64,000 nt of DNA, taken from Ahrensia sp. R2A130 (GTDB taxonomy: Bacteria; Pseudomonadota; Alphaproteobacteria; Rhizobiales; Rhizobiaceae). The notes under the pieces were generated by a model. It was not told the origin of the DNA. It saw only the letters and a program-made list of their open reading frames with translations, and ran no database searches. Shown here one piece after another: positions 1 through 64,000 of this stretch. Made by a program: the position numbers and the translations under genes. The DNA lies in contig NZ_AEEB01000022.1 in assembly GCF_000179775.1 (NCBI RefSeq), forward strand, positions 62,001-126,000, read 5' to 3'. Position 1 is the stretch's first letter. Each line of letters begins with the position of its first letter.

Positions 1-504
1 ATAATCAGCCAGATGAGCAAAGGCTTCGATACCCGCCACGTAGTCGGCGGCAAAATCATCGCTTGTCTTGTTTGCACCCAGATTGATGCCACGCAGGCCA
101 GAAGCGGGTCGCCCCTTCTCCTCCAAGCGTTCACGCACCACCGCATGGCCTTCGCTGTTGAAGCCAAGGCGGTTGATGACGGCATCATCTTCCACCAGTC
201 GGAACACGCGCGGCTTGGGATTGCCCGACTGCGGCTTCGGCGTAACGGTACCAACTTCGGTGTGGCCGAAACCCATGGCCAGCAGCGCCGCAGACGCTTG
301 CCCGCCCTTGTCGTAGCCTGCCGCCATGCCAATCGGATTGGCGAAACGCAGACCGGCAACATCAACGGCCAATGCCGGATCGCGGGCAGCGTCGAATCGC
401 GGATGCAGACCGGATTGGAGAGCACCGATAGAAAGACCGTGGGCTTTTTCGGGGTCGAGCGAAAAGAGCGCCTGACGGCCAATCGCAGAAAACAATCCGC
501 TCAT
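1..504 (-). CDS. pyrD: Dihydroorotate dehydrogenase (quinone), N-terminal part, truncated by window edge
   Basis: Class 2 PyrD oxidises dihydroorotate to orotate with quinone as acceptor, at the membrane, in pyrimidine synthesis. Reading the minus strand from the ATG at 504 gives a start MSGLFSAIGRQALFSLDPEK, then the FMN-barrel opening with NPIGMAAGYDK, GFGHTEVGTVTP and INRLGFNSEG, all characteristic of this family. The N-terminal amphipathic helix (about residues 1-40) is the membrane and quinone element that marks class 2. About 168 residues are present; the rest lies outside the window to the left. The start overlaps the stop of the DUF952 gene by 4 bp (ATGA, 501-504), so the two are translationally coupled. 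Family assignment is secure; only the 3' end is unseen. Confidence 0.93.
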   Translation of the reverse strand, partial: MSGLFSAIGRQALFSLDPEKAHGLSIGALQSGLHPRFDAARDPALAVDVAGLRFANPIGMAAGYDKGGQASAALLAMGFGHTEVGTVTPKPQSGNPKPRVFRLVEDDAVINRLGFNSEGHAVVRERLEEKGRPASGLRGINLGANKTSDDFAADYVAGIEAFAHLADY

Positions 505-860
505 TGCGCGTTCAATTCCTTTTCGGTCGGCATCATGGGGTTACCGTCTTCGTCTTGAACCAGTTCGAACTCTGCTGTTGCCAGCGCAGGGTCTAGCGTC
601 GCGTAGAGATGCGGAAAAAGTGCGCCACCTCGTGACGGCTCCCATTTTAGTTCCTCGCCCATCGCGTCCGCATCGAACGCCAGCAATAACAGGTCGGCTT
701 GGCCAGCGAAGTGTTTTTCCAGAGTTTCGCTGGCCTGCCCGGCCGTTGAAAAATGAATGTACCCATCAGCCTTATCGACAGGCGCACCTTCGAACACGCC
801 CAGTTCAACGGCGTCCTCCCAAGCCTTGCGTTCGGCGATTTTATAGATCGTACGGCTCAT
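501..860 (-). CDS. DUF952 domain protein
   Basis: A 119-residue cytosolic protein of the DUF952 family, whose function is unknown. Visible family traits are the N-terminal IYKI segment, the DGYIHFSTAGQ motif around residues 33-43, and the later RGGALFPHLYA segment. The fold has been likened to ADP-ribosyltransferase-type domains, but no activity is established and none is claimed here. It sits between a hydrolase and pyrD with 4-bp ATGA overlaps on both sides (857-860 and 501-504), so it is co-translated with pyrD. DUF952 next to pyrD is a recurring arrangement in Hyphomicrobiales. Confidence 0.85.
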   Translation of the reverse strand: MSRTIYKIAERKAWEDAVELGVFEGAPVDKADGYIHFSTAGQASETLEKHFAGQADLLLLAFDADAMGEELKWEPSRGGALFPHLYATLDPALATAEFELVQDEDGNPMMPTEKELNAQ

Positions 861-1843
861 GAAGAAGGTTCCTTGCGGTTGGCGGCGGCGTTCAAAAACC
901 CGTCGATACGAGCATTGCTCGCTTGCGCTATATCGAGGTGGCGAAACGACTGAAAGACGTGAACACCGCCTGGTGTCACATCCAATTCGGTATTGCCGTT
1001 GGCAACATGCCAGCGCGTTGCCATCAACAATGTGTCGTCCAGCAGCAAATCTTTAGTGCCAACGCTGAAAAGGGCTGGTGGCATATCATTCAATGAAGCG
1101 AAGAGAGGCGACACGACAGGCGACCGTCTGTCTTCATCTGCGGCCAGAAATGCACTGGCAAAATTCGCCATGTCGCGGGTGGCGAGCACAAGCCGGTCAG
1201 CGCCCCAGTTTAGAGAGCTTGCAGTTTGCCCCAGATCATAGACACCGGCGGTCAAATTCGCAGCGCAAAACCGGCCACCATGGCCGGCATCACGCAACCG
1301 CAACAGTGTGAGAACCGAAAGATGCGCACCCGCGCTTTCGCCACCGATAGTCATTATCTCGTTCGGCAAACCGTGTTCCGCTTCCAGCAGAAAACGCGCA
1401 GCGTCGTAACAATCGTCCGGTCCGGCGGGATAGGGATATTCCGGCGCGAGGCGGTAATCGACCGAGACGCAACCTAGTCCCGTTGCTTCGGCAATTTCTT
1501 GCAGGCGCTCGTCTTGAGCATCAGCTGCGCCGAGCATCCAACCGCCGCCGTGAATGTGCAAATAAAGCCCGCGCATAGGCCGTCCGATCGGCTCGATGAG
1601 CCGCAAAACAATATCACCATCACCGTTCGCGCGCGGCGCAAGCAAAGTGCGTGCACGCGTGGATTCAGCTTCCAACGGAAACGGCCCCTTACCTTCCAAC
1701 CGGTTCGCCCGCACCTGCGCAGCCGGTATCGCCCACATGTCGCCACCAGCGCTGATTGTGGCCAACAGTTCAGCGTTGAAAGCACAGATGTGTTCTGGAA
1801 TGGCGTCATCGCGAAAGAGAGCCGGATCAATGATCAAGGTCAT
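857..1843 (-). CDS. Alpha/beta hydrolase (HSL/esterase type)
   Basis: A 328-residue cytosolic esterase-like enzyme of the hormone-sensitive-lipase (alpha/beta hydrolase fold-3) group. The oxyanion-hole motif HGGGW is at residues 98-102 and the nucleophile elbow GGESAG at 167-172 (Ser170). The acid and base are probably in GTKDLLLDD and GGVHVFQSF near the C-terminus. No signal peptide is seen. Substrate cannot be told; small acyl esters or lactones are typical of the family. It overlaps the transporter upstream (1840-1843) and DUF952 downstream (857-860) by ATGA, so it belongs to the pyrD transcription unit. The transporter partner suggests, but does not prove, that it acts on an imported compound. 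Confidence 0.85.
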   Translation of the reverse strand: MTLIIDPALFRDDAIPEHICAFNAELLATISAGGDMWAIPAAQVRANRLEGKGPFPLEAESTRARTLLAPRANGDGDIVLRLIEPIGRPMRGLYLHIHGGGWMLGAADAQDERLQEIAEATGLGCVSVDYRLAPEYPYPAGPDDCYDAARFLLEAEHGLPNEIMTIGGESAGAHLSVLTLLRLRDAGHGGRFCAANLTAGVYDLGQTASSLNWGADRLVLATRDMANFASAFLAADEDRRSPVVSPLFASLNDMPPALFSVGTKDLLLDDTLLMATRWHVANGNTELDVTPGGVHVFQSFRHLDIAQASNARIDGFLNAAANRKEPSS

Positions 1844-3393
1844 GCTATGGCCTCACGCTTACGCTTCTGCGCGGGCAAAATACTCCAAGCTGCCGCCAGT
1901 GATGTGAGCGCTGTTGTGAGCGCAAGACCTGCCGCACCGGACGTAACGAGCCCCATGGGGGAGCTTGCAAAAAACACCAGCATGAACGTAGCGAGCCCTG
2001 CACCAGCCAAGCCAGCGGCACTTGCCGCAAAGGGTGGTACTGTGGAAAGCCAGATGGTGGCGAAAAGCGGAACGAACAGACCGGATGCTGCCAACACCAA
2101 GGCAACGCCCAATGCCAGTTCCGGCGGAACCGTTCTCAAGTCGGGCAAGAACAGAAGGGCAGCTAGCAAGGCGATGATGAGACAACGCGTGGCGAACATC
2201 GAGCGCAAACCGGGGTCGAGATTGCGCGCCCGCCGCAGCGTACGGGCCAACGAACCGGCCAACACAAACAACGTCACCGCCAATGCGTTGAGCGCCAAAA
2301 GAACGAGACCGATGACGGGCAGCGCTGCCAGCACGGGTTGTTGACGCAGCAATGCTGCCAGATCAGGCCAGACTGGCCGTGTGCCCAACAGACCCAGCGA
2401 CAGGGCAACAGCACTCAGCATGAGGAAAATCACAAGCCCGCTCCATGCCCGGCATTCCTGTGCGCGCAGTGGTGAAGGATTGAGCGCAGTGCGCGCCAGA
2501 GCATGGGGCATTGCGGCAAAGCCGAGGCTTGCCAGCAACCAGGCCAACAAGCCTTCAGCATAGTTCATGCCGCGATCAGGACCGGACATGGAAACTGCGG
2601 TCCATGAATGATCAACCAGCGCGACTGTTCCACTTTTTGGGGCAAGCGCGCCGAGCCAGCCTTCGAAAAATCCGGTGGCAACAGCAGGCACAAGCAGACA
2701 CAGCACGACCACCATAACGAGTGCGCCATTGACCACAGCCAGTGCACGCCAACCGCCCAGAACGGGTGCAGCTACCACAATAGCGATAAGCCCGTAGCGC
2801 ACGTTGTCGCTGCGAAGCGGTGGCACAGACGCCTGCAGCGCATCGAACAGTGATTGCAGCGCGCCATATTCCGCCACAGACATTGCGGCCAGCACGCTAC
2901 CTGAAATAACCATCGTCATCAGCGCCACCACCCGCGCTTCACCGACGCCGCGGGCACGAACACCCATGAAGCCGGTGAGCGTGGCCATTTGCGCGCGCTG
3001 GAAAATCGGTACGAACAACACCGCCTGCACCACCATGCCCGTGACTAAAGCTGCCACAAGCACAGACTGCTGACCCGAGGGCATGCCAAGCACGGCCAGC
3101 AAAAAGGCGGCACCGACAAAATCGGAAGCCCCACCGATGCCCAACACGCTTGGGTCCAGCTTACGACCTGCAAAAAAGAACAAAGGGCTGGAAAGTGTCG
3201 TACCCGCCAGCACGATAATGATAACCAACAGCGCCAGGGCCACGCTTAAGACGGATAAACCCGTACCCAGCGGCAAGCCCAAGCGATCCAGCAACATCAA
3301 CACCAGAATCGCAGCCAGAAAAGCCGCGCCTGAAAACCACTGAACGACGAGCGCCCGCCGGCTGGTGTTGAGTTCGCGATTACCGCTTCTCAT
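1840..3393 (-). CDS. Sodium:solute symporter-like multi-pass membrane protein
   Basis: A 517-residue inner-membrane protein with about thirteen hydrophobic segments spread evenly over its length. The layout resembles the SSS (solute:sodium symporter, ActP/PutP) family: a segment FFAGRKLDPSVLGIGGASDF around residues 73-92 looks like the SSS motif after the second helix (AGR at the membrane face, then a GxxxSxxDF-type helix), and later helices are rich in small residues. It is divergent, and I recognise no specific substrate motif. The start overlaps the small membrane-protein gene by ATGA (3390-3393) and the end overlaps the hydrolase (1840-1843). The upstream small gene could encode an accessory subunit, as in two-component SSS systems, but this is inference. 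Confidence 0.65.
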   Translation of the reverse strand: MRSGNRELNTSRRALVVQWFSGAAFLAAILVLMLLDRLGLPLGTGLSVLSVALALLVIIIVLAGTTLSSPLFFFAGRKLDPSVLGIGGASDFVGAAFLLAVLGMPSGQQSVLVAALVTGMVVQAVLFVPIFQRAQMATLTGFMGVRARGVGEARVVALMTMVISGSVLAAMSVAEYGALQSLFDALQASVPPLRSDNVRYGLIAIVVAAPVLGGWRALAVVNGALVMVVVLCLLVPAVATGFFEGWLGALAPKSGTVALVDHSWTAVSMSGPDRGMNYAEGLLAWLLASLGFAAMPHALARTALNPSPLRAQECRAWSGLVIFLMLSAVALSLGLLGTRPVWPDLAALLRQQPVLAALPVIGLVLLALNALAVTLFVLAGSLARTLRRARNLDPGLRSMFATRCLIIALLAALLFLPDLRTVPPELALGVALVLAASGLFVPLFATIWLSTVPPFAASAAGLAGAGLATFMLVFFASSPMGLVTSGAAGLALTTALTSLAAAWSILPAQKRKREAIA

Positions 3394-3743
3394 AACAGTT
3401 CGTCCACATCGGCACCGCGTATGGGGTTGAGCGGCTGTAATGGCTCCGCATCGCTACGCATATCGATGCGCTCCTGAAGGCGAATATGAACACCAATGGC
3501 CAGCAGTCCGGCCAAAGGCAGCATGGTGAAAATGAGAAATCCGCCCCGTGCCAACCCGCGTCCGCTTAGTATTGCCCAAATAGAAAGCGCTGCAACCGCA
3601 GCAATTGCGATGGCAGCATTCAATGCAGACGGGCGCCACCAACTGATGCGCTTGCGACGTGAGCCGCTGCTCCTGCGTTCAGGCAGGCGGCGCAAGCGAT
3701 TCCACATCGAGCTTTCAGCGGTTTTTTGGTCGGGTAAGGCCAT
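3390..3743 (-). CDS. Small basic membrane protein, possible transporter accessory subunit
   Basis: A 117-residue protein from the ATG at 3743; a longer reading from a TTG at 3800 has no better start signal. The first 38 residues are very basic (RRLPERRSSGSRRKR), followed by two membrane segments at about 39-59 and 67-86 and a polar acidic tail. The positive-inside rule would leave both ends in the cytosol. I do not recognise the family. Its stop overlaps the start of the SSS-like gene (3390-3393), a coupling typical of small partner subunits. It heads the five-gene unit running to pyrD, so the unit's promoter should lie in 3744-3903, shared with the divergent gluconate operon. Confidence 0.6.
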   Translation of the reverse strand: MALPDQKTAESSMWNRLRRLPERRSSGSRRKRISWWRPSALNAAIAIAAVAALSIWAILSGRGLARGGFLIFTMLPLAGLLAIGVHIRLQERIDMRSDAEPLQPLNPIRGADVDELL

Positions 3744-3903
3744 GGCGGGTTTGATGCCGGACAAGCGATGGCTGTGCAAGCAAAAGGCCGTGAGCGGCAA
3801 TGTTCATCCCCCGCATGCTGCGCTGTTCATCTGGACTGCGGACAACTGGTCCGATAACCCACAAAGGTATCAAGACAATCTAGATCCTACCGGAAACACG
3901 CCC

Positions 3904-4677
3904 ATGCCCAGCCCCTCCCCGCTTTTCGACCTCACCGGCAAGACAGCCCTCATCACCGGCTCGTCGCTGGGCATCGGACGCGGCTTGTCGAAGGGGCTGC
4001 AGGAAGCTGGCGCAACAATCATCGTAAATGGCCGTAACGCCGAACGGTTGACCACCGCTGCAGAGGAATTGCGGGCCGATGGTGCAACGGTCCACGAACT
4101 GCCCTTCGACGTAACAGACCATGCAGCAGCGCAAGCCGCGGTGGATGGTTTTGAAGCCGAACATGGCGCAATCGATATTCTCATCAACAATGCCGGCATG
4201 CAGCATCGCGGCCCGCTGGAAGAGTTCGACGCGGCAGCATTTGCAAACATCGTCACCACCAACATCACGTCGGTTTTCAATGTCGGACAGGCCGTTGCCC
4301 GCCACATGATCAAGCGCGGCGAAGGCAAGATCATCAACATCTCGTCGGTACAAAGCGCGCTGGCCCGCCCCGGCATCGCGCCGTACACGGCAACCAAAGG
4401 CGCGGTCACAAACCTGACCAAGGGCATGGCGACCGACTGGGCAAAATACGGCTTGCAGTGCAACGCCATCGCGCCCGGCTACTACGATACGCCGCTGAAC
4501 AAAGCGCTGGTGGACGACCCCGAATTCACCGCATGGCTGGAAAAACGCACCCCCGCCGGTCGTTGGGGCGAAATCCCTGAACTGGTTGGCGCTGCGGTGT
4601 TCTTGTCATCGGCAGCATCCAGCTTCGTCAACGGCCACACGTTGTTCGTGGACGGCGGCATAACGGTATCGCTTTGA
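3904..4677 (+). CDS. SDR-family oxidoreductase, probable gluconate 5-dehydrogenase
   Basis: A 257-residue short-chain dehydrogenase. The cofactor motif TGSSLGIG is at 18-25, NNAG at 95-98, the catalytic Ser in ISSVQ near 147-148 and YTATK at 161-165, with the usual C-terminal FVNGHTLFVDGG. The phrase SLGIGRGLSKGLQEAGATIIVNGRN resembles IdnO/Gno-type gluconate 5-dehydrogenases. The neighbours, gluconokinase and 6-phosphogluconate dehydrogenase, fit a role interconverting 5-ketogluconate and gluconate. The ATG at 3904 was chosen because the open frame upstream runs into the divergent intergenic region; homologous sequence starts at LFDLTGKTALITG. SDR substrate prediction from sequence is weak, so the specific name is tentative. 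Confidence 0.8.
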   Translation: MPSPSPLFDLTGKTALITGSSLGIGRGLSKGLQEAGATIIVNGRNAERLTTAAEELRADGATVHELPFDVTDHAAAQAAVDGFEAEHGAIDILINNAGMQHRGPLEEFDAAAFANIVTTNITSVFNVGQAVARHMIKRGEGKIINISSVQSALARPGIAPYTATKGAVTNLTKGMATDWAKYGLQCNAIAPGYYDTPLNKALVDDPEFTAWLEKRTPAGRWGEIPELVGAAVFLSSAASSFVNGHTLFVDGGITVSL

Positions 4678-5198
4678 TTAGAATCCACATCGTCATGGGC
4701 GTTGCCGGTTGCGGCAAGTCCACCATAGGCGAAGGTTTAGCGGGCGAACTCGGTGGCATTTACGTCGAAGGCGATGAGCTGCACCCGCAGGCCAACATCG
4801 ACAAGATGAGCGCGGGCGAACCTTTGAACGACGACGACCGCATGCCGTGGCTGACGAAGATCGCCCAAGCGCTTGTGGAGCACAGCAAGCGACAGGATGG
4901 CCCCGTTTTTGTGGGGTGTTCCGCGCTGAAACGAATATACCGCGACCACATTCGTAACGAGGCCGAAGCCCCAGTCACTTTCGTCTATCTAGATGGATCG
5001 CGCGAATTGATCGAAGGTCGCATGAGCGCGCGCAAGGGACATTTCATGCCAACGTCGCTGCTCGACAGCCAGTTTGCAGATCTGCAACCACCGCAACATG
5101 ACGAGCGCTTCATACGCGTGGATATATCCGCAGAGCCGACAAAAATTATCGCGCAAGCCACAGCATCGCTTGCCGAGTTAAACCCACAAACCGCCTGA
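4674..5198 (+). CDS. gntK: Gluconokinase
   Basis: Phosphorylates D-gluconate to 6-phosphogluconate with ATP in the cytosol. The 174-residue length is normal for thermoresistant-type GntK. The P-loop GVAGCGKST is at residues 9-17, followed by the family motifs EGDELHPQANIDKMSAGEPL and DRMPWL, then CSALKRIYRD and GHFMPTSLLDSQ. The start is a TTG at 4674 that overlaps the preceding SDR stop (TTTGA); the first downstream ATG (4695) would remove the first beta strand before the P-loop, so the TTG is preferred. The product feeds the next gene, 6-phosphogluconate dehydrogenase, 13 bp downstream. Confidence 0.93.
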   Translation: MIRIHIVMGVAGCGKSTIGEGLAGELGGIYVEGDELHPQANIDKMSAGEPLNDDDRMPWLTKIAQALVEHSKRQDGPVFVGCSALKRIYRDHIRNEAEAPVTFVYLDGSRELIEGRMSARKGHFMPTSLLDSQFADLQPPQHDERFIRVDISAEPTKIIAQATASLAELNPQTA

Positions 5199-5211
5199 AC
5201 GGGAGCCGAAC

Positions 5212-6624
5212 ATGGCCGATACGAAACCGCATAACGGCCTCATCGGCCTCGGCACCATGGGCGCTAATCTCGCGCTCAACATCGTCGATAATGGATACGA
5301 CCTCGCCGTCTTCAACCGCACGACGCAGGTAACGAAAGACTTCGTGACCGATGCAGCCGACCTTGCTTCAAAGCTGACCGGCACAGAGACGCTGGAAGAT
5401 TTCGTGGATGCCATGGCAGAACCCCGCAACATCATCCTTATGGTCCCTGCCGGTCCTGTGGTGGACAAACAGATCGAAGCATTACGCCCGCTGTTGGGTG
5501 ACGACGACCTGATCATTGATGCGGGAAACGCGAACTACCACGACACCAACCGTCGTGCCGAAGACGCGCAAAACAAGCCGGGCCATTTCCTCGGCATCGG
5601 CGTATCCGGCGGTTCCGAAGGCGCACGCCACGGACCTTCCATCATGGGTGGCGGCGACAAGGCGGCTTGGGATCGTGTGGAAGAAATGCTGCAGGCCATT
5701 TCCGCCAAACATGAAGATATACCATGCGCCACCTATATGGGCGCAGGCGGCGCCGGCCATTTTGTCAAAATGGTTCACAACGGTATCGAATATGCAGACA
5801 TGCAGATGATTGCTGAAATCTACGGTTTCCTTCGCGACGGCTTGCAGATGGACGCCAAAGCCATCGGCGACGTGTTCGAAAAGTGGAACGAGGGCCAGCT
5901 TTCCTCCTACCTGATTGAAATCTCCGCAGCCGTTGCGAAAGCCGATGACGCAAAAACCGGCAAGCCTGTATTGGACATCATTGTTGATAGCGCAGGCCAG
6001 AAAGGCACTGGCCGCTGGACCGCAATCGAAGCGTTGATGATCGGCTCACCCGTCACAGCCATCGATGCCGCAGTGGCCGCCCGCAACCTGTCGTCCCGCA
6101 TGGACGAGCGTAAGCGCGGTGAAGAACTGTTCGACGCCGCGCCACAAGCCATCGCCGCAGGCGACCTGCCGATGGAAATGTTGGAACAGGCGCTGCTTGC
6201 CGGAAAAATTGCCTGCTATGCGCAGGGTTTCGCCATGCTGCAAACGGCCTCTACCGAGTATGAATGGGGTCTGCCCATGGCCGAAATCGCGAAAGTATGG
6301 CGCGAAGGCTGCATCATCCGCTCATCCATGCTGGACGATATGGCGACCGCATTGGACGGCAACGAAGACACGAACCTGATGTTCACCGAGCCTTTCACCG
6401 GCCTGATGAAGGACAGCCACAACGACCTTCGCAAGGTCGTGTCGCAAGGTTCGCTGTCCGGCAACGCAGTGCCCGCACTATCAGCCGCTCTCTCCTATTT
6501 CGACATCATGCGCACCAGCCGTGGCACCGCCAACATGGTGCAGGGCCAGCGCGACTTTTTCGGCGCGCACAGCTTCAAACGCTTCGATGAAGATGGCGAC
6601 CACCACGGACCGTGGAATGATTAG
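5212..6624 (+). CDS. gnd: 6-phosphogluconate dehydrogenase, decarboxylating
   Basis: Oxidatively decarboxylates 6-phosphogluconate to ribulose 5-phosphate, the last oxidative step of the pentose phosphate pathway. The 470-residue length is that of the long (E. coli-like) form. The dinucleotide motif GLGTMG is near residues 12-17, the substrate segment GVSGGSEGARHGPSIMGGG around 130, the catalytic region GAGGAGHFVKMVHNGIEYAD around 180-200, and the C-terminal dimer tail (RGTANMVQGQRDFFGAH) is intact. It ends the gluconate operon and converges on the 6632 gene with only 7 bp between stops. Confidence 0.96.
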   Translation: MADTKPHNGLIGLGTMGANLALNIVDNGYDLAVFNRTTQVTKDFVTDAADLASKLTGTETLEDFVDAMAEPRNIILMVPAGPVVDKQIEALRPLLGDDDLIIDAGNANYHDTNRRAEDAQNKPGHFLGIGVSGGSEGARHGPSIMGGGDKAAWDRVEEMLQAISAKHEDIPCATYMGAGGAGHFVKMVHNGIEYADMQMIAEIYGFLRDGLQMDAKAIGDVFEKWNEGQLSSYLIEISAAVAKADDAKTGKPVLDIIVDSAGQKGTGRWTAIEALMIGSPVTAIDAAVAARNLSSRMDERKRGEELFDAAPQAIAAGDLPMEMLEQALLAGKIACYAQGFAMLQTASTEYEWGLPMAEIAKVWREGCIIRSSMLDDMATALDGNEDTNLMFTEPFTGLMKDSHNDLRKVVSQGSLSGNAVPALSAALSYFDIMRTSRGTANMVQGQRDFFGAHSFKRFDEDGDHHGPWND

Positions 6625-6631
6625 AGGAAAG

Positions 6632-7258
6632 CTAGGCTGAAGGTGAAGGTTTAGTGCGACGGGCGGGCTTTAAGACCCGCAGTTGAAAGGTCACAACAGC
6701 CGTCGCTGCAAGTGCAGCGAGGCTCAAGGCCCACTTGCTCCAGCCTTCCATCGTGCCTTCTATTAAAAGCGCGTGGACCACGGTTCCGACCACGATCACC
6801 AGCGCTAGCGCGTTGTGGATTACGTGCCACGTTCGCGGGCGCATCCGCCACACACGCCGCAAAGCCACGAAGAGCGCAGTGATAAAAACCGCCCACATGG
6901 CCGCGACACCGTAAATCGAAAACGGCGTCGGCGACACCAGCAACAGCGCATCCACCGCGTCCATCGGGCTGGTGAGGTATAGACCGCCAACATGCATGAC
7001 GACGGCGATGATGAGCACAGTGCCGGTCCATCGGTGCCAAGCCCGCGCCCGCAATATGGTCATGCCGGGTAGATAACCACCCGCCAAAAGCGGTTGGACT
7101 AGGGTAATCGCCAGCGCAAACGCGCCCGCCACGCTAGCAACAATGTAAGGCAGCTGTCGGCTAGGTAAGTAGGGGCTGACGAAAATCAGCGCTATTGGAA
7201 CAAGCGTAAGCGCACCGAGCGCGGTCCATATCGCTGCAGACCGCAACTTCGCAGACAT
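6632..7258 (-). CDS. Ferric-reductase-like / cytochrome b-type transmembrane protein
   Basis: A 208-residue inner-membrane protein with six hydrophobic segments. Histidines sit in two membrane helices in the spacing used for haem b: AWHRW followed by VMHVGGLYL (about residues 75-92), and TWHVIHNALAL followed by VVHALL (about 145-165). This is the ferric reductase-like transmembrane (FRD/YedZ) pattern. No flavin or NAD domain is attached, so electrons would have to come from a partner. It lies 19 bp downstream of the Tat-exported intradiol-like protein gene and is probably co-transcribed with it, suggesting a periplasmic redox partnership. The electron donor and acceptor are unknown. Confidence 0.72.
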   Translation of the reverse strand: MSAKLRSAAIWTALGALTLVPIALIFVSPYLPSRQLPYIVASVAGAFALAITLVQPLLAGGYLPGMTILRARAWHRWTGTVLIIAVVMHVGGLYLTSPMDAVDALLLVSPTPFSIYGVAAMWAVFITALFVALRRVWRMRPRTWHVIHNALALVIVVGTVVHALLIEGTMEGWSKWALSLAALAATAVVTFQLRVLKPARRTKPSPSA

Positions 7259-7277
7259 GACGTTTTGAAACCAGTTA

Positions 7278-7775
7278 TCAGGCGGGCGCGAGAACGAAGT
7301 CTGCCGTCAGGCTCGTGTCCTTCGCACTCGGCATGACGGGGCGCAGGAAGACGGTGTCGAACTCGGGATCATCATAAGCCAGATGCGCGTGCGGCTGGCC
7401 GAAATTCGGAACAATCTGCTCCATCTCCAGCACATAAGTGCCGTCTGCTTTCGTCAGCACACTCCCGTGGTTGCGCGGTTCGCGCTCACCGCCAAGTGTC
7501 GTTGCCGCCCAAATCTGAATACGAACACCTTCCAACGGCTCGCCGGTTCCAGCCTTCAGCACTTTACCGGACATGAAAAAGCCGTTGCCCAGCTTATCAA
7601 CCAGCGGCGCACCGGCGCGATAATTGTTGGCGCCACCGCGCATGGTTTGCGTCGGAGCAAAACCACTGCTGGCAGCAGCAGGAACAATCAAACCTGACGC
7701 ACCAGCAATAAGGCCGGCACCAGCAAGGCCACCACCAATGATGAGAGAACGGCGATCAATCTTTGAAGTTGTCAT
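7278..7775 (-). CDS. Tat-exported intradiol dioxygenase-like protein
   Basis: A 165-residue protein with a twin-arginine signal (DRRSLIIGG then a hydrophobic stretch ending near AAASS, residues 7-37), so it should be exported folded to the periplasm. The rest resembles the core of intradiol ring-cleavage dioxygenases: NNYRAGAPL, GKVLKAGTGEPLEGVRIQIW, KADGTYVLEM and QPHAHL. The two His iron ligands (HAH) align, but the two Tyr ligands of protocatechuate 3,4-dioxygenase do not appear: the region after the WAA motif reads GGEREPR, and the position before the His pair reads PNF. It is also shorter than the catabolic enzymes. A bound metal with another role, or a structural role, is possible. Confidence 0.7.
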   Translation of the reverse strand: MTTSKIDRRSLIIGGGLAGAGLIAGASGLIVPAAASSGFAPTQTMRGGANNYRAGAPLVDKLGNGFFMSGKVLKAGTGEPLEGVRIQIWAATTLGGEREPRNHGSVLTKADGTYVLEMEQIVPNFGQPHAHLAYDDPEFDTVFLRPVMPSAKDTSLTADFVLAPA

Positions 7776-7884
7776 ACGGTCATCCTTGCAAATGTGTGGA
7801 ACATCCCGAGGACTAACTTAGGTCTGACCGATGGCAATATGAAGACAGCCCACCATCACGACATGGTCAAAACAGCGCAGCCCC

Positions 7885-7919
7885 AAAAGAAAAAAGCCCG
7901 CCGGTTTCCACCGACGGGC
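7885..7919 (-). terminator. Rho-independent terminator after rpmE
   Basis: On the minus strand, 28 bp past the rpmE stop, a 9-bp stem (GCCCGTCGG pairing with CCGGCGGGC, one G-T wobble) encloses a 6-base loop and is followed by a run of T interrupted by one C. It ends the rpmE transcript before the Tat-protein gene. Confidence 0.85.
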
Positions 7920-7946
7920 CTTCCAAATTCATTGCGACTGGGAAAA

Positions 7947-8168
7947 TTAGATACCCAGACCACCGAACTTCTTGTTGAACTTCGACACGCGGCCATCGCG
8001 GTCGAGACCGGTACCGGTTCCACCGGTCCAAGCCGGGTGGGACAGAGGGTCGACGTCGAGGTTCATCGTGTCGCCTTCTTTACCCCAGGTGGAGCGGGTT
8101 TCGTATTGGGTGCCATCGGTCATAACAACTTTGATGGTGTGGTATTCTGGGTGAATATCGGCCTTCAT
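7947..8168 (-). CDS. rpmE: 50S ribosomal protein L31
   Basis: A 73-residue ribosomal protein of the large subunit. It starts [10 protein letters not shown] and contains [21 protein letters not shown] and the C-terminal [10 protein letters not shown], all typical of alphaproteobacterial L31. The zinc-ribbon cysteines of some L31 proteins are absent, so this is the Cys-free form. The ATG at 8168 was chosen over an in-frame start at 8333 because L31 always begins at this motif. A strong terminator follows at 7885-7919. It is divergent from the exporter gene at 8413; this order is common in Hyphomicrobiales. Confidence 0.95.
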
Positions 8169-8412
8169 GTCCGTATGCCTTAAATCTCTGCGCAACCATG
8201 GCAGCCTTCGGGCTTCCATGTGAAAACGACTGTTGAGGGAAGATGTCCGTACCGCGCCGACCATATGGTCCAAATGGCGCACAACGATCACCTTTGTTTT
8301 TAGTCGAGGAGGCTTTACATCGGGTTTAAGCATACGGCAAGCCGTGTGCAGCAGGCTTGCTTCACCCGCACGAAGCTGGCCCTACATTATTTACTGCCGG
8401 GAGCCGTATGAC

Positions 8413-10194
8413 GTGAGCGAAGAGACGCAGAAGGACCGCACGGGCCTGGCACCATTGCGCCATCTTGTACCTTATATAATGCGGTACCGCGGCCACCTGT
8501 TGGGCGCGTTGGTATTCCTGTTCATAGCAGCGCTCACCACGCTGTCGCTGCCGCTGGCCGTACGGTCTATGATCGACAACGGGTTCCTCAACGAAGACGC
8601 CGTTTTCGTGAACCAGTATTTCTACGCACTTTTTGCAATCGCTGCCCTGCTCGCGATCTCATCTTCCCTACGCTATTATTTCGTTATCTGGTTGGGTGAG
8701 CGTGTGGTGGCGGACCTTCGCAGTGATGTGTTTGCCCATATCACAACACTGTCGGCAGACTTTTTCGACACCGCCCGCACCGGCGAACTGGTGTCACGGC
8801 TGACGGCTGACACCACGCAAATCAAATCCGCTGCCGGAGCCACAGCTTCCATGGCATTGCGAAATGTCGTGCTGATTATCGGCGCGATTGCGGGCATGAT
8901 CTGGAGCTCGCCGTCACTGTCTCTCATTGTGTTGGCCGCGATTCCGCTGATCGTGCTGCCCATCTTCGCGTTTGGCCGCAACGTGCGAAAGAAATCCCGT
9001 TTCGCGCAGGACGAATTGGCCAATGCCACAGCTTTTGCTTCGGAAAGCATCTCGTCGGTCAAAACGCTTCAGGCCTTCACCAACGAAACGCTGACATCCA
9101 CCCGCTTTTCCGACGCCATCGAAAGCTCGTTTTCCGCTGCCCGCTCGTCGGTCGCAGCGCGCGCAACTCTGACGGCCTTCGCGATCTTCATGATCTTCAC
9201 CAGCGTCATTGGCGTGTTGTGGATTGGTGCTGGCGCTGTGCTGGAAGGTACGATGACGCCGGGCCTTTTGGGTCAGTTCCTTATTTTCTCGGTCATGGCT
9301 GCCGGTGCGCTGGGTGCCTTGTCAGAAGTCTGGGGAGAACTGTCGCAAGCCGCTGGTGCAGCAGAACGTCTATCCGAATTGCTGGCGACGGAACCGGTGA
9401 TAGCCGTACCGACCAACCCCGAAGCCTTGCCGGAACCAGCGCGCGGCGAACTGATCTTCGATCACGTCGCTTTCGCCTACCCCACACGTATGGACGACCC
9501 CGTGGTCAAAGACCTGTCGCTAGCCATCAAGGCCGGTGAAACCGTGGCCGTTGTCGGCTCGTCCGGCGCGGGCAAAAGTACGCTGTTCAATCTCGTGCTG
9601 CGCTACTACGACCCCACCGCTGGCAACATCACGCTGGATGGTGTCGATATTGCCCATGCAGACCCCGCAGCCTTGCGAAACCGCATTGCACTTGTTCCGC
9701 AGGACACCGTTATCTTCGCCACCACCGCGCGTGAAAATATACGCTTCGGGCGACCCGATGCATCTGATGCAGATGTTGAGAAAGCAGCGAAATTAGCGCT
9801 GGCTCACGACTTCATATCAGGAATGGCGGATGGCTATGACACAACCGTTGGCGAACGCGGCATCACATTGTCCGGCGGCCAGCGCCAACGCATGGCGATT
9901 GCCCGCGCCATTTTGAAAGACGCTCCATTGCTGCTGCTCGATGAGGCAACCAGCGCGTTGGATGCGGAGAGCGAAAAGCTGGTTCAGAAAGCGCTGGACG
10001 GCCTGATGGTCGACCGCACCACAGTCGTCATTGCCCACCGCCTCGCCACAGTTCTGAAGGCCGACCGTATCGTGGTCATGGACGCCGGAACGATTGTTGA
10101 AGAAGGCACCCATGCCGAACTCGTGAAGCGTGGCGGCATTTACGCCCGCCTCGCAAAGCTGCAATTCGAAACCGACTTCGCTTCCGTCGCCTAA
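8413..10194 (+). CDS. ABC exporter, fused permease-ATPase (MsbA/LmrA type)
   Basis: A 593-residue half-transporter that would act as a homodimer in the inner membrane. Six membrane helices occupy roughly residues 25-315, and the ATPase domain follows: Walker A GSSGAGKST near 380, signature LSGGQRQR near 485, Walker B LLLLDEATSALD near 505 and the switch His in IAHR. The GTG at 8413 is chosen because a GGGAG stretch lies about 10 bases upstream and family members begin close to the LRHLVPYIMRYR segment. The substrate is unknown; lipids or drugs are common for this group. A TPP enzyme gene follows after 21 bp. Confidence 0.88.
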   Translation: MSEETQKDRTGLAPLRHLVPYIMRYRGHLLGALVFLFIAALTTLSLPLAVRSMIDNGFLNEDAVFVNQYFYALFAIAALLAISSSLRYYFVIWLGERVVADLRSDVFAHITTLSADFFDTARTGELVSRLTADTTQIKSAAGATASMALRNVVLIIGAIAGMIWSSPSLSLIVLAAIPLIVLPIFAFGRNVRKKSRFAQDELANATAFASESISSVKTLQAFTNETLTSTRFSDAIESSFSAARSSVAARATLTAFAIFMIFTSVIGVLWIGAGAVLEGTMTPGLLGQFLIFSVMAAGALGALSEVWGELSQAAGAAERLSELLATEPVIAVPTNPEALPEPARGELIFDHVAFAYPTRMDDPVVKDLSLAIKAGETVAVVGSSGAGKSTLFNLVLRYYDPTAGNITLDGVDIAHADPAALRNRIALVPQDTVIFATTARENIRFGRPDASDADVEKAAKLALAHDFISGMADGYDTTVGERGITLSGGQRQRMAIARAILKDAPLLLLDEATSALDAESEKLVQKALDGLMVDRTTVVIAHRLATVLKADRIVVMDAGTIVEEGTHAELVKRGGIYARLAKLQFETDFASVA

Positions 10195-10215
10195 GCGGCA
10201 CCCAAAGGAAATATA

Positions 10216-11853
10216 ATGTCCGACTCCAATACCCGCACCACGGGCGCGGATATCATCGCGCGCAAACTGGCCGCCAGCGGCGCGGACCGCGCTTTTGGCA
10301 TTCCCGGTGGCGAGGTGTTAGCGCTGCTGGAAGCGTTGGAGCGGGCGGGCATTTCCTTCCACCTTGCAAAGCACGAAAACGCGGCGGGCTTTATGGCCGA
10401 GGGCGTTTGGCACGCAAAGCCTGAGGGCAACCGCGCTCCCGCCATTTTGCTGGCCACAGTTGGCCCCGGCGTGGCGAACGCGACAAACGTCATCGCCAAC
10501 GCGATGCAGGATCGAGTGCCGCTGATCTTCCTCACCGGCTGCATTGATGGTGCGGAAGCTGACACTTACACGCATCAGGTTTTCGACCACCAGCAAATGC
10601 TGCGTCCCATTGTGAAAGCCAGCTTCCGCGCCAATGCCGGTTCGCTCGATGCGGTTATGGACAAAGCGCTCACCATCGCTTTCGAAGGCCAACCCGGCCC
10701 GGTGCATATAGATGTGCCAATTGCGGTGGCAGAAAACGAAACAGACGAAATCGCCCGACCACTTCCGCCGATGGTATCGCCAGCCATGCAGCGTCCCGGA
10801 CCGGAGCTTGCCGAAATTCTGGAAGCTTTGAACGGCGCAGAACGCCCGCTGGTGATCGCAGGCGTCGATGCCGTGAACGATGGGGCGAGCGAGGCAATCA
10901 CCGCGCTTTGCCTCATGCACAACATCCCGATTGTGACCACCTACAAGGGTAAAGGCCTGCTGGATGAAAGCCATGAGCTTTCACTCGGCGGCCACGGCTT
11001 GTCGCCGAAATCCGACACGGTGGTTTTGCCGCTGGTGAAGCGCGCCGACGTTGTCATACTGGCAGGTTACGACCCCATCGAAATGCGCATCGGTTGGCGT
11101 GATCCGTTTGCCGATGATGCCAAGGTGATCGACGTCACGCCGCAGTTGCGGGACCACGGCGTTCACCGCGTTACCCACACTTTGCGCGGTTCCATCAGCG
11201 GCACGTTGGAACAGCTGTATGCCGCCATGGACGTGCGCCCCCGCTGGCCGAACGACGAAGCGGCAACGGCCCGCGCAGAATTGCAGGCCATGTTCACCGG
11301 CTTCAAAACCTGGGGACCGGGGCAAGCGTTCGAAATGCTTTCAGACATCCTGCCCGACGACACGGTGATGACAGCCGATGCCGGCGCGCACCGCATTCTG
11401 GTGTCGCAAGTCTGGCAATCCAAACAGCCCCACGCCGTGCTCCAATCCACCGCGCTGTGCACAATGGGTTGCGCCGTGCCGCTGGCCGCTGGCTTCAAAC
11501 TGGCAAACCCCGATGCGCCCGTCATCGCTTTCGTCGGCGACGCAGGAATGGAAATGGGCTTGGGCGAACTATCGACCCTGCGCGATCTGAAAACTCCCGT
11601 CATCATATGTGTGATGGTGGATGAAGAACTCGCGCTGATCGAAATCAAACAGCGCCGCAGCCAGCGTCCCAACGCAGGCGTCGAATTCTCCGGCACTGAC
11701 TTCCCGTCCGTCGCCCGCGCCATGGGTGGCGAAGGCTATTGGATCGACGATGCCGCCACGTTGGCCCAAGCCGCAACCGAAGCGTTGAAAAAAGACACGT
11801 TCACAGTGCTGGCCTGCCGTATCGGTCGCCATGCCTATGACGGGACGTTCTAG
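10216..11853 (+). CDS. Thiamine-diphosphate-dependent enzyme, acetolactate synthase-like
   Basis: A 545-residue enzyme with the three-domain layout of the acetolactate synthase/decarboxylase family: a pyrimidine-binding domain with the ylide-forming Glu54 in KHENAAGFMAEG, a central domain, and a diphosphate-binding domain. The Mg/ThDP motif, normally GDG followed some 25 residues later by NN, reads GDA at about 440 and then MVDEELALIEIKQ, so the canonical glycine and asparagines are replaced. This may mark an unusual subgroup or weakened cofactor binding. No small regulatory subunit gene (ilvN-like) is nearby, arguing against biosynthetic acetolactate synthase. It probably shares a transcript with the upstream exporter (gap 21 bp). 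The substrate cannot be assigned. Confidence 0.8.
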   Translation: MSDSNTRTTGADIIARKLAASGADRAFGIPGGEVLALLEALERAGISFHLAKHENAAGFMAEGVWHAKPEGNRAPAILLATVGPGVANATNVIANAMQDRVPLIFLTGCIDGAEADTYTHQVFDHQQMLRPIVKASFRANAGSLDAVMDKALTIAFEGQPGPVHIDVPIAVAENETDEIARPLPPMVSPAMQRPGPELAEILEALNGAERPLVIAGVDAVNDGASEAITALCLMHNIPIVTTYKGKGLLDESHELSLGGHGLSPKSDTVVLPLVKRADVVILAGYDPIEMRIGWRDPFADDAKVIDVTPQLRDHGVHRVTHTLRGSISGTLEQLYAAMDVRPRWPNDEAATARAELQAMFTGFKTWGPGQAFEMLSDILPDDTVMTADAGAHRILVSQVWQSKQPHAVLQSTALCTMGCAVPLAAGFKLANPDAPVIAFVGDAGMEMGLGELSTLRDLKTPVIICVMVDEELALIEIKQRRSQRPNAGVEFSGTDFPSVARAMGGEGYWIDDAATLAQAATEALKKDTFTVLACRIGRHAYDGTF

Positions 11854-11865
11854 AAAACAGGCAGG

Positions 11866-13068
11866 CTAAAACCCAAACCGCATTCGCGCCTTCACCATCA
11901 TCGAACTGCCGGTGAAGGCGACGATGCCCCACAACACGCCGTGCATCGAGCCGGACACGATGCCGCCGAGATAGGCACCGATGTTGCAGCCGTAAGCAAG
12001 GCGCGCACCATAGCCCATCAGCAGGCCGCCGATCACCGCCGTCGCCAAATCACGCCAGCCAATCCGCATAACCGGCGACCATTTGCCTGCCAACGCAGCA
12101 GCGGCCATTGCGCCAAAAATGATGGCGAAATTCATTACAGATGTCGCATCGGCAAACACGCTGCGTTCCAACGCCCGTGACCGTCCGCCGGACCAATAGC
12201 TCCACGACGTCACATCGATGCCAATACCGCTGGCAATTTTGGCACCCCACAGCGCAAAGCCGGAAGTGATGCCCCATGGTCGCCCCAGCGTCAGGATCGT
12301 TGCCACGCTGACCACCACCAGCGCGATCACCCCCAGCGTATGGCTCCACGGCCCGCCAAAAACCGACCCGCCCTGCCGTCGCGGTTCCAACTCACCATGC
12401 GCTGCACGCTCGCGCCGCACCGACCACACGATGATAGCGATGCCCAGCACCGCAACAATCGCCACAGCCGCCCAAGGTCCGAATTCCTTCACAACCGAAA
12501 ACGCTTCGAGACGCGGCAAGCCTCGCCAAGCCGGTAGATGCCATGTGCCGATTAGAGACCCGGTTATGAAAGCAGACAACGTCACCACCATCCGCGTCGA
12601 GCCACCGCCCACCGTAAACAATGTGCCGGACCCGCACCCACCGCCAAGCTGCATACCGGCTCCGAACAAGAATGAACCGACCAGAGCCGTAACCCCAAAG
12701 GGAAGCACCCAAGCGCCGCTGCGGAGACCGTCGATAGGCGCACCATAGGCGATGAGCGGATATGTAAAGGCGCAAGCAGCAATCAGCAGCACCATCTGCG
12801 CGCGCAGCCCCTGCCCGCGCTTTTCAGAAACCACGCGCCGCCAAGCACCCGTGAACCCGAAAGCCGCATGATAAAGCGCAAAACCCGCCAGTGCACCGAT
12901 GGCAACCGCCACGCCATAGCGTGGGCCACCGAATGGCCAAGCCATCACAGCGACGAAAAGCAACCCAAGACCAGCCAAAACAAGCGGCCCAGTCTGAAAA
13001 CCACCGTGTCCCATTCCGGAAGAAACAGAAGTGGTAGGAGCTGTTGGCAATAAAGTGGACCGTGACAT
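11866..13068 (-). CDS. YeeE/YedE (TsuA-like) sulfur-compound transporter
   Basis: A 400-residue inner-membrane protein with nine or more hydrophobic helices and two family signatures with conserved cysteines: GGGCGSGTLFTVGGG in the first half and LAYGCNIGAYLGGI in the second. YeeE/TsuA proteins import thiosulfate, with the cysteines relaying the substrate through the membrane. No TusA-like (YeeD) gene is adjacent, so the partner must be elsewhere. A GAGAGG ribosome site precedes the ATG at 13068. The upstream region has two perfect palindromes (13096-13106 and 13113-13124) that may be operator sites. It converges on the TPP enzyme gene. Confidence 0.88.
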   Translation of the reverse strand: MSRSTLLPTAPTTSVSSGMGHGGFQTGPLVLAGLGLLFVAVMAWPFGGPRYGVAVAIGALAGFALYHAAFGFTGAWRRVVSEKRGQGLRAQMVLLIAACAFTYPLIAYGAPIDGLRSGAWVLPFGVTALVGSFLFGAGMQLGGGCGSGTLFTVGGGSTRMVVTLSAFITGSLIGTWHLPAWRGLPRLEAFSVVKEFGPWAAVAIVAVLGIAIIVWSVRRERAAHGELEPRRQGGSVFGGPWSHTLGVIALVVVSVATILTLGRPWGITSGFALWGAKIASGIGIDVTSWSYWSGGRSRALERSVFADATSVMNFAIIFGAMAAAALAGKWSPVMRIGWRDLATAVIGGLLMGYGARLAYGCNIGAYLGGIVSGSMHGVLWGIVAFTGSSMMVKARMRFGF

Positions 13069-13095
13069 CGGCGCCTCTCGTTCAGGTGCGGTTCA

Positions 13096-13124
13096 CACAA
13101 ATTGTGCGATGGCACGATATCGTG
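13096..13124. promoter_or_regulatory. Two adjacent palindromes upstream of the yeeE-like gene
   Basis: CACAA-A-TTGTG (13096-13106) and CACGATATCGTG (13113-13124) are perfect inverted repeats lying 28-56 bp upstream of the minus-strand YeeE start, in the 259-bp region shared with the divergent TPR gene. The placement and symmetry suggest dimeric regulator binding; the regulator is unknown. Confidence 0.4.
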
Positions 13125-13327
13125 ATCGCAAGGCACCGGTAAGCGCCCCATTTTCGTCTCCTACGTGAACCAAAGCAAAATATGCTCACGATGAGCCTTT
13201 CGGCGCATCACGATTATGTCACGTCATTTCATTTCAGCATTGCCCCAGTTCTGGGCCATGCAGATTGGGAAACGTGACGCCGAACCCGAACCGACATTCG
13301 TCGGTACATCAATTTCAGGAATTGCAC

Positions 13328-14704
13328 ATGTCCGCCACCCGCACCGATTTGTTCGGCCAAGCCGTCACCCTGTCGGCTTCCGGCGATATGGAAGCATGGA
13401 ATGCTATGCAGTTGGGCTTTCTCGCCCACAGCGCGGCCACGCCAGACAGCCTGACCAAGGTAATCGAAAGCGACGCTGACTTCGCTATGCCGCTTATCTG
13501 CAAAGGGCTGTTCACGCTGCTTCTCGGTCGCCGCGAATTATATGAAACGGCAGCCGCCTGCGAACGTGAGGCCCGCGCCGCCATTGCCCGTCGCCCGGTG
13601 ACAGCGCGCGAAATGGTGTTCCTCACCGCACTGTCCGATTACAGCTCCGGCAACCCCCGCCGCGCTGCCGATGCGCTCGATCAGTCACTCATGCACCACC
13701 GCAACGACATGCTGGCGATGAAACTGGTGCAAGCCATCCGCTTCATGCTTGGCGATGCCACCGGCATGCGCGCCTCCATCGAATTGTGCCTGCCGCATTT
13801 CGACAAAAACGGGCCCGCCTTCGGCTACGCGCTGGGCTGTCACGCCTTCACGCTCGAAGAGACCGGAGACTATTACAACGCTGAATTGATCGGGCGGAAA
13901 GCAGTAGCATTATGCCCGGACGACGCTTGGGGCCTTCATGCCGTGGCCCACGTTCACGACATGACCAACGCCATCGACGATGGCATTGAATGGTTGTCCA
14001 ACCGCCGCAGCGCATGGGCGCATTGTAACAACTTCCGCTATCACGTGTGGTGGCATCTGGCGCTGATGCGTCTGGACCGCGGCGAGATCGACGCCGTTTT
14101 CGAACTCTATGACCGCCATATCCGCGCCGACCACACCGACGATTACCGCGACATTTCAAACGCGGCATCCCTGCTGGCCCGTCTTGAGCTGGATGGTCAC
14201 AAAGTCGGCAACCGTTGGGAAGAACTTGCTGATCTTTGCGAAAAGCGCACCGATGATGGCTGCCTCGCCTTCGCCGACCTGCACTACGTTCTCGCCCTGA
14301 CCGGTGGTGGTCGCGACGACGCAACACAACGCCTGATCAGCCGCATGAAACGCGACAGCCGAATGGAAGCTTCCGAAACAGCCGCCATCTTCGCCAAGCC
14401 GGGTTTGGATGCAGCACAGGGTCTGGAAGCGTTTGGCGAAGGTGATTTCGTCTCCGCATTCCGCCATCTCGCAGGTGGTCGCGACGCAATGTGCGACATC
14501 GGCGGCAGCCATGCCCAACGTGATGTTTTCGAACAGCTCACCATCGAAGCTGCCCTTCGTGGTGGTTACCACGACAGCGCAAGGCGCTTTCTCGATGACC
14601 GCTCCACCCGCCGCAACGGCAATGTCGACCGCTACGCTGCTGAACGCTACGCGCTGCTTGATGACGGTTCATCGGCACAAACAGCAACAGTCGCAAACAT
14701 GTGA
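13328..14704 (+). CDS. TTC38-like tetratricopeptide repeat protein
   Basis: A 458-residue all-helical cytosolic protein. Repeated helix pairs with TPR spacing are visible (for example ETGDYYNAELIGRKAVALCPDDAWGLHAVAHVHDM around residues 180-215), and the overall pattern resembles the family of human TTC38, found in many alphaproteobacteria. No enzymatic motif or signal peptide is seen, and the function is unknown. The ATG at 13328 was chosen because the earlier in-frame start (13265) would add a sequence without family resemblance, and an AGGA stretch lies about 7 bases before 13328. It stands alone, followed by opgC after 61 bp. Confidence 0.75.
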   Translation: MSATRTDLFGQAVTLSASGDMEAWNAMQLGFLAHSAATPDSLTKVIESDADFAMPLICKGLFTLLLGRRELYETAAACEREARAAIARRPVTAREMVFLTALSDYSSGNPRRAADALDQSLMHHRNDMLAMKLVQAIRFMLGDATGMRASIELCLPHFDKNGPAFGYALGCHAFTLEETGDYYNAELIGRKAVALCPDDAWGLHAVAHVHDMTNAIDDGIEWLSNRRSAWAHCNNFRYHVWWHLALMRLDRGEIDAVFELYDRHIRADHTDDYRDISNAASLLARLELDGHKVGNRWEELADLCEKRTDDGCLAFADLHYVLALTGGGRDDATQRLISRMKRDSRMEASETAAIFAKPGLDAAQGLEAFGEGDFVSAFRHLAGGRDAMCDIGGSHAQRDVFEQLTIEAALRGGYHDSARRFLDDRSTRRNGNVDRYAAERYALLDDGSSAQTATVANM

Positions 14705-14765
14705 TCGCAAAAGCCTGATCTAAAACCTGTTGCCTAATTGAGGCTTTGCCGCCATTCCATCGCTC

Positions 14766-16088
14766 ATGTCGACACAACAAAAAACCATTCCAGATGTTGC
14801 CGCAGCCGCAGGCACTTCAGGCCGCACGACGCGTGATCCGAGGCTCGATTTCTTTCGTGGCATCGCGATGTTTGTCATCTTCATCGCGCACACGCCACGC
14901 GACTGGTGGGCGCTATGGATTCCCGCACGCTTCGGCTTTTCCGACGCAACCGAAACCTTTGTTTTCTGCTCCGGCATGGCATCGGCCATAGCCTTTGGTG
15001 CCGTGTTTCAAAAGCGCGGCTGGTGGATGGGCGCAGCCCGCATTGCCCACCGCATATGGCAGGTCTATTGGGCACATATCGGGTTATTTTTCGCGGTTCT
15101 TCTGCTGATCACGATGTTCGACGCCTACAACCTGTTCAAGGATGCTGATGGCTGGAACGGCTCCTATGTTGCATCACTGAACCTGCAGCACTTTTACACG
15201 AAGACCGAACTGCTCATTCCCGGCCTGTTCACCCTCACCTATGTACCGAACTATTTCGATATTCTGCCGATGTATCTGGTGATTTTGGCCATGGTACCAA
15301 TCGTCATGGGGCTTTCGCGCATCTCGCTCTGGGCCGTTGCAGCCTTTGTTGTCGGCGTCTGGGGCCTCGCCAATCTGCCCTTGTTGGGTCTCGACCCCAT
15401 CACCTTCCCCGCCGAACCATGGTCGCAACGTCAGTGGTTCTTCAATCCCTTGGGCTGGCAGTTGGTCTTCTTCACCGGCTTTGCCTTCATGCGCGGCTGG
15501 ATTCCGCAGCCGCCGGTGACAAAAAGCTTGATCTGGCTGGCAGCGATCATCGTTGTCGCCACCATCCCCTTCGCGTGGTTCCGCATTTACAACGCCGCCC
15601 CAACCGCAGCGCTTTACACCGACTTATCGCCCATCTTCAAAGAGGGGCGAGAAGCGTTGAAGCCGCTCATCAACAAGTCGCAATTCGGTATATTCCGCTA
15701 CATTCACTTCCTCGCCACAGCCTATCTGGCTTGGGTTGCCGTCGGGCCCATGGGCTCGCGGTTGAAAAACTGGGGCCGGTTTGAGGTCGTGGTCGATACG
15801 ATCCGCAAAGTCGGCCAGCAATCGCTTGCCGTTTTCATGTCATCGCTGGTTGTGGCGCAGATTATCGGCGCAGCCTTCCGCTATTGGGGCAACGGCTTCT
15901 GGCAGGCACTGATCGGCAATCTGGTGGGCTTTGCGGCCCTCATCGCGGTGGCATTTGCGGTGTCGTGGTTCAAGTCTCAACCGTGGCGTAAACAGAAGGT
16001 GATCGCCCAAACAGGAACCGCCACGCCCGCTCCACATTCTAGTGGTGTCTTGCCGCCCAACAGCGCGGTCGCGCGCTTTCCGGAATGA
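14766..16088 (+). CDS. opgC: OpgC-type succinyltransferase for periplasmic glucans
   Basis: A 440-residue inner-membrane protein with about ten helices, recognised by the OpgC motifs RLDFFRGIAMFVIFIAHTP near residue 25, FGFSDATETFVFCSGMASA near 60-80 and the WQVYWAHIGLF segment. OpgC proteins add succinyl groups to osmoregulated periplasmic glucans, making them anionic. The gene is the first of an opgC-opgG-opgH run, which supports the assignment because the next two genes make the glucan backbone. The gap to opgG is 10 bp. Confidence 0.9.
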   Translation: MSTQQKTIPDVAAAAGTSGRTTRDPRLDFFRGIAMFVIFIAHTPRDWWALWIPARFGFSDATETFVFCSGMASAIAFGAVFQKRGWWMGAARIAHRIWQVYWAHIGLFFAVLLLITMFDAYNLFKDADGWNGSYVASLNLQHFYTKTELLIPGLFTLTYVPNYFDILPMYLVILAMVPIVMGLSRISLWAVAAFVVGVWGLANLPLLGLDPITFPAEPWSQRQWFFNPLGWQLVFFTGFAFMRGWIPQPPVTKSLIWLAAIIVVATIPFAWFRIYNAAPTAALYTDLSPIFKEGREALKPLINKSQFGIFRYIHFLATAYLAWVAVGPMGSRLKNWGRFEVVVDTIRKVGQQSLAVFMSSLVVAQIIGAAFRYWGNGFWQALIGNLVGFAALIAVAFAVSWFKSQPWRKQKVIAQTGTATPAPHSSGVLPPNSAVARFPE

Positions 16089-16098
16089 TAAACACCAC

Positions 16099-17643
16099 AT
16101 GATGAATCGCCGCGACATCCTCGCTCTTGCAGGTCTCACCGCTATGCTGCCCACAACTGTAGGCGCAGAAGGTTCCACCGCTACGGTGAATTCACCCAAA
16201 GTGCGATTGGGCGAGGCCACACCATTCTCTGTAGGCGAGTTGACCGAACAGGTGCGCGGCCTTGCCAAGGAAGCCTATGTTGCCCAACCTAAGGTGCCGC
16301 AGCCATGGCTTGATATCACCTACGACCAGTACAAGGCGCTGAACTTCAAGCATCTGTCCGCCCTGTGGCGAGACACCGAACTGCCTTTCGAAACAGAGTT
16401 TTTTGCACCTGGTCTCTACTTCCCCGAACCGGTGCAGGTGTCGGTTGTCGAGGACGGCCAGTCCCGCGCCGTGCTTTTCGACATAGGCCTGTTCGACATC
16501 TTCGCAGACGATTTCCCCGACCTGCCGGTGAGTGATGATCTCGGATTTTCCGGCTTCCGGCTGAACGCGAATATAAATGATCCCGAACACAAATCGGAAT
16601 TCGTGGTCTTTCAGGGCGCAAGCTATTTCCGCGCTATCGGACGCGACCAGAATTACGGCCTATCAGCCCGTGGGCTTGCCCTACGCACCGGTGATGCCGG
16701 CGGCGAGGAGTTTCCGCTCTTCTCAAAATTCTGGCTCGAAAAACCGGCTGCGGGTGATTCCGCAGTCATCGTCCACGCCTTGTTGGACAGCCCAAGCGTC
16801 GCGGGCCTGTATTCCTTCACCATCCAGCCGGGTCGCTCGACGCAAATGGATGTCGAAGCGCGCCTCTTTCCCCGCGTCGAGCTGGACCACGCAGGCATCG
16901 CGGCGGGGACGTCCATGTTCCTGTTCGATGAGACTGACCGCGACCGTTTCGACGACTTCCGACCAGCAGTCCACGACAGCGACGGCTTGCTCATCGAAAA
17001 TGGCGCTGGCGAACGTATATGGCGGCAACTCGCCAATCCGCGTGCATTGCAGATCTCGTCCTTCGTTGACGACAACCCACGCGGCTTCGGCCTTATGCAG
17101 CGCCCCCGTGAGTTTGAAGATTACGCAGACCTTGAGGCCAATTATCACAAGCGCCCCGGTCTTTGGGTCACGCCGAAAAGCAGTTGGGGCAAAGGCGCAG
17201 TGACGCTGGTGGAAATTCCTGCTGACAAGGAAATCTACGACAATATCGTCACCTATTGGCGTCCCCGCGAGCCGATGGCACCGGGCAGCCGACACGACTT
17301 TTCCTATCGTTTGGAATGGACCGATGCAGCCCCCGTCACAGCAAGCATTGCCAAGGTTACTCGCACCCGCATGGGTAAGAATTTCGACGGCAAGGAGCTA
17401 GCAGCAATCGATTTTGTGGGCATGGACGGATTGCCGGATGACCTGTCGAAAATCACCGCTCATGTTAGTTCCAACGGCGTGAAAACGAGCGTCGGCATCT
17501 TGCAACGCAATCCGACAACCGGCGGCGCGCGGCTTTCCTTCACCTTCGAACCGGGCGACCGCGCAGCGGTCGAATTGCGCGCGCAGCTGGTGGTCGAAGG
17601 CAAGCAGGCGTCCGAAGTCTGGCTTTACAGGTGGACACCATGA
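16099..17643 (+). CDS. opgG: Periplasmic glucan biosynthesis protein OpgG/OpgD family
   Basis: A 514-residue exported protein needed for branching or release of osmoregulated periplasmic glucans. A Tat-like signal (NRRDILALAGLTAMLP) occupies the first 25 residues, followed by the MdoG domain: YDQYKALNFKHLSALWR, SYFRAIGRDQNYGLSARGLA, FDETDRDRFDDFRPAVHDSDG and NPRGFGLMQRPREFEDYADLEA are signature segments. Two ATGs occur in tandem at 16099 and 16102 and either may be used. The twin arginine resembles OpgD more than OpgG, but the single copy next to opgH fits the main glucan operon. The stop overlaps opgH by ATGA (17640-17643). Confidence 0.92.
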   Translation: MMNRRDILALAGLTAMLPTTVGAEGSTATVNSPKVRLGEATPFSVGELTEQVRGLAKEAYVAQPKVPQPWLDITYDQYKALNFKHLSALWRDTELPFETEFFAPGLYFPEPVQVSVVEDGQSRAVLFDIGLFDIFADDFPDLPVSDDLGFSGFRLNANINDPEHKSEFVVFQGASYFRAIGRDQNYGLSARGLALRTGDAGGEEFPLFSKFWLEKPAAGDSAVIVHALLDSPSVAGLYSFTIQPGRSTQMDVEARLFPRVELDHAGIAAGTSMFLFDETDRDRFDDFRPAVHDSDGLLIENGAGERIWRQLANPRALQISSFVDDNPRGFGLMQRPREFEDYADLEANYHKRPGLWVTPKSSWGKGAVTLVEIPADKEIYDNIVTYWRPREPMAPGSRHDFSYRLEWTDAAPVTASIAKVTRTRMGKNFDGKELAAIDFVGMDGLPDDLSKITAHVSSNGVKTSVGILQRNPTTGGARLSFTFEPGDRAAVELRAQLVVEGKQASEVWLYRWTP

Positions 17644-19490
17644 CCGCCCGCCAACGCCACCCGCTGATGCCACATCCTGCACCGATGGCGATGCCGGAGC
17701 AGAACCTCGCGCAGCCGTTCAAGGACCCTCATGCTCCCGGTCGCCGTCCTGTGCGCTTGATGCGACGCTGGGCGCGCAACGCAGTTTTTTGGCCAGCATT
17801 TGCCATGGCAGCGGCACTCGTCGCCATCTTCGCTGACTGGTTTTCGCCCGACGGTTACATGGCTTTGGAAGTGATGATCATCGCCATCGTCGCCATTTCC
17901 GCGTTCTGGATTGCCATTTCGGTGACCACCAGCGCCTTGGGTATGCTGGCACCCGCCGATGAGATTGCGCCACCTGCAACAACGGACAACGCTCTCAATA
18001 TCGCCCTTCTGATGCCGGTCTATAACGAAGACACGAACGCCGTGTTCAGCCGCATCCGCGCCATGGTGGCCGAGCTTGCACGGCAAACCTCCGCCCACCG
18101 GTACACATTCTACATTCTGTCTGACACGAACCGTCCAGAGATCGCCGAACGCGAGCGGCAACAGGCTGCGTTCTGGCAGCATGACAAGCGCTACACCACC
18201 GCCATCCACTACCGCCACCGCAACAAAAACACCGAACGGAAAACCGGCAACATCCGAGACTGGATAATGGGTTGGGGCGCGCGCCACGACGCTTTCATTA
18301 CGCTGGACGCTGACAGCGTCATGTCGGCCGAGGCTATCACACGCCTTGCCGATGCCATGTCGGCAGACGGCCGCGCAGGCCTGATACAGAGCGTGCCGCG
18401 CCTTATGGATGCCGACAGCGCGTTCTCCCGGGCCCAGCAATTTGCCAACAACGTTTATGGTGGTGTTCTCGCCCGTGGTCTTCGCCAATGGTCCGGCCCG
18501 GACGGCAACTATTGGGGCCATAACGCGATCATTCGCACCGCAGCTTTTGCGGCCTGCTGTGGCCTGCCGCGCCTTTCGGGCAGCGGTGCAACGGGCGGCA
18601 CGATCAAGAGCCACGATTTTGTCGAAGCCGCACTTCTCCGCCGTTCTGGTTGGGACGTGCGCCTGCTGCCCGACATCGAAGAAACTTACGAAGGCACACC
18701 GCAAACGCTGATCGACTACGTCATCCGTGATCGCCGCTGGTGTCAGGGCAATTTGCAACATCTACGTCTGCTCACCACACCCGGCCTCACCGCCGCATCA
18801 CGCTTCCACATGTTGCAGGGCGCGATGGCCTATATCGCTTCTGTAGGCTGGTTTGCGCTGCTGGTTTTGTGGGTTCTTATGGGCGTCAGTGCCAACGAAA
18901 ACGTCGTCGTGTACTTTACCGCCGCCAACCCCTTCTTCCCTGCCTGGCCACATGTCGATGCCGTTAGCCGCGCACTTGTGGTCGGCATTATGGCAACGCT
19001 TTTGCTCGCCCCCAAAGTTATGGCGCTGACAAAAACCGCAGGTGACGCACGACAGGTGAAGCGTCTCGGTGGCGGTTTGCAGCTTGCGCTATCAGCCACC
19101 AGCGAAATTCTACTGTCGTTCCTGCTAGCCCCAATCATGATGGTGCAGCATGTCGGGTCAGTGCTGCGCACCGTGGTCAATATCGACACCGGCTGGGCGC
19201 CGCAGAATCGCGACGGCAGCACCCACGGTTTCATGGCGACACTGCGGTTTCACGCAGCTGAAACTGTGTTGGGCATCGTACTGGCGATGGGCATGTTTGC
19301 CGGCCTCGTATCGCTCTGGCTTCTTCCAATCTCGGTGAGCCTTTGCCTCGCCGTTCCACTTTCCATGGCTATGAGCCGTCCGCTGCCGACATCGCTTCGC
19401 AACTGGATGGCAACAGGCGAGACGACTGCGCCTTCATCGGTGCTGAAATTGGCAAATCAGACAGCAACGCGCCAAGCAATAGTGGCTTAA
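17640..19490 (+). CDS. opgH: Glucan glucosyltransferase OpgH
   Basis: A 616-residue inner-membrane glycosyltransferase (GT2) that builds the beta-1,2 glucose backbone of periplasmic glucans from UDP-glucose. Two helices precede the catalytic domain (about residues 40-95), then come LMPVYNED near 125, LDADSVM (DxD) near 220, and RDRRWCQGNLQHLRLL near 360-375 (the Q-x-x-R-W-type acceptor site), and a membrane bundle ends the protein. The ATG at 17640 overlaps the opgG stop, and a GTG nine bases earlier is less likely. It is shorter at the N-terminus than E. coli OpgH, as usual in alphaproteobacteria. The stop overlaps the convergent DMT transporter by 4 bp (TTAA). Confidence 0.93.
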   Translation: MTARQRHPLMPHPAPMAMPEQNLAQPFKDPHAPGRRPVRLMRRWARNAVFWPAFAMAAALVAIFADWFSPDGYMALEVMIIAIVAISAFWIAISVTTSALGMLAPADEIAPPATTDNALNIALLMPVYNEDTNAVFSRIRAMVAELARQTSAHRYTFYILSDTNRPEIAERERQQAAFWQHDKRYTTAIHYRHRNKNTERKTGNIRDWIMGWGARHDAFITLDADSVMSAEAITRLADAMSADGRAGLIQSVPRLMDADSAFSRAQQFANNVYGGVLARGLRQWSGPDGNYWGHNAIIRTAAFAACCGLPRLSGSGATGGTIKSHDFVEAALLRRSGWDVRLLPDIEETYEGTPQTLIDYVIRDRRWCQGNLQHLRLLTTPGLTAASRFHMLQGAMAYIASVGWFALLVLWVLMGVSANENVVVYFTAANPFFPAWPHVDAVSRALVVGIMATLLLAPKVMALTKTAGDARQVKRLGGGLQLALSATSEILLSFLLAPIMMVQHVGSVLRTVVNIDTGWAPQNRDGSTHGFMATLRFHAAETVLGIVLAMGMFAGLVSLWLLPISVSLCLAVPLSMAMSRPLPTSLRNWMATGETTAPSSVLKLANQTATRQAIVA

Positions 19491-20446
19491 ACCACTTGCC
19501 GAATGGCAGCTTTCTGCCGCTCCCGGAACCAGATGATGATGCCTGCCGTAACGATAATGGCAGCGCCTAGGATCGTCCATTGATCAGGCAAATCATCGAA
19601 CAGCAACCAGCTCCACACCGCCAGATACACGATGAAGCAATAGGCGTATGGCGTCAGCGTGCTGGCCGGCGCGAAACGGTGTGCTGCGGTGAGCAGTTGA
19701 TGACCGGCCCAAGCCCATACCCCAAGCGCCACAAGCAACACCCAGTGCAACCAGCTTTCCGGCCACACCCATTGCGCCACCGCAAAGGGCAGCAGCGTGG
19801 TGAACCCGACCGCGCCGGAATAAAACTGCATCGTGTTGGTGGACACTTTGCCCGCCAGCTTGCGTGTCAAAATCGAATAAAGCGCGAAGCAACTGGCTGC
19901 AGCCAGCGACAGGAAAACAGCCCAGTGGAAGCTATCATCAAAGGGCCGAATAGCAATGACGATACCAACAAAGCCGAGCATAATTGCCGCCCATCGCACC
20001 GGCCCCACGCGCTCTCCAAGCAACGGCCACGACAACGCGCAGACTATGAGAGGCGCAGCAAAAAGGATGGTCGATGTCAGCGTCAGCGACAAGTATTTGA
20101 CCGCAAAGAAATTGCAGACCGTGGACGCCATGATGAGCGACCCACGAAACACCACCCAACCAATTTGCGGCGCACGGAATGTGTCGCGATCCAAGCCATC
20201 GCGAGCTAGCAAGCCGGTGGCAATTACGAAGTGAGCGAAGTAGCGCATGAAGGCGAGCTGCATGGCCGGAAAGCCAGCAATCGCCAGCCACTTCACCGAC
20301 GTATCGATGAGCGAGAAGCAAAAATAGGCGACCAGCATGAACGAGATGCCCAGCAGCGGACGGTCGCTCAACGGCGCGACCGTGCTGCGTGGCACGCCGC
20401 CCGCCCCAACGGATGGGGCGGTGACGTGAGGTAGCTCGACCGGCAC
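19487..20446 (-). CDS. DMT/EamA family transporter
   Basis: A 319-residue inner-membrane protein with ten helices arranged as two EamA repeats, each of five helices; the first repeat ends near LLGERVGPVRWAAIMLGFVGI and the second near WTILGAAIIVTAGIIIWFRE, the classic repeat-end motif. The substrate is unknown; amino acids or metabolites are common for this superfamily. The start is a GTG at 20446, 15 bp after the stop of the reductase gene, so it is probably the last gene of the minus-strand catabolic operon. Its stop overlaps the opgH stop from the opposite strand. Confidence 0.87.
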   Translation of the reverse strand: MPVELPHVTAPSVGAGGVPRSTVAPLSDRPLLGISFMLVAYFCFSLIDTSVKWLAIAGFPAMQLAFMRYFAHFVIATGLLARDGLDRDTFRAPQIGWVVFRGSLIMASTVCNFFAVKYLSLTLTSTILFAAPLIVCALSWPLLGERVGPVRWAAIMLGFVGIVIAIRPFDDSFHWAVFLSLAAASCFALYSILTRKLAGKVSTNTMQFYSGAVGFTTLLPFAVAQWVWPESWLHWVLLVALGVWAWAGHQLLTAAHRFAPASTLTPYAYCFIVYLAVWSWLLFDDLPDQWTILGAAIIVTAGIIIWFRERQKAAIRQVV

Positions 20447-20461
20447 CCGCCGTGCGCCTGA

Positions 20462-21361
20462 CTACTTACCGGTCTTTTCGTCAAACAGATTGGCGAAGAA
20501 ATCGACCATCTGGCAGACCATGTCGTCAGCCTGCCCGCTATCCCGCGCCATGCCGAGTGCGGTTTTAGTGCCGCCAGACATCAGCGATGTGACACCGGCA
20601 TCATCAGCCATGGTGGCATAATAGCCGACATCCTTGCGGCCATTCTTGATCGCAAAGGCTAGCTTGGTCGGGTCGCCATCGACGGCAAACGCTTTGACGA
20701 AATCCATCATCCCAGAATGCACCGGACCGGCTGCCATCACATCATAAACCTGCTGGCGCGGGACGCCTGCCTTGTCGGCCATCGCAAACGCTTCCGACAC
20801 GGCACAAGCTGTGGTCATGCCGATGAAATTGTTGATGAGCTTGATCGTATGTCCGGAACCCAACGCACCCAGATGGAAGACGTTCTCACCCAAATCCTGC
20901 AACACAGGTTCAACCTTGTCGAAAGCAGCTTTGTCGCCGGACGCCATGATGTTGAGCAAACCGTCGACTGCATGAGCTGGCGTGCGGCCCAACGGCGCGT
21001 CGAGATAAGTACCACCGGCAGCGGCAACCTTCTCGCCCAACATGCGGGTGGAGGCAGGTAGCGACGTGCCGAAGTCGAGGACCGTTTTGCCATCAGACAG
21101 ACCTGCGATGATGCCATCGTCACCCATCATTCGCGCTTCCACCGAAGCGGACGTGTCCATGCACATCATGGTGATGTCGGATGCTGCAGCGACCTCGCGG
21201 GCGGACCCATGTTCGGTTGCGCCGCGGCCCACAGCCTTGTCGATAGCCTCGCGCGAACGGTTGGCAACGACGTGCAAATCGTAGCTCTTGTCCTGCAAGC
21301 GCCCCACCATGGCAGCGCCCATAAGGCCGAGGCCGATAAATCCGATGGATGGTTTGGTCAT
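20462..21361 (-). CDS. 3-hydroxyisobutyrate dehydrogenase-family reductase
   Basis: A 299-residue beta-hydroxyacid dehydrogenase. The NAD(P)-binding motif GFIGLGLMGAAMVGRL is at the N-terminus, the substrate-binding region DAPLGRTPAHAVDGLLNIMASG replaces the usual DAPVSGG form near 120, and the catalytic lysine lies in GSGHTIKLINNF near 170. Family members include tartronate semialdehyde reductase (GarR) and 3-hydroxyisobutyrate dehydrogenase; the altered substrate motif prevents choosing. The ATG at 21361 follows GAAAGAAGAAATAAC on its strand. The upstream UxaA-type dehydratase makes a GarR-like role in sugar-acid breakdown attractive, but this is inference. A long imperfect palindrome lies upstream at 21446-21490. 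Confidence 0.85.
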   Translation of the reverse strand: MTKPSIGFIGLGLMGAAMVGRLQDKSYDLHVVANRSREAIDKAVGRGATEHGSAREVAAASDITMMCMDTSASVEARMMGDDGIIAGLSDGKTVLDFGTSLPASTRMLGEKVAAAGGTYLDAPLGRTPAHAVDGLLNIMASGDKAAFDKVEPVLQDLGENVFHLGALGSGHTIKLINNFIGMTTACAVSEAFAMADKAGVPRQQVYDVMAAGPVHSGMMDFVKAFAVDGDPTKLAFAIKNGRKDVGYYATMADDAGVTSLMSGGTKTALGMARDSGQADDMVCQMVDFFANLFDEKTGK

Positions 21362-21445
21362 GTTATTTCTTCTTTCAAAACGTTCAGCATCAGCGGCGGC
21401 AAGCACCGATTTGCCACTCCGGCGGAGCCGGAACACAAAGCACAA

Positions 21446-21490
21446 GCCATGGCAAATAGGAGCTACATAGTAGCGCCAATTTGCCATGGC
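21446..21490. repeat. 45-nt imperfect palindrome spanning the uxaA-like stop codon
   Basis: Arms at 21446-21466 and 21470-21490 (21 nt each, two mismatches) flank the loop ATA. Each arm ends in GCCATGGC. The structure covers the last codons and the stop (21463-21465) of the UxaA-like gene and lies about 85 bp ahead of the reductase gene. It lacks a T-run, so it is not a standard terminator; it may stabilise or process the mRNA. Confidence 0.75.
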
Positions 21491-23001
21491 ACGAATTCGT
21501 AGTCACCCAAACCTTGGGCCTCGGACTTGCTGACTTCACCGGAAGCGGCGCGCAGCCACATCTCGTAGATCTCGCGGCCAGCGTCTTCGACGCTCACCTC
21601 GTCATCAAGAATACGGCCTGCATTGTAATCCATGTCGTCGGTCATGCGCCCGTAGAGAACAGAGTTCGTGGCGACCTTCAGACAGGGCGCGGGTTTGGAG
21701 CCGAATGCTGAACCGCGACCAGTCGTGAAGGTGACGAGATTGCAACCGGACGCGATCTGGCCCGTGACGGAAGCAGGGTCGTAGCCGGGCGAATCCATGA
21801 ACGCGAAGCCTGGCCTGTCGACCTGCTCGCCGTAAAGATAAACGCCGGTAAGCGGGCTGGTACCACCCTTCGCCGATGCGCCCAGCGACTTTTCAAGGAT
21901 TGTCGTCAGCCCGCCCTTCTTGTTGCCGGGGGACGGATTGTTGTCCATCGACCCCATATTGCGCGCCGTATAATCCTCCCACCAGCGAATGCGGTCGATC
22001 AGCTTTTGGCCGACCTTGGCGTCCACCGCGCGGGCGGCGAGCAGGTGCTCGGCACCGTAGATTTCCGGCGTTTCCGCCAATACACCTGTGCCACCCTGTG
22101 CCACCAGCAGATCACAGGCATAACCCACAGCGGGGTTGGCAGTGATGCCGGACCATGCGTCCGAGCCGCCGCATTGCAGCGCGACCATGAGGTCCGACGC
22201 AGGGCATTCCACCCGCTGCGCTTCGTTGGCGAGCGGCAACATCGCGCGCACTTTTTCTATTCCGCGATCGACCGTGCGCTGGAGCCCGGCCACATCCTGA
22301 ATGTTCATGGCATGGAACAGCGGGCCGGGCGTGATGCCATGGGCTTCCAGCAGCCAGTCGATTTGGTTCATTTCGCAACCGAGACCCACCATCAGCACGG
22401 CGGCGTGGTTGGGGTGGCGGGCGTAACCCCACATCACCCTTTGCAGCGCGTCGAACCCGTCGCCCGCGCCAGCCATGCCGCAGCCGGTGCCGTGCACATA
22501 GGCGGTGACGCCATCGACATTGGGATAAGCTGCCAAGTCCTCCGGCCCGAAGGCTTCAGCAATGCGCCGCGCAGCAGTGGCCGAACAGTTCACGCTGGTG
22601 ATGATCGCGATATGGTTGCGGGTGCCGACACTGCCATTTGCGCGGCGGTAGCCCATGAATGTATCGACGGTTTTTGCCGGTTCGACAGGCCGTAGGTCGG
22701 TGGCGAAGCGATAGTCCTGATCGGTGTTGCGGAATTCCACATTGTGGGTGTGAACGTGATCGCCCGCCGCGATATCTTGCGCCGCATAGCCAATCAACTG
22801 CGCGTATTTCATCACCGCTTCGCCCTGCGCGATTGCGCTAGTCGCAATCTTATGACCACGCGGGATCATTGCGGATGTGACAATGCCGTCCGTAGTCACC
22901 CCGACCTCCAGCGCACGGATGGCAGACACCACATTGTCGGCAGGCGACAGGCGGACCGTGAGGCGTTCTGAGGATGAAGAATTTTCAGGCACAGGCGGCA
23001 T
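21463..23001 (-). CDS. UxaA/GarD-family altronate or galactarate dehydratase
   Basis: A 512-residue iron-dependent sugar-acid dehydratase homologue. It contains the N-terminal SAF domain (residues about 10-95, with GHKIATSAIAQGEAVMKYAQLIG and HVHTHN) followed by the large UxaA C-terminal domain: VGTRNHIAIITSVNCSATA, HGTGCGM, LGCEMNQ, LQCGGSDAWSGITANPAVG and FTTGRGSAFG. Cysteines in these motifs are the likely metal ligands. The family removes water from altronate, galactarate or related acids to give 2-keto-3-deoxy acids. The ATG at 23001 is preferred to an upstream start that would sit deep in the dioxygenase gene; even so it overlaps that gene by 17 bp. Confidence 0.88.
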   Translation of the reverse strand: MPPVPENSSSSERLTVRLSPADNVVSAIRALEVGVTTDGIVTSAMIPRGHKIATSAIAQGEAVMKYAQLIGYAAQDIAAGDHVHTHNVEFRNTDQDYRFATDLRPVEPAKTVDTFMGYRRANGSVGTRNHIAIITSVNCSATAARRIAEAFGPEDLAAYPNVDGVTAYVHGTGCGMAGAGDGFDALQRVMWGYARHPNHAAVLMVGLGCEMNQIDWLLEAHGITPGPLFHAMNIQDVAGLQRTVDRGIEKVRAMLPLANEAQRVECPASDLMVALQCGGSDAWSGITANPAVGYACDLLVAQGGTGVLAETPEIYGAEHLLAARAVDAKVGQKLIDRIRWWEDYTARNMGSMDNNPSPGNKKGGLTTILEKSLGASAKGGTSPLTGVYLYGEQVDRPGFAFMDSPGYDPASVTGQIASGCNLVTFTTGRGSAFGSKPAPCLKVATNSVLYGRMTDDMDYNAGRILDDEVSVEDAGREIYEMWLRAASGEVSKSEAQGLGDYEFVPWQIGATM

Positions 23002-23932
23002 CCGTTCCGTCCCAACGATGAATGGGGATATGGGGCTGCACAGCAAGCTGCGCCCTCGCCTCTTTCCACATGTCGCGCCACGCATCGCCATCACGAAATT
23101 CGCGGTCGGGATGCGCGCGGGAGCGGGCTATGAAATCGGGGAAGTGGCTGCGGCCCGTGGGTTGGCCGGTGACGTTGTAGCGAATGTCGAACGACCAACG
23201 GATGCTGTCCGAGACGTTGGGCAGCGCCGCATGGGGAGTCATCGGGTGCAGCAGCACGATACCACCGGCGTTCACCGGCAGCGAAACTGTAGCGGCCTCA
23301 TCCAGCTGTGAGGCGGGAATGGCGGGCTGGTTTTGCACGGGGCAATGGTCTCGCAGATGGTTGCCCGTGGTGGAACGCGGCTGCGCGATGAGGCAGCCGT
23401 TCTCTTCCGTGGCATCCGTCACGGCGATCCACACGGTGACCATATCGGTTTGGTCCGCCTCGTCATGGGTCACGCCGCGGTCCTGATGCCACGACGTGTT
23501 GCCCATATGGGCACTGGTCTCGTCAGCCCTCACCACGTTGCCTGGCATCTTGATGCGGACGTGTTGAATGGGGTTCGACGTCAGTTCCGGTCCCACCATG
23601 CTTTCGGCAATATCCAGCAGTGCTGGTGCGGTGAGCATATTCAGCAACGGCTGGCTGAAATGCATCGGCGTGTCGTACTCGATCTTTGAAAACGGCAGCG
23701 AGATGTCCATCGGCTGGAACCAGTCCAATCCGGCCGCATATGCAGCTTTTAACTTAGGCTCGAAACCATCGACGTCTTCAACCAAACCATCGCGTTGCCA
23801 ACCGGCATAAAGAGCATCGAGCAAAGCTTCGTACTCCGCGCGTATGGGCGCAAGCACCTCGTCGTCCAAAACGTCCGGCACAACGAGATAGCCCTCGTGC
23901 TCGAAGCTCTCCAACTGGGCTGCGGTGAGCAT
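22985..23932 (-). CDS. Phytanoyl-CoA dioxygenase (PhyH) family protein
   Basis: A 315-residue Fe(II)/2-oxoglutarate-type oxygenase. The facial triad is visible: WHQDRG near residue 149 gives His and Asp, and LHPMTPHAALPN near 228 gives the distal His; Arg in SIRWSFDIRY would bind 2-oxoglutarate. It begins with the family's EHEGYLVVPDVL motif. The substrate is unknown; bacterial PhyH proteins hydroxylate varied small acids. It follows the TRAP permease genes by 10 bp and overlaps the UxaA-like gene, so it belongs to the same operon and probably acts on the imported compound or a product of it. Confidence 0.88.
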   Translation of the reverse strand: MLTAAQLESFEHEGYLVVPDVLDDEVLAPIRAEYEALLDALYAGWQRDGLVEDVDGFEPKLKAAYAAGLDWFQPMDISLPFSKIEYDTPMHFSQPLLNMLTAPALLDIAESMVGPELTSNPIQHVRIKMPGNVVRADETSAHMGNTSWHQDRGVTHDEADQTDMVTVWIAVTDATEENGCLIAQPRSTTGNHLRDHCPVQNQPAIPASQLDEAATVSLPVNAGGIVLLHPMTPHAALPNVSDSIRWSFDIRYNVTGQPTGRSHFPDFIARSRAHPDREFRDGDAWRDMWKEARAQLAVQPHIPIHRWDGTDAACA

Positions 23933-23942
23933 CCCACCCTCC

Positions 23943-25589
23943 CTAATTCAGGAACAGCGTAGTGATGCTCGGCACCAGCAGGATAAGCGTCAGGATGCAA
24001 AGCTGGATGGCGATGAACGGCAGGAAGCCGCGGAAAATATCCGGCAGGGTGATGTGCGGCGGTGCGACGGATTTCAGGTAGAACGCTGCCGGCCCAAAGG
24101 GCGGTGACAGGAAACTGACCTGCATATTCACACAGAACAATATGCCGAACCAAACCTGCACAGCGGTGCGCGAATCAAGACCACCGAAAAGGCCGATCTC
24201 ATCCATCGGCAGTTTCAGCACGATGGGCAGGAACACGGGCATGACCAGCAACACGATGCCGGTCCAGTCCATGAACGCGCCGAGGAACAGGAAGATCACC
24301 ATCATCACCAGCAACACGCCCATGGTGGGCAGCTCGTAGCCGACGATGAGGTTCGCCACATAGGTGGGGCCGCCGGCAATTGTGTAGGCACCGGCCAGCG
24401 CGGTAGCGCCCAGCGTGACCCAGATAATTGTGCCGGTCGATTTGAACGTCCGCATGGAAGCTTCGCGCAGCAGCGTGAAAGAGAACTCACCGCGCAGCAC
24501 GATCAGAACCAGCACCGCGATGGAGCCCATGGCCGCAGCTTCGGTGATGCCGGTGACACCGCCATAGATGGACCCCAACACGATGAAGACCACGAGCAGC
24601 GGTTGCACCATACCCTTGCCCTTCGCCCATGCTTCTCTTGAAGTCTCAAGGTTCACGCCGAAGGTCAGCCATGCGGCGGACAACAAGAAGATCGGGCCTG
24701 CGATATAGGCCACCCGCATGGTCTGGAACCATGTGGTCTCTTCGACTTTCACCCATTCCATTTGCACGAAAGTGAAACGCGCCAACAAAATGAAGCAGGC
24801 AACTAGGCCGATCTGGGCCAACAACGTCAGACCCAACGTCTTCTTCTGACCTTGGGTCAGGTCATCATCAGTGGGTTCCGGCAGTGGTGCCAGCGACGGG
24901 TTCAACCGCGTGCGGATGAGAATATAGACGATGTAGCAACCGGCCAGAATGAAGCCGGGCACGAACGCAGCCTGAAACAGCGCGTGGATCGAGGTCTCGG
25001 TGATGAGTCCGTAGAAGATCAAAACAATAGACGGCGGGATCATCGTGCCCAGCGAACCGGAGGCACAAATGGTGCCGATGGCGAGGTTCTGATCATAGCC
25101 CAAACGCAACATCTGCGGCAGCGCGATAAGACCGAGCAGAACAACTTCACCGCCAATGATGCCGGACATTGCAGCCATGACGATGGCCATGATGGCGGTA
25201 ACAACAGCGATGCCGCCGCGCAGGCGGTTCATCCACATGGAGAGCGAAGAATACATGTCACGTGCAATGCCGGAACGTTCCAGCAGCACCGCCATGAAGA
25301 TGAACAGCGGCACGGAAATCAGAACGTAGTTCGTCGTGATGCCATATAATCGTTGGGCCAGCACATTGAGCGGCCCTCGCCCGAAGTCTCGGGTCAGGAT
25401 GCCCTCACCCACCTTCCAGGCTTCAAAATTGAAACCATGAACGAATGGATCGGTGATGAGCGTTGGTTCGAATTTGAGCACCAGCACCATCACGGCCAAG
25501 AAGCCGGAGGCAAAGCCAAGCGGCATGCCGATCGCAAGCAGGGTCAACATACCCAGCAAAAGGATCAGCGAGATTGTGCCGATATCCAT
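23943..25589 (-). CDS. TRAP transporter large permease (DctM-type, long form)
   Basis: A 548-residue inner-membrane protein, about 100 residues longer than the usual DctM. Typical motifs are present: GMPLGFASGF near 20, SVPLFIFMAVLLERSG near 95, GEVVLLGLIALPQM, GSLGTMIPPSIVLIFYG near 175-190, and FLGAFMDWTGIVLLVMPVFLPI near 445. The extra length is a stretch with additional helices between about residues 225 and 330. It works with the DctQ protein encoded just upstream and the periplasmic binding protein encoded at 27822. GGGGAGGAATGACTT before the ATG at 25589 is a strong ribosome site. The solute is unknown but should be a carboxylate. Confidence 0.93.
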   Translation of the reverse strand: MDIGTISLILLLGMLTLLAIGMPLGFASGFLAVMVLVLKFEPTLITDPFVHGFNFEAWKVGEGILTRDFGRGPLNVLAQRLYGITTNYVLISVPLFIFMAVLLERSGIARDMYSSLSMWMNRLRGGIAVVTAIMAIVMAAMSGIIGGEVVLLGLIALPQMLRLGYDQNLAIGTICASGSLGTMIPPSIVLIFYGLITETSIHALFQAAFVPGFILAGCYIVYILIRTRLNPSLAPLPEPTDDDLTQGQKKTLGLTLLAQIGLVACFILLARFTFVQMEWVKVEETTWFQTMRVAYIAGPIFLLSAAWLTFGVNLETSREAWAKGKGMVQPLLVVFIVLGSIYGGVTGITEAAAMGSIAVLVLIVLRGEFSFTLLREASMRTFKSTGTIIWVTLGATALAGAYTIAGGPTYVANLIVGYELPTMGVLLVMMVIFLFLGAFMDWTGIVLLVMPVFLPIVLKLPMDEIGLFGGLDSRTAVQVWFGILFCVNMQVSFLSPPFGPAAFYLKSVAPPHITLPDIFRGFLPFIAIQLCILTLILLVPSITTLFLN

Positions 25590-25606
25590 AAGTCATTCCT
25601 CCCCAA

Positions 25607-25621
25607 CCCCGCATTGCGGGG
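25607..25621 (-). other. Short hairpin in the dctQ-dctM spacer
   Basis: CCCCGC-ATT-GCGGGG forms a perfect 6-bp stem in the 146-bp spacer, directly upstream of the dctM ribosome site. There is no T-run. It could influence mRNA processing or the ratio of permease subunits. Confidence 0.4.
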
Positions 25622-25735
25622 CGTATATTCAAAACCGCACGTCGCACGGCACCGATTTGAGGCCGCGTTTTGCGTGTCCTCAACCACGCTGGGCGCGGTA
25701 ATTGTAGTCATGCCCCAAAGGGCGTGGTCTGCGCG

Positions 25736-26548
25736 TTAGCCCGCGTTGTCTTTTGCAGCCACGCGGCCTGCCGCAGAATCCACCGGCGGCGGGTTTCCAG
25801 ATAAAACCTGATCGGGAATGCCGTGATCTTCTTCGAACTCGTCCAAGGTCTGCGGTTCGTCGTTAAAGTCTTTCACCAACCCGTAGACCATCAGCCCCAC
25901 TGAAAAGACGATGAGGCAGCTCAAGAACACACGCCAGTGCAGCGGAGCCTTCAACATTCCGTCACCGTCAGTTGCGCTAAACAGTGCAGGGAGCGCCATC
26001 ACAGACAAGGCAATCACACCGAGGGTGCAGGCAATGTCAAAAATTCTGCGCACCAGTTTGGACGCCGGCCAATCACGAATGAGGTTGGACGTGGCCTGCA
26101 TTGCAAGCACAACGACGGTGAGCAAAATAAGCGGCTTGTTGGTGGCCGGAATGGGTGGATCCCACGCGGTGCCAAAAGCTTCCCAGCGCCAGAATTTCGC
26201 AAGCGCCTCGCCAAAACCACCCCAAACAACTGCGATGGCGAAAATGACGACGCAAAGCGTGGAGATAATATCGAACACCCGACGCAGCCAAAGCGGCGCC
26301 AGATCGTAGATGACGAAAATGCGGATATGGCTGCGCTGCTGCATGGCATAGAGACCAGCGGTCACGTAGATCATGCCGCCCACCCAAAGGGACATCTCGT
26401 TGACCCAAAGCGTCGGCTTCGACAGCACGTAACGCATGAAAACTTCATAGAAGATGATGGAGACGATAAAGGCGGGGCCCCACATGGCAATCCGCGAAAA
26501 AGTCCAGGTCAACCGGTCAACTGGACCAGTGTGTCTATGTTCTTGCAT
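25736..26548 (-). CDS. TRAP transporter small permease (DctQ-type, long form)
   Basis: A 270-residue membrane protein; standard DctQ proteins are about 160-190 residues with four helices. The core family features are FYEVFMRYVLSKPTLWVNEMSLW near residues 33-54 and the following QRSHIRIFVIYD segment. Two more hydrophobic helices lie around 175-240, and the tail is acidic and polar. It pairs with the long DctM encoded downstream, so both subunits belong to the enlarged TRAP class. GGGAGGGCCGC before the ATG is a clear ribosome site. The enolase-superfamily gene is 29 bp upstream, indicating one operon. Confidence 0.9.
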   Translation of the reverse strand: MQEHRHTGPVDRLTWTFSRIAMWGPAFIVSIIFYEVFMRYVLSKPTLWVNEMSLWVGGMIYVTAGLYAMQQRSHIRIFVIYDLAPLWLRRVFDIISTLCVVIFAIAVVWGGFGEALAKFWRWEAFGTAWDPPIPATNKPLILLTVVVLAMQATSNLIRDWPASKLVRRIFDIACTLGVIALSVMALPALFSATDGDGMLKAPLHWRVFLSCLIVFSVGLMVYGLVKDFNDEPQTLDEFEEDHGIPDQVLSGNPPPVDSAAGRVAAKDNAG

Positions 26549-26577
26549 GCGGCCCTCCCAAGCCTGAACGGTACCGC

Positions 26578-27759
26578 TTACGGCCTCTCGCTCTCTACTG
26601 CGTAGTGGGCCAGAAAGTCGCGGTCCGGGTCAACCCCGATTCCGGGCTTGTTCAACACTGCTACCGTACCTTTTTCGGCCGCCACCTGTTTTTGAATGTG
26701 CAGCGGTTCTTCCAGCAACTCATCGCGGAAGGCGTTGTGCGTAGTGTCGAACTCCAGCCACGGCTCAGACGGAAAAAGCCCACCCGGCATCGGCTCAAGT
26801 GCCGCGACCAGATGAATGTTGGTGGCCACCGCCACGGCTGATCCCCAGACATGGTTCATCACCGGCACCATGTTCGCCTGACACAGCGCCAAAACCTTCA
26901 GATATTCAGATATTCCGCCCAGCGCGCAAACTTCCGGTTGCGCCAGTGAAAGGCCTTTCGAGGCCAGCAAATCACGCCAACCAAAGCGCGTGAACTCAGC
27001 CTCACCACCGGCGATGCGCGTGGTCAACCGTTCACGCAAAAAGCGGTACCCGTCGTGATCTTCCGGCGCGACAGGCTCCTCGAACCAAAACGCATTCAGC
27101 TCATCCAGCGCTTGGCCGACATGCAGCGCATCGCCCGCAGTGTAGCAATGGTTGGCATCCACCATCAACGGGAAATCATCGCCAACCCCTTCGCGGACGG
27201 CTTGTGCAAGGCGAATGTCAGCGCGCAGCCCAAGCCCGACCTTCATTTTGGTGGCGTGAAAACCGGCGTCTCGTATCACCTGCGCTTCATCTTTGAAGCG
27301 GGCAACGTGATCGTCCGTGCTCTCACGCTTCAACATCATGCCGTAGCCATAAACGCCAACACGGTCGCGCTGCTTGCCGCCGATCATCGCGTGAAGCGGC
27401 AGTCCGGCTATCTTTCCGGCAATATCCCACAGGGCGATATCGACACCGGACAGCGCCTGCATCGGCATGCCCTTCTGGCCGTGGTCGCGCAGCAGATTGT
27501 AAACTTGGTGCCAGCAAGCGGATCGTTCCAGCGGATCTCGCCCGATCAACATCGGAGCAATCACCTGCTCGACGATGGTGCGGTTGACCAGTGCGACACC
27601 GCCGGGACCGAAACACTCGCCCCATCCTGTCACACCTTCATCGGTGGAAACCTCCACCAGATGCGCGGTACGGCGGGTGTAATATTGTTGCGAATACCCC
27701 AACTCGCCATCGGGCAGATCGTAAGCAAGCACATGGCTTTTGATGGCGGTAATCTTCAT
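26578..27759 (-). CDS. Mandelate racemase/muconate lactonizing enzyme family (enolase superfamily)
   Basis: A 393-residue enzyme with a capping domain (1-125) and a barrel. The barrel shows the mandelate-racemase subgroup residues: the KxK motif in ATKMKVG near 172, metal ligands in VDANH near 198, FEEPV near 224 and GGEAE near 249, and the general-base His in NHVWGS near 299. Members abstract the proton alpha to a carboxylate, and most with this set are acid-sugar dehydratases or racemases. The adjacent TRAP transporter and UxaA-type dehydratase fit that role. The ATG at 27759 was chosen; an in-frame start at 27807 would run through the terminator of the upstream gene. Confidence 0.9.
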   Translation of the reverse strand: MKITAIKSHVLAYDLPDGELGYSQQYYTRRTAHLVEVSTDEGVTGWGECFGPGGVALVNRTIVEQVIAPMLIGRDPLERSACWHQVYNLLRDHGQKGMPMQALSGVDIALWDIAGKIAGLPLHAMIGGKQRDRVGVYGYGMMLKRESTDDHVARFKDEAQVIRDAGFHATKMKVGLGLRADIRLAQAVREGVGDDFPLMVDANHCYTAGDALHVGQALDELNAFWFEEPVAPEDHDGYRFLRERLTTRIAGGEAEFTRFGWRDLLASKGLSLAQPEVCALGGISEYLKVLALCQANMVPVMNHVWGSAVAVATNIHLVAALEPMPGGLFPSEPWLEFDTTHNAFRDELLEEPLHIQKQVAAEKGTVAVLNKPGIGVDPDRDFLAHYAVESERP

Positions 27760-27769
27760 TTCAGTTTCC

Positions 27770-27799
27770 AAAAAAAAGGGCGGCCCCGAAGGACCGCCC
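27770..27799 (-). terminator. Rho-independent terminator after the TRAP binding-protein gene
   Basis: GGGCGGTCC-TTCG-GGGCCGCCC is a 9-bp stem (one G-T wobble) closed by a TTCG tetraloop and followed by eight T on the minus strand. It lies 22 bp after the binding-protein stop and just before the enolase-superfamily start, so part of the transcription should stop here, favouring the binding protein. Confidence 0.92.
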
Positions 27800-27821
27800 G
27801 ATTTCATTCAAAGCGCAGGGT

Positions 27822-28856
27822 TTACTCTTTCACGAGGCCCAGCTGCTTCAGGTAAGCGATGTGGCTTGCGACAAGCTCTTTCGCTTCCGGTGTGGTGGCG
27901 AATTCAGGCCATGTTGCCTGTGCTGCATCACGGAAAGTCTGCAGGTCTTCAGCAGACCAAGCCGAAATCGTCACGCCATCGGCTGTCAGTTTAGCAACAG
28001 CTTCCGCGTTTTCTTTTTCAAAGATCAAAGCCGACTTCAAAGCAATGTCGGAAACGGCGGTGGACATAATGGCCTGATGGTGAGCGGGCATCGCGTCCCA
28101 GACAGCTTTGTTGCACGCCAGGTGGTCGGAAGGCATGGAATGGAAGCCGGGGAAGTTAGCGTATTTCGCGATGTCGTAGAGACCCAGACCAACGTTGTTG
28201 GCCAGACCCGAAGCATCAGCACCATCAATGATACCGGACTCAAGCGCGGTGAAGATTTCGGTGAAATCCATCACGATTGGCTTGGCGCCAAGCTTTTCAA
28301 AAATCTTCGTTTCCATGCCTGGAGGGGAACGGAACTTCCAGTCTTTCAGATCAGCAATGCCAGCGATTGGCTTGGTGGAAGCGAAGCTTTCCTGACCGTA
28401 AACAATCCAGCCGATGAGCTGCATGTCGTATTTGTTGTAAAGCTTCTGTGCCGCTTCACGACCGCCACCATAATAGAGCCATGACAACTGCTGTGCGGGG
28501 GTTGCGTAACCGCCCATGATGTCGCCGACGAACTGGAAGGCAGGGTTTTTACCTGTCTGATAACCACCACCCGTGGCATCGCAATCGAGGATGCCGGTTG
28601 CGGCAGCGTCAAAAGTTTCCACCGACTTCACAACAGCAGCGGAATAGAATGCTTCGATGGCGATTTCGCCGTTCGACATCAGTTGGATGTTTTCAAACAT
28701 CTCGGTCAGCAATTTGCCGGATGTGGTTTCAGGCGCGTAATGCGTCTGGATGCGCAGCTTGGTTTTCGCGTGGGCGTCGGCCATTGCAGTCGTTGCAGCG
28801 GCAGCGACAATCGCCGTACCCATGAGGGCAGCGGTAAGGGTTTTGAGCAGTTTCAT
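27822..28856 (-). CDS. TRAP transporter substrate-binding protein (DctP family)
   Basis: A 344-residue periplasmic binding protein with a Sec signal peptide (residues 1-27, cleaving near AMADAHA). The DctP fold is shown by TSGKLLTEMFENIQLMSNGEIAIEAFYS near 45-75, DLKDWKFRSPPGMETKIFEKLGAKPIVMDFTEIFTALESGIIDGAD (170-215, with the conserved Arg that binds the substrate carboxylate in KFRSPPG), and the FPGFH segment. It captures a carboxylate for the DctQ/DctM pair encoded downstream. A GGGAGGATCAC ribosome site precedes the ATG at 28856. A terminator follows at 27770-27799, giving a means for higher expression than the permeases. Confidence 0.93.
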   Translation of the reverse strand: MKLLKTLTAALMGTAIVAAAATTAMADAHAKTKLRIQTHYAPETTSGKLLTEMFENIQLMSNGEIAIEAFYSAAVVKSVETFDAAATGILDCDATGGGYQTGKNPAFQFVGDIMGGYATPAQQLSWLYYGGGREAAQKLYNKYDMQLIGWIVYGQESFASTKPIAGIADLKDWKFRSPPGMETKIFEKLGAKPIVMDFTEIFTALESGIIDGADASGLANNVGLGLYDIAKYANFPGFHSMPSDHLACNKAVWDAMPAHHQAIMSTAVSDIALKSALIFEKENAEAVAKLTADGVTISAWSAEDLQTFRDAAQATWPEFATTPEAKELVASHIAYLKQLGLVKE

Positions 28857-29018
28857 GTGATCCTCCCAGATCGATTAAAAGAACGTGGAGCCATTCCCAT
28901 GACAGCCCCTCCCTGTTCGACGTTGACGCTAGCAAGTGGTCTGACGTGTGACAAGGCGTCTTCCAGTGGCTCGGATAAGTGTCTTTAACGCGCTGTCCAC
29001 TCTCCCAAAATCACCGTT

Positions 29019-29720
29019 TCATAAGGGCGGAAGCGATGCGGCAAGCGCATTTACTGCTGTGTTCATCGACCAGACAGGGCGGTCGACAGCCGCAGAAATA
29101 TCTGACGCGTAGGGGGCCATGTTCGTACATTCCAGCACGATAGCGGCAATCTGCGAATCTGCTTCCACGAGCTTTTTTGCAGCGTCCACATTGTCCCGTC
29201 GCGCCTGTTCCACATCGAGTTCGGGCAGGTTGCCGAGGATGACGCGGTTGAAATGGCTTTGCGGATCGGTGCCGCCGATTGGCGTGTCCGGCGCGACACC
29301 GGCAGCACCCAGATGCGCCCGCGTCAGGCTCTTGGGTTCGATGGTGAGAATGCCCACACGGCCATCCGGCCCGCAGGTGCGCGCCACCATCGGCACCTGA
29401 AACAACGACGATGTCACCACCGGAACTGATACAGCCTCGGCCAGCGCCGCTTGCTGCAAGGTCAGAAACCCGCAGGTCGACACGATGGCCTGCGCGCCCT
29501 GCTGCTCCAGCTTTCGCGCTGCATCGATGAAAGGCCGCAGCAACCCGGGCGCACCGCGCGTCACCACCCGTTCTGGCGATGCGCCATCGACAATTTCGTA
29601 AAGGGTCGGAAAATCCCACGTCGCAGGGTTTCCGATATCGCCCAAAATGCGGGGAAAGCGCGTGTCCAGCATGATGATGCCGATTGTCGGGCCAGATTTA
29701 GAAGCAATACGATCAGGCAC
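29019..29720 (-). CDS. Aspartate/glutamate racemase-family protein
   Basis: A 233-residue cytosolic protein. Two cysteines in the family's paired catalytic positions are visible: VSTCGFLTLQQ near residue 82 and LECTNMAPY near 197. This group includes racemases (Asp, Glu, hydantoin) and arylmalonate decarboxylase-like enzymes, so the exact reaction is open. The start is a GTG at 29720; I see no strong ribosome site. The gene is divergent from the DadA-like oxidase, with a palindromic site between them (29773-29788). A racemase beside a D-amino acid-type oxidase suggests interconversion and oxidation of an amino acid or hydroxy acid, but this is inference. Confidence 0.8.
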   Translation of the reverse strand: MPDRIASKSGPTIGIIMLDTRFPRILGDIGNPATWDFPTLYEIVDGASPERVVTRGAPGLLRPFIDAARKLEQQGAQAIVSTCGFLTLQQAALAEAVSVPVVTSSLFQVPMVARTCGPDGRVGILTIEPKSLTRAHLGAAGVAPDTPIGGTDPQSHFNRVILGNLPELDVEQARRDNVDAAKKLVEADSQIAAIVLECTNMAPYASDISAAVDRPVWSMNTAVNALAASLPPL

Positions 29721-29772
29721 TTTGAACAGCCTGAGACACGGCTGGAAACTGCCTCACCCACAATACCTCGAT

Positions 29773-29788
29773 AATTTGTTGACAAATT
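29773..29788. promoter_or_regulatory. Palindromic operator candidate in the racemase/oxidase divergent region
   Basis: AATTTGT-TG-ACAAATT has perfect 7-bp arms around a 2-bp centre, a shape typical of GntR-type operators (TTGT...ACAA). It contains TTGACA, a perfect -35 hexamer for the rightward gene, although no good -10 follows at 17 bp. It sits 53 bp from each divergent start. No regulator gene is adjacent. Confidence 0.5.
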
Positions 29789-29840
29789 GTCATCGTTATT
29801 CGACGTTGCCTATCACGCGCTTGGGAGGGCACGTTATCGT

Positions 29841-31136
29841 ATGAGCCAGACTTCGCCATCACCGAAAGCCAAAATCCAGCACGTCGTCATCATCGGCGCG
29901 GGCATTGTCGGCGTATCGGCGGGCATCTGGTTGCTGCGCGCCGGTGTTAAGGTGACGGTGATCGATCCCAACGGTCCCGCTGGTGGCACATCCTACGGCA
30001 ATGCCGGTGTGCTGGCCGCGTCCTCCATCATCCCAGTCACAGCGCCGGGCTTGATGGCAACCGCGCCGAAATATCTGATGGATCCAAAAAGCCCGCTGTT
30101 CATGCGCTGGTCCTATCTGCCGAAACTCCTGCCGTTCCTCACCAAATATCTGCCCTACGCCCGCGAAGACCGCACGCGCAAAATCGCTGATGGTCTCGCC
30201 GCCGTTCTGCACGACACCGCAGACCAACACGTCGCCGTATCCAAAGGTACGGGTGCAGAAAATTATGTCGACGTGGGCGACTACTTGTTCGGCTATGACA
30301 GCGAAGCCGCGTTCCACGCCGACAAATTCTCTTGGGACATCCGCACCGACCACGGTTTCGAATTCGAGCCCATGGATGAAACTGCGATCGCTGCCTTCGA
30401 CCCCTTCATGGCAGGCCGCTTCCCTTTCGCCGTGCGCTGCCCCAACCATGGCCGCATCACCGACCCCGGCGCTTATGTGAAAGCCCTTGCTGCCCATCTG
30501 GAAAGCGAAGGTGCAACCTTCGTTTCAGAAGCGGTGAGCGATGTCGTGGTGGAAAATGGAACAGCCAAAGGCGTCACCACCGATAGTGGCACAATAGACG
30601 CTGACGCCGTGGTTCTCGCCACCGGCATCTGGTCGAAACCGCTGGCGGAGAAGCTCGGCGTCTCCGTCCCCATGGAAGCCGAGCGCGGCTACCACATGGA
30701 ATTCATCGACCCGCCCGTCATGCCCAAAGCGCCCGTTATGGTCGCATCGAAAAAATATGTTCTGACCCCGATGGGCCAAGGACAAACAAGCAGGCTTCGC
30801 TGCGCGGGCATCGTGGAATTCGGCGGCCTGTCACCGGACAAAAGCAGCGCCCCGCTCGATCTACTGCGCGAAAACACTCTCGCGCTGGTGCCGGAACTGG
30901 GCGATTGCGAAACCACCGACTGGATGGGCTTTCGCCCTTCAACTTCGGACTCGCTGCCCGTCATCGGCGCAACGCCTTCCGCATCGAACGTCTTCACCGG
31001 CTACGGCCACCAGCATGTCGGCCTCACCGCTGGCCCCAAGACGGGCCGGTGGATCGCGGGCCTCATCACCGGCGATGTTCCCAACGCGGACCTCGCCGCC
31101 TTTTCACCCACAAGGTTCAACCGGCGCGCTGCCTAA
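29841..31136 (+). CDS. FAD-dependent oxidoreductase, DadA-like
   Basis: A 431-residue flavoenzyme of the D-amino acid dehydrogenase (DAO) group. The FAD motif GAGIVGVSAGIWLLRAG is at residues 18-34, followed by the GGTSYGNAGVLAASS segment near 48-62 that marks DadA proteins, and the C-terminal GYGHQHVGLTAGPKTGRWIA motif binds the flavin. DadA enzymes oxidise D-amino acids to keto acids and pass electrons to quinone; related proteins act on hydroxyproline or other secondary amines. The ATG at 29841 has GGGAGG 12 bases upstream. The TRAP genes follow 27 bp downstream, so the imported carboxylate may be its substrate. Confidence 0.88.
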   Translation: MSQTSPSPKAKIQHVVIIGAGIVGVSAGIWLLRAGVKVTVIDPNGPAGGTSYGNAGVLAASSIIPVTAPGLMATAPKYLMDPKSPLFMRWSYLPKLLPFLTKYLPYAREDRTRKIADGLAAVLHDTADQHVAVSKGTGAENYVDVGDYLFGYDSEAAFHADKFSWDIRTDHGFEFEPMDETAIAAFDPFMAGRFPFAVRCPNHGRITDPGAYVKALAAHLESEGATFVSEAVSDVVVENGTAKGVTTDSGTIDADAVVLATGIWSKPLAEKLGVSVPMEAERGYHMEFIDPPVMPKAPVMVASKKYVLTPMGQGQTSRLRCAGIVEFGGLSPDKSSAPLDLLRENTLALVPELGDCETTDWMGFRPSTSDSLPVIGATPSASNVFTGYGHQHVGLTAGPKTGRWIAGLITGDVPNADLAAFSPTRFNRRAA

Positions 31137-31163
31137 ATTGAGCGCCACAACAGGGAGACTACC

Positions 31164-32147
31164 ATGAAACTCACCACCGCACTGCTCGCGACCACCGCGA
31201 TGGCCTTCACCGCCACCGCCGCATTGGCCGATGGCCACGCCAAGAAATGGGATATGCCGCTGGCCTATTCCGCATCCAACTTCCATTCCGAAAACGCGGC
31301 AGAATTCGCCAAATGCGTTGGCGAAAAATCTGGCGGCGCGCTGGAAATCGTCACCCATCCCGGCGGTTCGCTGTTCAAGGGCGGCGAAATCAAACGCGCC
31401 ATCCAGACCGGTCAGGCCCCAATCGGCGAACGTCTTCTGTCGGCCCACGCCAATGAAAACCCCGTCTTCGGCATCGATAGCGTTCCCTTCCTCGCCACAT
31501 CATTCGACGATAGCGTAAAACTGCACGGCATCGCCAAGGCAGAGCTGGAAAAAGCGCTCGACGAACAGAACCTCGAACTTCTGTATTCCGTGCCGTGGCC
31601 GCCACAGGGTCTCTACTTCAAAAAAGAAGTGAACTCGGTCGCCGACATGAAAGGCCTGAAATTCCGCGCCTATAACGCGGCCACCTCGCGCCTTGCAGAA
31701 CTCACCGGCATGCAGCCAACGCAGATCGAAGCTGCCGAAGTGCAGCAGGCGTTCTCGACCAACGCTGTCGAATCCATGGTGTCCTCCGGTGCCACCGGCT
31801 ACGACCGCAAGGTGTTCGAAGCCGGCGTCACCAACTACTACGAAGTCGACGCATGGCTTCCGCGCAACTCCGTCCTCGTCAACAAGGACGCCATGGCGTC
31901 GTTGAAAGACGATCAGAAAGCTGCACTTACGGAATGCGCCGCGACCGCAGAAGCCTCAGGTCTGCAGAAGTCGAAAGACTACACGCAGTTCACCTATGAC
32001 GGCCTTCGCAAAGGCGGCATGACGGTCGAACCAGCGTCCGACGGCCTCAAAACCGAACTTCAGGCCATCGGCGCAACGATGACCGAAGAGTTCCTCGCCT
32101 CGGCAGGCGACGCCGGTAAGGCCATCGTTGACGAGTTCAACAAGTAA
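31164..32147 (+). CDS. TRAP transporter substrate-binding protein (DctP family), second system
   Basis: A 327-residue periplasmic protein with a Sec signal (residues 1-23, ending ALADGHA). DctP motifs: GGSLFKGGEIKRAIQTGQAPIGE near 67-90, VADMKGLKFRAYNAATSRLAELTGMQPTQIEAAEVQQAF near 152-190 (with the conserved carboxylate-binding Arg in KFRAY), then VESMVSSGATG. Only about a third of the positions appear to match the first DctP of this window, so the two probably bind different acids. The gene follows the DadA-like oxidase and is followed by a terminator and then the DctQ and DctM genes. A GGGAG ribosome site lies about 8 bases before the start. Confidence 0.93.
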   Translation: MKLTTALLATTAMAFTATAALADGHAKKWDMPLAYSASNFHSENAAEFAKCVGEKSGGALEIVTHPGGSLFKGGEIKRAIQTGQAPIGERLLSAHANENPVFGIDSVPFLATSFDDSVKLHGIAKAELEKALDEQNLELLYSVPWPPQGLYFKKEVNSVADMKGLKFRAYNAATSRLAELTGMQPTQIEAAEVQQAFSTNAVESMVSSGATGYDRKVFEAGVTNYYEVDAWLPRNSVLVNKDAMASLKDDQKAALTECAATAEASGLQKSKDYTQFTYDGLRKGGMTVEPASDGLKTELQAIGATMTEEFLASAGDAGKAIVDEFNK

Positions 32148-32159
32148 GCAAAAGCCTGA

Positions 32160-32191
32160 AAGGGGCGGAGAGAAATCTCCGCCCTTTTTTC
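32160..32191 (+). terminator. Rho-independent terminator between TRAP binding-protein and permease genes
   Basis: GGGCGGAGA-GAAA-TCTCCGCCC gives a perfect 9-bp stem with a GAAA tetraloop and at least six T after it. It lies 15 bp past the binding-protein stop and before the DctQ start, allowing partial termination so that binding protein exceeds permease. Confidence 0.92.
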
Positions 32192-32218
32192 TTTTTGACC
32201 AAAAGCCGGACGCTCATC

Positions 32219-32773
32219 ATGCCCCCCAAAATACGTCGCGCACTCGATGCCTTATACACCGCCTGCGGAGCCATTGCGGCTGTTGCGATCATGGCTATCG
32301 TCGCCATCATTTTAACGCAGGTTGCGGCGCGGTATTTCGGCTTCGCTTTCAGGGGCGGCGCGCAATATGCGGGCTACGCCATGGCGACCGCGTCCTTCTT
32401 CGGCTTCGCCTATGCGCTGCAACACGGGGCGCATATTCGCGTGTCGCTGCTGCTGTCCGTGTTGGGCCGACACCGCTTCTGGGGTGAGGTCTGGTGCTAC
32501 GGCTTTTCCATGGTCGTCGCGATCTGGTTCGCCTACCACGCCTGCCTGTTCACGTGGCAGACCTATAAATTCAAAGACGTGAGCCAAGGGCTCGACGCGA
32601 CACCGCTATGGATACCGCAGATGGCCATGGCCATCGGTGCCGTGGTTTTTGCAATCGCCTTCATCGACAATTTCATCACCCTGCTGCTGACGGGCAAGTC
32701 CGCGATCAATGAGGGAGGGCTGGAAGAACCAGCCCCCGCCGTTGCCGATATACACGCAAAGCGGGGGAACTAA
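32219..32773 (+). CDS. TRAP transporter small permease (DctQ family), second system
   Basis: A 184-residue inner-membrane protein of normal DctQ size with four hydrophobic helices. The family segments ILTQVAARYFGFAF near 33-46, ATASFFGFAYALQHGAHIRVSLLL near 58-82, and the C-terminal WIPQMAMAIGAVVFAIAFID are present. The ATG at 32219 was chosen; the frame is open to a TTG at 32195, but that sits against the T-run of the preceding terminator. It partners with the DctM protein encoded 3 bp downstream. It differs from the enlarged DctQ at 25736, showing that two TRAP subclasses coexist here. Confidence 0.9.
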   Translation: MPPKIRRALDALYTACGAIAAVAIMAIVAIILTQVAARYFGFAFRGGAQYAGYAMATASFFGFAYALQHGAHIRVSLLLSVLGRHRFWGEVWCYGFSMVVAIWFAYHACLFTWQTYKFKDVSQGLDATPLWIPQMAMAIGAVVFAIAFIDNFITLLLTGKSAINEGGLEEPAPAVADIHAKRGN

Positions 32774-32776
32774 CTT

Positions 32777-34090
32777 ATGGACCAGCTCACCGCATCGATC
32801 ATCTTCATCACATTTCTTTTTGTCTTGCTCGGCTCCGGCGTTTGGGTGGGTCTGTCGCTCATGGGCGTTGCCTTTGTCGGCATCGAATTGATCGCCGGTC
32901 GCGCATCCGGTGGCGCGATGATCAACATCATCTGGGGCGCTTCGTCTTCTTGGACGCTAACCGCCTTGCCGCTGTTCATCTGGATGGGCGAGATCCTGTT
33001 CCGAACACGCTTGAGCGAAGATATGTTCAAAGGCTTGTCGCCCTGGCTTGGCCGTTTGCCCGGCGGCTTGGTGCACACCAACATCGTCGGCTGCACGGTC
33101 TTTGCCGCCGTCTCCGGCTCGTCTGCAGCGACCCTCACAACCGTGGGGCGCATGTCCATTCCCGAACTGCGAAAGCGCAATTATCCCGAACATCTGGTCG
33201 TCGGCACATTGGCAGGTGCGGCCACGCTGGGTCTAATGATCCCGCCCTCGCTGATGTTCATCGTCTATGGCGTCACCATCAATGAATCGATCCGCGAACT
33301 GTTCATCGCGGGCACCATCCCCGGCCTCGTGCTGGCTTGTCTCTTCATGCTGTATGTCGGCGGTTACGCGCTGATTTCCAAGAAGTGGAACCCCATCGAA
33401 GACGAGCGCATGAACATCAAGCAGAAGCTGTGGAACTCACGCTTTCTGCTGCCGGTCATCGCGCTCATCGTGGTGGTCATCGGCTCCATGTATGCCGGTA
33501 TCGCCACCGCAACTGAGGCTGCTGCCTTCGGTGTCATCGGCGCGCTGGTGTTGGCCGCAGCACAGGGTTCGTTGACGCTTTATGCCTTCAAGGAATCTCT
33601 GATGGGGGCTGTACGAACATCGGCCATGATTGCGCTCATTTTGGCCGGTGCCGCCTTCCTGTCACTCGCCATGGGTTACACAGGCCTGCCCCGGGCGCTG
33701 GCCGACACTATCGCCACGTTCGAGCTTTCCCGCTTCGAACTGCTCATGGCGTTGCTGGTGTTCTACATCGTGTTGGGCTGTTTCCTCGACGGCATCTCGT
33801 CCATCGTTCTCACCATGGCCATTGTCGAACCGATGATCCGCGATGCGGGCATCGACGTTATCTGGTTCGGTGTGTTCGTCACCGTGGTCATCGAAATGGC
33901 GCAGATCACCCCGCCCATCGGCTTCAACCTGTTCGTCATGCAGGGGCTGACCAAACACCCCATGAGCTACATCGCGAAAGCAGCCCTGCCCATGTTCCTC
34001 ATCATGGTTCTCATGGCATTCTTGCTCATCGCATTTCCCGAGATGGCAACGTGGCTGCCAGACGTGCTGCGGAATACTCCCAATGCTTAG
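32777..34090 (+). CDS. TRAP transporter large permease (DctM family), second system
   Basis: A 437-residue inner-membrane protein of standard DctM length, with about twelve helices. Family motifs are LPLFIWMGEILFRTRLSEDMFKGLSPWLGRLPGGL near residues 60-95, VSGSSAATLTTVGRMSIPEL near 112-132, AGAATLGLMIPPSLMFIVYGV near 148-168, and GCFLDGISSIVLTMAIVEPM near 334. It forms the channel for the acid bound by the protein encoded at 31164. The gene starts 3 bp after the DctQ stop. A BASS-type carrier gene follows after 19 bp. Confidence 0.93.
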   Translation: MDQLTASIIFITFLFVLLGSGVWVGLSLMGVAFVGIELIAGRASGGAMINIIWGASSSWTLTALPLFIWMGEILFRTRLSEDMFKGLSPWLGRLPGGLVHTNIVGCTVFAAVSGSSAATLTTVGRMSIPELRKRNYPEHLVVGTLAGAATLGLMIPPSLMFIVYGVTINESIRELFIAGTIPGLVLACLFMLYVGGYALISKKWNPIEDERMNIKQKLWNSRFLLPVIALIVVVIGSMYAGIATATEAAAFGVIGALVLAAAQGSLTLYAFKESLMGAVRTSAMIALILAGAAFLSLAMGYTGLPRALADTIATFELSRFELLMALLVFYIVLGCFLDGISSIVLTMAIVEPMIRDAGIDVIWFGVFVTVVIEMAQITPPIGFNLFVMQGLTKHPMSYIAKAALPMFLIMVLMAFLLIAFPEMATWLPDVLRNTPNA

Positions 34091-34109
34091 ACGGGGTGCA
34101 TAAACACGC

Positions 34110-35054
34110 ATGACGACAGTGTTGCGGGCCATTGCTGCAAGGGGAAAGATCGCCCTGCCCTTCGGCCTCGTCGTCGGCATCGCCTTTCCCGTTCTGGGCG
34201 ATGCAATCAAACCATGGCTCGGCCTAGTGGTGCTAATACTGTTGGCGCTCGCCGCCATGCGGTTGGGGCCGAAACCCGTGTTGGCCGCACGGGGCGGCGG
34301 ACGCTTGGGGCTGGTGGTTCTGCTGTATCAGGTTGCCGTGCCGCTGGCGCTGTTCGCCATCTTCGATGCCGTCGGCTGGACCGGCACTGTGCCTCTAGCC
34401 ATCGTGCTTCTGGCATCCGCCGCGTCCACCACCGCCAACATCAACATCGTGCTGCTGACGGGCCATGACCAAGCGCCTGCACTGCGCCTGTTGGTCATCG
34501 GCATGGCAATGCTGCCACTGACCTGCATTCCGGTGTTCACACTGTTGCCGGAACTCGGCTCACCCGCCGCGGTGGCGTGGGTGTCGGCAAAATTATTCAC
34601 CTATATCGTGCTGGCGACAGCGGTCGGTTTCGCACTGCGTCATCTTTTCATGCGCGAACCGGACGACGGCGACCTCGCCACCGTGGACGGTCTGTCCACC
34701 ATCATGCTTGTGGTCATCGTCGTGGGTCTCATGGGCGCGGTCAGCCCTGCGCTCCGCGACACGCCACTTCTCGTGTTGCAGATATTGGCCATAGCCACCG
34801 CCACCAGCCTCGGCCTGCAAGTGCTGGCGCTGCTGCTCTGGCGCTCGTCTGTCGGGCAAAAATTGGCGCAAGTGCATGAGGCCGTTGGATTCGCTGTCAT
34901 CGGGGGCAACCGCAACATGGCGCTTTACATCGCAGCCCTTCCGGCCTCGATCATCGACCCCATGCTGCTGTTCATCGGCTGCTATCAGATACCCATGTAT
35001 CTGACGCCGATTCTGCTCGGTCCGCTGTATAAACGGGTCGAAACGCGCCGTTGA
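34110..35054 (+). CDS. Bile acid:sodium symporter (BASS)-like transporter
   Basis: A 314-residue inner-membrane protein with nine to ten helices. The layout and motifs such as LLASAASTTANINIVLLTGHD near 107-127 and FAVIGGNRNMALYIAALP near 268-285 resemble the sodium-dependent BASS family, whose members move organic anions. No signal or soluble domain is present. It begins 19 bp after the second TRAP permease and is probably in that operon, perhaps exporting or importing a pathway intermediate. The family call is moderately sure; the substrate is unknown. Confidence 0.65.
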   Translation: MTTVLRAIAARGKIALPFGLVVGIAFPVLGDAIKPWLGLVVLILLALAAMRLGPKPVLAARGGGRLGLVVLLYQVAVPLALFAIFDAVGWTGTVPLAIVLLASAASTTANINIVLLTGHDQAPALRLLVIGMAMLPLTCIPVFTLLPELGSPAAVAWVSAKLFTYIVLATAVGFALRHLFMREPDDGDLATVDGLSTIMLVVIVVGLMGAVSPALRDTPLLVLQILAIATATSLGLQVLALLLWRSSVGQKLAQVHEAVGFAVIGGNRNMALYIAALPASIIDPMLLFIGCYQIPMYLTPILLGPLYKRVETRR

Positions 35055-35274
35055 CGCCTTAACCCATGGCGCAAACAGCATTTGTCACGCCACATTTGGC
35101 TTGTTACGGTCTTTGTGGGGCGCCTTTAGCTTCTCATTCAACTGCGTTGCGTGAGCCGGAAACGGCTTCGCCATGCACCCAACATGCAGGGGGGTATCCT
35201 GCGCCGCGCGCTTCCGCGACCTGAAGCAAAACGAGCGCTCCGCAAAGATGGGGCGTCAACGGGAGAAACAATCA

Positions 35275-36963
35275 ATGAAGTTTTTCAAACGCAACGGTAA
35301 TCCGATGCCAGAACATATCGTGGCGATGGCCGACGATGTGACTGACGGACCAAGCCGCCGCGAATTCCTGGCTTTGGCCTCCGCCTTCGGCGCGACCACG
35401 GTTACCGCCTACGCCATGATCGGCATGAACGCGCCGGCACAGGCTGCTGCCCACGCCAAAGCCGGCGGCACCGTTCGCATGCAGCAGGAAGTGCGCGCGC
35501 TCAAAGACCCACGCACCTATGACTGGTCGCAGATCGCCAACTTCTCACGCGGCTGGCTCGAATATCTGGTTCGTTACAACAACGACGCCACCTTCGCACC
35601 TTACCTGCTCGAAGGCTGGGAAATTTCCGACGATGCCAAAACCTACACTCTGAAGGTTCGTCCCGGCGTGAAATGGAACAACGGCGAAGACTTCACCGCT
35701 GAAGACGTTGCTCGCAACATCGAAGGCTGGTGCGATAAAACCGTTGAAGGCAACTCGATGGCTGGCCGTTTCGCCACGCTGATCGACGCCAAGTCCGACG
35801 CCAACCCCAACGGCACCGATAAAGCCATCCCGGGCGCAATCGAAGTCGTCGATCCGCTGACCGTCAAACTAAACCTGCCACAGGCCGACATCTCGCTCAT
35901 CCCGGGCATGTCCGACTATCCGGCAGCGATCGTCCACAAATCCTTCACCGCAGAAACCGCTCTGTCCAACCCGATCGGTACCGGCCCATATCTGCCGGAA
36001 TCACTGGAAGTTGGCGTCAAAGGCGTGCTGGTGAAGAACACGGACTTCATCGACAGCTACTGGAACAAAGACAACGGTGCCTTCATCGATCGTCTGGAAT
36101 ATATCGACTACGGCACGGAGCCCGCAGCATGGGTTGCAGCAGCCGAATCCGATGAGGTGGACTCCACCTATTCCATCGAAGGTGAATTCATCGAAATCTT
36201 CGACCAGCTCGAAGAGTGGAAGCGGGACGATATCGTCACCGCCGCGACCATCGTTGTGCGTCCAAACCAGCAGGCTGAAATCGACGGCAAGAAGCCTTAC
36301 TCCGATGTCCGCGTTCGCCGCGCCATCCAGCTTGCCACCGACAACAACGTTCTGCTCGAGCTTGGCATTTCCGGTCTCGGCATCGCCGCCAACAACACCC
36401 ACGTTGGCCCAATGCACCCCGAATATGCCGACATCGGTCCAGCACCGCACGATCCGGAAGCCGCTGCAAAGCTGATGGAAGAAGCGGGCATGATGGACTT
36501 CGAGCACGAGCTCATCTCCATCGACGCCGGTTACCGCAAGGACACCACCGACGCGGTGGCCGACCAGATGCGTAAGGCTGGTTTCAAGGTGAAACGCACC
36601 GTGCTGCCCGGCTCCACGTTCTGGAATGACTGGGTCAAGTACCCGTTCTCCTCCACCAACTGGAACCACCGTCCGCTGGGCGTGCAGATCCTCGCGCTGG
36701 CTTACCGTTCCGGTGAAGCATGGAACGAGGCCGGCTACGCCAACCCTGAGTTCGACAAGACGCTGGCAACAGCCCTGTCACAGGCTGACGTGAAGGCCCG
36801 CACCGAAACGATGAAAAAGCTGGAAACGATGATGCGCGACGACGGCGTCACCATCCAGCCGTACTGGCGCACCCTGACCAACCACTCCAAGAAGAACCTG
36901 ATGGGCACCGCCCACCACATCTCCTTCGAGTACTGGCCACAGGATATGTTCTGGGCCGCGTAA
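35275..36963 (+). CDS. Peptide/dipeptide-type ABC transporter substrate-binding protein
   Basis: A 562-residue periplasmic solute-binding protein of the SBP_bac_5 (DppA/OppA) family. Export is by a Tat-type signal: [17 protein letters not shown] at about residues 26-43, preceded by an unusually long 25-residue leader. SBP_bac_5 hallmarks are [23 protein letters not shown] near 125-145, [12 protein letters not shown] near 230, [17 protein letters not shown] near 340 and HPEYAD near 385. The ATG at 35275 has GGGAGA 9 bases upstream, and no better start is seen further up. A terminator follows at 37026. The cognate permease and ATPase genes probably are those at 39810-45448, although a surface-protein gene intervenes. 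Confidence 0.93.
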
Positions 36964-37025
36964 GCAGAACCAGCACAAACAAGCGCCGCGTAAACGGAGC
37001 CAGCACATTGCTGAAAATAAAGAGA

Positions 37026-37051
37026 GGGGTCGCGCAAGCGGCCCCTTTTTC
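37026..37051 (+). terminator. Rho-independent terminator after the ABC binding-protein gene
   Basis: GGGGTCGC-GCAA-GCGGCCCC is an 8-bp stem (one G-T wobble) with a GCAA tetraloop followed by five T. It ends the binding-protein transcript, so the P-domain gene and the distant permease genes need separate promoters or read-through. Confidence 0.9.
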
Positions 37052-37120
37052 TATGGATTATGACTACCGATAAATCCTGTTCAGAATTTAACACAACCCT
37101 GGGATGTAGTGACGTCGCCA

Positions 37121-37146
37121 AATGCGGTTGTAATGCGGTTGTAATG
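37121..37146 (+). repeat. 11-bp tandem direct repeat upstream of the P-domain gene
   Basis: AATGCGGTTGT occurs twice back to back (37121-37131, 37132-37142) and a third copy begins (AATG). The 11-bp period is one helical turn, so a regulator could bind both copies on one face. It lies about 140 bp upstream of the start at 37283. Confidence 0.5.
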
Positions 37147-37282
37147 AGGCAATTCAGCAACGCTTTGTTCATAAACACATCTTTCCCGATGAAACGAAAC
37201 ATCGGCAGCTTGTGACGGATCTGAAATTGCACCTAGTTGCGCTCGGGCGACTAAATGAATCAGATTCAGGGGTTCTGACAAT

Positions 37283-38872
37283 ATGTCAAAAATATCACGC
37301 GTCGCCTTCACACTAGCCACCGCCGTGTCCGCTGCCGCAATGTCCGCAGCGATGACGTCATACGCCTCGGCGCAGACGTTCACATCTGCTGATACGCCGC
37401 TGAGAATACCGGCGTCTGGTTCAGCAGGCACGATTGTCACCACGATCAACGTCGCCTCCATGGGCATCATCAGCGATCTGAATGTCTCACTCGATGCGAC
37501 GCACAGCTTTTCCGCCGACCTTGATATCGAGCTTACTTCACCCAACGGAACGATAGTCACTTTAGCAAGAGATGACGGCAGCAACGGAGACTGGGCTGGT
37601 GTTTACACGTTTGATGATCAGGCAGCCGTTAGTTTCACCGCTGCTGTAAGTGACGCAGGAAACAATGTCGTAGTTGGCAGTTATCAAACCGATAGCGATG
37701 ACACGCAGGTGCTTGCTGACTTTAACGGCGAAGAAGCTGCTGGCGTATGGAGTCTGGAAATTGTGGATGATGCCGGTTCAGACTTTGGCCAGCTCAACCA
37801 ATGGCAGTTGATCTTCCTTTTCCAATTGATCGCCGATGGCGACCAGTCATTCCTTGCCGGTCCGGTCGCTAACGCAGCAGCCGATTTGTCATCAATGATA
37901 TTGGGTTCTCTCGCTGAACGCCGCTCTGCCTCGTTCGCTTCGCTGGCAGCTCCTGCCGCAGGCGATGATGGCACTTTCGGCTCGACATATGGTCTGACGA
38001 CCGATGTCAGCTCCGCAAACCCTTACATCAATGGCACGGGCGGAATGTTCCTGCGCGTTGGCGGCAGCGCAGTGAAAGAAGACGGCAACATCAGCGGTCT
38101 AACAGCCGCAACCGGCTTCGGCGAAGTTGATGGAACGATGGGCTTCATTCAGGCAGGTGTCGCAGGTCGGCTGACAGACCTTGCCTCTGGCCATATAGTT
38201 GCATCTCTTCAAGCGCATTACGCCACCGGCGACTACGATATCGAAGATGCAACCGGCGCAAAGCGCGGCAGTTTCGATCTGGACGGTTCCGGCGTTGGCA
38301 TCAGCATGACCTACATCGGAAACGAGGGTCTTGTCGCTGATCTGGCACTTCAGACAACTTTCTACGATGCCCGGGTGAAAACAGCGACCGGCGCAACCGG
38401 TACAACTGATATGCACTCGTTCTCGGTATCCGGTGAACTGGGCAAAGAGTTCGCCTTGTCAAACGGTTGGTCGCTCCTGCCGCATGTTCAACTGAGTGCG
38501 GTCCATGTGGACATTGACGACTTCACCGACAGCAGCGGCACAACGGTGTCCTACAGCAATAACACCCAAGTGGAGCTACAAGCCGGTACAGCTTTCATTT
38601 ATCGCGGCGTTTTCGATAACGGTGCGCGCTACGTTGCGGACGTAAAAACGCAAGTGGCTCACACCTTCGACAACGATGTCGATTTCGCCGTAGCAGGCGT
38701 CGGGCAGAGCTTCGATTCAAGCGGAACAGACGGTATCATCTCTGCTGGTTTTTCTGTTGCACAAGGAACATCCCCCTGGTCAGTTGGTGCAAAAGGCCAA
38801 TACCGCTTTGCGCTTGATGGCGACGACAGCCAAGCTCTCTCCGGCAGCATCTCCCTCGGCTACGCGTTTTAA
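37283..38872 (+). CDS. Outer-membrane protein: P/Homo B-type domain plus autotransporter-like beta-barrel
   Basis: A 529-residue protein with a Sec signal (1-30, ending ASA). Residues about 35-178 match the proprotein convertase P-domain: the core SADLDIELTSPNGTIVTLARDDG, then WSLEIVDDAGSDFGQLNQWQLIF. No subtilisin or metallo-protease domain is attached, although P-domains usually sit behind one. From about residue 240 to the end the protein shows alternating strands and closes with GSISLGYAF, ending in the aromatic residue that directs barrel insertion, as in autotransporter beta-domains. It is probably displayed on the outer membrane. It lies between the binding-protein and permease genes of the peptide-type ABC system. 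Its role is unknown: adhesion or ligand capture are possible. Confidence 0.75.
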   Translation: MSKISRVAFTLATAVSAAAMSAAMTSYASAQTFTSADTPLRIPASGSAGTIVTTINVASMGIISDLNVSLDATHSFSADLDIELTSPNGTIVTLARDDGSNGDWAGVYTFDDQAAVSFTAAVSDAGNNVVVGSYQTDSDDTQVLADFNGEEAAGVWSLEIVDDAGSDFGQLNQWQLIFLFQLIADGDQSFLAGPVANAAADLSSMILGSLAERRSASFASLAAPAAGDDGTFGSTYGLTTDVSSANPYINGTGGMFLRVGGSAVKEDGNISGLTAATGFGEVDGTMGFIQAGVAGRLTDLASGHIVASLQAHYATGDYDIEDATGAKRGSFDLDGSGVGISMTYIGNEGLVADLALQTTFYDARVKTATGATGTTDMHSFSVSGELGKEFALSNGWSLLPHVQLSAVHVDIDDFTDSSGTTVSYSNNTQVELQAGTAFIYRGVFDNGARYVADVKTQVAHTFDNDVDFAVAGVGQSFDSSGTDGIISAGFSVAQGTSPWSVGAKGQYRFALDGDDSQALSGSISLGYAF

Positions 38873-38942
38873 GGGCAAGCGGAAAAACCTATCCCCGCTC
38901 TCCGCTACCACCTCATACTGCCCCTTCTTTCGCGCATGAGCC

Positions 38943-38958
38943 GACGGTCCGGACCGTC
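38943..38958. repeat. Perfect 16-bp palindrome after the P-domain gene
   Basis: GACGGTCC-GGACCGTC is a perfect inverted repeat 70 bp past the stop. It lacks a loop and a T-run, so it is more like a protein-binding site than a terminator. Confidence 0.5.
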
Positions 38959-39388
38959 CTGATCGTTGCGCGGAAGCGATCCTTCCGTCGCAGGCCGTGT
39001 AACGTATGGCATCGGGCGGAGCTCTATGTCGCACCGGCAGAGCTGCCACAACAGCTTCGGGACCGGACGTCGAACGTCAGCAATGGCGGGCCGAAGGCAA
39101 GGCCGATGGGACCTTTCGGGTTCTCATGTTCGGGGAGGTGACGGGAATGGTGTTGAGACACATCCGCAGCAGGATCGAGCGGGGCGAAGGCGTATGCCTT
39201 TTTCGCCTGAGGACTACAGGCTAACGGCAGACTTCTTCGTCCCGCTGGCTCATCTTTGCGCTCACGCTGTCGGCCAAAAGTGGCCTTCGCTGCGCAACTA
39301 GCGCCGGGCGGCTCTTCGCCGCCTGCCTATCGCTCGGACGTCGTGAGGCGGGTCGAGGTTTTCGCTTGTCCAAAATCCCACACTCCAT

Positions 39389-39527
39389 TGTCATCCCCGC
39401 GAAGGCGGGGACCCACTTCGCAACGAAACGTGACGGTAAAAGCGAAAGTCGATATTGCCCCGCGTTCACTTCTCATCCATCGCCACGTCTTGCAGATGAG
39501 TGGGTCCCCGCCTTCGCGGGGATGACA
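39389..39527. repeat. REP-type inverted pair, copy 1
   Basis: A unit TGTCATCCCCGCGAAGGCGG.. (39389-39418, itself a CCCCGC/GCGGGG dyad) is matched by its reverse complement at 39499-39527. The roughly 80-bp centre contains CGAAACGTGACGG, also found in the copy at 47526-47658. This is a repeated extragenic element of BIME or MITE type. Confidence 0.85.
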
Positions 39528-39809
39528 GCAGTGTGTGGGTAAAGGCCGCGACCAAAGGTCGAAGCAGGGCGACAAAGGAATGCTAGCCATTAGGATCAAC
39601 TAAAACAGGAGTATAAAACACCTATAATCCTCACCGCTCCAAACCACTCACTCACCTATCCAAACCGTCACCAGATGACGCGCGCTCACTGTTGCAACCA
39701 CGTCCACGGCCTGAAACAGTAAGTCCCAACGGATAAGAACAGACGGCCCGATGCGTGAATGCCCCGCAGGCATCACCCGGGTACGATCAGTCCCGGGGGT
39801 AGTGATTGA

Positions 39810-40868
39810 ATGTTGAGTTTCCTTTTGCGTCGCAGCGGGGTGATGTTGCTAACGGCGCTGTGCCTCACTTTTGTTGTCTTCTTCCTCGTCAATCTAGATC
39901 CCAACCTGGAAAAACTCGCCAAGAGCGAGGGCAACCAGCGCATGACGGACGCGCAGGTGGAAAGCTGGCTGGACCGCAACGGCTACCGCCAGCCGCTGGT
40001 AAAACGCTACGGCGAATGGCTGGGCGTCATGCCCGGCTGGACCCGCACCACAGATGAAGGCGCCACCGCAGGCCGCTGCATCGGCCGCACGCCGGTGCCG
40101 GCAGAACAGGCCGAACAGGCGGCCAGCTATTGCGGCCTGCTGCAGGGCAACTGGGGCTTCTCCACCGTGTTCAAAGAACCGGTGGGCGGCATCGTGCTCA
40201 ACAAATTGGGGCTGACCGGCAAGCTGATGTTCTTCGTGTTGCTGGTAATGGTGCCCAGCGCGTTGGTGATCGGCGTGATCGCAGGAATGCGCGAAGGGTC
40301 GAAAACCGACCGAACGCTGTCGACATTCTCGATCCTGACGACATCGACGCCCGAATATGTGTCGGGCGTCATTCTCATCGTCGTCTTCGCCAGCCGCTTG
40401 ACGGGGCTGCGATGGTTCAACGGCACGGCGGCGTCCGCCATGGAGAACGCAACGTTCTCCAACTTCACCCTGCCGGTGATCGCGCTGGCGCTATACGGCA
40501 TGGGCTACATCGCCCGCATGACCCGCGCCTCCATGGCCGAAGTGATGCAGGAGCAATACATCCGCACCGCGCGGTTGAAGGGCCTCGGCTTCTATTCCGT
40601 GGTGCTGAAACATGCGCTGCGGAACGCGCTCATCGCGCCCTTCACCGTCATCATGTTGCAGATACCGTGGCTGCTGACGGGGGTCGTCATCATCGAGACC
40701 CTGTTCAACTACAAGGGCTTCGGCTGGACGCTGGTTCAGGCGGTCGGCAACAACGACATCGAAACCATGATGGCCGTATCGGTCGTGGCCGTGTTCGTCG
40801 TGCTCATCACGCAGCTGATCTCAGACATCGGCTACGTCTTCCTCAATCCACGCATCCGCGTAAGCTGA
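39810..40868 (+). CDS. ABC transporter permease, DppB/OppB type
   Basis: A 352-residue inner-membrane permease. The N-terminal LLRRSGVMLLTALCLTFVVFFLVNLDPN helix and the six-helix BPD_transp_1 core are clear, with the EAA-type coupling loop YIRTARLKGLGFYSVVLKHALRNALIAPF near residues 250-280 contacting the ATPase. A periplasmic insert (about 30-130, with the pair of cysteines in GRCIGRT and ASYCGLLQ) is longer than in Dpp/Opp proteins of enterobacteria and may form a disulfide. It is followed by the second permease gene after 13 bp. No promoter was identified in the gene-poor region upstream. Confidence 0.9.
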   Translation: MLSFLLRRSGVMLLTALCLTFVVFFLVNLDPNLEKLAKSEGNQRMTDAQVESWLDRNGYRQPLVKRYGEWLGVMPGWTRTTDEGATAGRCIGRTPVPAEQAEQAASYCGLLQGNWGFSTVFKEPVGGIVLNKLGLTGKLMFFVLLVMVPSALVIGVIAGMREGSKTDRTLSTFSILTTSTPEYVSGVILIVVFASRLTGLRWFNGTAASAMENATFSNFTLPVIALALYGMGYIARMTRASMAEVMQEQYIRTARLKGLGFYSVVLKHALRNALIAPFTVIMLQIPWLLTGVVIIETLFNYKGFGWTLVQAVGNNDIETMMAVSVVAVFVVLITQLISDIGYVFLNPRIRVS

Positions 40869-40881
40869 GGGGGATAGCCAC

Positions 40882-42078
40882 ATGGAACGTCTTACGACCT
40901 TAGAAATCACCACCGCCATTTTGGGCGCCTTCACCCCCGTGTGGATCGGCCTTGCGGTAATCCTCGTCCTCTCATGGATCTTCCGTGGTAAACTTGGCCT
41001 CTACGGCAAACTCTTCGGCAGCCCCATCGGTATGTTCGGTCTGATCCTGGTCCTTTTCTGGATTTTGACCGCCATCTTTGCCGACCAGATCGCGCCCTAT
41101 GACGCGCTCGATCAGGTGTCGGGCATGAAGAACAAGAAACCCGGCTGGCCCGTGCGCGGGCTGGAAGGCGAGTTCTACTGGCTGGGCGGTGACAACCTCG
41201 CCCGCGACGTGTTCTCCCGCCTCGTGCTGGGCTCGCGTCAGGTGATGATTATCGCGCCTGCCGCCACGCTTTTCGCCTTCATGGTGGGCATCACACTGGG
41301 CCTGCCAGCGGGTTTCCGCGGCGGGCGCACCGACACGGTGCTGACATTCCTCGCCAACCTCGTGCTCGCCTTCCCGGTCATCCTGCTGTTCTTCCTGCTG
41401 GTGACGCCGGAAATCCGCAACGACGGCACGGTCTATCAACTGTGGGGCGGCAGAACGTGGATCGCCTCGGTGCCGAACATTCTGGCGCTGGTGCTGTTCC
41501 TCTTCCCCATCGTCTTCTTTCTGGTGCTGTGGACGTCGAAATACAGCCACCGCAAGGACAAGCTGTTCCTATCAGTCGGTCTCACGCTGTTGATCGGGGG
41601 CTGGGCCTATATCGGACTGGTGTTCAATGCGGACCCGCTGGGCGTCTTTTATATGGACCCCAATCTGCTGAACATTTTCGTGTCGGTGGTCTTCGTCAAC
41701 GCACCAACGGTGTTCCGCATCGTTCGCGGTGTAACCATCGACATCAAAACGCGGGACTATGTGGCGGCAGCGCAGACCCGGGGCGAACGGCCATGGTACA
41801 TCATGCTGTGGGAAATTCTGCCCAACGCCCGCGGGCCGCTGATCGTCGATTTCTGCCTGCGGATTGGTTACACCACAATCCTGCTGGGCACGCTCGGCTT
41901 CTTTGGTCTCGGCGTTTCGCCGGAAAGCCCCGACTGGGGTATGACCATCAACGAGGGCCGCAAACTGCTCTCGCTCTATCCCCATCTCGCGCTTCCCCCC
42001 GCGCTGGCGCTCATGTCGCTGGTGCTCGGGTTGAACCTGCTGGCCGATGGCCTGCGCGAAGAATCGCTGAAGGATTGA
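40882..42078 (+). CDS. ABC transporter permease, DppC/OppC type
   Basis: A 398-residue inner-membrane permease, longer than the usual 300 of DppC. The oppC N-terminal helix followed by FWILTAIFADQIAPYDALDQ (near 55-75) and WLGGDNLARDVFSRLVLGSRQ (near 95-115) are standard, and the coupling loop DYVAAAQTRGERPWYIMLWEILPNARGPLIVDF is near 290-325. An extra block of about 80 residues with two hydrophobic segments (roughly 180-250) separates the core helices. It lies 13 bp after the first permease and 4 bp before the ATPase gene. Confidence 0.9.
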   Translation: MERLTTLEITTAILGAFTPVWIGLAVILVLSWIFRGKLGLYGKLFGSPIGMFGLILVLFWILTAIFADQIAPYDALDQVSGMKNKKPGWPVRGLEGEFYWLGGDNLARDVFSRLVLGSRQVMIIAPAATLFAFMVGITLGLPAGFRGGRTDTVLTFLANLVLAFPVILLFFLLVTPEIRNDGTVYQLWGGRTWIASVPNILALVLFLFPIVFFLVLWTSKYSHRKDKLFLSVGLTLLIGGWAYIGLVFNADPLGVFYMDPNLLNIFVSVVFVNAPTVFRIVRGVTIDIKTRDYVAAAQTRGERPWYIMLWEILPNARGPLIVDFCLRIGYTTILLGTLGFFGLGVSPESPDWGMTINEGRKLLSLYPHLALPPALALMSLVLGLNLLADGLREESLKD

Positions 42079-42082
42079 TGAG

Positions 42083-45000
42083 ATGAGCACTTCAAATAGA
42101 GACGACCAACAACCCGTCCTAGAGATCGAAGACCTCAACATTTCGTTCTTCGTGCGCGCCGGTGAAATTCCTGCCGTCATGGATTTTTCCTGCAAGGTCA
42201 TGCCGGGCGAAACCATGGGTCTGGTGGGGGAATCCGGTTGCGGTAAATCCACCGTTGCGCTGGGCATCATGCGCGACATGGGCAATCGCGGTAAAATCGT
42301 CGGCGGCAAGATCAAGTTCAAAGGCCGCGACATGGGCGAGATGAGCGATGACGAGCTGCGTGATATTCGCGGCTCGAAAATCGCCATGATCTATCAGGAG
42401 CCGATGGCATCCCTGAACCCGGCAATGAAAATCGGCCGCCAGTTGATGGAAGTGCCGCTGATTCACGAGGACGTGTCGGAACAGGAAGCCTACGACCGCG
42501 CGCTAGAAATGGTCCACAAGGTAAAACTGCCGGACCCAGCCCGCGTGATGGACGCCTATCCGCACCAGATTTCCGGCGGCCAGCAACAGCGCATCGTCAT
42601 CGCCATGGCGCTGATGTCGAAACCCGACCTGCTGCTGCTGGACGAACCCACCACCGCGCTCGACGTGACGGTGGAAGCAGGCATCGTGGAACTGGTGAAA
42701 GAATTGGGCCGCACCACCGGCACATCCATGCTGTTCATCAGCCACAATCTCGGTCTCATTCTGGAAACCTGCGATCGCATTACGGTCATGTATTCCGGCG
42801 AAGCGGTGGAAACCGGCAGCGTGCACGAGGTCTTCGACCGCATGCGGCACCCCTATACGCAGGGTCTGTTTAACTCGATTCCCCTTCCCGGGGCCGACAA
42901 GAACGCCAAGCCGTTGCTGTCTATTCCAGGCCAACTGCCGCTGCCAATGGCGCGGCCCCACGGCTGTAATTTCGGCCCGCGCTGCGAGCATTACATCGAA
43001 GACCTATGCAACGCCCATCCTGTCAAAATGCAATCCGTTCCCGGTGAGCCGGACCACCGCTCGCGATGTGAACGCATCGAGCAGATCGACTGGGACAAGG
43101 AAGCCGAACGCAAGGTCGTCACCGATCCGGTGGAACCGGGCCGCGTGGTTTTGGATATCCGCGATCTGAAAAAATACTACGACGTGGCCGCCAACAAGAT
43201 GTTCGGCGGCGGCGACACCCGCACGGTGAAGGCCAACGAGACGATCACGTTCCAAGCCCGTGAGGCGGAAACCGTCGCCATCGTGGGAGAATCCGGTTGC
43301 GGAAAATCCACGCTCGCAAAAGTGCTGCTGGGTCTGGAAACAGCGACCTCCGGCTCCGTCATGTTGGATGGAAAAGAGATCGCCAACACCGAAGTGAACG
43401 ACCGTGGCCCTAACTCCGTAGCCTCGTTGCAGATGGTGTTCCAGAACCCCTTCGACACGCTGAACCCAAGCCACAGCGTCGGCAGCCAGATCATCCGCAC
43501 GTTGGAAAAATTCGACATCGGCACTCCCGGCGCCGACCGGCAGGACCGGATGCTGAAACTGCTCGACTTGGTGAAACTGCCCCGCGCCTTCGCCGACCGC
43601 ATGCCACGCCAGCTGTCCGGCGGGCAGAAGCAACGCATCGGCGTAGCCCGTGCATTTGCAGGTGAACCCAAAGTGGTGGTGGCCGACGAGCCCGTTTCCG
43701 CACTCGACGTTTCGGTGCAGGCCGCTGTCACGGAACTCCTCATGGAGATCCAGCGCGAAGCCAAAACCACGATGCTGTTCATCAGCCACGACCTCTCCGT
43801 CGTGCGCTACATCGCCGACCGTGTGGTGGTGATGTATCTCGGCCATATCGTCGAGCAAGGCACGACCGACGACATTTTCGCGCCGCCTTACCACCCCTAT
43901 ACCGAGGCGCTCCTCTCCGCGATTCCTATCGCCGATACCAGCGTTGAGAAGAAGCACATCGTGCTGGACGGTGACATTCCCTCCGCCCTCAACCCGCCTT
44001 CCGGTTGCCCGTTCCAAACACGCTGCCCACGCAAAGCGCAGGTGCCCGGCGATCTGTGTGAAACCACCGTCCCGCCGGTGCGCGACCTCGGCGCGGGTCA
44101 TCAGGTGAAATGCCACCTGTCCGACGCAGACCTTTCCATCATGGAACCTGTCATCGTGTTGGGCGGCACCAAAGCCACGAAGACGCGCACCGTTGTAACG
44201 CAAGGCCTGGTGGAAGACGGCCAGATCGGCTCGACTTCCGACGATGACCGAAACACGGTCACCGCAGCCAGCGCTGCACTCGGCGGGGCCGTGCTGTCCC
44301 GCGGACAAGCCGATAGCGGCGAAGCATCCGCGCATCTGCCAGACGGCCAATTGTCCGGTTCCGAAATCGGCATACGCCGCGCCGCAGAAGCCAGCGCCCC
44401 GGCGCAAGGTTCCGATATCGCGTTGAACGACGATGGTTCACCCCGCGACCGCTCTTCACAGAACCGTGCAGCATCCGATGTAGGCGACACGCCAAAACCC
44501 AAAAGCCCACGCAAGCCGAAACCTAGAATGCCGAAAAAAATCGGACTTTCCAAAGGGGACAAAGTTGCAGCCAGCGCCGCCGTCGCAGCGGTTGCCGCAG
44601 TCGGCGTCGCCAAAGTGGCGAAGGCCGTAGCAAAGCCGAAGGCCAAGGCTGCCACCAAGGCGAAAACGGTCACCACAAAAGCACCGGCCAAAACAAAAGT
44701 GGCACCCAAACGCGCGACCACGAAAGCACCGGCCAAAGGCGCCACTGCCCCCGTCGCCAGCGCAAAACCCGCGACGAAAACGCCTGCTAAGACAAAGGTA
44801 GCGCCAAAAGCGAAAACACCTGCATCCAAACCGAAGACACAGGCCAAAGCCACTGCCAAAGTCACGACAAAAGCAACCGCGAAGACACCAGTAAAAGCCA
44901 AGGCTCCAGCAGCAGCCACAGCAAAGGCTCCTGCTAAAGTTGCGGCCAAAGCGCCCGCGAAAGCTAAAGCCGAAACGACTTCAAAGGCACCCGCGAAAAC

Positions 45001-45448
45001 CAAAGCGAAGGTTACCGGCGGCACCGCAGCTATGCGGGCGGCATTGCTCAGCGCGGCTGCCAGCCGTGCCCCGGCCAAGCCGAAAACTGCTGCGAGCAAA
45101 ACTGTAAGAGCGACCGCAACCAAGACAACCAGAACGCCGCGGGCGGTATCCAATACACCAAGAAAAACGTCCACCGGCGCACCGGAACGTATGGCCAAGC
45201 CCACCAAGCCGGACGACCTGACGATGATTGCAGGCGTCGGTCCAAAGCTCGCAACCACCCTCAACGGTTTGGGTGTCTATACGTTCGAGCAGGTGTCGAA
45301 GTGGAAGAAGGCGGAACGCGATTGGGTGGATAACCACCTCAGCTTCCGTGGCCGCATCGAACGCGAAGACTGGGTCAAACAGGCCAAGGCCTTGGCCAAG
45401 GGTGGGCGCGATGAATATGTCCGAGTGTTTGGAAAAGAACCGCGCTAG
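42083..45448 (+). CDS. Double ABC ATPase (DppD-DppF fusion) with histone-H1-like tail and C-terminal helix-hairpin-helix domain
   Basis: A 1121-residue protein. Residues 1-340 are a DppD-type ATPase (Walker A 49-57, ISGGQQQR 163-170, Walker B 183-188) with the oligopeptide C-terminal cysteines (295, 301, 309, 329). Residues 345-685 are a second, DppF-type ATPase (Walker A 402-410, LSGGQKQR 511-518, Walker B 531-536; cysteines 642, 648, 659, 677). Residues 690-800 are polar and unordered. Residues 800-1035 are almost only Lys, Ala, Pro and Thr in PAKTK/KAPAK-type repeats, like histone H1 or AlgP tails. Residues 1042-1121 form a helix-hairpin-helix domain (DDLTMIAGVGPKLATTLNGL, then RIEREDWVKQAKALA), a type I recall from NuoE and other proteins of Hyphomicrobiales. 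The ATPases energise the permeases encoded just upstream; the tail's purpose is unknown. Confidence 0.9.
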   Translation: MSTSNRDDQQPVLEIEDLNISFFVRAGEIPAVMDFSCKVMPGETMGLVGESGCGKSTVALGIMRDMGNRGKIVGGKIKFKGRDMGEMSDDELRDIRGSKIAMIYQEPMASLNPAMKIGRQLMEVPLIHEDVSEQEAYDRALEMVHKVKLPDPARVMDAYPHQISGGQQQRIVIAMALMSKPDLLLLDEPTTALDVTVEAGIVELVKELGRTTGTSMLFISHNLGLILETCDRITVMYSGEAVETGSVHEVFDRMRHPYTQGLFNSIPLPGADKNAKPLLSIPGQLPLPMARPHGCNFGPRCEHYIEDLCNAHPVKMQSVPGEPDHRSRCERIEQIDWDKEAERKVVTDPVEPGRVVLDIRDLKKYYDVAANKMFGGGDTRTVKANETITFQAREAETVAIVGESGCGKSTLAKVLLGLETATSGSVMLDGKEIANTEVNDRGPNSVASLQMVFQNPFDTLNPSHSVGSQIIRTLEKFDIGTPGADRQDRMLKLLDLVKLPRAFADRMPRQLSGGQKQRIGVARAFAGEPKVVVADEPVSALDVSVQAAVTELLMEIQREAKTTMLFISHDLSVVRYIADRVVVMYLGHIVEQGTTDDIFAPPYHPYTEALLSAIPIADTSVEKKHIVLDGDIPSALNPPSGCPFQTRCPRKAQVPGDLCETTVPPVRDLGAGHQVKCHLSDADLSIMEPVIVLGGTKATKTRTVVTQGLVEDGQIGSTSDDDRNTVTAASAALGGAVLSRGQADSGEASAHLPDGQLSGSEIGIRRAAEASAPAQGSDIALNDDGSPRDRSSQNRAASDVGDTPKPKSPRKPKPRMPKKIGLSKGDKVAASAAVAAVAAVGVAKVAKAVAKPKAKAATKAKTVTTKAPAKTKVAPKRATTKAPAKGATAPVASAKPATKTPAKTKVAPKAKTPASKPKTQAKATAKVTTKATAKTPVKAKAPAAATAKAPAKVAAKAPAKAKAETTSKAPAKTKAKVTGGTAAMRAALLSAAASRAPAKPKTAASKTVRATATKTTRTPRAVSNTPRKTSTGAPERMAKPTKPDDLTMIAGVGPKLATTLNGLGVYTFEQVSKWKKAERDWVDNHLSFRGRIEREDWVKQAKALAKGGRDEYVRVFGKEPR

Positions 45449-45468
45449 GCAAACGCTGAAGTTTCTGA

Positions 45469-45499
45469 CAGCCTCCCACCCGAACAAGTTGGGAGGCTG
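45469..45499 (+). promoter_or_regulatory. Hairpin that would sequester the ribosome site of the next gene
   Basis: CAGCCTCCCA (45469-45478) pairs perfectly with TGGGAGGCTG (45490-45499) around an 11-base loop. The 3' arm contains GGAGG (45492-45496), which lies 8 bases before the ATG at 45505. Without a T-run it is unlikely to terminate; it should instead restrain translation of the downstream gene when folded. Confidence 0.6.
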
Positions 45500-45504
45500 A
45501 TGAT

Positions 45505-46176
45505 ATGGAAACCCGGATTCGCGATACGGATGTCGATGCTGTCGAACGCTGGATGGCCTCACGGCCGGACACACAATCTGTAGCGGGCTTCAAACCCGGC
45601 CCCGGTATCGAGCGGCTGGAAATGAAGTTCAACATCGGTGAGCTTCAAGCCGCGTTGGACGAGTGCCTCAATCGCTCGGAATTTCAAGGTGAGCAACAGG
45701 ACCAGGGCTTCGCCGCCCTACCCCTGACCCAGCGCCCCGGACAGACAGAATGGACGTCCAACGATCTCTCCGGCCGCTACTGGCTGCGCGAGGCCGACAG
45801 CTACGAAGAAGCACGCCGCGAAGACCTTGTCGCCGAAGCGCAGTTCAACACCTTCAACCCGCTGTTCGTTGGTACCTATTTCGAACACGTGCATGCAGAA
45901 CTCGCCAAACGCTTTCCCATCGGGCGTGTCCGCGTGCTGTCCAAGGGCCTGTACAACTGCAATTCATGGCACCGCGATCCCGAACCGCGACTGCACATTC
46001 CGGTGGTCACTAACCCCGGTTCGCTCTTCGTGGTGAACCACCACGTCACCCACCTGCCCGCCGATGGTTCGGTCTATTTCACAGACACCCGCGGCTACCA
46101 CACCGCGCTGAACGGTGGTGAAACGCGGCGTGTGCATATCGTCGCTGCATTGGCCTACGACCAGATCACCGAGTGA
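45505..46176 (+). CDS. Aspartyl/asparaginyl beta-hydroxylase-like oxygenase
   Basis: A 223-residue cytosolic protein. Its second half fits the Fe(II)/2-oxoglutarate Asp/Asn hydroxylase fold: SWHRDPEPRLHIPVVTNPGSLF near 150-171 gives the His and Asp ligands and the RxHIP motif, and YHTALNGGETRRVHIVAAL near 197-215 gives the distal His and the 2-oxoglutarate-binding Arg. The N-terminal 140 residues show no recognised domain. The substrate could be a small molecule or protein. Translation may be controlled by the hairpin at 45469-45499. The MmgE/PrpD gene starts directly after the stop (no gap), so the two are coupled. Confidence 0.75.
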   Translation: METRIRDTDVDAVERWMASRPDTQSVAGFKPGPGIERLEMKFNIGELQAALDECLNRSEFQGEQQDQGFAALPLTQRPGQTEWTSNDLSGRYWLREADSYEEARREDLVAEAQFNTFNPLFVGTYFEHVHAELAKRFPIGRVRVLSKGLYNCNSWHRDPEPRLHIPVVTNPGSLFVVNHHVTHLPADGSVYFTDTRGYHTALNGGETRRVHIVAALAYDQITE

Positions 46177-47505
46177 ATGATGGCCGTTCCGGTCGACTTC
46201 ATCCACGGCCTCCAATGGCGTGATATACCGGTGTCCGCCCAACACGCTGCACGGCGTTCGTTGTTGGATACGGTCGGCGTAGCGATTTCGGCGACTGTTA
46301 CGCCCACCGCGAAAATCATCTGCGATCATGCCGCTTCACAGTTCGGCGCGGGTGATCGTGAAGGCGCATCACTCTGGCGCGATGGGCGCATCGTTTCGCC
46401 TGCAGGTGCCGCGCTCGCCAATGGCATGACGATAGATTCCATCGACGCCCATGACGGCAACAAACCAACCAAGGGCCATGTTGGGTGCGGCGTGTTGCCA
46501 GCGCTGGTCGCCATGGCGCAGGCAACCGGGCAGCTCGACACTGAAGAATTTCTGGCGTCCATGGTGATGGGCTACGAAATCGGCACCCGCGCTGGCACCG
46601 CGCTGCACGCCACGGTCTCCGACTACCACACCTCCGGCGCATGGATCGCGCTGGCCGCCGCCGCCATCGGCGCGCGCTATTTGAAACTGAACGCGGAACA
46701 GACCCGCCACGCGCTCGGTATCGCGGAATATCACGGTCCCCGCAGCCAGATGATGCGCTGCATCGATCATCCCACGATGTTGAAAGACGGTTCAGGCTGG
46801 GGCGCGATGGCAGGAATTTCAGCCGCCTATCTCGCCCGCGGCGGCTTCACCGGCGCACCCGCCATCACCATGGAGGAGGACCGCGCCGAACATTTCTGGA
46901 ATGATTTGGGCAGCCGCTGGTGCATGGAAGAGCACTACATCAAACTCTACCCCTGTTGCCGCTGGGCGCAACCGCCGGTGGAGGCGATATTCGCTCTAAA
47001 ACAGGAGCATGGGTTTGGCGCAAGCGACGTGGAAGCCACCGGTATCGACACGTTTCACGAAGCAGCCCGTTTGGCCACGCACCACCCTGCAACATCGGAC
47101 GAAGCGCAATATTCCCTGCCATATGCAGTCGGCGTCGCGCTCGCTCATGATGGATTCACGGCAGAACATCTAAGCGATAGCGCGCTGAACAACGGAAACA
47201 TGGCCGCACTTCGCAACGGTATCACAATCGGCGAGACGGATGAATTCAACACCGCCTTCCCCATGAAACGCTACGCCCGCGCCACCTTGCGGTTGAAGGA
47301 TGGACGGGAATTGGTGTCGCCGGTGATGGAGGCCATCGGCGATCCTGAAAACCCCGTGAACGATGATGTGTTGAGGCAGAAATTCGTAGATTTCACGACG
47401 CCGGTGCTTGGGGAAGCGGAGGCGAACAGCACGCTACGCACAGTCTGGGAAACTGAAAGCGCGACGACTGTCGAGCCGCTGATTGCGGCGCTCATTCAAT
47501 CGTAG
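46177..47505 (+). CDS. MmgE/PrpD family protein
   Basis: A 442-residue cytosolic enzyme of the 2-methylcitrate dehydratase/cis-aconitate decarboxylase/iminodisuccinate epimerase family. Typical segments are ARRSLLDTVGVAI near 25-37, LANGMTIDSIDAHDG near 80-94, the TKGHVGCGVLPALVA motif near 98-112 with the catalytic His, and KLYPCCRWAQPPVEA near 260-274. The substrate within the family cannot be chosen; no prpB or prpC is nearby, which argues against a propionate locus. Iminodisuccinate epimerase-like or other roles remain open. It begins at tandem ATG codons immediately after the upstream stop. Confidence 0.88.
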   Translation: MMAVPVDFIHGLQWRDIPVSAQHAARRSLLDTVGVAISATVTPTAKIICDHAASQFGAGDREGASLWRDGRIVSPAGAALANGMTIDSIDAHDGNKPTKGHVGCGVLPALVAMAQATGQLDTEEFLASMVMGYEIGTRAGTALHATVSDYHTSGAWIALAAAAIGARYLKLNAEQTRHALGIAEYHGPRSQMMRCIDHPTMLKDGSGWGAMAGISAAYLARGGFTGAPAITMEEDRAEHFWNDLGSRWCMEEHYIKLYPCCRWAQPPVEAIFALKQEHGFGASDVEATGIDTFHEAARLATHHPATSDEAQYSLPYAVGVALAHDGFTAEHLSDSALNNGNMAALRNGITIGETDEFNTAFPMKRYARATLRLKDGRELVSPVMEAIGDPENPVNDDVLRQKFVDFTTPVLGEAEANSTLRTVWETESATTVEPLIAALIQS

Positions 47506-47525
47506 CCAACTGCGAAACCTTCCAC

Positions 47526-47658
47526 TGTCATCCCCGCGCAGGCGGGGACCCACTTATCCGCAGGCTCGACTTAAATGTTAGAGTGGCGGTCGAAAGGTGA
47601 CGGAATAAAACACACGCATCATCCGTTTGAAAAGTGCCCCCACCTGCACGGGGATGAC
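47526..47658. repeat. REP-type inverted pair, copy 2
   Basis: The unit TGTCATCCCCGCGCAGGCGG.. (47526-47555) faces a degenerate reverse complement at 47631-47658. The centre shares CGAAAGGTGACGGA with copy 1 at 39389-39527, and the total length is almost the same (133 vs 139 bp). It lies between two convergent genes. Confidence 0.8.
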
Positions 47659-47678
47659 AATGAAGTTTTAGAGAAAGA

Positions 47679-48944
47679 CTAATCCTTCGCTTCGCCCACC
47701 GCACCGGACGCTTTCACGCGTTCCAGATCATCGCCTGAATACCCTAGAACATCCGTCAGAATATCGTTTGTATGTTCGCCCAACAGTGGTGAGCGTTCCA
47801 CCTCAACGTCACTGTCGGACATCTTGATCGGGCAACCGACGGAAAGATATTCACCGCGTTCGGGGTGAGGCACCTTCACCATCGTACCGGTGGCGTAGAG
47901 GCCCTCATCTTCGGCGATTTCTTTCATCGAAAGGATCGGACCAACGGGAATGTTCAGCGGATTGCAGATGTCCATGACCTCGAATTTCGTCTTCGTCTTG
48001 GTCCATTCTTCGATGGTCTCGAAGATATGGTCCAGCTTGTCGAGACGCGCCGGTGGCTTGGCATAGGCCGGGTCTGTCTTCCATTCCGGCTTGCCGATGG
48101 CTTCGCAGACGCCCTCCCAAGCGGCGGCCTGCGTAATGAAATAGGTATAGGCGTTCGGGTCGGTTTCCCAACCTTTGCATTTGAGAATGCGCCCCGGTTG
48201 GCCGCCACCGGAATCATTGCCCGCGCGTGGCGTGGCTTCGCCGAAAGGAATGCCGGCACCGGCCTGACTGTATTCCGGCAGATCGCCGTGACGGTCCAAG
48301 CGTTGCTGGTCGCGCAGTTTCACACGGGTCAGGTTCAGCACACCATCCTGCATGGCAACATCGACTTTCTGGCCACGACCGGATTTCTCACGCTGGAAAA
48401 GCGCGGTCACGATGCCCAGTGCCAGATGGAGGCCAGTACCGGAATCACCGATCTGCGCCGCCGTCACCAACGGTGGACCGTCACGAAAACCGGTGGTGGA
48501 AGCCGAACCGCCAGCGCATTGCGCGACGTTCTCATAAACTTTGCAGTCTTCGTATTTGCCGGGGCCAAAACCTTTTATCGACGCCATGATGAGGCGCGGA
48601 TTGATCTCGTTCAGCCGTTCCCAGCCAAAGCCCATACGGTCCAGCGCACCGGGGGCGAAATTCTCCACCAGCACGTCGCATTCCTCGACAAGCCGCGTCA
48701 AAACTTCCTTGCCCGTCTCGTTCTTCGAGTTCAGTTCGATGGACCGCTTGTTGTGGTTCAACATCGTGAAATAGAGCGAGTCCGCGTCAGGCACGTCTTG
48801 CAATTGCTTGCGCGTGGCATCGCCCACACCGGGCCGCTCCACCTTGATGACGTCAGCGCCGAACCATGCCAGCAACTGCGTGCATGTGGGCCCGGATTGG
48901 ACGTGGGTGAAATCGAGAATACGAATGCCTTCGAGAGCCTTCAT
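47679..48944 (-). CDS. frc: Formyl-CoA transferase (CaiB/BaiF family III)
   Basis: Moves CoA between formyl-CoA and oxalate in oxalate breakdown. The 421-residue length matches Frc. It starts [38 protein letters not shown] and continues with [41 protein letters not shown] and the catalytic Asp in [13 protein letters not shown] near residue 170, all close to known Frc proteins rather than to carnitine CoA-transferases; [12 protein letters not shown] and [15 protein letters not shown] are also Frc-like. No oxalyl-CoA decarboxylase (oxc) gene is in the window. The ATG at 48944 was chosen over a frame-open start at 49250 that would overlap the divergent gene. Confidence 0.9.
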
Positions 48945-49075
48945 GGCGCGAACTTTCTGCGGTGTCGAAACGAACCCTTTTGAACCGTGAGATGCTATGA
49001 AAGGCAAGCGGCTTCCTTGAACGCGTTGCCACAATCCCGTAACCGCAGATGAAATTCCACGCACGAGACCCCGCC

Positions 49076-50059
49076 ATGCCCCTGCCCGACACGATGAAGA
49101 CGATTGAAATTCGCGAACACGGCGGACCGGAAATGCTGGAAGCGGGCGAACGCCAATTGCCGACACCAGCCGCTGGCGAAGTGCTGGTAAAGGTGATCGC
49201 TGCCGGTGTGAACGGCCCCGATATCGTGCAACGGCGTGGCCACTACCCACCGCCCAAAGGCGCGTCCGATCTGCTGGGCCTGGAAGTCTCCGGTGAAGTG
49301 GTGGCGCTAGGCGACGGCGTGGAACGCTGGAAGGTTGGCGACAAGATTTGTGCGCTCACCAACGGCGGTGGTTATGCGGAGTATGTGACCATCGCTGCCG
49401 ACCAATGTCTGCCGATCCCGCAGGGTGTTGATCCAGTCGACGCGGCGGGCCTGTGCGAAACGCTGTTCACGGTGTGGAGCAATTTCTTCACCAACCACGC
49501 TGCCGACAAAGGGCTATTGTTCCTCGTCCACGGCGGCGCAGGCGGCATCGGGTCGACCGCAATCCAGCTCGGCGCGGCGGTTGGCATGCGCATCTTCACC
49601 ACATGCTCGGCAGCCGACAAAGCATTTTGCGAAAGCCTTGGTGCAACCCGGGCCATCGACTACCTCGAAGAAGACTTCGTCGAGATCGTAAAGGCCGATG
49701 GCGGCGCGAACCTGATTTTGGACATTCGCGGCGGCGGCTACGTGGCGCGCAATATAGCAGCCTCAGCGCCGGACGGGCGCATAGTGCAACTGGCCTTCAA
49801 TGCCGGGTCGAAAGTCGAGGTGAACCTGATGCCCGTCATGCTGAAACGCCTCACCATCACCGGCTCGACGCTGCGCCCCCGCCCGCCGGAATTCAAAGCG
49901 AAGATGGCGTCGGAGCTGGAGCGTTTCGTCTGGCCGTGGTTCGCCAAGGACATGATGAAAACCAACACATTCGCGACAGTGCCAATGAGGCAAGCACAAC
50001 GCGCTCACGAGATGATGGAAGCAGGCGAACATCGCGGGAAGATCATTCTCACGATGTAG
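49076..50059 (+). CDS. NAD(P)H:quinone oxidoreductase, PIG3/Qor type (MDR family)
   Basis: A 327-residue medium-chain dehydrogenase/reductase without the structural-zinc lobe. The N-terminal GroES-like domain has [27 protein letters not shown] (near 35-61), as in PIG3 proteins, and the NADP-binding [19 protein letters not shown] is at about 145-163. The GDxxxxL region [16 protein letters not shown] follows the usual pattern. It would reduce quinones or enones with NADPH in the cytosol. Three starts are possible (49049, 49076, 49094); 49076 is chosen for its purine-rich upstream GAGACC, with moderate certainty. It is divergent from frc and converges on the formate dehydrogenase gene with a 6-bp gap. 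Confidence 0.88.
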
Positions 50060-50065
50060 GCGAAG

Positions 50066-52861
50066 CTACTCCGCAGCCTCGCGCATCACTGCCCGCTCCA
50101 CTTTCGCAGCACAGAATTTGAACTCGGGGATTTTTCCATACGGGTCCAACATCGGGTTGGTCAGCGCGTTGGCGGGGGCTTCGTTGAAGCAGAAGGGGAT
50201 GAAGATCATCCCGTCGGCCACTTCGCGGTCGGCCCGCAGCAGCGCTTCGATGGTGCCGCGACGGGTGGAAACGGTGATCATATCGCCCGCTTCCATGCCC
50301 AATTTGTCGATCTGGCGCGGGTTCATGGCAGCAAAGCCTTCCGGCTCGATATCATCCAGCACGTTGGCGCGGCGCGTCATGGCGCCGGTGTGCCAATGTT
50401 CCAACACGCGACCGGTGGTCAGCACCATGGGGAAGTCGGCGTCCGGAACCTCGTCAGGCGCGCGCAAATCAGCAGGCACGATGCGACCACGACCGTCTTC
50501 CGTCGGGAAGCCTTGGTCGAAAACGACCCATTTTTGCGTGCCATCGGGAAGCGACGGGTAGGTGACGCTCTCGTTCGCTTCGAGCCGCTCCCACGGAATG
50601 TAGTCGAGCGATTTCATAACCTGCCGCATCTCTTCGTAGACGTCCGGCGCACCGTTTTCGTAAGTCCAATCGAGACCGCAACGGTTGGCAAGATCGATGA
50701 GAATATCGAGATCGAGCCGTGCATCGCCCGGCAACGGAAGCGCGGGACGACCGATCTGCACCTGGCGGTTGGTGTTGGAAAATGTGCCGAGCTTTTCCGC
50801 ATGCGCCGAAGCGGGCAGCACGACATCAGCATGCCAGCAGGTCTCGGTCAGGAAGATATCCTGCACAACCAGATGGTCGAGTTTCGCCAACGCACCACGG
50901 GCGTGGTGCTGGTCGGGATCGGACATGGCCGGGTTTTCGCCCATGATATACATGCCGGAAATTTCGTCCGCGTGGATCGCATCAACGATCTCTACCACCG
51001 TGAGGCCCTTCTTCGGATCGAGCGCACGGCCCCAGAAATCTTCCATGCCGCCGCGAATGTCACCGTTTTCAACCGACCGATAATCGGGGAAGAACATGGG
51101 GATGAGACCGGCGTCGGACGCACCCTGCACGTTGTTCTGCCCACGCAGCGGGTGAAGACCGGTGCCCGCGCGACCGACATGACCGGTGATGAGCGCCAGC
51201 GCGATGAGGCAACGGGAATTGTCGGTACCGTGGGTGTGCTGGGAAATACCCATACCCCAGAAGATCATGGAGCGTTCCGACGTGGCATAGAGGCGGGCGA
51301 CGGCGCGCAGCGTATCAGCATCGATACCGCAGACATCCGACATTTCTTCTGGTGAAAAGTCTTTCACCTTCTCGCGCAAAGCCTCGAAACCATCCGCGTT
51401 CGCCTGAATATATTGCTCGTCGTAGAGTTCTTCGTCGATGATCGTGTGGATCATCGCGTTCAACATGGCGACATCGGTGCCGGGTTTGAAGCGCAGCGAA
51501 TGTTCTGCATGGCGCATCAAATCCTGCCCGCGCGGGTCCATGACCACGAGCTTCGTACCGTCTTTCACAGCACGCTTGAAATAGGTCGCGGCGACAGGAT
51601 GGTTGGTCGCGGGGCGCGCGCCGATGACAATGACGCAATCGGCCTTACCCGCATCCATGAACGGAGCGGACACCGCGCCGGAGCCCACGCCTTCCAGCAG
51701 CGCGGAAACGGAGGATGCGTGGCACAGCCGGGTGCAGTGATCGACATTATTGGTGCCAAAACCCTGACGGATAAATTTCTGGAAGAGATAGGCCTCTTCG
51801 TTCGAGCCCTTGGCCGAGCCGAACCCAGCCAGCGCACCGCCGCCGCGTTCGTCACGAATTTTCGTCAGGCCGGAAGCCGCAAGCGTAAGCGCTTCTTCCC
51901 ATGTCGCTTCGCGGAAAATGTCGGAGACCTCCATGAACCGCATGTCGATGTCGCCAGCCTTTGGCGCATCGTCGCGGCGGATGAGAGGCGTCGTAAGGCG
52001 TTCTTTCGACATGGCGTAGTCGTAGCCGAAGCGACCCTTCACGCAGAGACGGTTCTCGTTGGCGGGGCCATCGCGACCATCGACCAGCACGATTTTCTCG
52101 TCCTTAGTATAAACGGTTGTCTGGCAGCCAACACCGCAGAACGGGCAAACGCTATCCGTCTTAGCGTCGAAGTCTTCGATGACGCGGGTGCGGTTGTCGG
52201 CATCCATCAACGTCTTTTCAAACAGCGCGCCGGTTGGGCAGGCTTGGACGCATTCACCACATGTCACACAGGTGGAAACGCCCATCGGGTCGTGAATATC
52301 GAACACCGGCACAGAGTGGTGGCCACGGTCGGCCATGCCCAACACGTCGTTCACCTGGACTTCGCGGCAGGCGCGCACGCACAAGTTGCACGCGATGCAA
52401 GCGTCCATGTTCACCGCGATGGCGGGGTTGGAGGCGTCGTGCAGAGGCGACAGGGTGATTGCCGCGCCATTGTCGGCATGTTTCGACGGCAAACGACCGC
52501 CTTCGATGGAGAACTCGCCCAGCCAATCGTGGAACGAAGACTTCGCGTCCACCGCTTGCTCCGGCATGTCGGCCAGCAACAATTCGAACACCATACGGCG
52601 GGACTTATCAGCGCGTTCCGTGTCGGTCTTCACGACCATGCCGTCTGAGACCTTGCGCTTGCACGATGCAGCCAGCACCCGCTCGCCCTCGATTTCCACC
52701 ATGCAGGCACGGCAGTTGCCATCAGCGCGATAGCCGGGCTGGTCGAGATGGCAAAGATGCGGAATCCGCGTGCCTTCCCGCTTGGCGACGGTCCAGATGG
52801 ACTCATTAGGAGAAGCTGTGACGTCAACGCCGTCGAGATTGAAAGTGATCTGATCGGTCAT
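50066..52861 (-). CDS. fdsA: Formate dehydrogenase alpha subunit (FdsA, molybdopterin)
   Basis: The 931-residue catalytic subunit of a soluble NAD-type formate dehydrogenase, oxidising formate to CO2 at a bis-MGD centre. The N-terminal [2Fe-2S] domain has cysteines 37, 50, 53 and 67, followed by CIACNLCVRAC and CVTCGECVQACP [4Fe-4S] clusters, then the CPFCGVGC motif that binds the proximal cluster. The Mo ligand is a Cys, not selenocysteine, in TRLCHASSV. The molybdopterin dinucleotide-binding domain is at the end. The ATG at 52861 is one base after the stop of the upstream Spy-like gene (TGA-G-ATG), so an in-frame start at 52894 is less likely. fdhD, needed for sulfuration, is not in the window. 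Confidence 0.95.
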   Translation of the reverse strand: MTDQITFNLDGVDVTASPNESIWTVAKREGTRIPHLCHLDQPGYRADGNCRACMVEIEGERVLAASCKRKVSDGMVVKTDTERADKSRRMVFELLLADMPEQAVDAKSSFHDWLGEFSIEGGRLPSKHADNGAAITLSPLHDASNPAIAVNMDACIACNLCVRACREVQVNDVLGMADRGHHSVPVFDIHDPMGVSTCVTCGECVQACPTGALFEKTLMDADNRTRVIEDFDAKTDSVCPFCGVGCQTTVYTKDEKIVLVDGRDGPANENRLCVKGRFGYDYAMSKERLTTPLIRRDDAPKAGDIDMRFMEVSDIFREATWEEALTLAASGLTKIRDERGGGALAGFGSAKGSNEEAYLFQKFIRQGFGTNNVDHCTRLCHASSVSALLEGVGSGAVSAPFMDAGKADCVIVIGARPATNHPVAATYFKRAVKDGTKLVVMDPRGQDLMRHAEHSLRFKPGTDVAMLNAMIHTIIDEELYDEQYIQANADGFEALREKVKDFSPEEMSDVCGIDADTLRAVARLYATSERSMIFWGMGISQHTHGTDNSRCLIALALITGHVGRAGTGLHPLRGQNNVQGASDAGLIPMFFPDYRSVENGDIRGGMEDFWGRALDPKKGLTVVEIVDAIHADEISGMYIMGENPAMSDPDQHHARGALAKLDHLVVQDIFLTETCWHADVVLPASAHAEKLGTFSNTNRQVQIGRPALPLPGDARLDLDILIDLANRCGLDWTYENGAPDVYEEMRQVMKSLDYIPWERLEANESVTYPSLPDGTQKWVVFDQGFPTEDGRGRIVPADLRAPDEVPDADFPMVLTTGRVLEHWHTGAMTRRANVLDDIEPEGFAAMNPRQIDKLGMEAGDMITVSTRRGTIEALLRADREVADGMIFIPFCFNEAPANALTNPMLDPYGKIPEFKFCAAKVERAVMREAAE

Positions 52862-52862
52862 C

Positions 52863-53423
52863 TCAATGGCCTCCATGTCCACCGGCATAGCCACGCAACT
52901 GCGCGTAGCGGGCCTTCTGTGTCTCGTTCAACACAGGCGTTACCTCCAAATGGGTCGCCAGATGGACAGACCTGAGTTGCGCGCGAACCTGTTCGGTGCG
53001 GGAGAGCAGATCGTCCAGCGAAGCACGGTCGATGGTGTTCTCGCGAAATGCCGTATCCAATGCCAGTTCTGCATCAATTAACGCAGCACCCAACTGCTTG
53101 GCGCGCACTTGCATGGCGGCAAAGGCGGCATCGATGCTCTGCCGCTGACTTGTAGTCAGGTCCAGCTTGTCGGCAAATTCGATGATGTGGGCGGGTCCGG
53201 GATAACCGTTAAACTCCGCAGGTTTCGCAAGCCCCCAACCCGCACCGGCGCGAAGCTGCTCTATGTCCTTGGACGACAGGCTCGTCACCGCCCGCTCCTG
53301 TTGCCCCGCATAGGGAGCGGAGGACTTGGCTGCATGGCGCAAAATTTCGGGTCCGTAGAAACCAGCGGCCCCGCCGATGGCAAGACAGACAGCGGCAGTC
53401 AGTGCGATCGCGATCTTCATCAC
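52863..53423 (-). CDS. Spy/CpxP-like periplasmic protein inside the formate dehydrogenase operon
   Basis: A 186-residue predicted periplasmic protein: residues 1-22 form a signal anchor (KIAIALTAAVCLAIGGAAG), and the rest is helical with a LTTSQRQSIDAAFAAMQVRAKQLGAALIDAELALDTAF stretch (about 92-130), like the LTxxQ family of metal-sensing and chaperone proteins (Spy, CpxP, ZraP). The tail GYAGGHGGH is histidine-rich and could bind metal. It overlaps the FdsGB stop by 4 bp (53420-53423) and sits 1 bp before fdsA, so it is co-translated with the enzyme subunits. Since the enzyme is cytosolic, the reason is unclear. Confidence 0.75.
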   Translation of the reverse strand: MMKIAIALTAAVCLAIGGAAGFYGPEILRHAAKSSAPYAGQQERAVTSLSSKDIEQLRAGAGWGLAKPAEFNGYPGPAHIIEFADKLDLTTSQRQSIDAAFAAMQVRAKQLGAALIDAELALDTAFRENTIDRASLDDLLSRTEQVRAQLRSVHLATHLEVTPVLNETQKARYAQLRGYAGGHGGH

Positions 53424-55132
53424 AAATCCTTCCGGAAATGGGTGAGCAAGTGGTTCACAGGGTTGGGTGCAGCTTGGCCGAGGCCGCAGATGGAAGCGTC
53501 GCGCATGACGTCTTCGAGATCGCGGATTGCGGTCTCGTCCAACGCATCACCCCCATTTGACGAAGCGCGCAACAGCTTGCCCATTTTTTCGGTTCCGCCA
53601 CGGCATGGTGTGCATTGGCCACAGGACTCGTGGGTGAAGAAGTCAATGAGATTGAGCGTTGCATCTTTCATGGAGTCCGCGTCTGAAAACACGACAACCG
53701 CATGCGAGCCGACAAAGGCACCAAGCGTGGCGAGTTCACCACCGAAATCCAGTGGCACATCGCCCTTATCTGCTGGCAGAATTCCGCCGGACGCCCCACC
53801 CGGCAGGTAGGCTTTGAAGGTCTGGACTGACCCATCTTCTTTGGCAGCCATGCCGCCGCACATCTCGATCAATTCGTTGACCGTGGAACCGGCAGGCGCT
53901 TTCACCACGCCGGGGTTCGCAACGCGACCGGAGACGGAATAGCTGCGCATGCCGGGATGGTCGGGCTTGCCCTGGCTAGTAAACCATTCGACGCCGTTCG
54001 CCAGAATTTCCGGCACCCAATACAGCGTCTCGACATTGTTGTTCAGCGTCGGGCGACCGAACAGGCCCGCTTCGGCGATGTAAGGTGGGCGATGGCGCGG
54101 CAGGCCGCGTTTGCCTTCGATGCTTTCCAGCATCGCGCTCTCTTCGCCGCAAATATACGCACCCGCACCGCGCCGCATTTCGATGAAACCGGGGGGGGCC
54201 AAGCCAGCCGCTTCGATGTCGGCGATGCACTCGGCCATGACTTTGATCGCGGCGGGATATTCGTCGCGCATGTAGAGATAGATGCGCTCGGCCTCGACGC
54301 AGTGTGCACCGATGAGCGCGCCCTCGAACATCGCGTGGGGATTCCGCTCCATGTAGAAACGGTCCTTGAACGTGCCGGGTTCGCCTTCATCCGCGTTGAT
54401 GGTCATCAGGCGCGGGCCTTCATAGCCGCGCACGAAACCCCATTTTTTGCCGGTGGGAAAACCCGCACCGCCCATGCCGCGCAGTGATGCGTCGGACAGG
54501 GTTTCGATCACAGCGTCAGCATTCGTGCCACCATCGCGCAGCTTTTCATATTGCCCGTAGCCACCTTCAGCGCGGTAGGCGGCGAGGTCTTTATAGTCGG
54601 GTGTGAGGACGCCGATCTCACCGCTTTCGACCATCGCAAGTAATCCATCGACTGTGGCGTTGCCAACCTCACGGTCACCGATACGGGCGGCGGGAGCGAC
54701 ATCGCATGCGCCCATGCACGGGGCGTGGACCACACGAACGGCGTTGCGGTCGATACCGGTTTCGAGACCAGCATGAAGCGCTTCAGCGCCCATCATCATA
54801 CAGGTGATGGAATCGCACACTCGAATGGTGAGCGGCGCGGGCTCGGGCTCACCCTCCTTCACCACATCGAAATGATCGTAGAAAGAGGCGACCTCATAGA
54901 CTTCCACCTGCGATAGACGCATCTCTTCGGCCAGCGCACGGATGTGGGCTGCGGACAGGCATTTATACTCATCCTGAATGAGGTGCAGATATTCGATCAG
55001 ATGGTCGCGTTGGATTTTACGGTCGCCCAGCAGCGCGCGAACATTGGCCAATGCACCATCGTCCAACTGGCGGCCTTTCGGCAGCGCCGGATTGCGGCGT
55101 TTGGATCTACCTTGATCGGGGCGGTCGAGCAT
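53420..55132 (-). CDS. fdsB: Fused gamma-beta formate dehydrogenase subunit (FdsG-FdsB)
   Basis: A 570-residue fusion of the two electron-transfer subunits. Residues about 15-165 are FdsG/NuoE-like (YKCLSAAHIRALAE, VYEVASFYDHFD, VCDSITC, PCMGACDVAP: four [2Fe-2S] cysteines). From about 215 on it is FdsB/NuoF-like: RGMGGAGFPTGKKWGF and NADEGEPGTFKDR bind FMN and NAD, GAGAYICGEESAMLESIEGKRG follows, and ESCGQCTPCRGG with a later Cys in ICGLGQ holds the [4Fe-4S] cluster. It passes electrons from FdsA to NAD. GGAGGGAACCCC before the ATG at 55132 is a strong ribosome site; a start at 55225 is unlikely. Confidence 0.93.
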   Translation of the reverse strand: MLDRPDQGRSKRRNPALPKGRQLDDGALANVRALLGDRKIQRDHLIEYLHLIQDEYKCLSAAHIRALAEEMRLSQVEVYEVASFYDHFDVVKEGEPEPAPLTIRVCDSITCMMMGAEALHAGLETGIDRNAVRVVHAPCMGACDVAPAARIGDREVGNATVDGLLAMVESGEIGVLTPDYKDLAAYRAEGGYGQYEKLRDGGTNADAVIETLSDASLRGMGGAGFPTGKKWGFVRGYEGPRLMTINADEGEPGTFKDRFYMERNPHAMFEGALIGAHCVEAERIYLYMRDEYPAAIKVMAECIADIEAAGLAPPGFIEMRRGAGAYICGEESAMLESIEGKRGLPRHRPPYIAEAGLFGRPTLNNNVETLYWVPEILANGVEWFTSQGKPDHPGMRSYSVSGRVANPGVVKAPAGSTVNELIEMCGGMAAKEDGSVQTFKAYLPGGASGGILPADKGDVPLDFGGELATLGAFVGSHAVVVFSDADSMKDATLNLIDFFTHESCGQCTPCRGGTEKMGKLLRASSNGGDALDETAIRDLEDVMRDASICGLGQAAPNPVNHLLTHFRKDL

Positions 55133-55337
55133 GGGGTTCCCTCCGGCGCGACCTGTGCGGGGCCGCAAATGCATGTGCTGAGATTTGGTGACACGCTGTC
55201 CGAATGCGTGGACTGGGGCGTCCACCGGCTCAACGGTCGGCCGGGAACCCTGTCCGGCAAATCGACATTAGCAAATGCGTGCGGCGATGCAATTCAAATG
55301 ACGACCAACAGTCGTCGCACCGGCGAGCCAGTTCGGC

Positions 55338-56375
55338 CTAACGGGAATTAGCCGCTAGGCGTGCATCCACGGTGGCAACGGTGTCGTCGATCAACGACGT
55401 GTCGATGCCCAGCCCACGCGCAACGGTTTGGACGAGCCGGTCCACGCGTTCGATGTTCGTCGCACCGCCACCAATGGCGCGGGCCGCAGATGACGGCTTG
55501 AGCAACTGCTCAGCAGCCTTGGCGTATTTTTCAAACGGCACACTATCAGCCGCGTCGCCACCGAGCTTTTGAACCACGCCATCAACCCATGCGTAGATAG
55601 CGCGGGAACGTTCGAGGTCACCATGAACGGCATCACGGATGGCCTGCTCGCCATCGGCCTGAACGCATCGGTAATTGCCTGTGAGCAACATCGACCATTT
55701 GGCCAGTGGCACGTGGAGAGAATCGAACACGCGCAACTTCACCGGCACGTCGTTGCCATCCAGCGTTACGGCAGCGATATCAGTTTCCAACTGACGCAGC
55801 ATCGTGTTGTGAGCGTCATGGGCAAAGGTTGCCGCCTTGAAGTTGGTGGGCAGGCCGACATGAAGAACATTTGCGCCCTCTTCCGGCGGGCGAAACGCCT
55901 GCGGGTCCGGGCTGCACAGGCTCACCAGGCCGGGTTCGAAGGCTTCCCATACTGCGGGGGCGGTGTAGCAAGCTGTGAGATCGACATCGGTCAGAGCTTC
56001 AATGCGCTTCAAATACGGCATTGGCGGCATGTTCATGATCGACAGGCATGGCTTTTTAGCAGCCGCTATGCGGCCCATCAGGTCGGCGACAGCACCAGCA
56101 CCGTATTGCGGCTCCTGCATGGCCATCGCCACGAGATCGTAGTCTTCGGCATTCACATTTTCCGGCGTGATCGCACGAACCTTACCCGCTAGGCCTTTGG
56201 ACGAAATCGAGCGATGCTCGTCTTCATCGCGCAGTTTGATACGGACGACCGTACCCTCATCATTCATCAGCTTGGCTGTGGCTTCACGGCAGACAAGATC
56301 GACGTCATGGCCCGCCATGGCGAGTTTCGTACCCAGAAGTGAGCCGTAGGATGCGCCGAGGATGAGGATTTGCAT
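55338..56375 (-). CDS. Ketopantoate reductase-like (ApbA/PanE family) protein
   Basis: A 345-residue NAD(P)-dependent reductase-like protein. It starts QILILGASYGSLLGTKLAMAGHDVDLVCR, a Rossmann motif with Ser in the usual GxGxxG positions (GASYGS), and continues with an ApbA-like C-terminal helical domain containing KWSMLLTGNYRC, which replaces the usual KL..N motif. It is longer than PanE (about 300), so opine dehydrogenase-like or other 2-keto acid reductions are also possible. The ATG at 56375 is chosen over 56438. It points away from luxI-like gene and is codirectional with fds, 205 bp upstream of it; that gap holds no recognisable terminator. Confidence 0.72.
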   Translation of the reverse strand: MQILILGASYGSLLGTKLAMAGHDVDLVCREATAKLMNDEGTVVRIKLRDEDEHRSISSKGLAGKVRAITPENVNAEDYDLVAMAMQEPQYGAGAVADLMGRIAAAKKPCLSIMNMPPMPYLKRIEALTDVDLTACYTAPAVWEAFEPGLVSLCSPDPQAFRPPEEGANVLHVGLPTNFKAATFAHDAHNTMLRQLETDIAAVTLDGNDVPVKLRVFDSLHVPLAKWSMLLTGNYRCVQADGEQAIRDAVHGDLERSRAIYAWVDGVVQKLGGDAADSVPFEKYAKAAEQLLKPSSAARAIGGGATNIERVDRLVQTVARGLGIDTSLIDDTVATVDARLAANSR

Positions 56376-56787
56376 GTGCGGTAGCCTTGCAGACGGGAAG
56401 CGGTGGCATCTCCTAGCGAAGCCTGCGCGGCGATGCAAAATTTGTCATCGTCAGGGAAATAGATCGGCTGGGAGCTATCATATGCGAAACTCTCCTCGCA
56501 CGGGCGGTTGAAGCCGCAATGGTCGAAGGCGAGTTCGCTTTTACCGGCAGATGAAAGGTTCTGCGAGAACGCATCAAAAAAGCGCATAGGGCATCCTGAA
56601 ACAATTGTCGTTGCTCCAACCTGCAGCAGGAATCTTGTGCGTTGCGCGAACTCGTTACCCCTTAAATTTCGCTAGGCAATCATGTGACGGTTTACAAACG
56701 CGCAGATCAGAAACCTCCGCCATAAACAGTCTATCGGATACGCAAACTGGCAATTGCGATATCATCCAGTCGGCTAAGGAGTACCCC
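56376..56787. other. 412-bp divergent region upstream of the LuxI-like gene
   Basis: Carries the promoters of the minus-strand reductase gene and the plus-strand LuxI-like gene. A minus-strand open frame (56267-56587) has an AGGATGCC-type ribosome site, but it runs into the reductase gene and is unsupported. GTTG-CTC-CAAC (56610-56620) and GCAATTGC (56750-56757) are minor dyads. The stretch is visibly A/T-richer than its surroundings. No lux box of standard CTG-N10-CAG form was found. Confidence 0.5.
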
Positions 56788-57519
56788 ATGATCGAGTTCC
56801 TCACCCATCATGCATTGGCATCGAACTGGAAAGTTTGGGAGCAATGCCTGGAACTGAGGAAAATGGGTGCGCAGCATCGCGGCACATCGCTTGGACAAAT
56901 GGAACGAACATCTTCGCCGGGCGATTCCAGCGACAATGAGCTGGCAGTTCATGTGGTTCAGTGGTACGATGGCGGGGAAATCATCGGCTATGCCAGAATG
57001 TACCCCCGCCCTAATCGAGGAAATTTCAATTCCTCACGTCCCAGCATGCGGATGGAGCTGGAGCGGGTATGTTTCGCGTCAGCTTTCGATGCTTCCGCAA
57101 CACCACCGTGCGATGACCTACGCAAGCTTATCACAGCATGCATAGGTTACGCCCGGTCTCATGATTATGATGTCATCAGCGGGTATGGCGAAGCTGATGG
57201 CGTGGCAGCATTGAGCGACTTAGGCATCGTAGTACAGACGACCGACACAGGCATTACTGACGGTATCGACGACAGCACGCGAACGCTCTACCGCTACGAC
57301 CTTATCGCAGATGACAAAAACAGCCGTGTCCTGTCATATCCGGCCAACGAGGATGCTAAAGCGCAGCTCGAAACGCAGCGTAACCGGTCTGCATGGCAGG
57401 CCAGAAGCACAGGCGATGGCCACGATGTGCTGGAAGAGCTGGAAGCGATGTTTGGCGTGGACATGACCGCATGCCGCAAGACCTTCGAAAGCGAAAACCT
57501 CACCTTGGAAGCTGTCTAG
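56788..57519 (+). CDS. LuxI-like autoinducer synthase candidate
   Basis: A 243-residue GNAT-fold protein resembling acyl-homoserine-lactone synthases. Matches to conserved LuxI positions are Arg24 in LELRKMG, Asp49 before the VHVVQWYDGGEIIGYARMYP core (residues 54-73, with Arg70), and MELERV (Glu90, Arg93) in place of the ELSRF motif. Trp34 and one of the two acidic residues are not obvious, and the C-terminal 80 residues are extra to LuxI. The tail-to-tail LuxR gene supports a signalling role. AAGGAGTACCCC before the ATG at 56788 is excellent. It could instead be a GNAT acyltransferase with another product. Confidence 0.6.
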   Translation: MIEFLTHHALASNWKVWEQCLELRKMGAQHRGTSLGQMERTSSPGDSSDNELAVHVVQWYDGGEIIGYARMYPRPNRGNFNSSRPSMRMELERVCFASAFDASATPPCDDLRKLITACIGYARSHDYDVISGYGEADGVAALSDLGIVVQTTDTGITDGIDDSTRTLYRYDLIADDKNSRVLSYPANEDAKAQLETQRNRSAWQARSTGDGHDVLEELEAMFGVDMTACRKTFESENLTLEAV

Positions 57520-58238
57520 CTGAGAAGCCCCAAGCGCAATGCTTTCGCAACCGCGTGAACGCGGTTTACCGCTTCCAGTTTCTTGCATGCGAGCGCAAGG
57601 TAATGCGTCACGGTATGATCCGATAATTCAAGATCACGGGCGGTTTCCTTAGACGTCTTACCCAAAGCAGCATGAGACAGACAATCCATCTCACGACCTG
57701 AAAGCGACGGCATTTCGGAGCGGGTAACCGAGGTGGCCGAAATCTGCACGAGGTGGTCGTACAGATAATTCGACAGCAAATGCAGCATGGCACCATCATC
57801 AGGGTTCAGGACGAGTTCATTGCCGGAAAAGACAAGGCCACCACGATTGCCCTTACCATCATTAACCGGACAACACGCGCCATATTTCATATCGAAATCG
57901 TTGAACAGTTCACGCGCCAACGCTGCGCTTTCAGGCGCACGCTCCTGCAACATTGTATCCATATCATAGGTCATCACCCGATTGCCCGTCTCAAAATGCC
58001 CTAGAACTGGCGAGGCTTTGGACAGACCGTTTTCATCATAAACGGCAATAAGTTCGGGGTCCCAATTGTTGACGACGCCAAGGTCCGAGATCGCGCTGGT
58101 TTGCTTGTCGAGCGTCAAGATGGAGAATCGGCTAGCACCAAAGTCGTTGCCTAAACGGCGCGCATATCGAAACACATCATAGGCTGTCTCAAGGCGGGAT
58201 ATCTCATCAACATAATCAGTCAGTTTATTGGCGAGCAT
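57516..58238 (-). CDS. LuxR-type regulator with autoinducer-binding domain
   Basis: A 240-residue DNA-binding regulator. Residues about 15-165 fit the autoinducer-binding domain (RFSILTLDKQTSAISDL, NNWDPELIAVYDENG, then ASPVLGH), and the last 65 are the LuxR helix-turn-helix: LSGREMDCLSHAALGKTSKETARDLELSDHTVTHYL, ending NRVHAVAKAL. The ligand-contacting D-P pair of TraR/LuxR reads S-P here (ASPV), so its ligand may differ from standard acyl-homoserine lactones. The ATG at 58238 is preferred over 58286. The stop shares CTAG with the LuxI-like stop, so the genes converge. A dyad lies upstream at 58281-58299. Confidence 0.85.
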   Translation of the reverse strand: MLANKLTDYVDEISRLETAYDVFRYARRLGNDFGASRFSILTLDKQTSAISDLGVVNNWDPELIAVYDENGLSKASPVLGHFETGNRVMTYDMDTMLQERAPESAALARELFNDFDMKYGACCPVNDGKGNRGGLVFSGNELVLNPDDGAMLHLLSNYLYDHLVQISATSVTRSEMPSLSGREMDCLSHAALGKTSKETARDLELSDHTVTHYLALACKKLEAVNRVHAVAKALRLGLLS

Positions 58239-58280
58239 GGTGTTTCGACCTTCCAATGAAAAGGTTTTACCCGCCCGGTA

Positions 58281-58299
58281 ATACAACTTTTAGTTGCAT
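58281..58299. promoter_or_regulatory. Dyad upstream of the luxR-type gene, possible autoregulatory site
   Basis: ATACAACT-TTT-AGTTGCAT has 8-bp arms with one mismatch, 43-61 bp upstream of the minus-strand start. Its length and symmetry resemble LuxR-type operators, although the sequence is not a standard lux box. Two further dyads, ACCTTT-ATC-AAAGGT (58328-58342) and a bulged TTCCCAC...GTGGGGAA (about 58351-58372), lie between it and the divergent PAS gene. Confidence 0.45.
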
Positions 58300-58442
58300 A
58301 TTTAGTCTTACCAACTCGTTAACAGCCACCTTTATCAAAGGTTAAGCGGCTTCCCACCGATTGTGGGGAATTGCGGAATTGGGCCTGCGCGTCAGATTGA
58401 GAGCAAGACGAAAAGATCATTTAACGAACAGGAATGCCCGCC

Positions 58443-58937
58443 ATGCAAAGTGTCGCCGACGTCGAATTTGGCATGGAATCGATCAACGACATCCTCAATC
58501 TCGACTTCCGTGAGCGAGCGCGTAATCCGCAAATGATCGACGACATCGATGTCTCCGGCGCAGAGCTGCTGAACATCCTCTCGGCTTTCGACAATTACGG
58601 AATGTGGCGGCTTGATATTGAAACGTCACAGGTCTCGTGGAGCGAAGACGTTTTCCGTATCCACGAACTGCCCCAGGTAGATGGGCCTGTAGATCTTGAA
58701 GCGGCAATTTCCCGCTACCACCCCGAAGACCAGCAGTACCTTCCGCAGGTCATTGAAGAGGCCATTACACGCAAAAGCGCGTTCCGATTCGTACTTCGGC
58801 TCAAGCGTGCCTACAGCGGATATAAACTTGTGAAATCGACCGGCAAATTTCGCCACAGGCCGGGCTGTGCGCCGGAAATGATCGGCACATTTTCAGAGTT
58901 CCAACCGGCCAACAGAGCGATTGCTTCCATCGGCTAG
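58443..58937 (+). CDS. PAS-domain protein
   Basis: A 164-residue cytosolic protein that consists of an N-terminal helix and one PAS fold (about residues 50-150: YGMWRLDIETSQVSWSEDVFRIHEL near 52-76 and FRFVLRLKRAYSGYKLVKSTGKFRHR near 113-138). No output domain is attached, so it probably acts through a partner or as a single-domain sensor. The ATG at 58443 is chosen because ACAGGA lies 10 bases upstream; the ATG at 58434 abuts that site. It is divergent from luxR-type gene and precedes the PAS/GGDEF/EAL gene by 59 bp, whose own PAS domain is similar in wording (GSWSYDPETEAVQWSSEISAIYG). Confidence 0.78.
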   Translation: MQSVADVEFGMESINDILNLDFRERARNPQMIDDIDVSGAELLNILSAFDNYGMWRLDIETSQVSWSEDVFRIHELPQVDGPVDLEAAISRYHPEDQQYLPQVIEEAITRKSAFRFVLRLKRAYSGYKLVKSTGKFRHRPGCAPEMIGTFSEFQPANRAIASIG

Positions 58938-58996
58938 CGCCCACGCCAACAGCACCGCCTCATAAAGATATCTCAGCTCGGCACGGAGCCAACCCG

Positions 58997-60760
58997 ATGA
59001 CACACGATAAAGACCAGCAGCAAGATCAATTGGCCAACACAGTGGGCGCAATGATGGGGGTCGGTTCTTGGTCCTACGATCCCGAAACGGAAGCGGTGCA
59101 ATGGTCGTCCGAAATATCAGCGATCTACGGCACGAAGCCGGACGAACCAGTCACCCTTGAACTCACGCTGGCGCCCTTTCCTGAAGACGCCAAAGCCGCG
59201 CTGACAACAACGATGGAACGCGCGATTGCTGAAAACCGGCGCTACGAACTCATTTTGCCTTTTGATGTGCAGGGCAAGCGCAAATGGGTGCGTTCCGTTG
59301 GTTGTCCGGAGTGCCGAGATGGCGAGAATTTGCAGCTGTTTGGGACGTTGGAGGACGTAACAGAGACGGTGCTTCAGCAGCGCCAGGTTGAACGAAAAGC
59401 CTACCATGACCCGCTCACCGGCCTGCCCAACGAACATGGTATGAACCGCAAACTTAAGCACTTCATTGATGAGCAACAGGCGTGCGACGGGCAGCCAAAA
59501 ACACAAATTGTGTGCGTTCTGGAATTGCTTATCGCACCGGGAACATCACCAAACGAGATCGACACGATCCAGCGAACGTTTGCCAGCGCAATTCGCCAGC
59601 GTGGCGGATTTGCAGCCCGCTTCAATGACGGTCGGTTCATGCTGATTATCGAGGAACCTGAAGGCGTAGATGCTTCAGAAATCGTTCTCCATCACATCAC
59701 GACCCTTTCACGCCTCCGCCGCGCCGACGGCATTGTCATGACCATGCAGATACGCTGCGGCTGGCTACGGCTGGATGGCAACCGGACGAGCACCACTGAC
59801 ATAACGGACGATCTTGAACTGACCCTGCGCACCGCACGCACCCATGCCGGTGCAAGCGTGGTGTCCTACTCACCGGCTTTGAGGGAAAACGAGAAACGAC
59901 GCGCCAAGGTCGCCAAACAGTTTCAGGATGCCTTGGAAAACGGCGAAGTCGTCCCCTACTACCATCCGATCATTTGCCTCGACAGCGGTAAGCTTTCAGG
60001 CTTCGAAGCCTTTGCCCGCTGGAACCATCCCACACGTGGGCTGATCGCGCCAAACCTGTTCATGCAGGTGTTCGACGATTCCGCAATTTGCGTGCGCTTG
60101 TCCCACGTGATCATGGAAAAAATCGCTAACGACATGGCGACGTGGCATCGTCAGGGCCTGCACTTCGGAAGCGTTGGTATCAACGTCACGGCACTTGATC
60201 TGCAACAGGACCAGTTTTCACAACGCACTTTGGCATTGCTGGAAGATCGTGGTCTCTCACCACGCCACCTGATGCTTGAGGTCGGGGAAGCCGTAATGTT
60301 GCAAACGCCCTCTCCCGAAGTAACCGACCACATCAACCGCCTGCGGGAAGCCGGCGTGTTGATCGCGATCGACGACTACGGGACGCATGCGGCATCGCTT
60401 CAGCAACTGAAGAATGTGCCGTGCGACATCATGAAAATCGACCGGTCATTTATCGGCAATATGACCGTGTCCCCCAAGGATCGTTCCATCGTCAGCGCAT
60501 TGATCCAAATGTCCAAGGACTTCGGTTACAGTACGGTGGCACAGGGCATTGAAACCCGCGAAGAAGCTGCACAACTGGCAGCAATGGGTTGTAGCCGTGG
60601 CCAAGGTTTCTTCTACGCCAAGCCCGCGCCCGCAGAAGCGGTGAGCAAAACCATGGTGACCGTTTTCGACCGCACCACGTTGCGTCAGAAAATCGAAGCT
60701 GCGCCAGAGCTCGCACCAAGCCCAAGCGCACGGGACAGGGCGCGCCTTATTTCAGGCTAA
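58997..60760 (+). CDS. PAS-GGDEF-EAL protein with degenerate motifs
   Basis: A 587-residue cytosolic signalling protein. PAS is at about residues 20-120. The GGDEF domain follows (HDPLTGLPN 137-145), but its active-site motif reads RFNDGRF (208-214), so cyclase activity is not expected. The EAL domain begins at EAF (337-339) and keeps N396, E428, D459/D460, K480 and Q536, while the usual AEGVET motif reads AQGIET (Q516), so phosphodiesterase activity may be lost or altered. It may bind c-di-GMP without turning it over. No membrane helix is seen. Its position beside the LuxI/LuxR pair suggests a tie to density sensing, by inference. Confidence 0.88.
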   Translation: MTHDKDQQQDQLANTVGAMMGVGSWSYDPETEAVQWSSEISAIYGTKPDEPVTLELTLAPFPEDAKAALTTTMERAIAENRRYELILPFDVQGKRKWVRSVGCPECRDGENLQLFGTLEDVTETVLQQRQVERKAYHDPLTGLPNEHGMNRKLKHFIDEQQACDGQPKTQIVCVLELLIAPGTSPNEIDTIQRTFASAIRQRGGFAARFNDGRFMLIIEEPEGVDASEIVLHHITTLSRLRRADGIVMTMQIRCGWLRLDGNRTSTTDITDDLELTLRTARTHAGASVVSYSPALRENEKRRAKVAKQFQDALENGEVVPYYHPIICLDSGKLSGFEAFARWNHPTRGLIAPNLFMQVFDDSAICVRLSHVIMEKIANDMATWHRQGLHFGSVGINVTALDLQQDQFSQRTLALLEDRGLSPRHLMLEVGEAVMLQTPSPEVTDHINRLREAGVLIAIDDYGTHAASLQQLKNVPCDIMKIDRSFIGNMTVSPKDRSIVSALIQMSKDFGYSTVAQGIETREEAAQLAAMGCSRGQGFFYAKPAPAEAVSKTMVTVFDRTTLRQKIEAAPELAPSPSARDRARLISG

Positions 60761-60841
60761 GAGCGCCCGGCATTCGTGTGATGGTGCCTGCCCCCATCAT
60801 GGAATATAAAAGCGCTCTGGCACACGCAGCAGAGAGCGAAT

Positions 60842-61768
60842 ATGACGGAACCGACCCAGCCGGGCTTTGAAATTCGCGACCCGCGTTTTCACGACATCAT
60901 CGCGCCCGAAGCAAAACTCGAACGTCTGGCCACAGGCTTCGTCTTCACAGAAGGCCCCATCTGGCACGAGCGGGAGGGCTATGCTCTCTTTTCGGATATA
61001 GCCGCCAGCGTTCAATATCGCTGGAGTGAAGTAGACGGAGTGTCTGTCTTCCGCCGTCCATCCAATCAGGCCAATGGTAACTGCTTCGATAGACAAGGCC
61101 GCGTCATTACCTGCGAACACGCAGCGTCCCAAGTCATCCGGCACGACCACGAAGGCAAGCTCATTGCGCCCATTGCCACCCATTTTGATGGTCGCGAGTT
61201 GAACTCCCCGAACGACGTCATCTGCGACAGCAAGGGACGGATCTGGTTCACCGATCCTTCGTTCGGGCGGCAGCGCCCTGAACTGGGCATTGTGCGCGAG
61301 GAAGAGCAGGCCTGCCGCGGCGTCTATCGGCTGGACCCCGATGGTGCGTTGCACCTTGTCACCGATGACTTCGAGCAGCCGAACGGCCTGTGCCTGTCGA
61401 ACGACGAGACCACGCTTTTTATCAACGATTCCGCCCGCCCTTGCATACGATCTTTTGCCGTAAACGAAGACGGCACGCTCACCGGTGACGAGGTTTGGGC
61501 AGACGTAACCGGTGGCATCGTTCTTGGCGGAACGCGCAAATGGGTGCCCGATGGCATGAAGGTCGACATAGACGGTAACCTGTTCTGCAATGGCCCCGGT
61601 GGCGTACATATCTTCACCGCCGATGCCGACTGTCTCGGTGTTATTTTGATGCCGGAGAAATCGACCAACTTCTGTTTTTCGGGCAAGGCGTTAGACGCGC
61701 TCATCATCACCGCGTCCACCGGACTTTATCGCATCAGAACTAAAACGCGTGCCAAGCAGGTGATGTAA
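60842..61768 (+). CDS. SMP-30/gluconolactonase-family lactonase
   Basis: A 308-residue six-bladed propeller enzyme of the SGL family. Metal-binding and lactonase motifs are ATGFVFTEGPIWH (metal Glu) near residues 30-42, the RPSNQANGNCFDRQGRVITCEH segment near 72-93, LNSPNDVICDSKGRIWFTDPSFG near 120-142 (Asn and Asp), and EQPNGLCLSNDETTLFINDS near 180-200. No signal peptide is present. Family members hydrolyse sugar lactones such as gluconolactone; it could feed the gluconate genes at 3904-6624, but they are 54 kb away. It stands alone between the EAL gene and amn. Confidence 0.88.
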   Translation: MTEPTQPGFEIRDPRFHDIIAPEAKLERLATGFVFTEGPIWHEREGYALFSDIAASVQYRWSEVDGVSVFRRPSNQANGNCFDRQGRVITCEHAASQVIRHDHEGKLIAPIATHFDGRELNSPNDVICDSKGRIWFTDPSFGRQRPELGIVREEEQACRGVYRLDPDGALHLVTDDFEQPNGLCLSNDETTLFINDSARPCIRSFAVNEDGTLTGDEVWADVTGGIVLGGTRKWVPDGMKVDIDGNLFCNGPGGVHIFTADADCLGVILMPEKSTNFCFSGKALDALIITASTGLYRIRTKTRAKQVM

Positions 61769-61874
61769 AACCGGCGTCATCGTTCGGTCACTCATCTGTC
61801 ACTGGCAGCAAACATATCCACGCCACCGGCAAAGATGCTATCAGCGCTGAACCGCTGCAGAAGGACCAACGCGC

Positions 61875-63389
61875 ATGGACACAACGGATCATAAAAGCAC
61901 CTCACCGCTGCCGCGATTGGCCGTGAACGATTTGCCAATCCGTTCACCCAAAGCTGCCAATTCGCGCGAGTTCCACAGCGGTGCTGAAGCGGTGGCCTAT
62001 CTGACAGAAATCTACGAAGCGCAGACACAATTCCTGCGCGACGCCTTCGATGAAGTTCTAGCCGCCGGACAGTCGGAATTCCGCTACCGCGCCTTTTATC
62101 CCGAAATCCGTTTTGCAACGGCAAGTCACACCCGCGTCGATAGCCGCCTCGCCTTCGGCTACGTCGGTGGACCGGGCCGCTACTCCACAACAGTCACGCG
62201 CCCTACCCTGTTCGACGACTACCTGTGCAACCAGATCGACCTGCTGGTCCGCCACCATGAGGTTCCGGTTACGATTGGCATCTCGGACACACCCGTCCCG
62301 CTGCACTTCGCATTCAATCAAGGCACTTATGTCGAGGCCGCATTGGCCGAAGCCCTATCGCGCCCATTACGCGATATTTTCGATGTACCCGACCTCGCGT
62401 CAACCGATGACAAAATCGTCAATGGCTCACTGGAACTCGCCGCAGACGATGTGCATCCGCTCGCGCCTTTTACCGCACAGCGGATCGATTATTCACTGCA
62501 CCGCATGACGCATTACACGGCGACCGAACCGCACCATTTTCAAAACTACGTGCTGTTCACCAATTACCAATTCTACATCGACGAGTTCGTGGCCTTTGGC
62601 CAAGCGGCCGTGCGCGATGGCACTTACGTGCGCTTTGTAGAGCCGGGAAACCGCATCACGACAGCCAGCGGCACCACCGGCGAAACACCCTCGCGCATGC
62701 CGCAAATGCCAGCCTATCACTTGGTGCGCGAAGACGGCTCCGGCATCACCATGGTGAACATCGGCGTCGGCCCCTCCAACGCAAAAACCGCCACCGACCA
62801 TATCGCGGTGTTGCGCCCCCACGCTTTCATCATGCTGGGGCACTGCGCCGGCCTTCGAAACTCGCAGCGTTTGGGCGACTACGTGCTGGCCCACGCCTAT
62901 GTGCGCGAAGATCACGTTTTGGACGCTGACTTGCCAGTGTGGGTGCCGGTTCCTGCCCTTGCCGAAGTTCAGGTCGCGCTGGAACAAGCCGTGGAAGAGG
63001 TGACAGGTTACACAGGTTATGATCTGAAACAGGTCATGCGCACCGGCACCGTTGCAACGATCGATAACCGCAACTGGGAATTGCGTGACCAGCGTGGCCC
63101 CGTGCAGCGCCTGTCGATCTCCCGCGCCATCGCTTTGGATATGGAATCGGCTACAATCGCAGCCAACGGTTTTCGCTTCCGCGTGCCCTACGGAACGTTG
63201 CTCTGCGTGTCTGATAAGCCGCTGCATGGCGAGCTAAAACTTCCCGGCATGGCGACTGATTTCTACAACAGCCAAGTGAAGCAGCACATGCAGATAGGGA
63301 TCAGGGCGTTGGAAAAGCTGCGCGACATGCCGCCGGAACGGCTGCATTCCCGCAAGCTCCGCAGCTTCTACGAAACTGCGTTTCAGTAG
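61875..63389 (+). CDS. amn: AMP nucleosidase
   Basis: Hydrolyses AMP to adenine and ribose 5-phosphate in purine salvage and energy control. The 504-residue length is close to E. coli Amn (484). The N-terminal regulatory domain has FHSGAEAVAYLTEIYEAQTQFLRDAF and the AMP-binding FRYRAFYPEIRF; the catalytic nucleosidase domain has VNIGVGPSNAKTATDHIAVLRPHAFIMLGHCAGLR (near 295-330), LDMESATIAANGFRFRVPYGTLLCVSDKP near 420-450. All are close to the family. No operon partner is seen; the next gene is convergent. Confidence 0.94.
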   Translation: MDTTDHKSTSPLPRLAVNDLPIRSPKAANSREFHSGAEAVAYLTEIYEAQTQFLRDAFDEVLAAGQSEFRYRAFYPEIRFATASHTRVDSRLAFGYVGGPGRYSTTVTRPTLFDDYLCNQIDLLVRHHEVPVTIGISDTPVPLHFAFNQGTYVEAALAEALSRPLRDIFDVPDLASTDDKIVNGSLELAADDVHPLAPFTAQRIDYSLHRMTHYTATEPHHFQNYVLFTNYQFYIDEFVAFGQAAVRDGTYVRFVEPGNRITTASGTTGETPSRMPQMPAYHLVREDGSGITMVNIGVGPSNAKTATDHIAVLRPHAFIMLGHCAGLRNSQRLGDYVLAHAYVREDHVLDADLPVWVPVPALAEVQVALEQAVEEVTGYTGYDLKQVMRTGTVATIDNRNWELRDQRGPVQRLSISRAIALDMESATIAANGFRFRVPYGTLLCVSDKPLHGELKLPGMATDFYNSQVKQHMQIGIRALEKLRDMPPERLHSRKLRSFYETAFQ

Positions 63390-63399
63390 AAATCTGAAC

Positions 63400-63636
63400 C
63401 TAGATTTCGTTTGGGCGCAAACCTGCTTGAGACAGCGAAGTTTCCGCCCCCAACAATTCGCGCAAATAGGCAATCACCCGCTCGGCATCCGTCGGGTGGC
63501 TGAACATGTCCATCGGTCGGCGATCATCAAAAACCCGCCAAGGATGCCGCAACCACTTGGCCGCGCCATCTTCGCCAAATGCGCTGATGGCGTATGCCGT
63601 GATGGTGTCGAGAAGATCATTCTGTCCGGTCGTCAT
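63400..63636 (-). CDS. MbcA/ParS/Xre antitoxin-type (DUF2384) small protein
   Basis: A 78-residue protein with the toxin-binding domain seen at the C-terminus of RES/Xre antitoxins: AFGEDGAAKWLRHPWRVFDDRRPMDMFSHP then AERVIAYLREL. The N-terminal helix-turn-helix of a full antitoxin is missing, so it is the domain alone. No RES-type toxin gene is next to it on either side. The ATG at 63636 is preferred to 63675. An orphan or domesticated antitoxin is likely; a partner elsewhere cannot be excluded. Confidence 0.72.
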   Translation of the reverse strand: MTTGQNDLLDTITAYAISAFGEDGAAKWLRHPWRVFDDRRPMDMFSHPTDAERVIAYLRELLGAETSLSQAGLRPNEI

Positions 63637-63883
63637 AGCCACACACTCCGCACTCGCTGATACATTGCACAACATGGCGATTCTGCCGGAGCGTCAATTG
63701 AATTTGAAGTATCCACAGGGGCTGTGAATGACGCATTGAGCGAAAGCTGAATGACTCGAACGGGATAGCGTTTGAATTTTTTTTGCAAGAACCCACCGCA
63801 TCCAACGTTGCAGAGAATTAATTTTGCAGGAACTCTCCATGCGACTTACGCTCAGAACATAAAACCACAGCGTGAGTGAACCG

Positions 63884-64000
63884 ATGAAGCGATTGACCGC
63901 CAAGGATTTCGACCAAGAGCTGCTGGAACTTTACGACTTCTACGCACACGGGAAGATCACCAAACGGGATTTTCTCAACCGCGCAGGCAAGTTCGCCGTT
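63884..64000 (+). CDS. Dienelactone hydrolase-family protein, N-terminal part, cut by window end
   Basis: The first 39 residues are visible, starting KRLTAKDFDQELLELYDFY and continuing with HGKITKRDFLNRAGKFAV. This matches the start of YghX-type dienelactone hydrolases, which carry a helical leader before the alpha/beta hydrolase core. A GTG at 63872 is in frame, but known members begin at the ATG. The remainder is outside the window. The 247-bp gap upstream contains a T-rich run (63776-63784) but no recognised feature. Confidence 0.7.
   Translation, partial: MKRLTAKDFDQELLELYDFYAHGKITKRDFLNRAGKFAV

Follow-up and report, generated by a model that had tools for sequence, protein, structure and literature searches.

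The window, by which we mean the whole 64,000-nucleotide stretch that was analysed, carries a luxR gene and a small PAS gene that, judged by their recurrence side by side in other genomes, are a genuine conserved pair. The gene on the far side of luxR encodes P0004, a divergent relative of the LuxI synthases. Our leading reading, tentative and with a probability of roughly 0.4, is that a luxR-PAS solo pair here has a private acyltransferase, possibly one that makes an N-acyl signal other than a homoserine lactone (HSL).

Layout of the locus

All four open reading frames that the first-pass annotation had placed together were confirmed in position. The gene for P0004 (56788..57519, plus strand) starts with ATG behind a ribosome-binding site, AAGGAG, that ends six bases 5' of it, and encodes a divergent, acyltransferase-like protein of 243 aa assigned to the LuxI superfamily (GNAT fold). 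It converges on the gene for P0001 (57516..58238, minus strand), and the two stop codons overlap in a common CTAG at 57516..57519, as read from the sequence. P0001 is a LuxR-type regulator of 240 aa with Pfam autoinducer-binding and GerE HTH domains (PF03472, 1.4e-13; PF00196, 8.3e-12), and falls in a PAS-linked solo group. Its conserved partner P0002 (58434..58937, plus strand; 167 aa; PF08447, 3.6e-6) is a stand-alone PAS protein, as had been proposed. On the same strand as the P0002 gene and 59 bp from it lies the gene for P0003 (58997..60760; 587 aa), a neighbour outside the pair that Pfam and NCBIfam resolve as a PAS-GGDEF-EAL protein with a degenerate GGDEF domain (EAL, 6e-64; GGDEF, 5.1e-6). 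The G+C of the P0004, P0001 and P0002 genes is low, at 0.546, 0.515 and 0.542 against 0.586 (sd 0.023) for 48 window ORFs.

The 195-bp region between the divergent luxR and PAS starts (58239..58433) contains one imperfect 21-bp palindrome with 2 mismatches, where shuffles lead one to expect 0.38. It is not common to relatives, and the corresponding region of G013, a genome of the same genus, has one with 1 mismatch. Upstream of P0004 there is only an 8-bp palindrome, GCAATTGC, and a search of that region for a long dyad found none. The longest word common to the two upstream regions is 9 bases. Across all the upstream regions compared, palindromes are scarce and do not resemble one another.

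The luxR-PAS pair and its ligand pocket

In a genome scan, every small PAS locus found has luxR directly upstream (23/23), a count biased towards the pair because the scan, which used one peptide motif, was built from 17 PAS proteins of which at least 16 had been taken from beside a luxR. A further genome set holds 23 adjacent luxR-PAS pairs in 22 genomes, and 7 of the 23 scan loci lie on contigs already in the other pair-bearing set. The wider PAS family, of which 30 of 49 listed places were examined, is not always paired, since 11 of 29 loci have no adjacent luxR, even by a LuxR-family profile; three of these 11 (L096-L098) belong to frames 329-1246 residues long. The divergent luxR-PAS pair recurs in G013, where an unrelated ORF of 122 aa takes the place of the LuxI-like gene. 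No LuxI-like frame occurs near any of the 23 PAS loci of the scan (flanks up to 6 kb a side), nor did one turn up beside the other pairs. Open-access literature searched for LuxR with a PAS partner and for divergent LuxI listed no paper describing the pair, and the passages of PMC10134790 consulted do not mention a LuxR paired with a small PAS protein.

The residues of the ligand pocket set P0001 apart from AHL receptors. PMC10134790 gives W57, Y61, D70, P71, W85 and G113 as the AHL-receptor residues, and a LuxR solo as one with no PF00765 gene within four genes on either side. P0001 is a PF03472 protein with no PF00765 gene nearby, and so a solo in this sense; it has both receptor domains and an incomplete set of the six residues. 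At the TraR positions, W57 is replaced by L63, D70 by S76 and W85 by Y91, while Y61, P71 and G113 are kept. The S-P reported in place of the ligand-binding D-P pair is therefore present, as S76-P77, and it is a trait of the whole PAS-linked family: the D70 position is S or C in 23/23 PAS-linked LuxRs and D in 21/22 LuxI-linked LuxRs of the order, and W57 is retained in 0/23 against 19/22, with one LuxI-linked control row (L035) that looks misaligned still counted. The loss of D70 and W57, together with the lack of LuxI nearby, marks the PAS-linked LuxRs, P0001 included, as a solo lineage in which ordinary acyl-HSLs are unlikely ligands. Among NCBIfam models, P0001 fits VisR best at 71.1 bits (cut-off 300), with VisN at 32.9 (cut-off 250), both below cut-off.

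A remote member of the LuxI superfamily

The claim that P0004 is LuxI-like is borne out beyond chance despite the silence of the Pfam LuxI model, PF00765, which gives no match at E up to 1. Compared alone by hhalign with 25 LuxI proteins of the order, P0004 scores 43.9, whereas none of 216 controls (150 shuffles and 66 further proteins from the neighbourhood) exceeds 22.6. Its scores against a FeeM set and an Acetyltransf_5 set are 27.6 and 26.3, in a comparison that leaves out 2 of 33 rows (L164, L179) as faulty extractions and uses a mixed FeeM set, some of whose FeeM-model matches (L163, L166) are LuxI by score (205, 176). LuxI proteins left out in turn score 143-328 against the LuxI profile (n=25), and 19 Acetyltransf_5 proteins score 28.3-59.1, a range that brackets P0004.

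P0004 keeps the LuxI core positions R24, D46, D49, R70, E90(101) and R93(104), and 9 of 11 LuxI-conserved columns, a number that 0/200 shuffles attain. The replacements that had been noted at conserved positions are equally real: the F28, W34 and E44 columns, filled as named in 21/25, 25/25 and 24/25 LuxI proteins, read A, S and P in P0004, and residues 25-48 include no F, W or Y. In Table 1 of PMC9654057, F27/W33 of LasI and F28/W34 of TraI are active-site residues of AHL synthases. Furthermore, R70 and E90 are 20 residues apart in P0004 and 26-31 apart in the 25 LuxI proteins. These alignments place P0004 genuinely, if remotely, within the LuxI/FeeM/OlsB acyltransferase superfamily. Because FeeM and OlsB types have most of this core too and the Acetyltransf_5 scores bracket 43.9, neither core nor score predicts its product.

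An AF2 model built with LuxI rows, and therefore leaning to the LuxI fold, has a pLDDT of 72.4; the single-sequence model, at 45.7, is too poor for use. The former is predicted to be a GNAT fold with AHL synthases among its top structure matches, TofI at Z 17.1 (rmsd 2.6, 154 aligned) and LasI at 16.5 (3.3, 168), followed by ElaA at 16.4 (2.2, 143) and SACOL1063 at 16.1 (2.2, 140). Foldseek ranks the GNAT SACOL1063 first. The fold search therefore does not set P0004 apart from ordinary GNATs. About 60 C-terminal residues extend past the portion alignable with GNAT structures.

Searches for relatives of P0004 found none in 61 related genomes, in 398 genomes of the phylum, in plasmids and phages, or in genome contigs and viral contigs, the last two covered by pattern scans sensitive to close relatives only. 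Weak matches (E 0.001-0.01) came from 5 of 397 genomes (L002-L006) and 1 of 385 (L068), in genome sets that overlap one another and those above. Those of L003, L005 and L006 were discarded as off-frame or chance alignments, and those of L002 and L068 as overlying other genes or containing stops. The match in L004 is short and lies within a 707-aa frame. With no relative found, nothing shows selection on P0004 or on its pairing with LuxR. PF00765 matches nothing in the present genome, which is 94.9% complete, and P0004 is therefore the only LuxI-like candidate seen; 25 of the 61 genomes do have a match.

Readings of the locus and known systems

If the luxR-PAS pair has a private acyltransferase, P0004, with its R-D-D-R-E-R core intact, would be active as an N-acyltransferase on acyl-ACP or acyl-CoA. 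It probably uses an acceptor other than SAM, or else binds SAM in an unusual way, and may thus make an N-acyl compound that is not a standard AHL. P0001, whose pocket is without the usual homoserine-lactone contacts, would bind this product or another non-AHL ligand and control the luxR/PAS region, possibly P0004 too. P0002 may be a soluble sensor, bound to P0001 and supplying a further input. Taken whole, as a private circuit in which a SAM-independent LuxI relative makes a non-HSL N-acyl signal, P0001 reads it and the PAS protein is second sensor or gatekeeper, the scheme is unlikely. A non-standard signal, as the first-pass annotation had suggested, is plausible in that P0004 and P0001 are both without typical AHL features; however, the changes in P0001 do not go with P0004 in particular, since PAS-linked relatives with no LuxI found nearby carry the same ones.

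Almost as likely as a private acyltransferase is a self-contained luxR-PAS solo for an external or intracellular non-AHL cue, with the EAL gene as one neighbour and P0004 as another that is there by chance, be it a GNAT-type acyltransferase of no relation or a LuxI relative in decay. The 23 loci that have the pair and no LuxI-like frame in the flanks covered, the G013 pair, which also has none, the missing relatives in the genomes searched and the loss of F28, W34 and E44 all favour such a solo, but a LuxI-superfamily gene convergent with luxR and overlapping its stop is an unlikely chance placement, and decay would erode the six core positions, the open 243-codon frame and the good ribosome-binding site. 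These core positions, the closeness to LuxI among the three families compared and the Y61, P71 and G113 of P0001 would also suit a genuine acyl-HSL synthase whose SAM pocket is unusual, with P0001 as its AHL receptor in spite of the replaced residues. This is improbable given the shortened R70-E90 span, the lost F and W of the AHL synthase active site (PMC9654057, Table 1) and the absence of W57 and D70 from P0001, as from all 23 PAS-linked relatives.

More improbable still is a four-gene module that ties a signal to c-di-GMP through P0003. The 59-bp spacing from the PAS gene, a truncated EAL protein 3' of LuxR in G013 and the VisR match of P0001 speak for it. However, the EAL protein of G013 matches nothing in the present genome at E 1e-5 and is thus not the counterpart of P0003. 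In the 23 luxR-PAS loci, P0003 matches only the PAS gene, through its own PAS stretch, and of 24 loci of P0003 relatives (the best 33% identical) not one has a P0001-like frame in flanks of about 1.5 kb. Nor do the shared PAS domains count for much: within its own genome, P0002 has its best match besides itself in a 1471-aa frame on another contig, and the PAS of P0003 does not attain E 1e-8 there. The proposed module thus fails the synteny test and is not supported, for luxR and PAS are conserved together while, in the genomes searched, P0004 is without relatives and P0003 is, by gene order, a non-syntenic neighbour rather than a conserved member of the pair. The description of P0003 as degenerate holds for its GGDEF motif, which reads NDGRF and fails the GG(D/E)EF test for an active cyclase. 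The EAL domain is nearly complete (EAL to EAF, AEGVE to AQGIE) and, in alignments judged by eye, keeps most of the metal and catalytic residues.

Many LuxR solos have unknown ligands, and luxR-PAS pairs that have lost W57 and D70 are a testable class. Among the members found, P0001 alone has a LuxI-superfamily enzyme encoded next to it, which offers a direct route to its ligand. Should the product of P0004 not be an AHL, LuxI/LuxR-type signalling would gain a chemistry; should P0004 be inert, the pair would still be a clear solo type.

The Rhizobiaceae LuxR solos (NurR, VisN/VisR and the solo subgroups of PMC10134790) resemble P0001 in having PF03472 and PF00196 and no PF00765 gene nearby. NurR of S. 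meliloti is 37% identical to P0001 over 97%; it differs in adjoining a second LuxR, with no PAS gene there in PLSDB's (incomplete) table. The LuxI AHL synthases (PF00765; structures TofI, LasI, EsaI, RpaI, BjaI and MesI) share with P0004 the GNAT fold, the six core residues and a gene convergent with luxR. P0004 differs from them in its lack of F28/W34/E44 and of a Pfam match, its shorter R70-E90 span and its C-terminal extension. FeeM N-acyl amino acid synthases (PF21926) and Acetyltransf_5 acyltransferases (PF13444), of OlsB type, mostly share the R-D-D-R-E-R core and mostly are without W34, yet P0004 scores lower against them than against LuxI. Finally, EsaI/EsaR-type convergent luxI/luxR pairs, in which synthase and receptor are both canonical, lie tail to tail with overlapping ends, as P0004 and P0001 do.

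Layout of the locus

The window spans 62001-126000 of one contig, in a genome that probably belongs to Rhizobiaceae in the broad sense. All four genes that the first-pass annotation placed at 56788-60760 are present there. The LuxI-like ORF (P0004, 56788-57519, +), read in the sequence with an ATG start six bases 3' of AAGGAG, converges on the luxR gene (P0001, 57516-58238, −), and the two share CTAG (57516-57519) in their TAG stops. The luxR gene is separated by 195 bp from the divergent gene for a small stand-alone PAS protein (P0002, 58434-58937, +), and 59 bp further 3' lies the PAS-GGDEF-EAL gene (P0003, 58997-60760, +). G+C is low in the genes for P0004, P0001 and P0002, a weak hint at a common history.

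Immediately 3' of the EAL gene is a gene for an SMP-30/gluconolactonase family protein (60842-61768, +; PF08450, 1.3e-48), a lactonase-type family near a LuxI-like gene, possibly with no connection to it. Elsewhere the window encodes a 529-aa protein that combines a proprotein convertase P-domain with an autotransporter beta-domain (37283-38872, +; GC3 low) and a 91-aa protein carrying the C-terminal domain of the Xre/MbcA/ParS antitoxin family (63400-63675, −). At 50066-55225 (−), a domain search finds a molybdopterin oxidoreductase with Fe-S domains together with a NuoF-like subunit and a small protein of metal-resistance type, presumably the gene set of an NAD-linked formate dehydrogenase.

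The LuxR-PAS pair and the EAL protein

At 23 loci in 22 genomes, a P0002-like PAS gene and a P0001-like luxR lie no more than 600 bp apart. The arrangement is tandem, luxR then PAS, in 22 of these; the same-genus genome G013 has it divergent, as in the window. Oricola, Ahrensia, Zhengella, Hoeflea and relatives are sources of other loci that bear the pair. Of 199 genomes sampled in the family, 37 carry a PAS match at 1e-8; among the 29 PAS loci examined besides the window's own, 18 have a neighbouring luxR and 11 do not. A motif scan of genome contigs found 23 PAS loci, some from genomes already in the other set. At every one (23/23) the PAS gene is immediately preceded by a luxR of the same orientation, a share biased upwards because the query was built from paired PAS proteins. 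Among the open-access papers listed by literature searches, none describes such a pair in its title or abstract.

In G013 (L057, 7974-10683) the pair is flanked on one side by an L25-family ribosomal protein gene and on the other by what we take, from its translation, to be prs. There, luxR is followed by a 122-aa ORF and by the gene for a truncated EAL protein, for which a search of the window's genome gives no hit at E 1e-5.

The GGDEF domain of P0003 is degenerate, in line with the first-pass annotation's wording of a degenerate c-di-GMP protein, and the EAL domain is almost complete, with motifs reading EAF and AQGIE. The best relative of P0003 is 33% identical. The synteny expected of a four-gene module does not extend to this protein: none of 24 examined loci of its relatives has a P0001-like frame (~1.5-kb flanks), and its matches in the 23 motif-scan loci cover the PAS stretch only, at the PAS gene. 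The proposed tie of the locus to c-di-GMP, a possible one, draws no support from conservation.

A remote relative of LuxI

The Pfam LuxI model, which matches in 25 of the 61 genomes of the relatives search, has no match to P0004 or anywhere in the window's genome (3.73 Mb, 59 contigs, 94.9% complete). No P0004 relatives were found at E 0.001 among overlapping sets of 61, 397, 385 and 398 genomes, in plasmids or phages, or by a pattern scan of genome and viral contigs. Against the 25 LuxI proteins of the order, the single sequence nonetheless scores 43.9, with 216 controls at 22.6 or less; on sequence grounds, P0004 is not a random ORF. The LuxI proteins themselves score 143 to 328 when left out in turn. 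Nineteen Acetyltransf_5 proteins reach 28.3 to 59.1 on the same profile, so P0004 is no closer to LuxI than these relatives are; its scores against the FeeM set (27.6) and the Acetyltransf_5 set (26.3) are both below its LuxI score. AlphaFold confidence (pLDDT) rises from 45.7 for P0004 alone to 72.4 with LuxI rows added, and the latter model predicts a GNAT fold whose top structural matches are AHL synthases level with ordinary GNATs.

Residues 1-150 align with LuxI and retain R24, D46, D49, R70, E90 and R93. P0004 matches 9 of 11 columns each kept in at least 23 of the 25 LuxI proteins (best of 200 shuffles 8, reached once), the mismatches being W34 (25/25) and E44 (24/25). The F28 column (F in 21/25) is A, residues 25-48 contain no F, W or Y, and R70 and E90 stand 20 residues apart, as against 26-31 in LuxI proteins. 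F27/W33 of LasI and F28/W34 of TraI are listed as active-site residues (PMC9654057, Table 1), and the same conserved positions are given in PMC5539150. Most FeeM-model and Acetyltransf_5 proteins carry the core without W34, so the core marks the superfamily rather than AHL synthesis. We class P0004 as a divergent acyltransferase of the LuxI superfamily and not as a LuxI.

Ligand site and a possible signal

The six ligand-site residues compared are those listed in PMC10134790 (TraR numbering here), and they set the PAS-linked LuxRs apart as a group. Position D70 is S (16) or C (7) in all 23 PAS-linked proteins and D in 21 of 22 LuxI-linked ones; the S-P reading of the first-pass annotation is thus borne out as a lineage trait. 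W57 is replaced by L, F or Y in 23/23, against W in 19/22 LuxI-linked proteins. W85 is kept in 19/23, while the window's LuxR and that of G013 have Y at this position.

The LuxR-PAS pair, these residue differences and the remote LuxI kinship are shown at the level of sequence. By inference, P0004 would acylate an acceptor that is probably not SAM; P0001 would read a non-AHL ligand, perhaps the P0004 product, and P0002 may modulate P0001. It is nearly as likely that P0004 is a chance neighbour of the pair, because no counterpart was found beside any other: none of the 23 motif-scan loci has a P0004-like or LuxI-like frame within up to 6 kb on each side (less at contig ends), and no LuxI was found at the loci of the other PAS set.

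Outside the window, the same genome encodes a FeeM-model protein of N-acyl amino acid synthase type (contig C38, 267009-267476; E 1.1e-27), a possible further acyl-signal enzyme, which scores 13.1 on the LuxI profile, the level of noise.

Under the definition in PMC10134790, P0001 is a LuxR solo. It shares 37% identity with NurR of S. meliloti, which adjoins a second LuxR and is connected with quorum sensing (PMC9120067).
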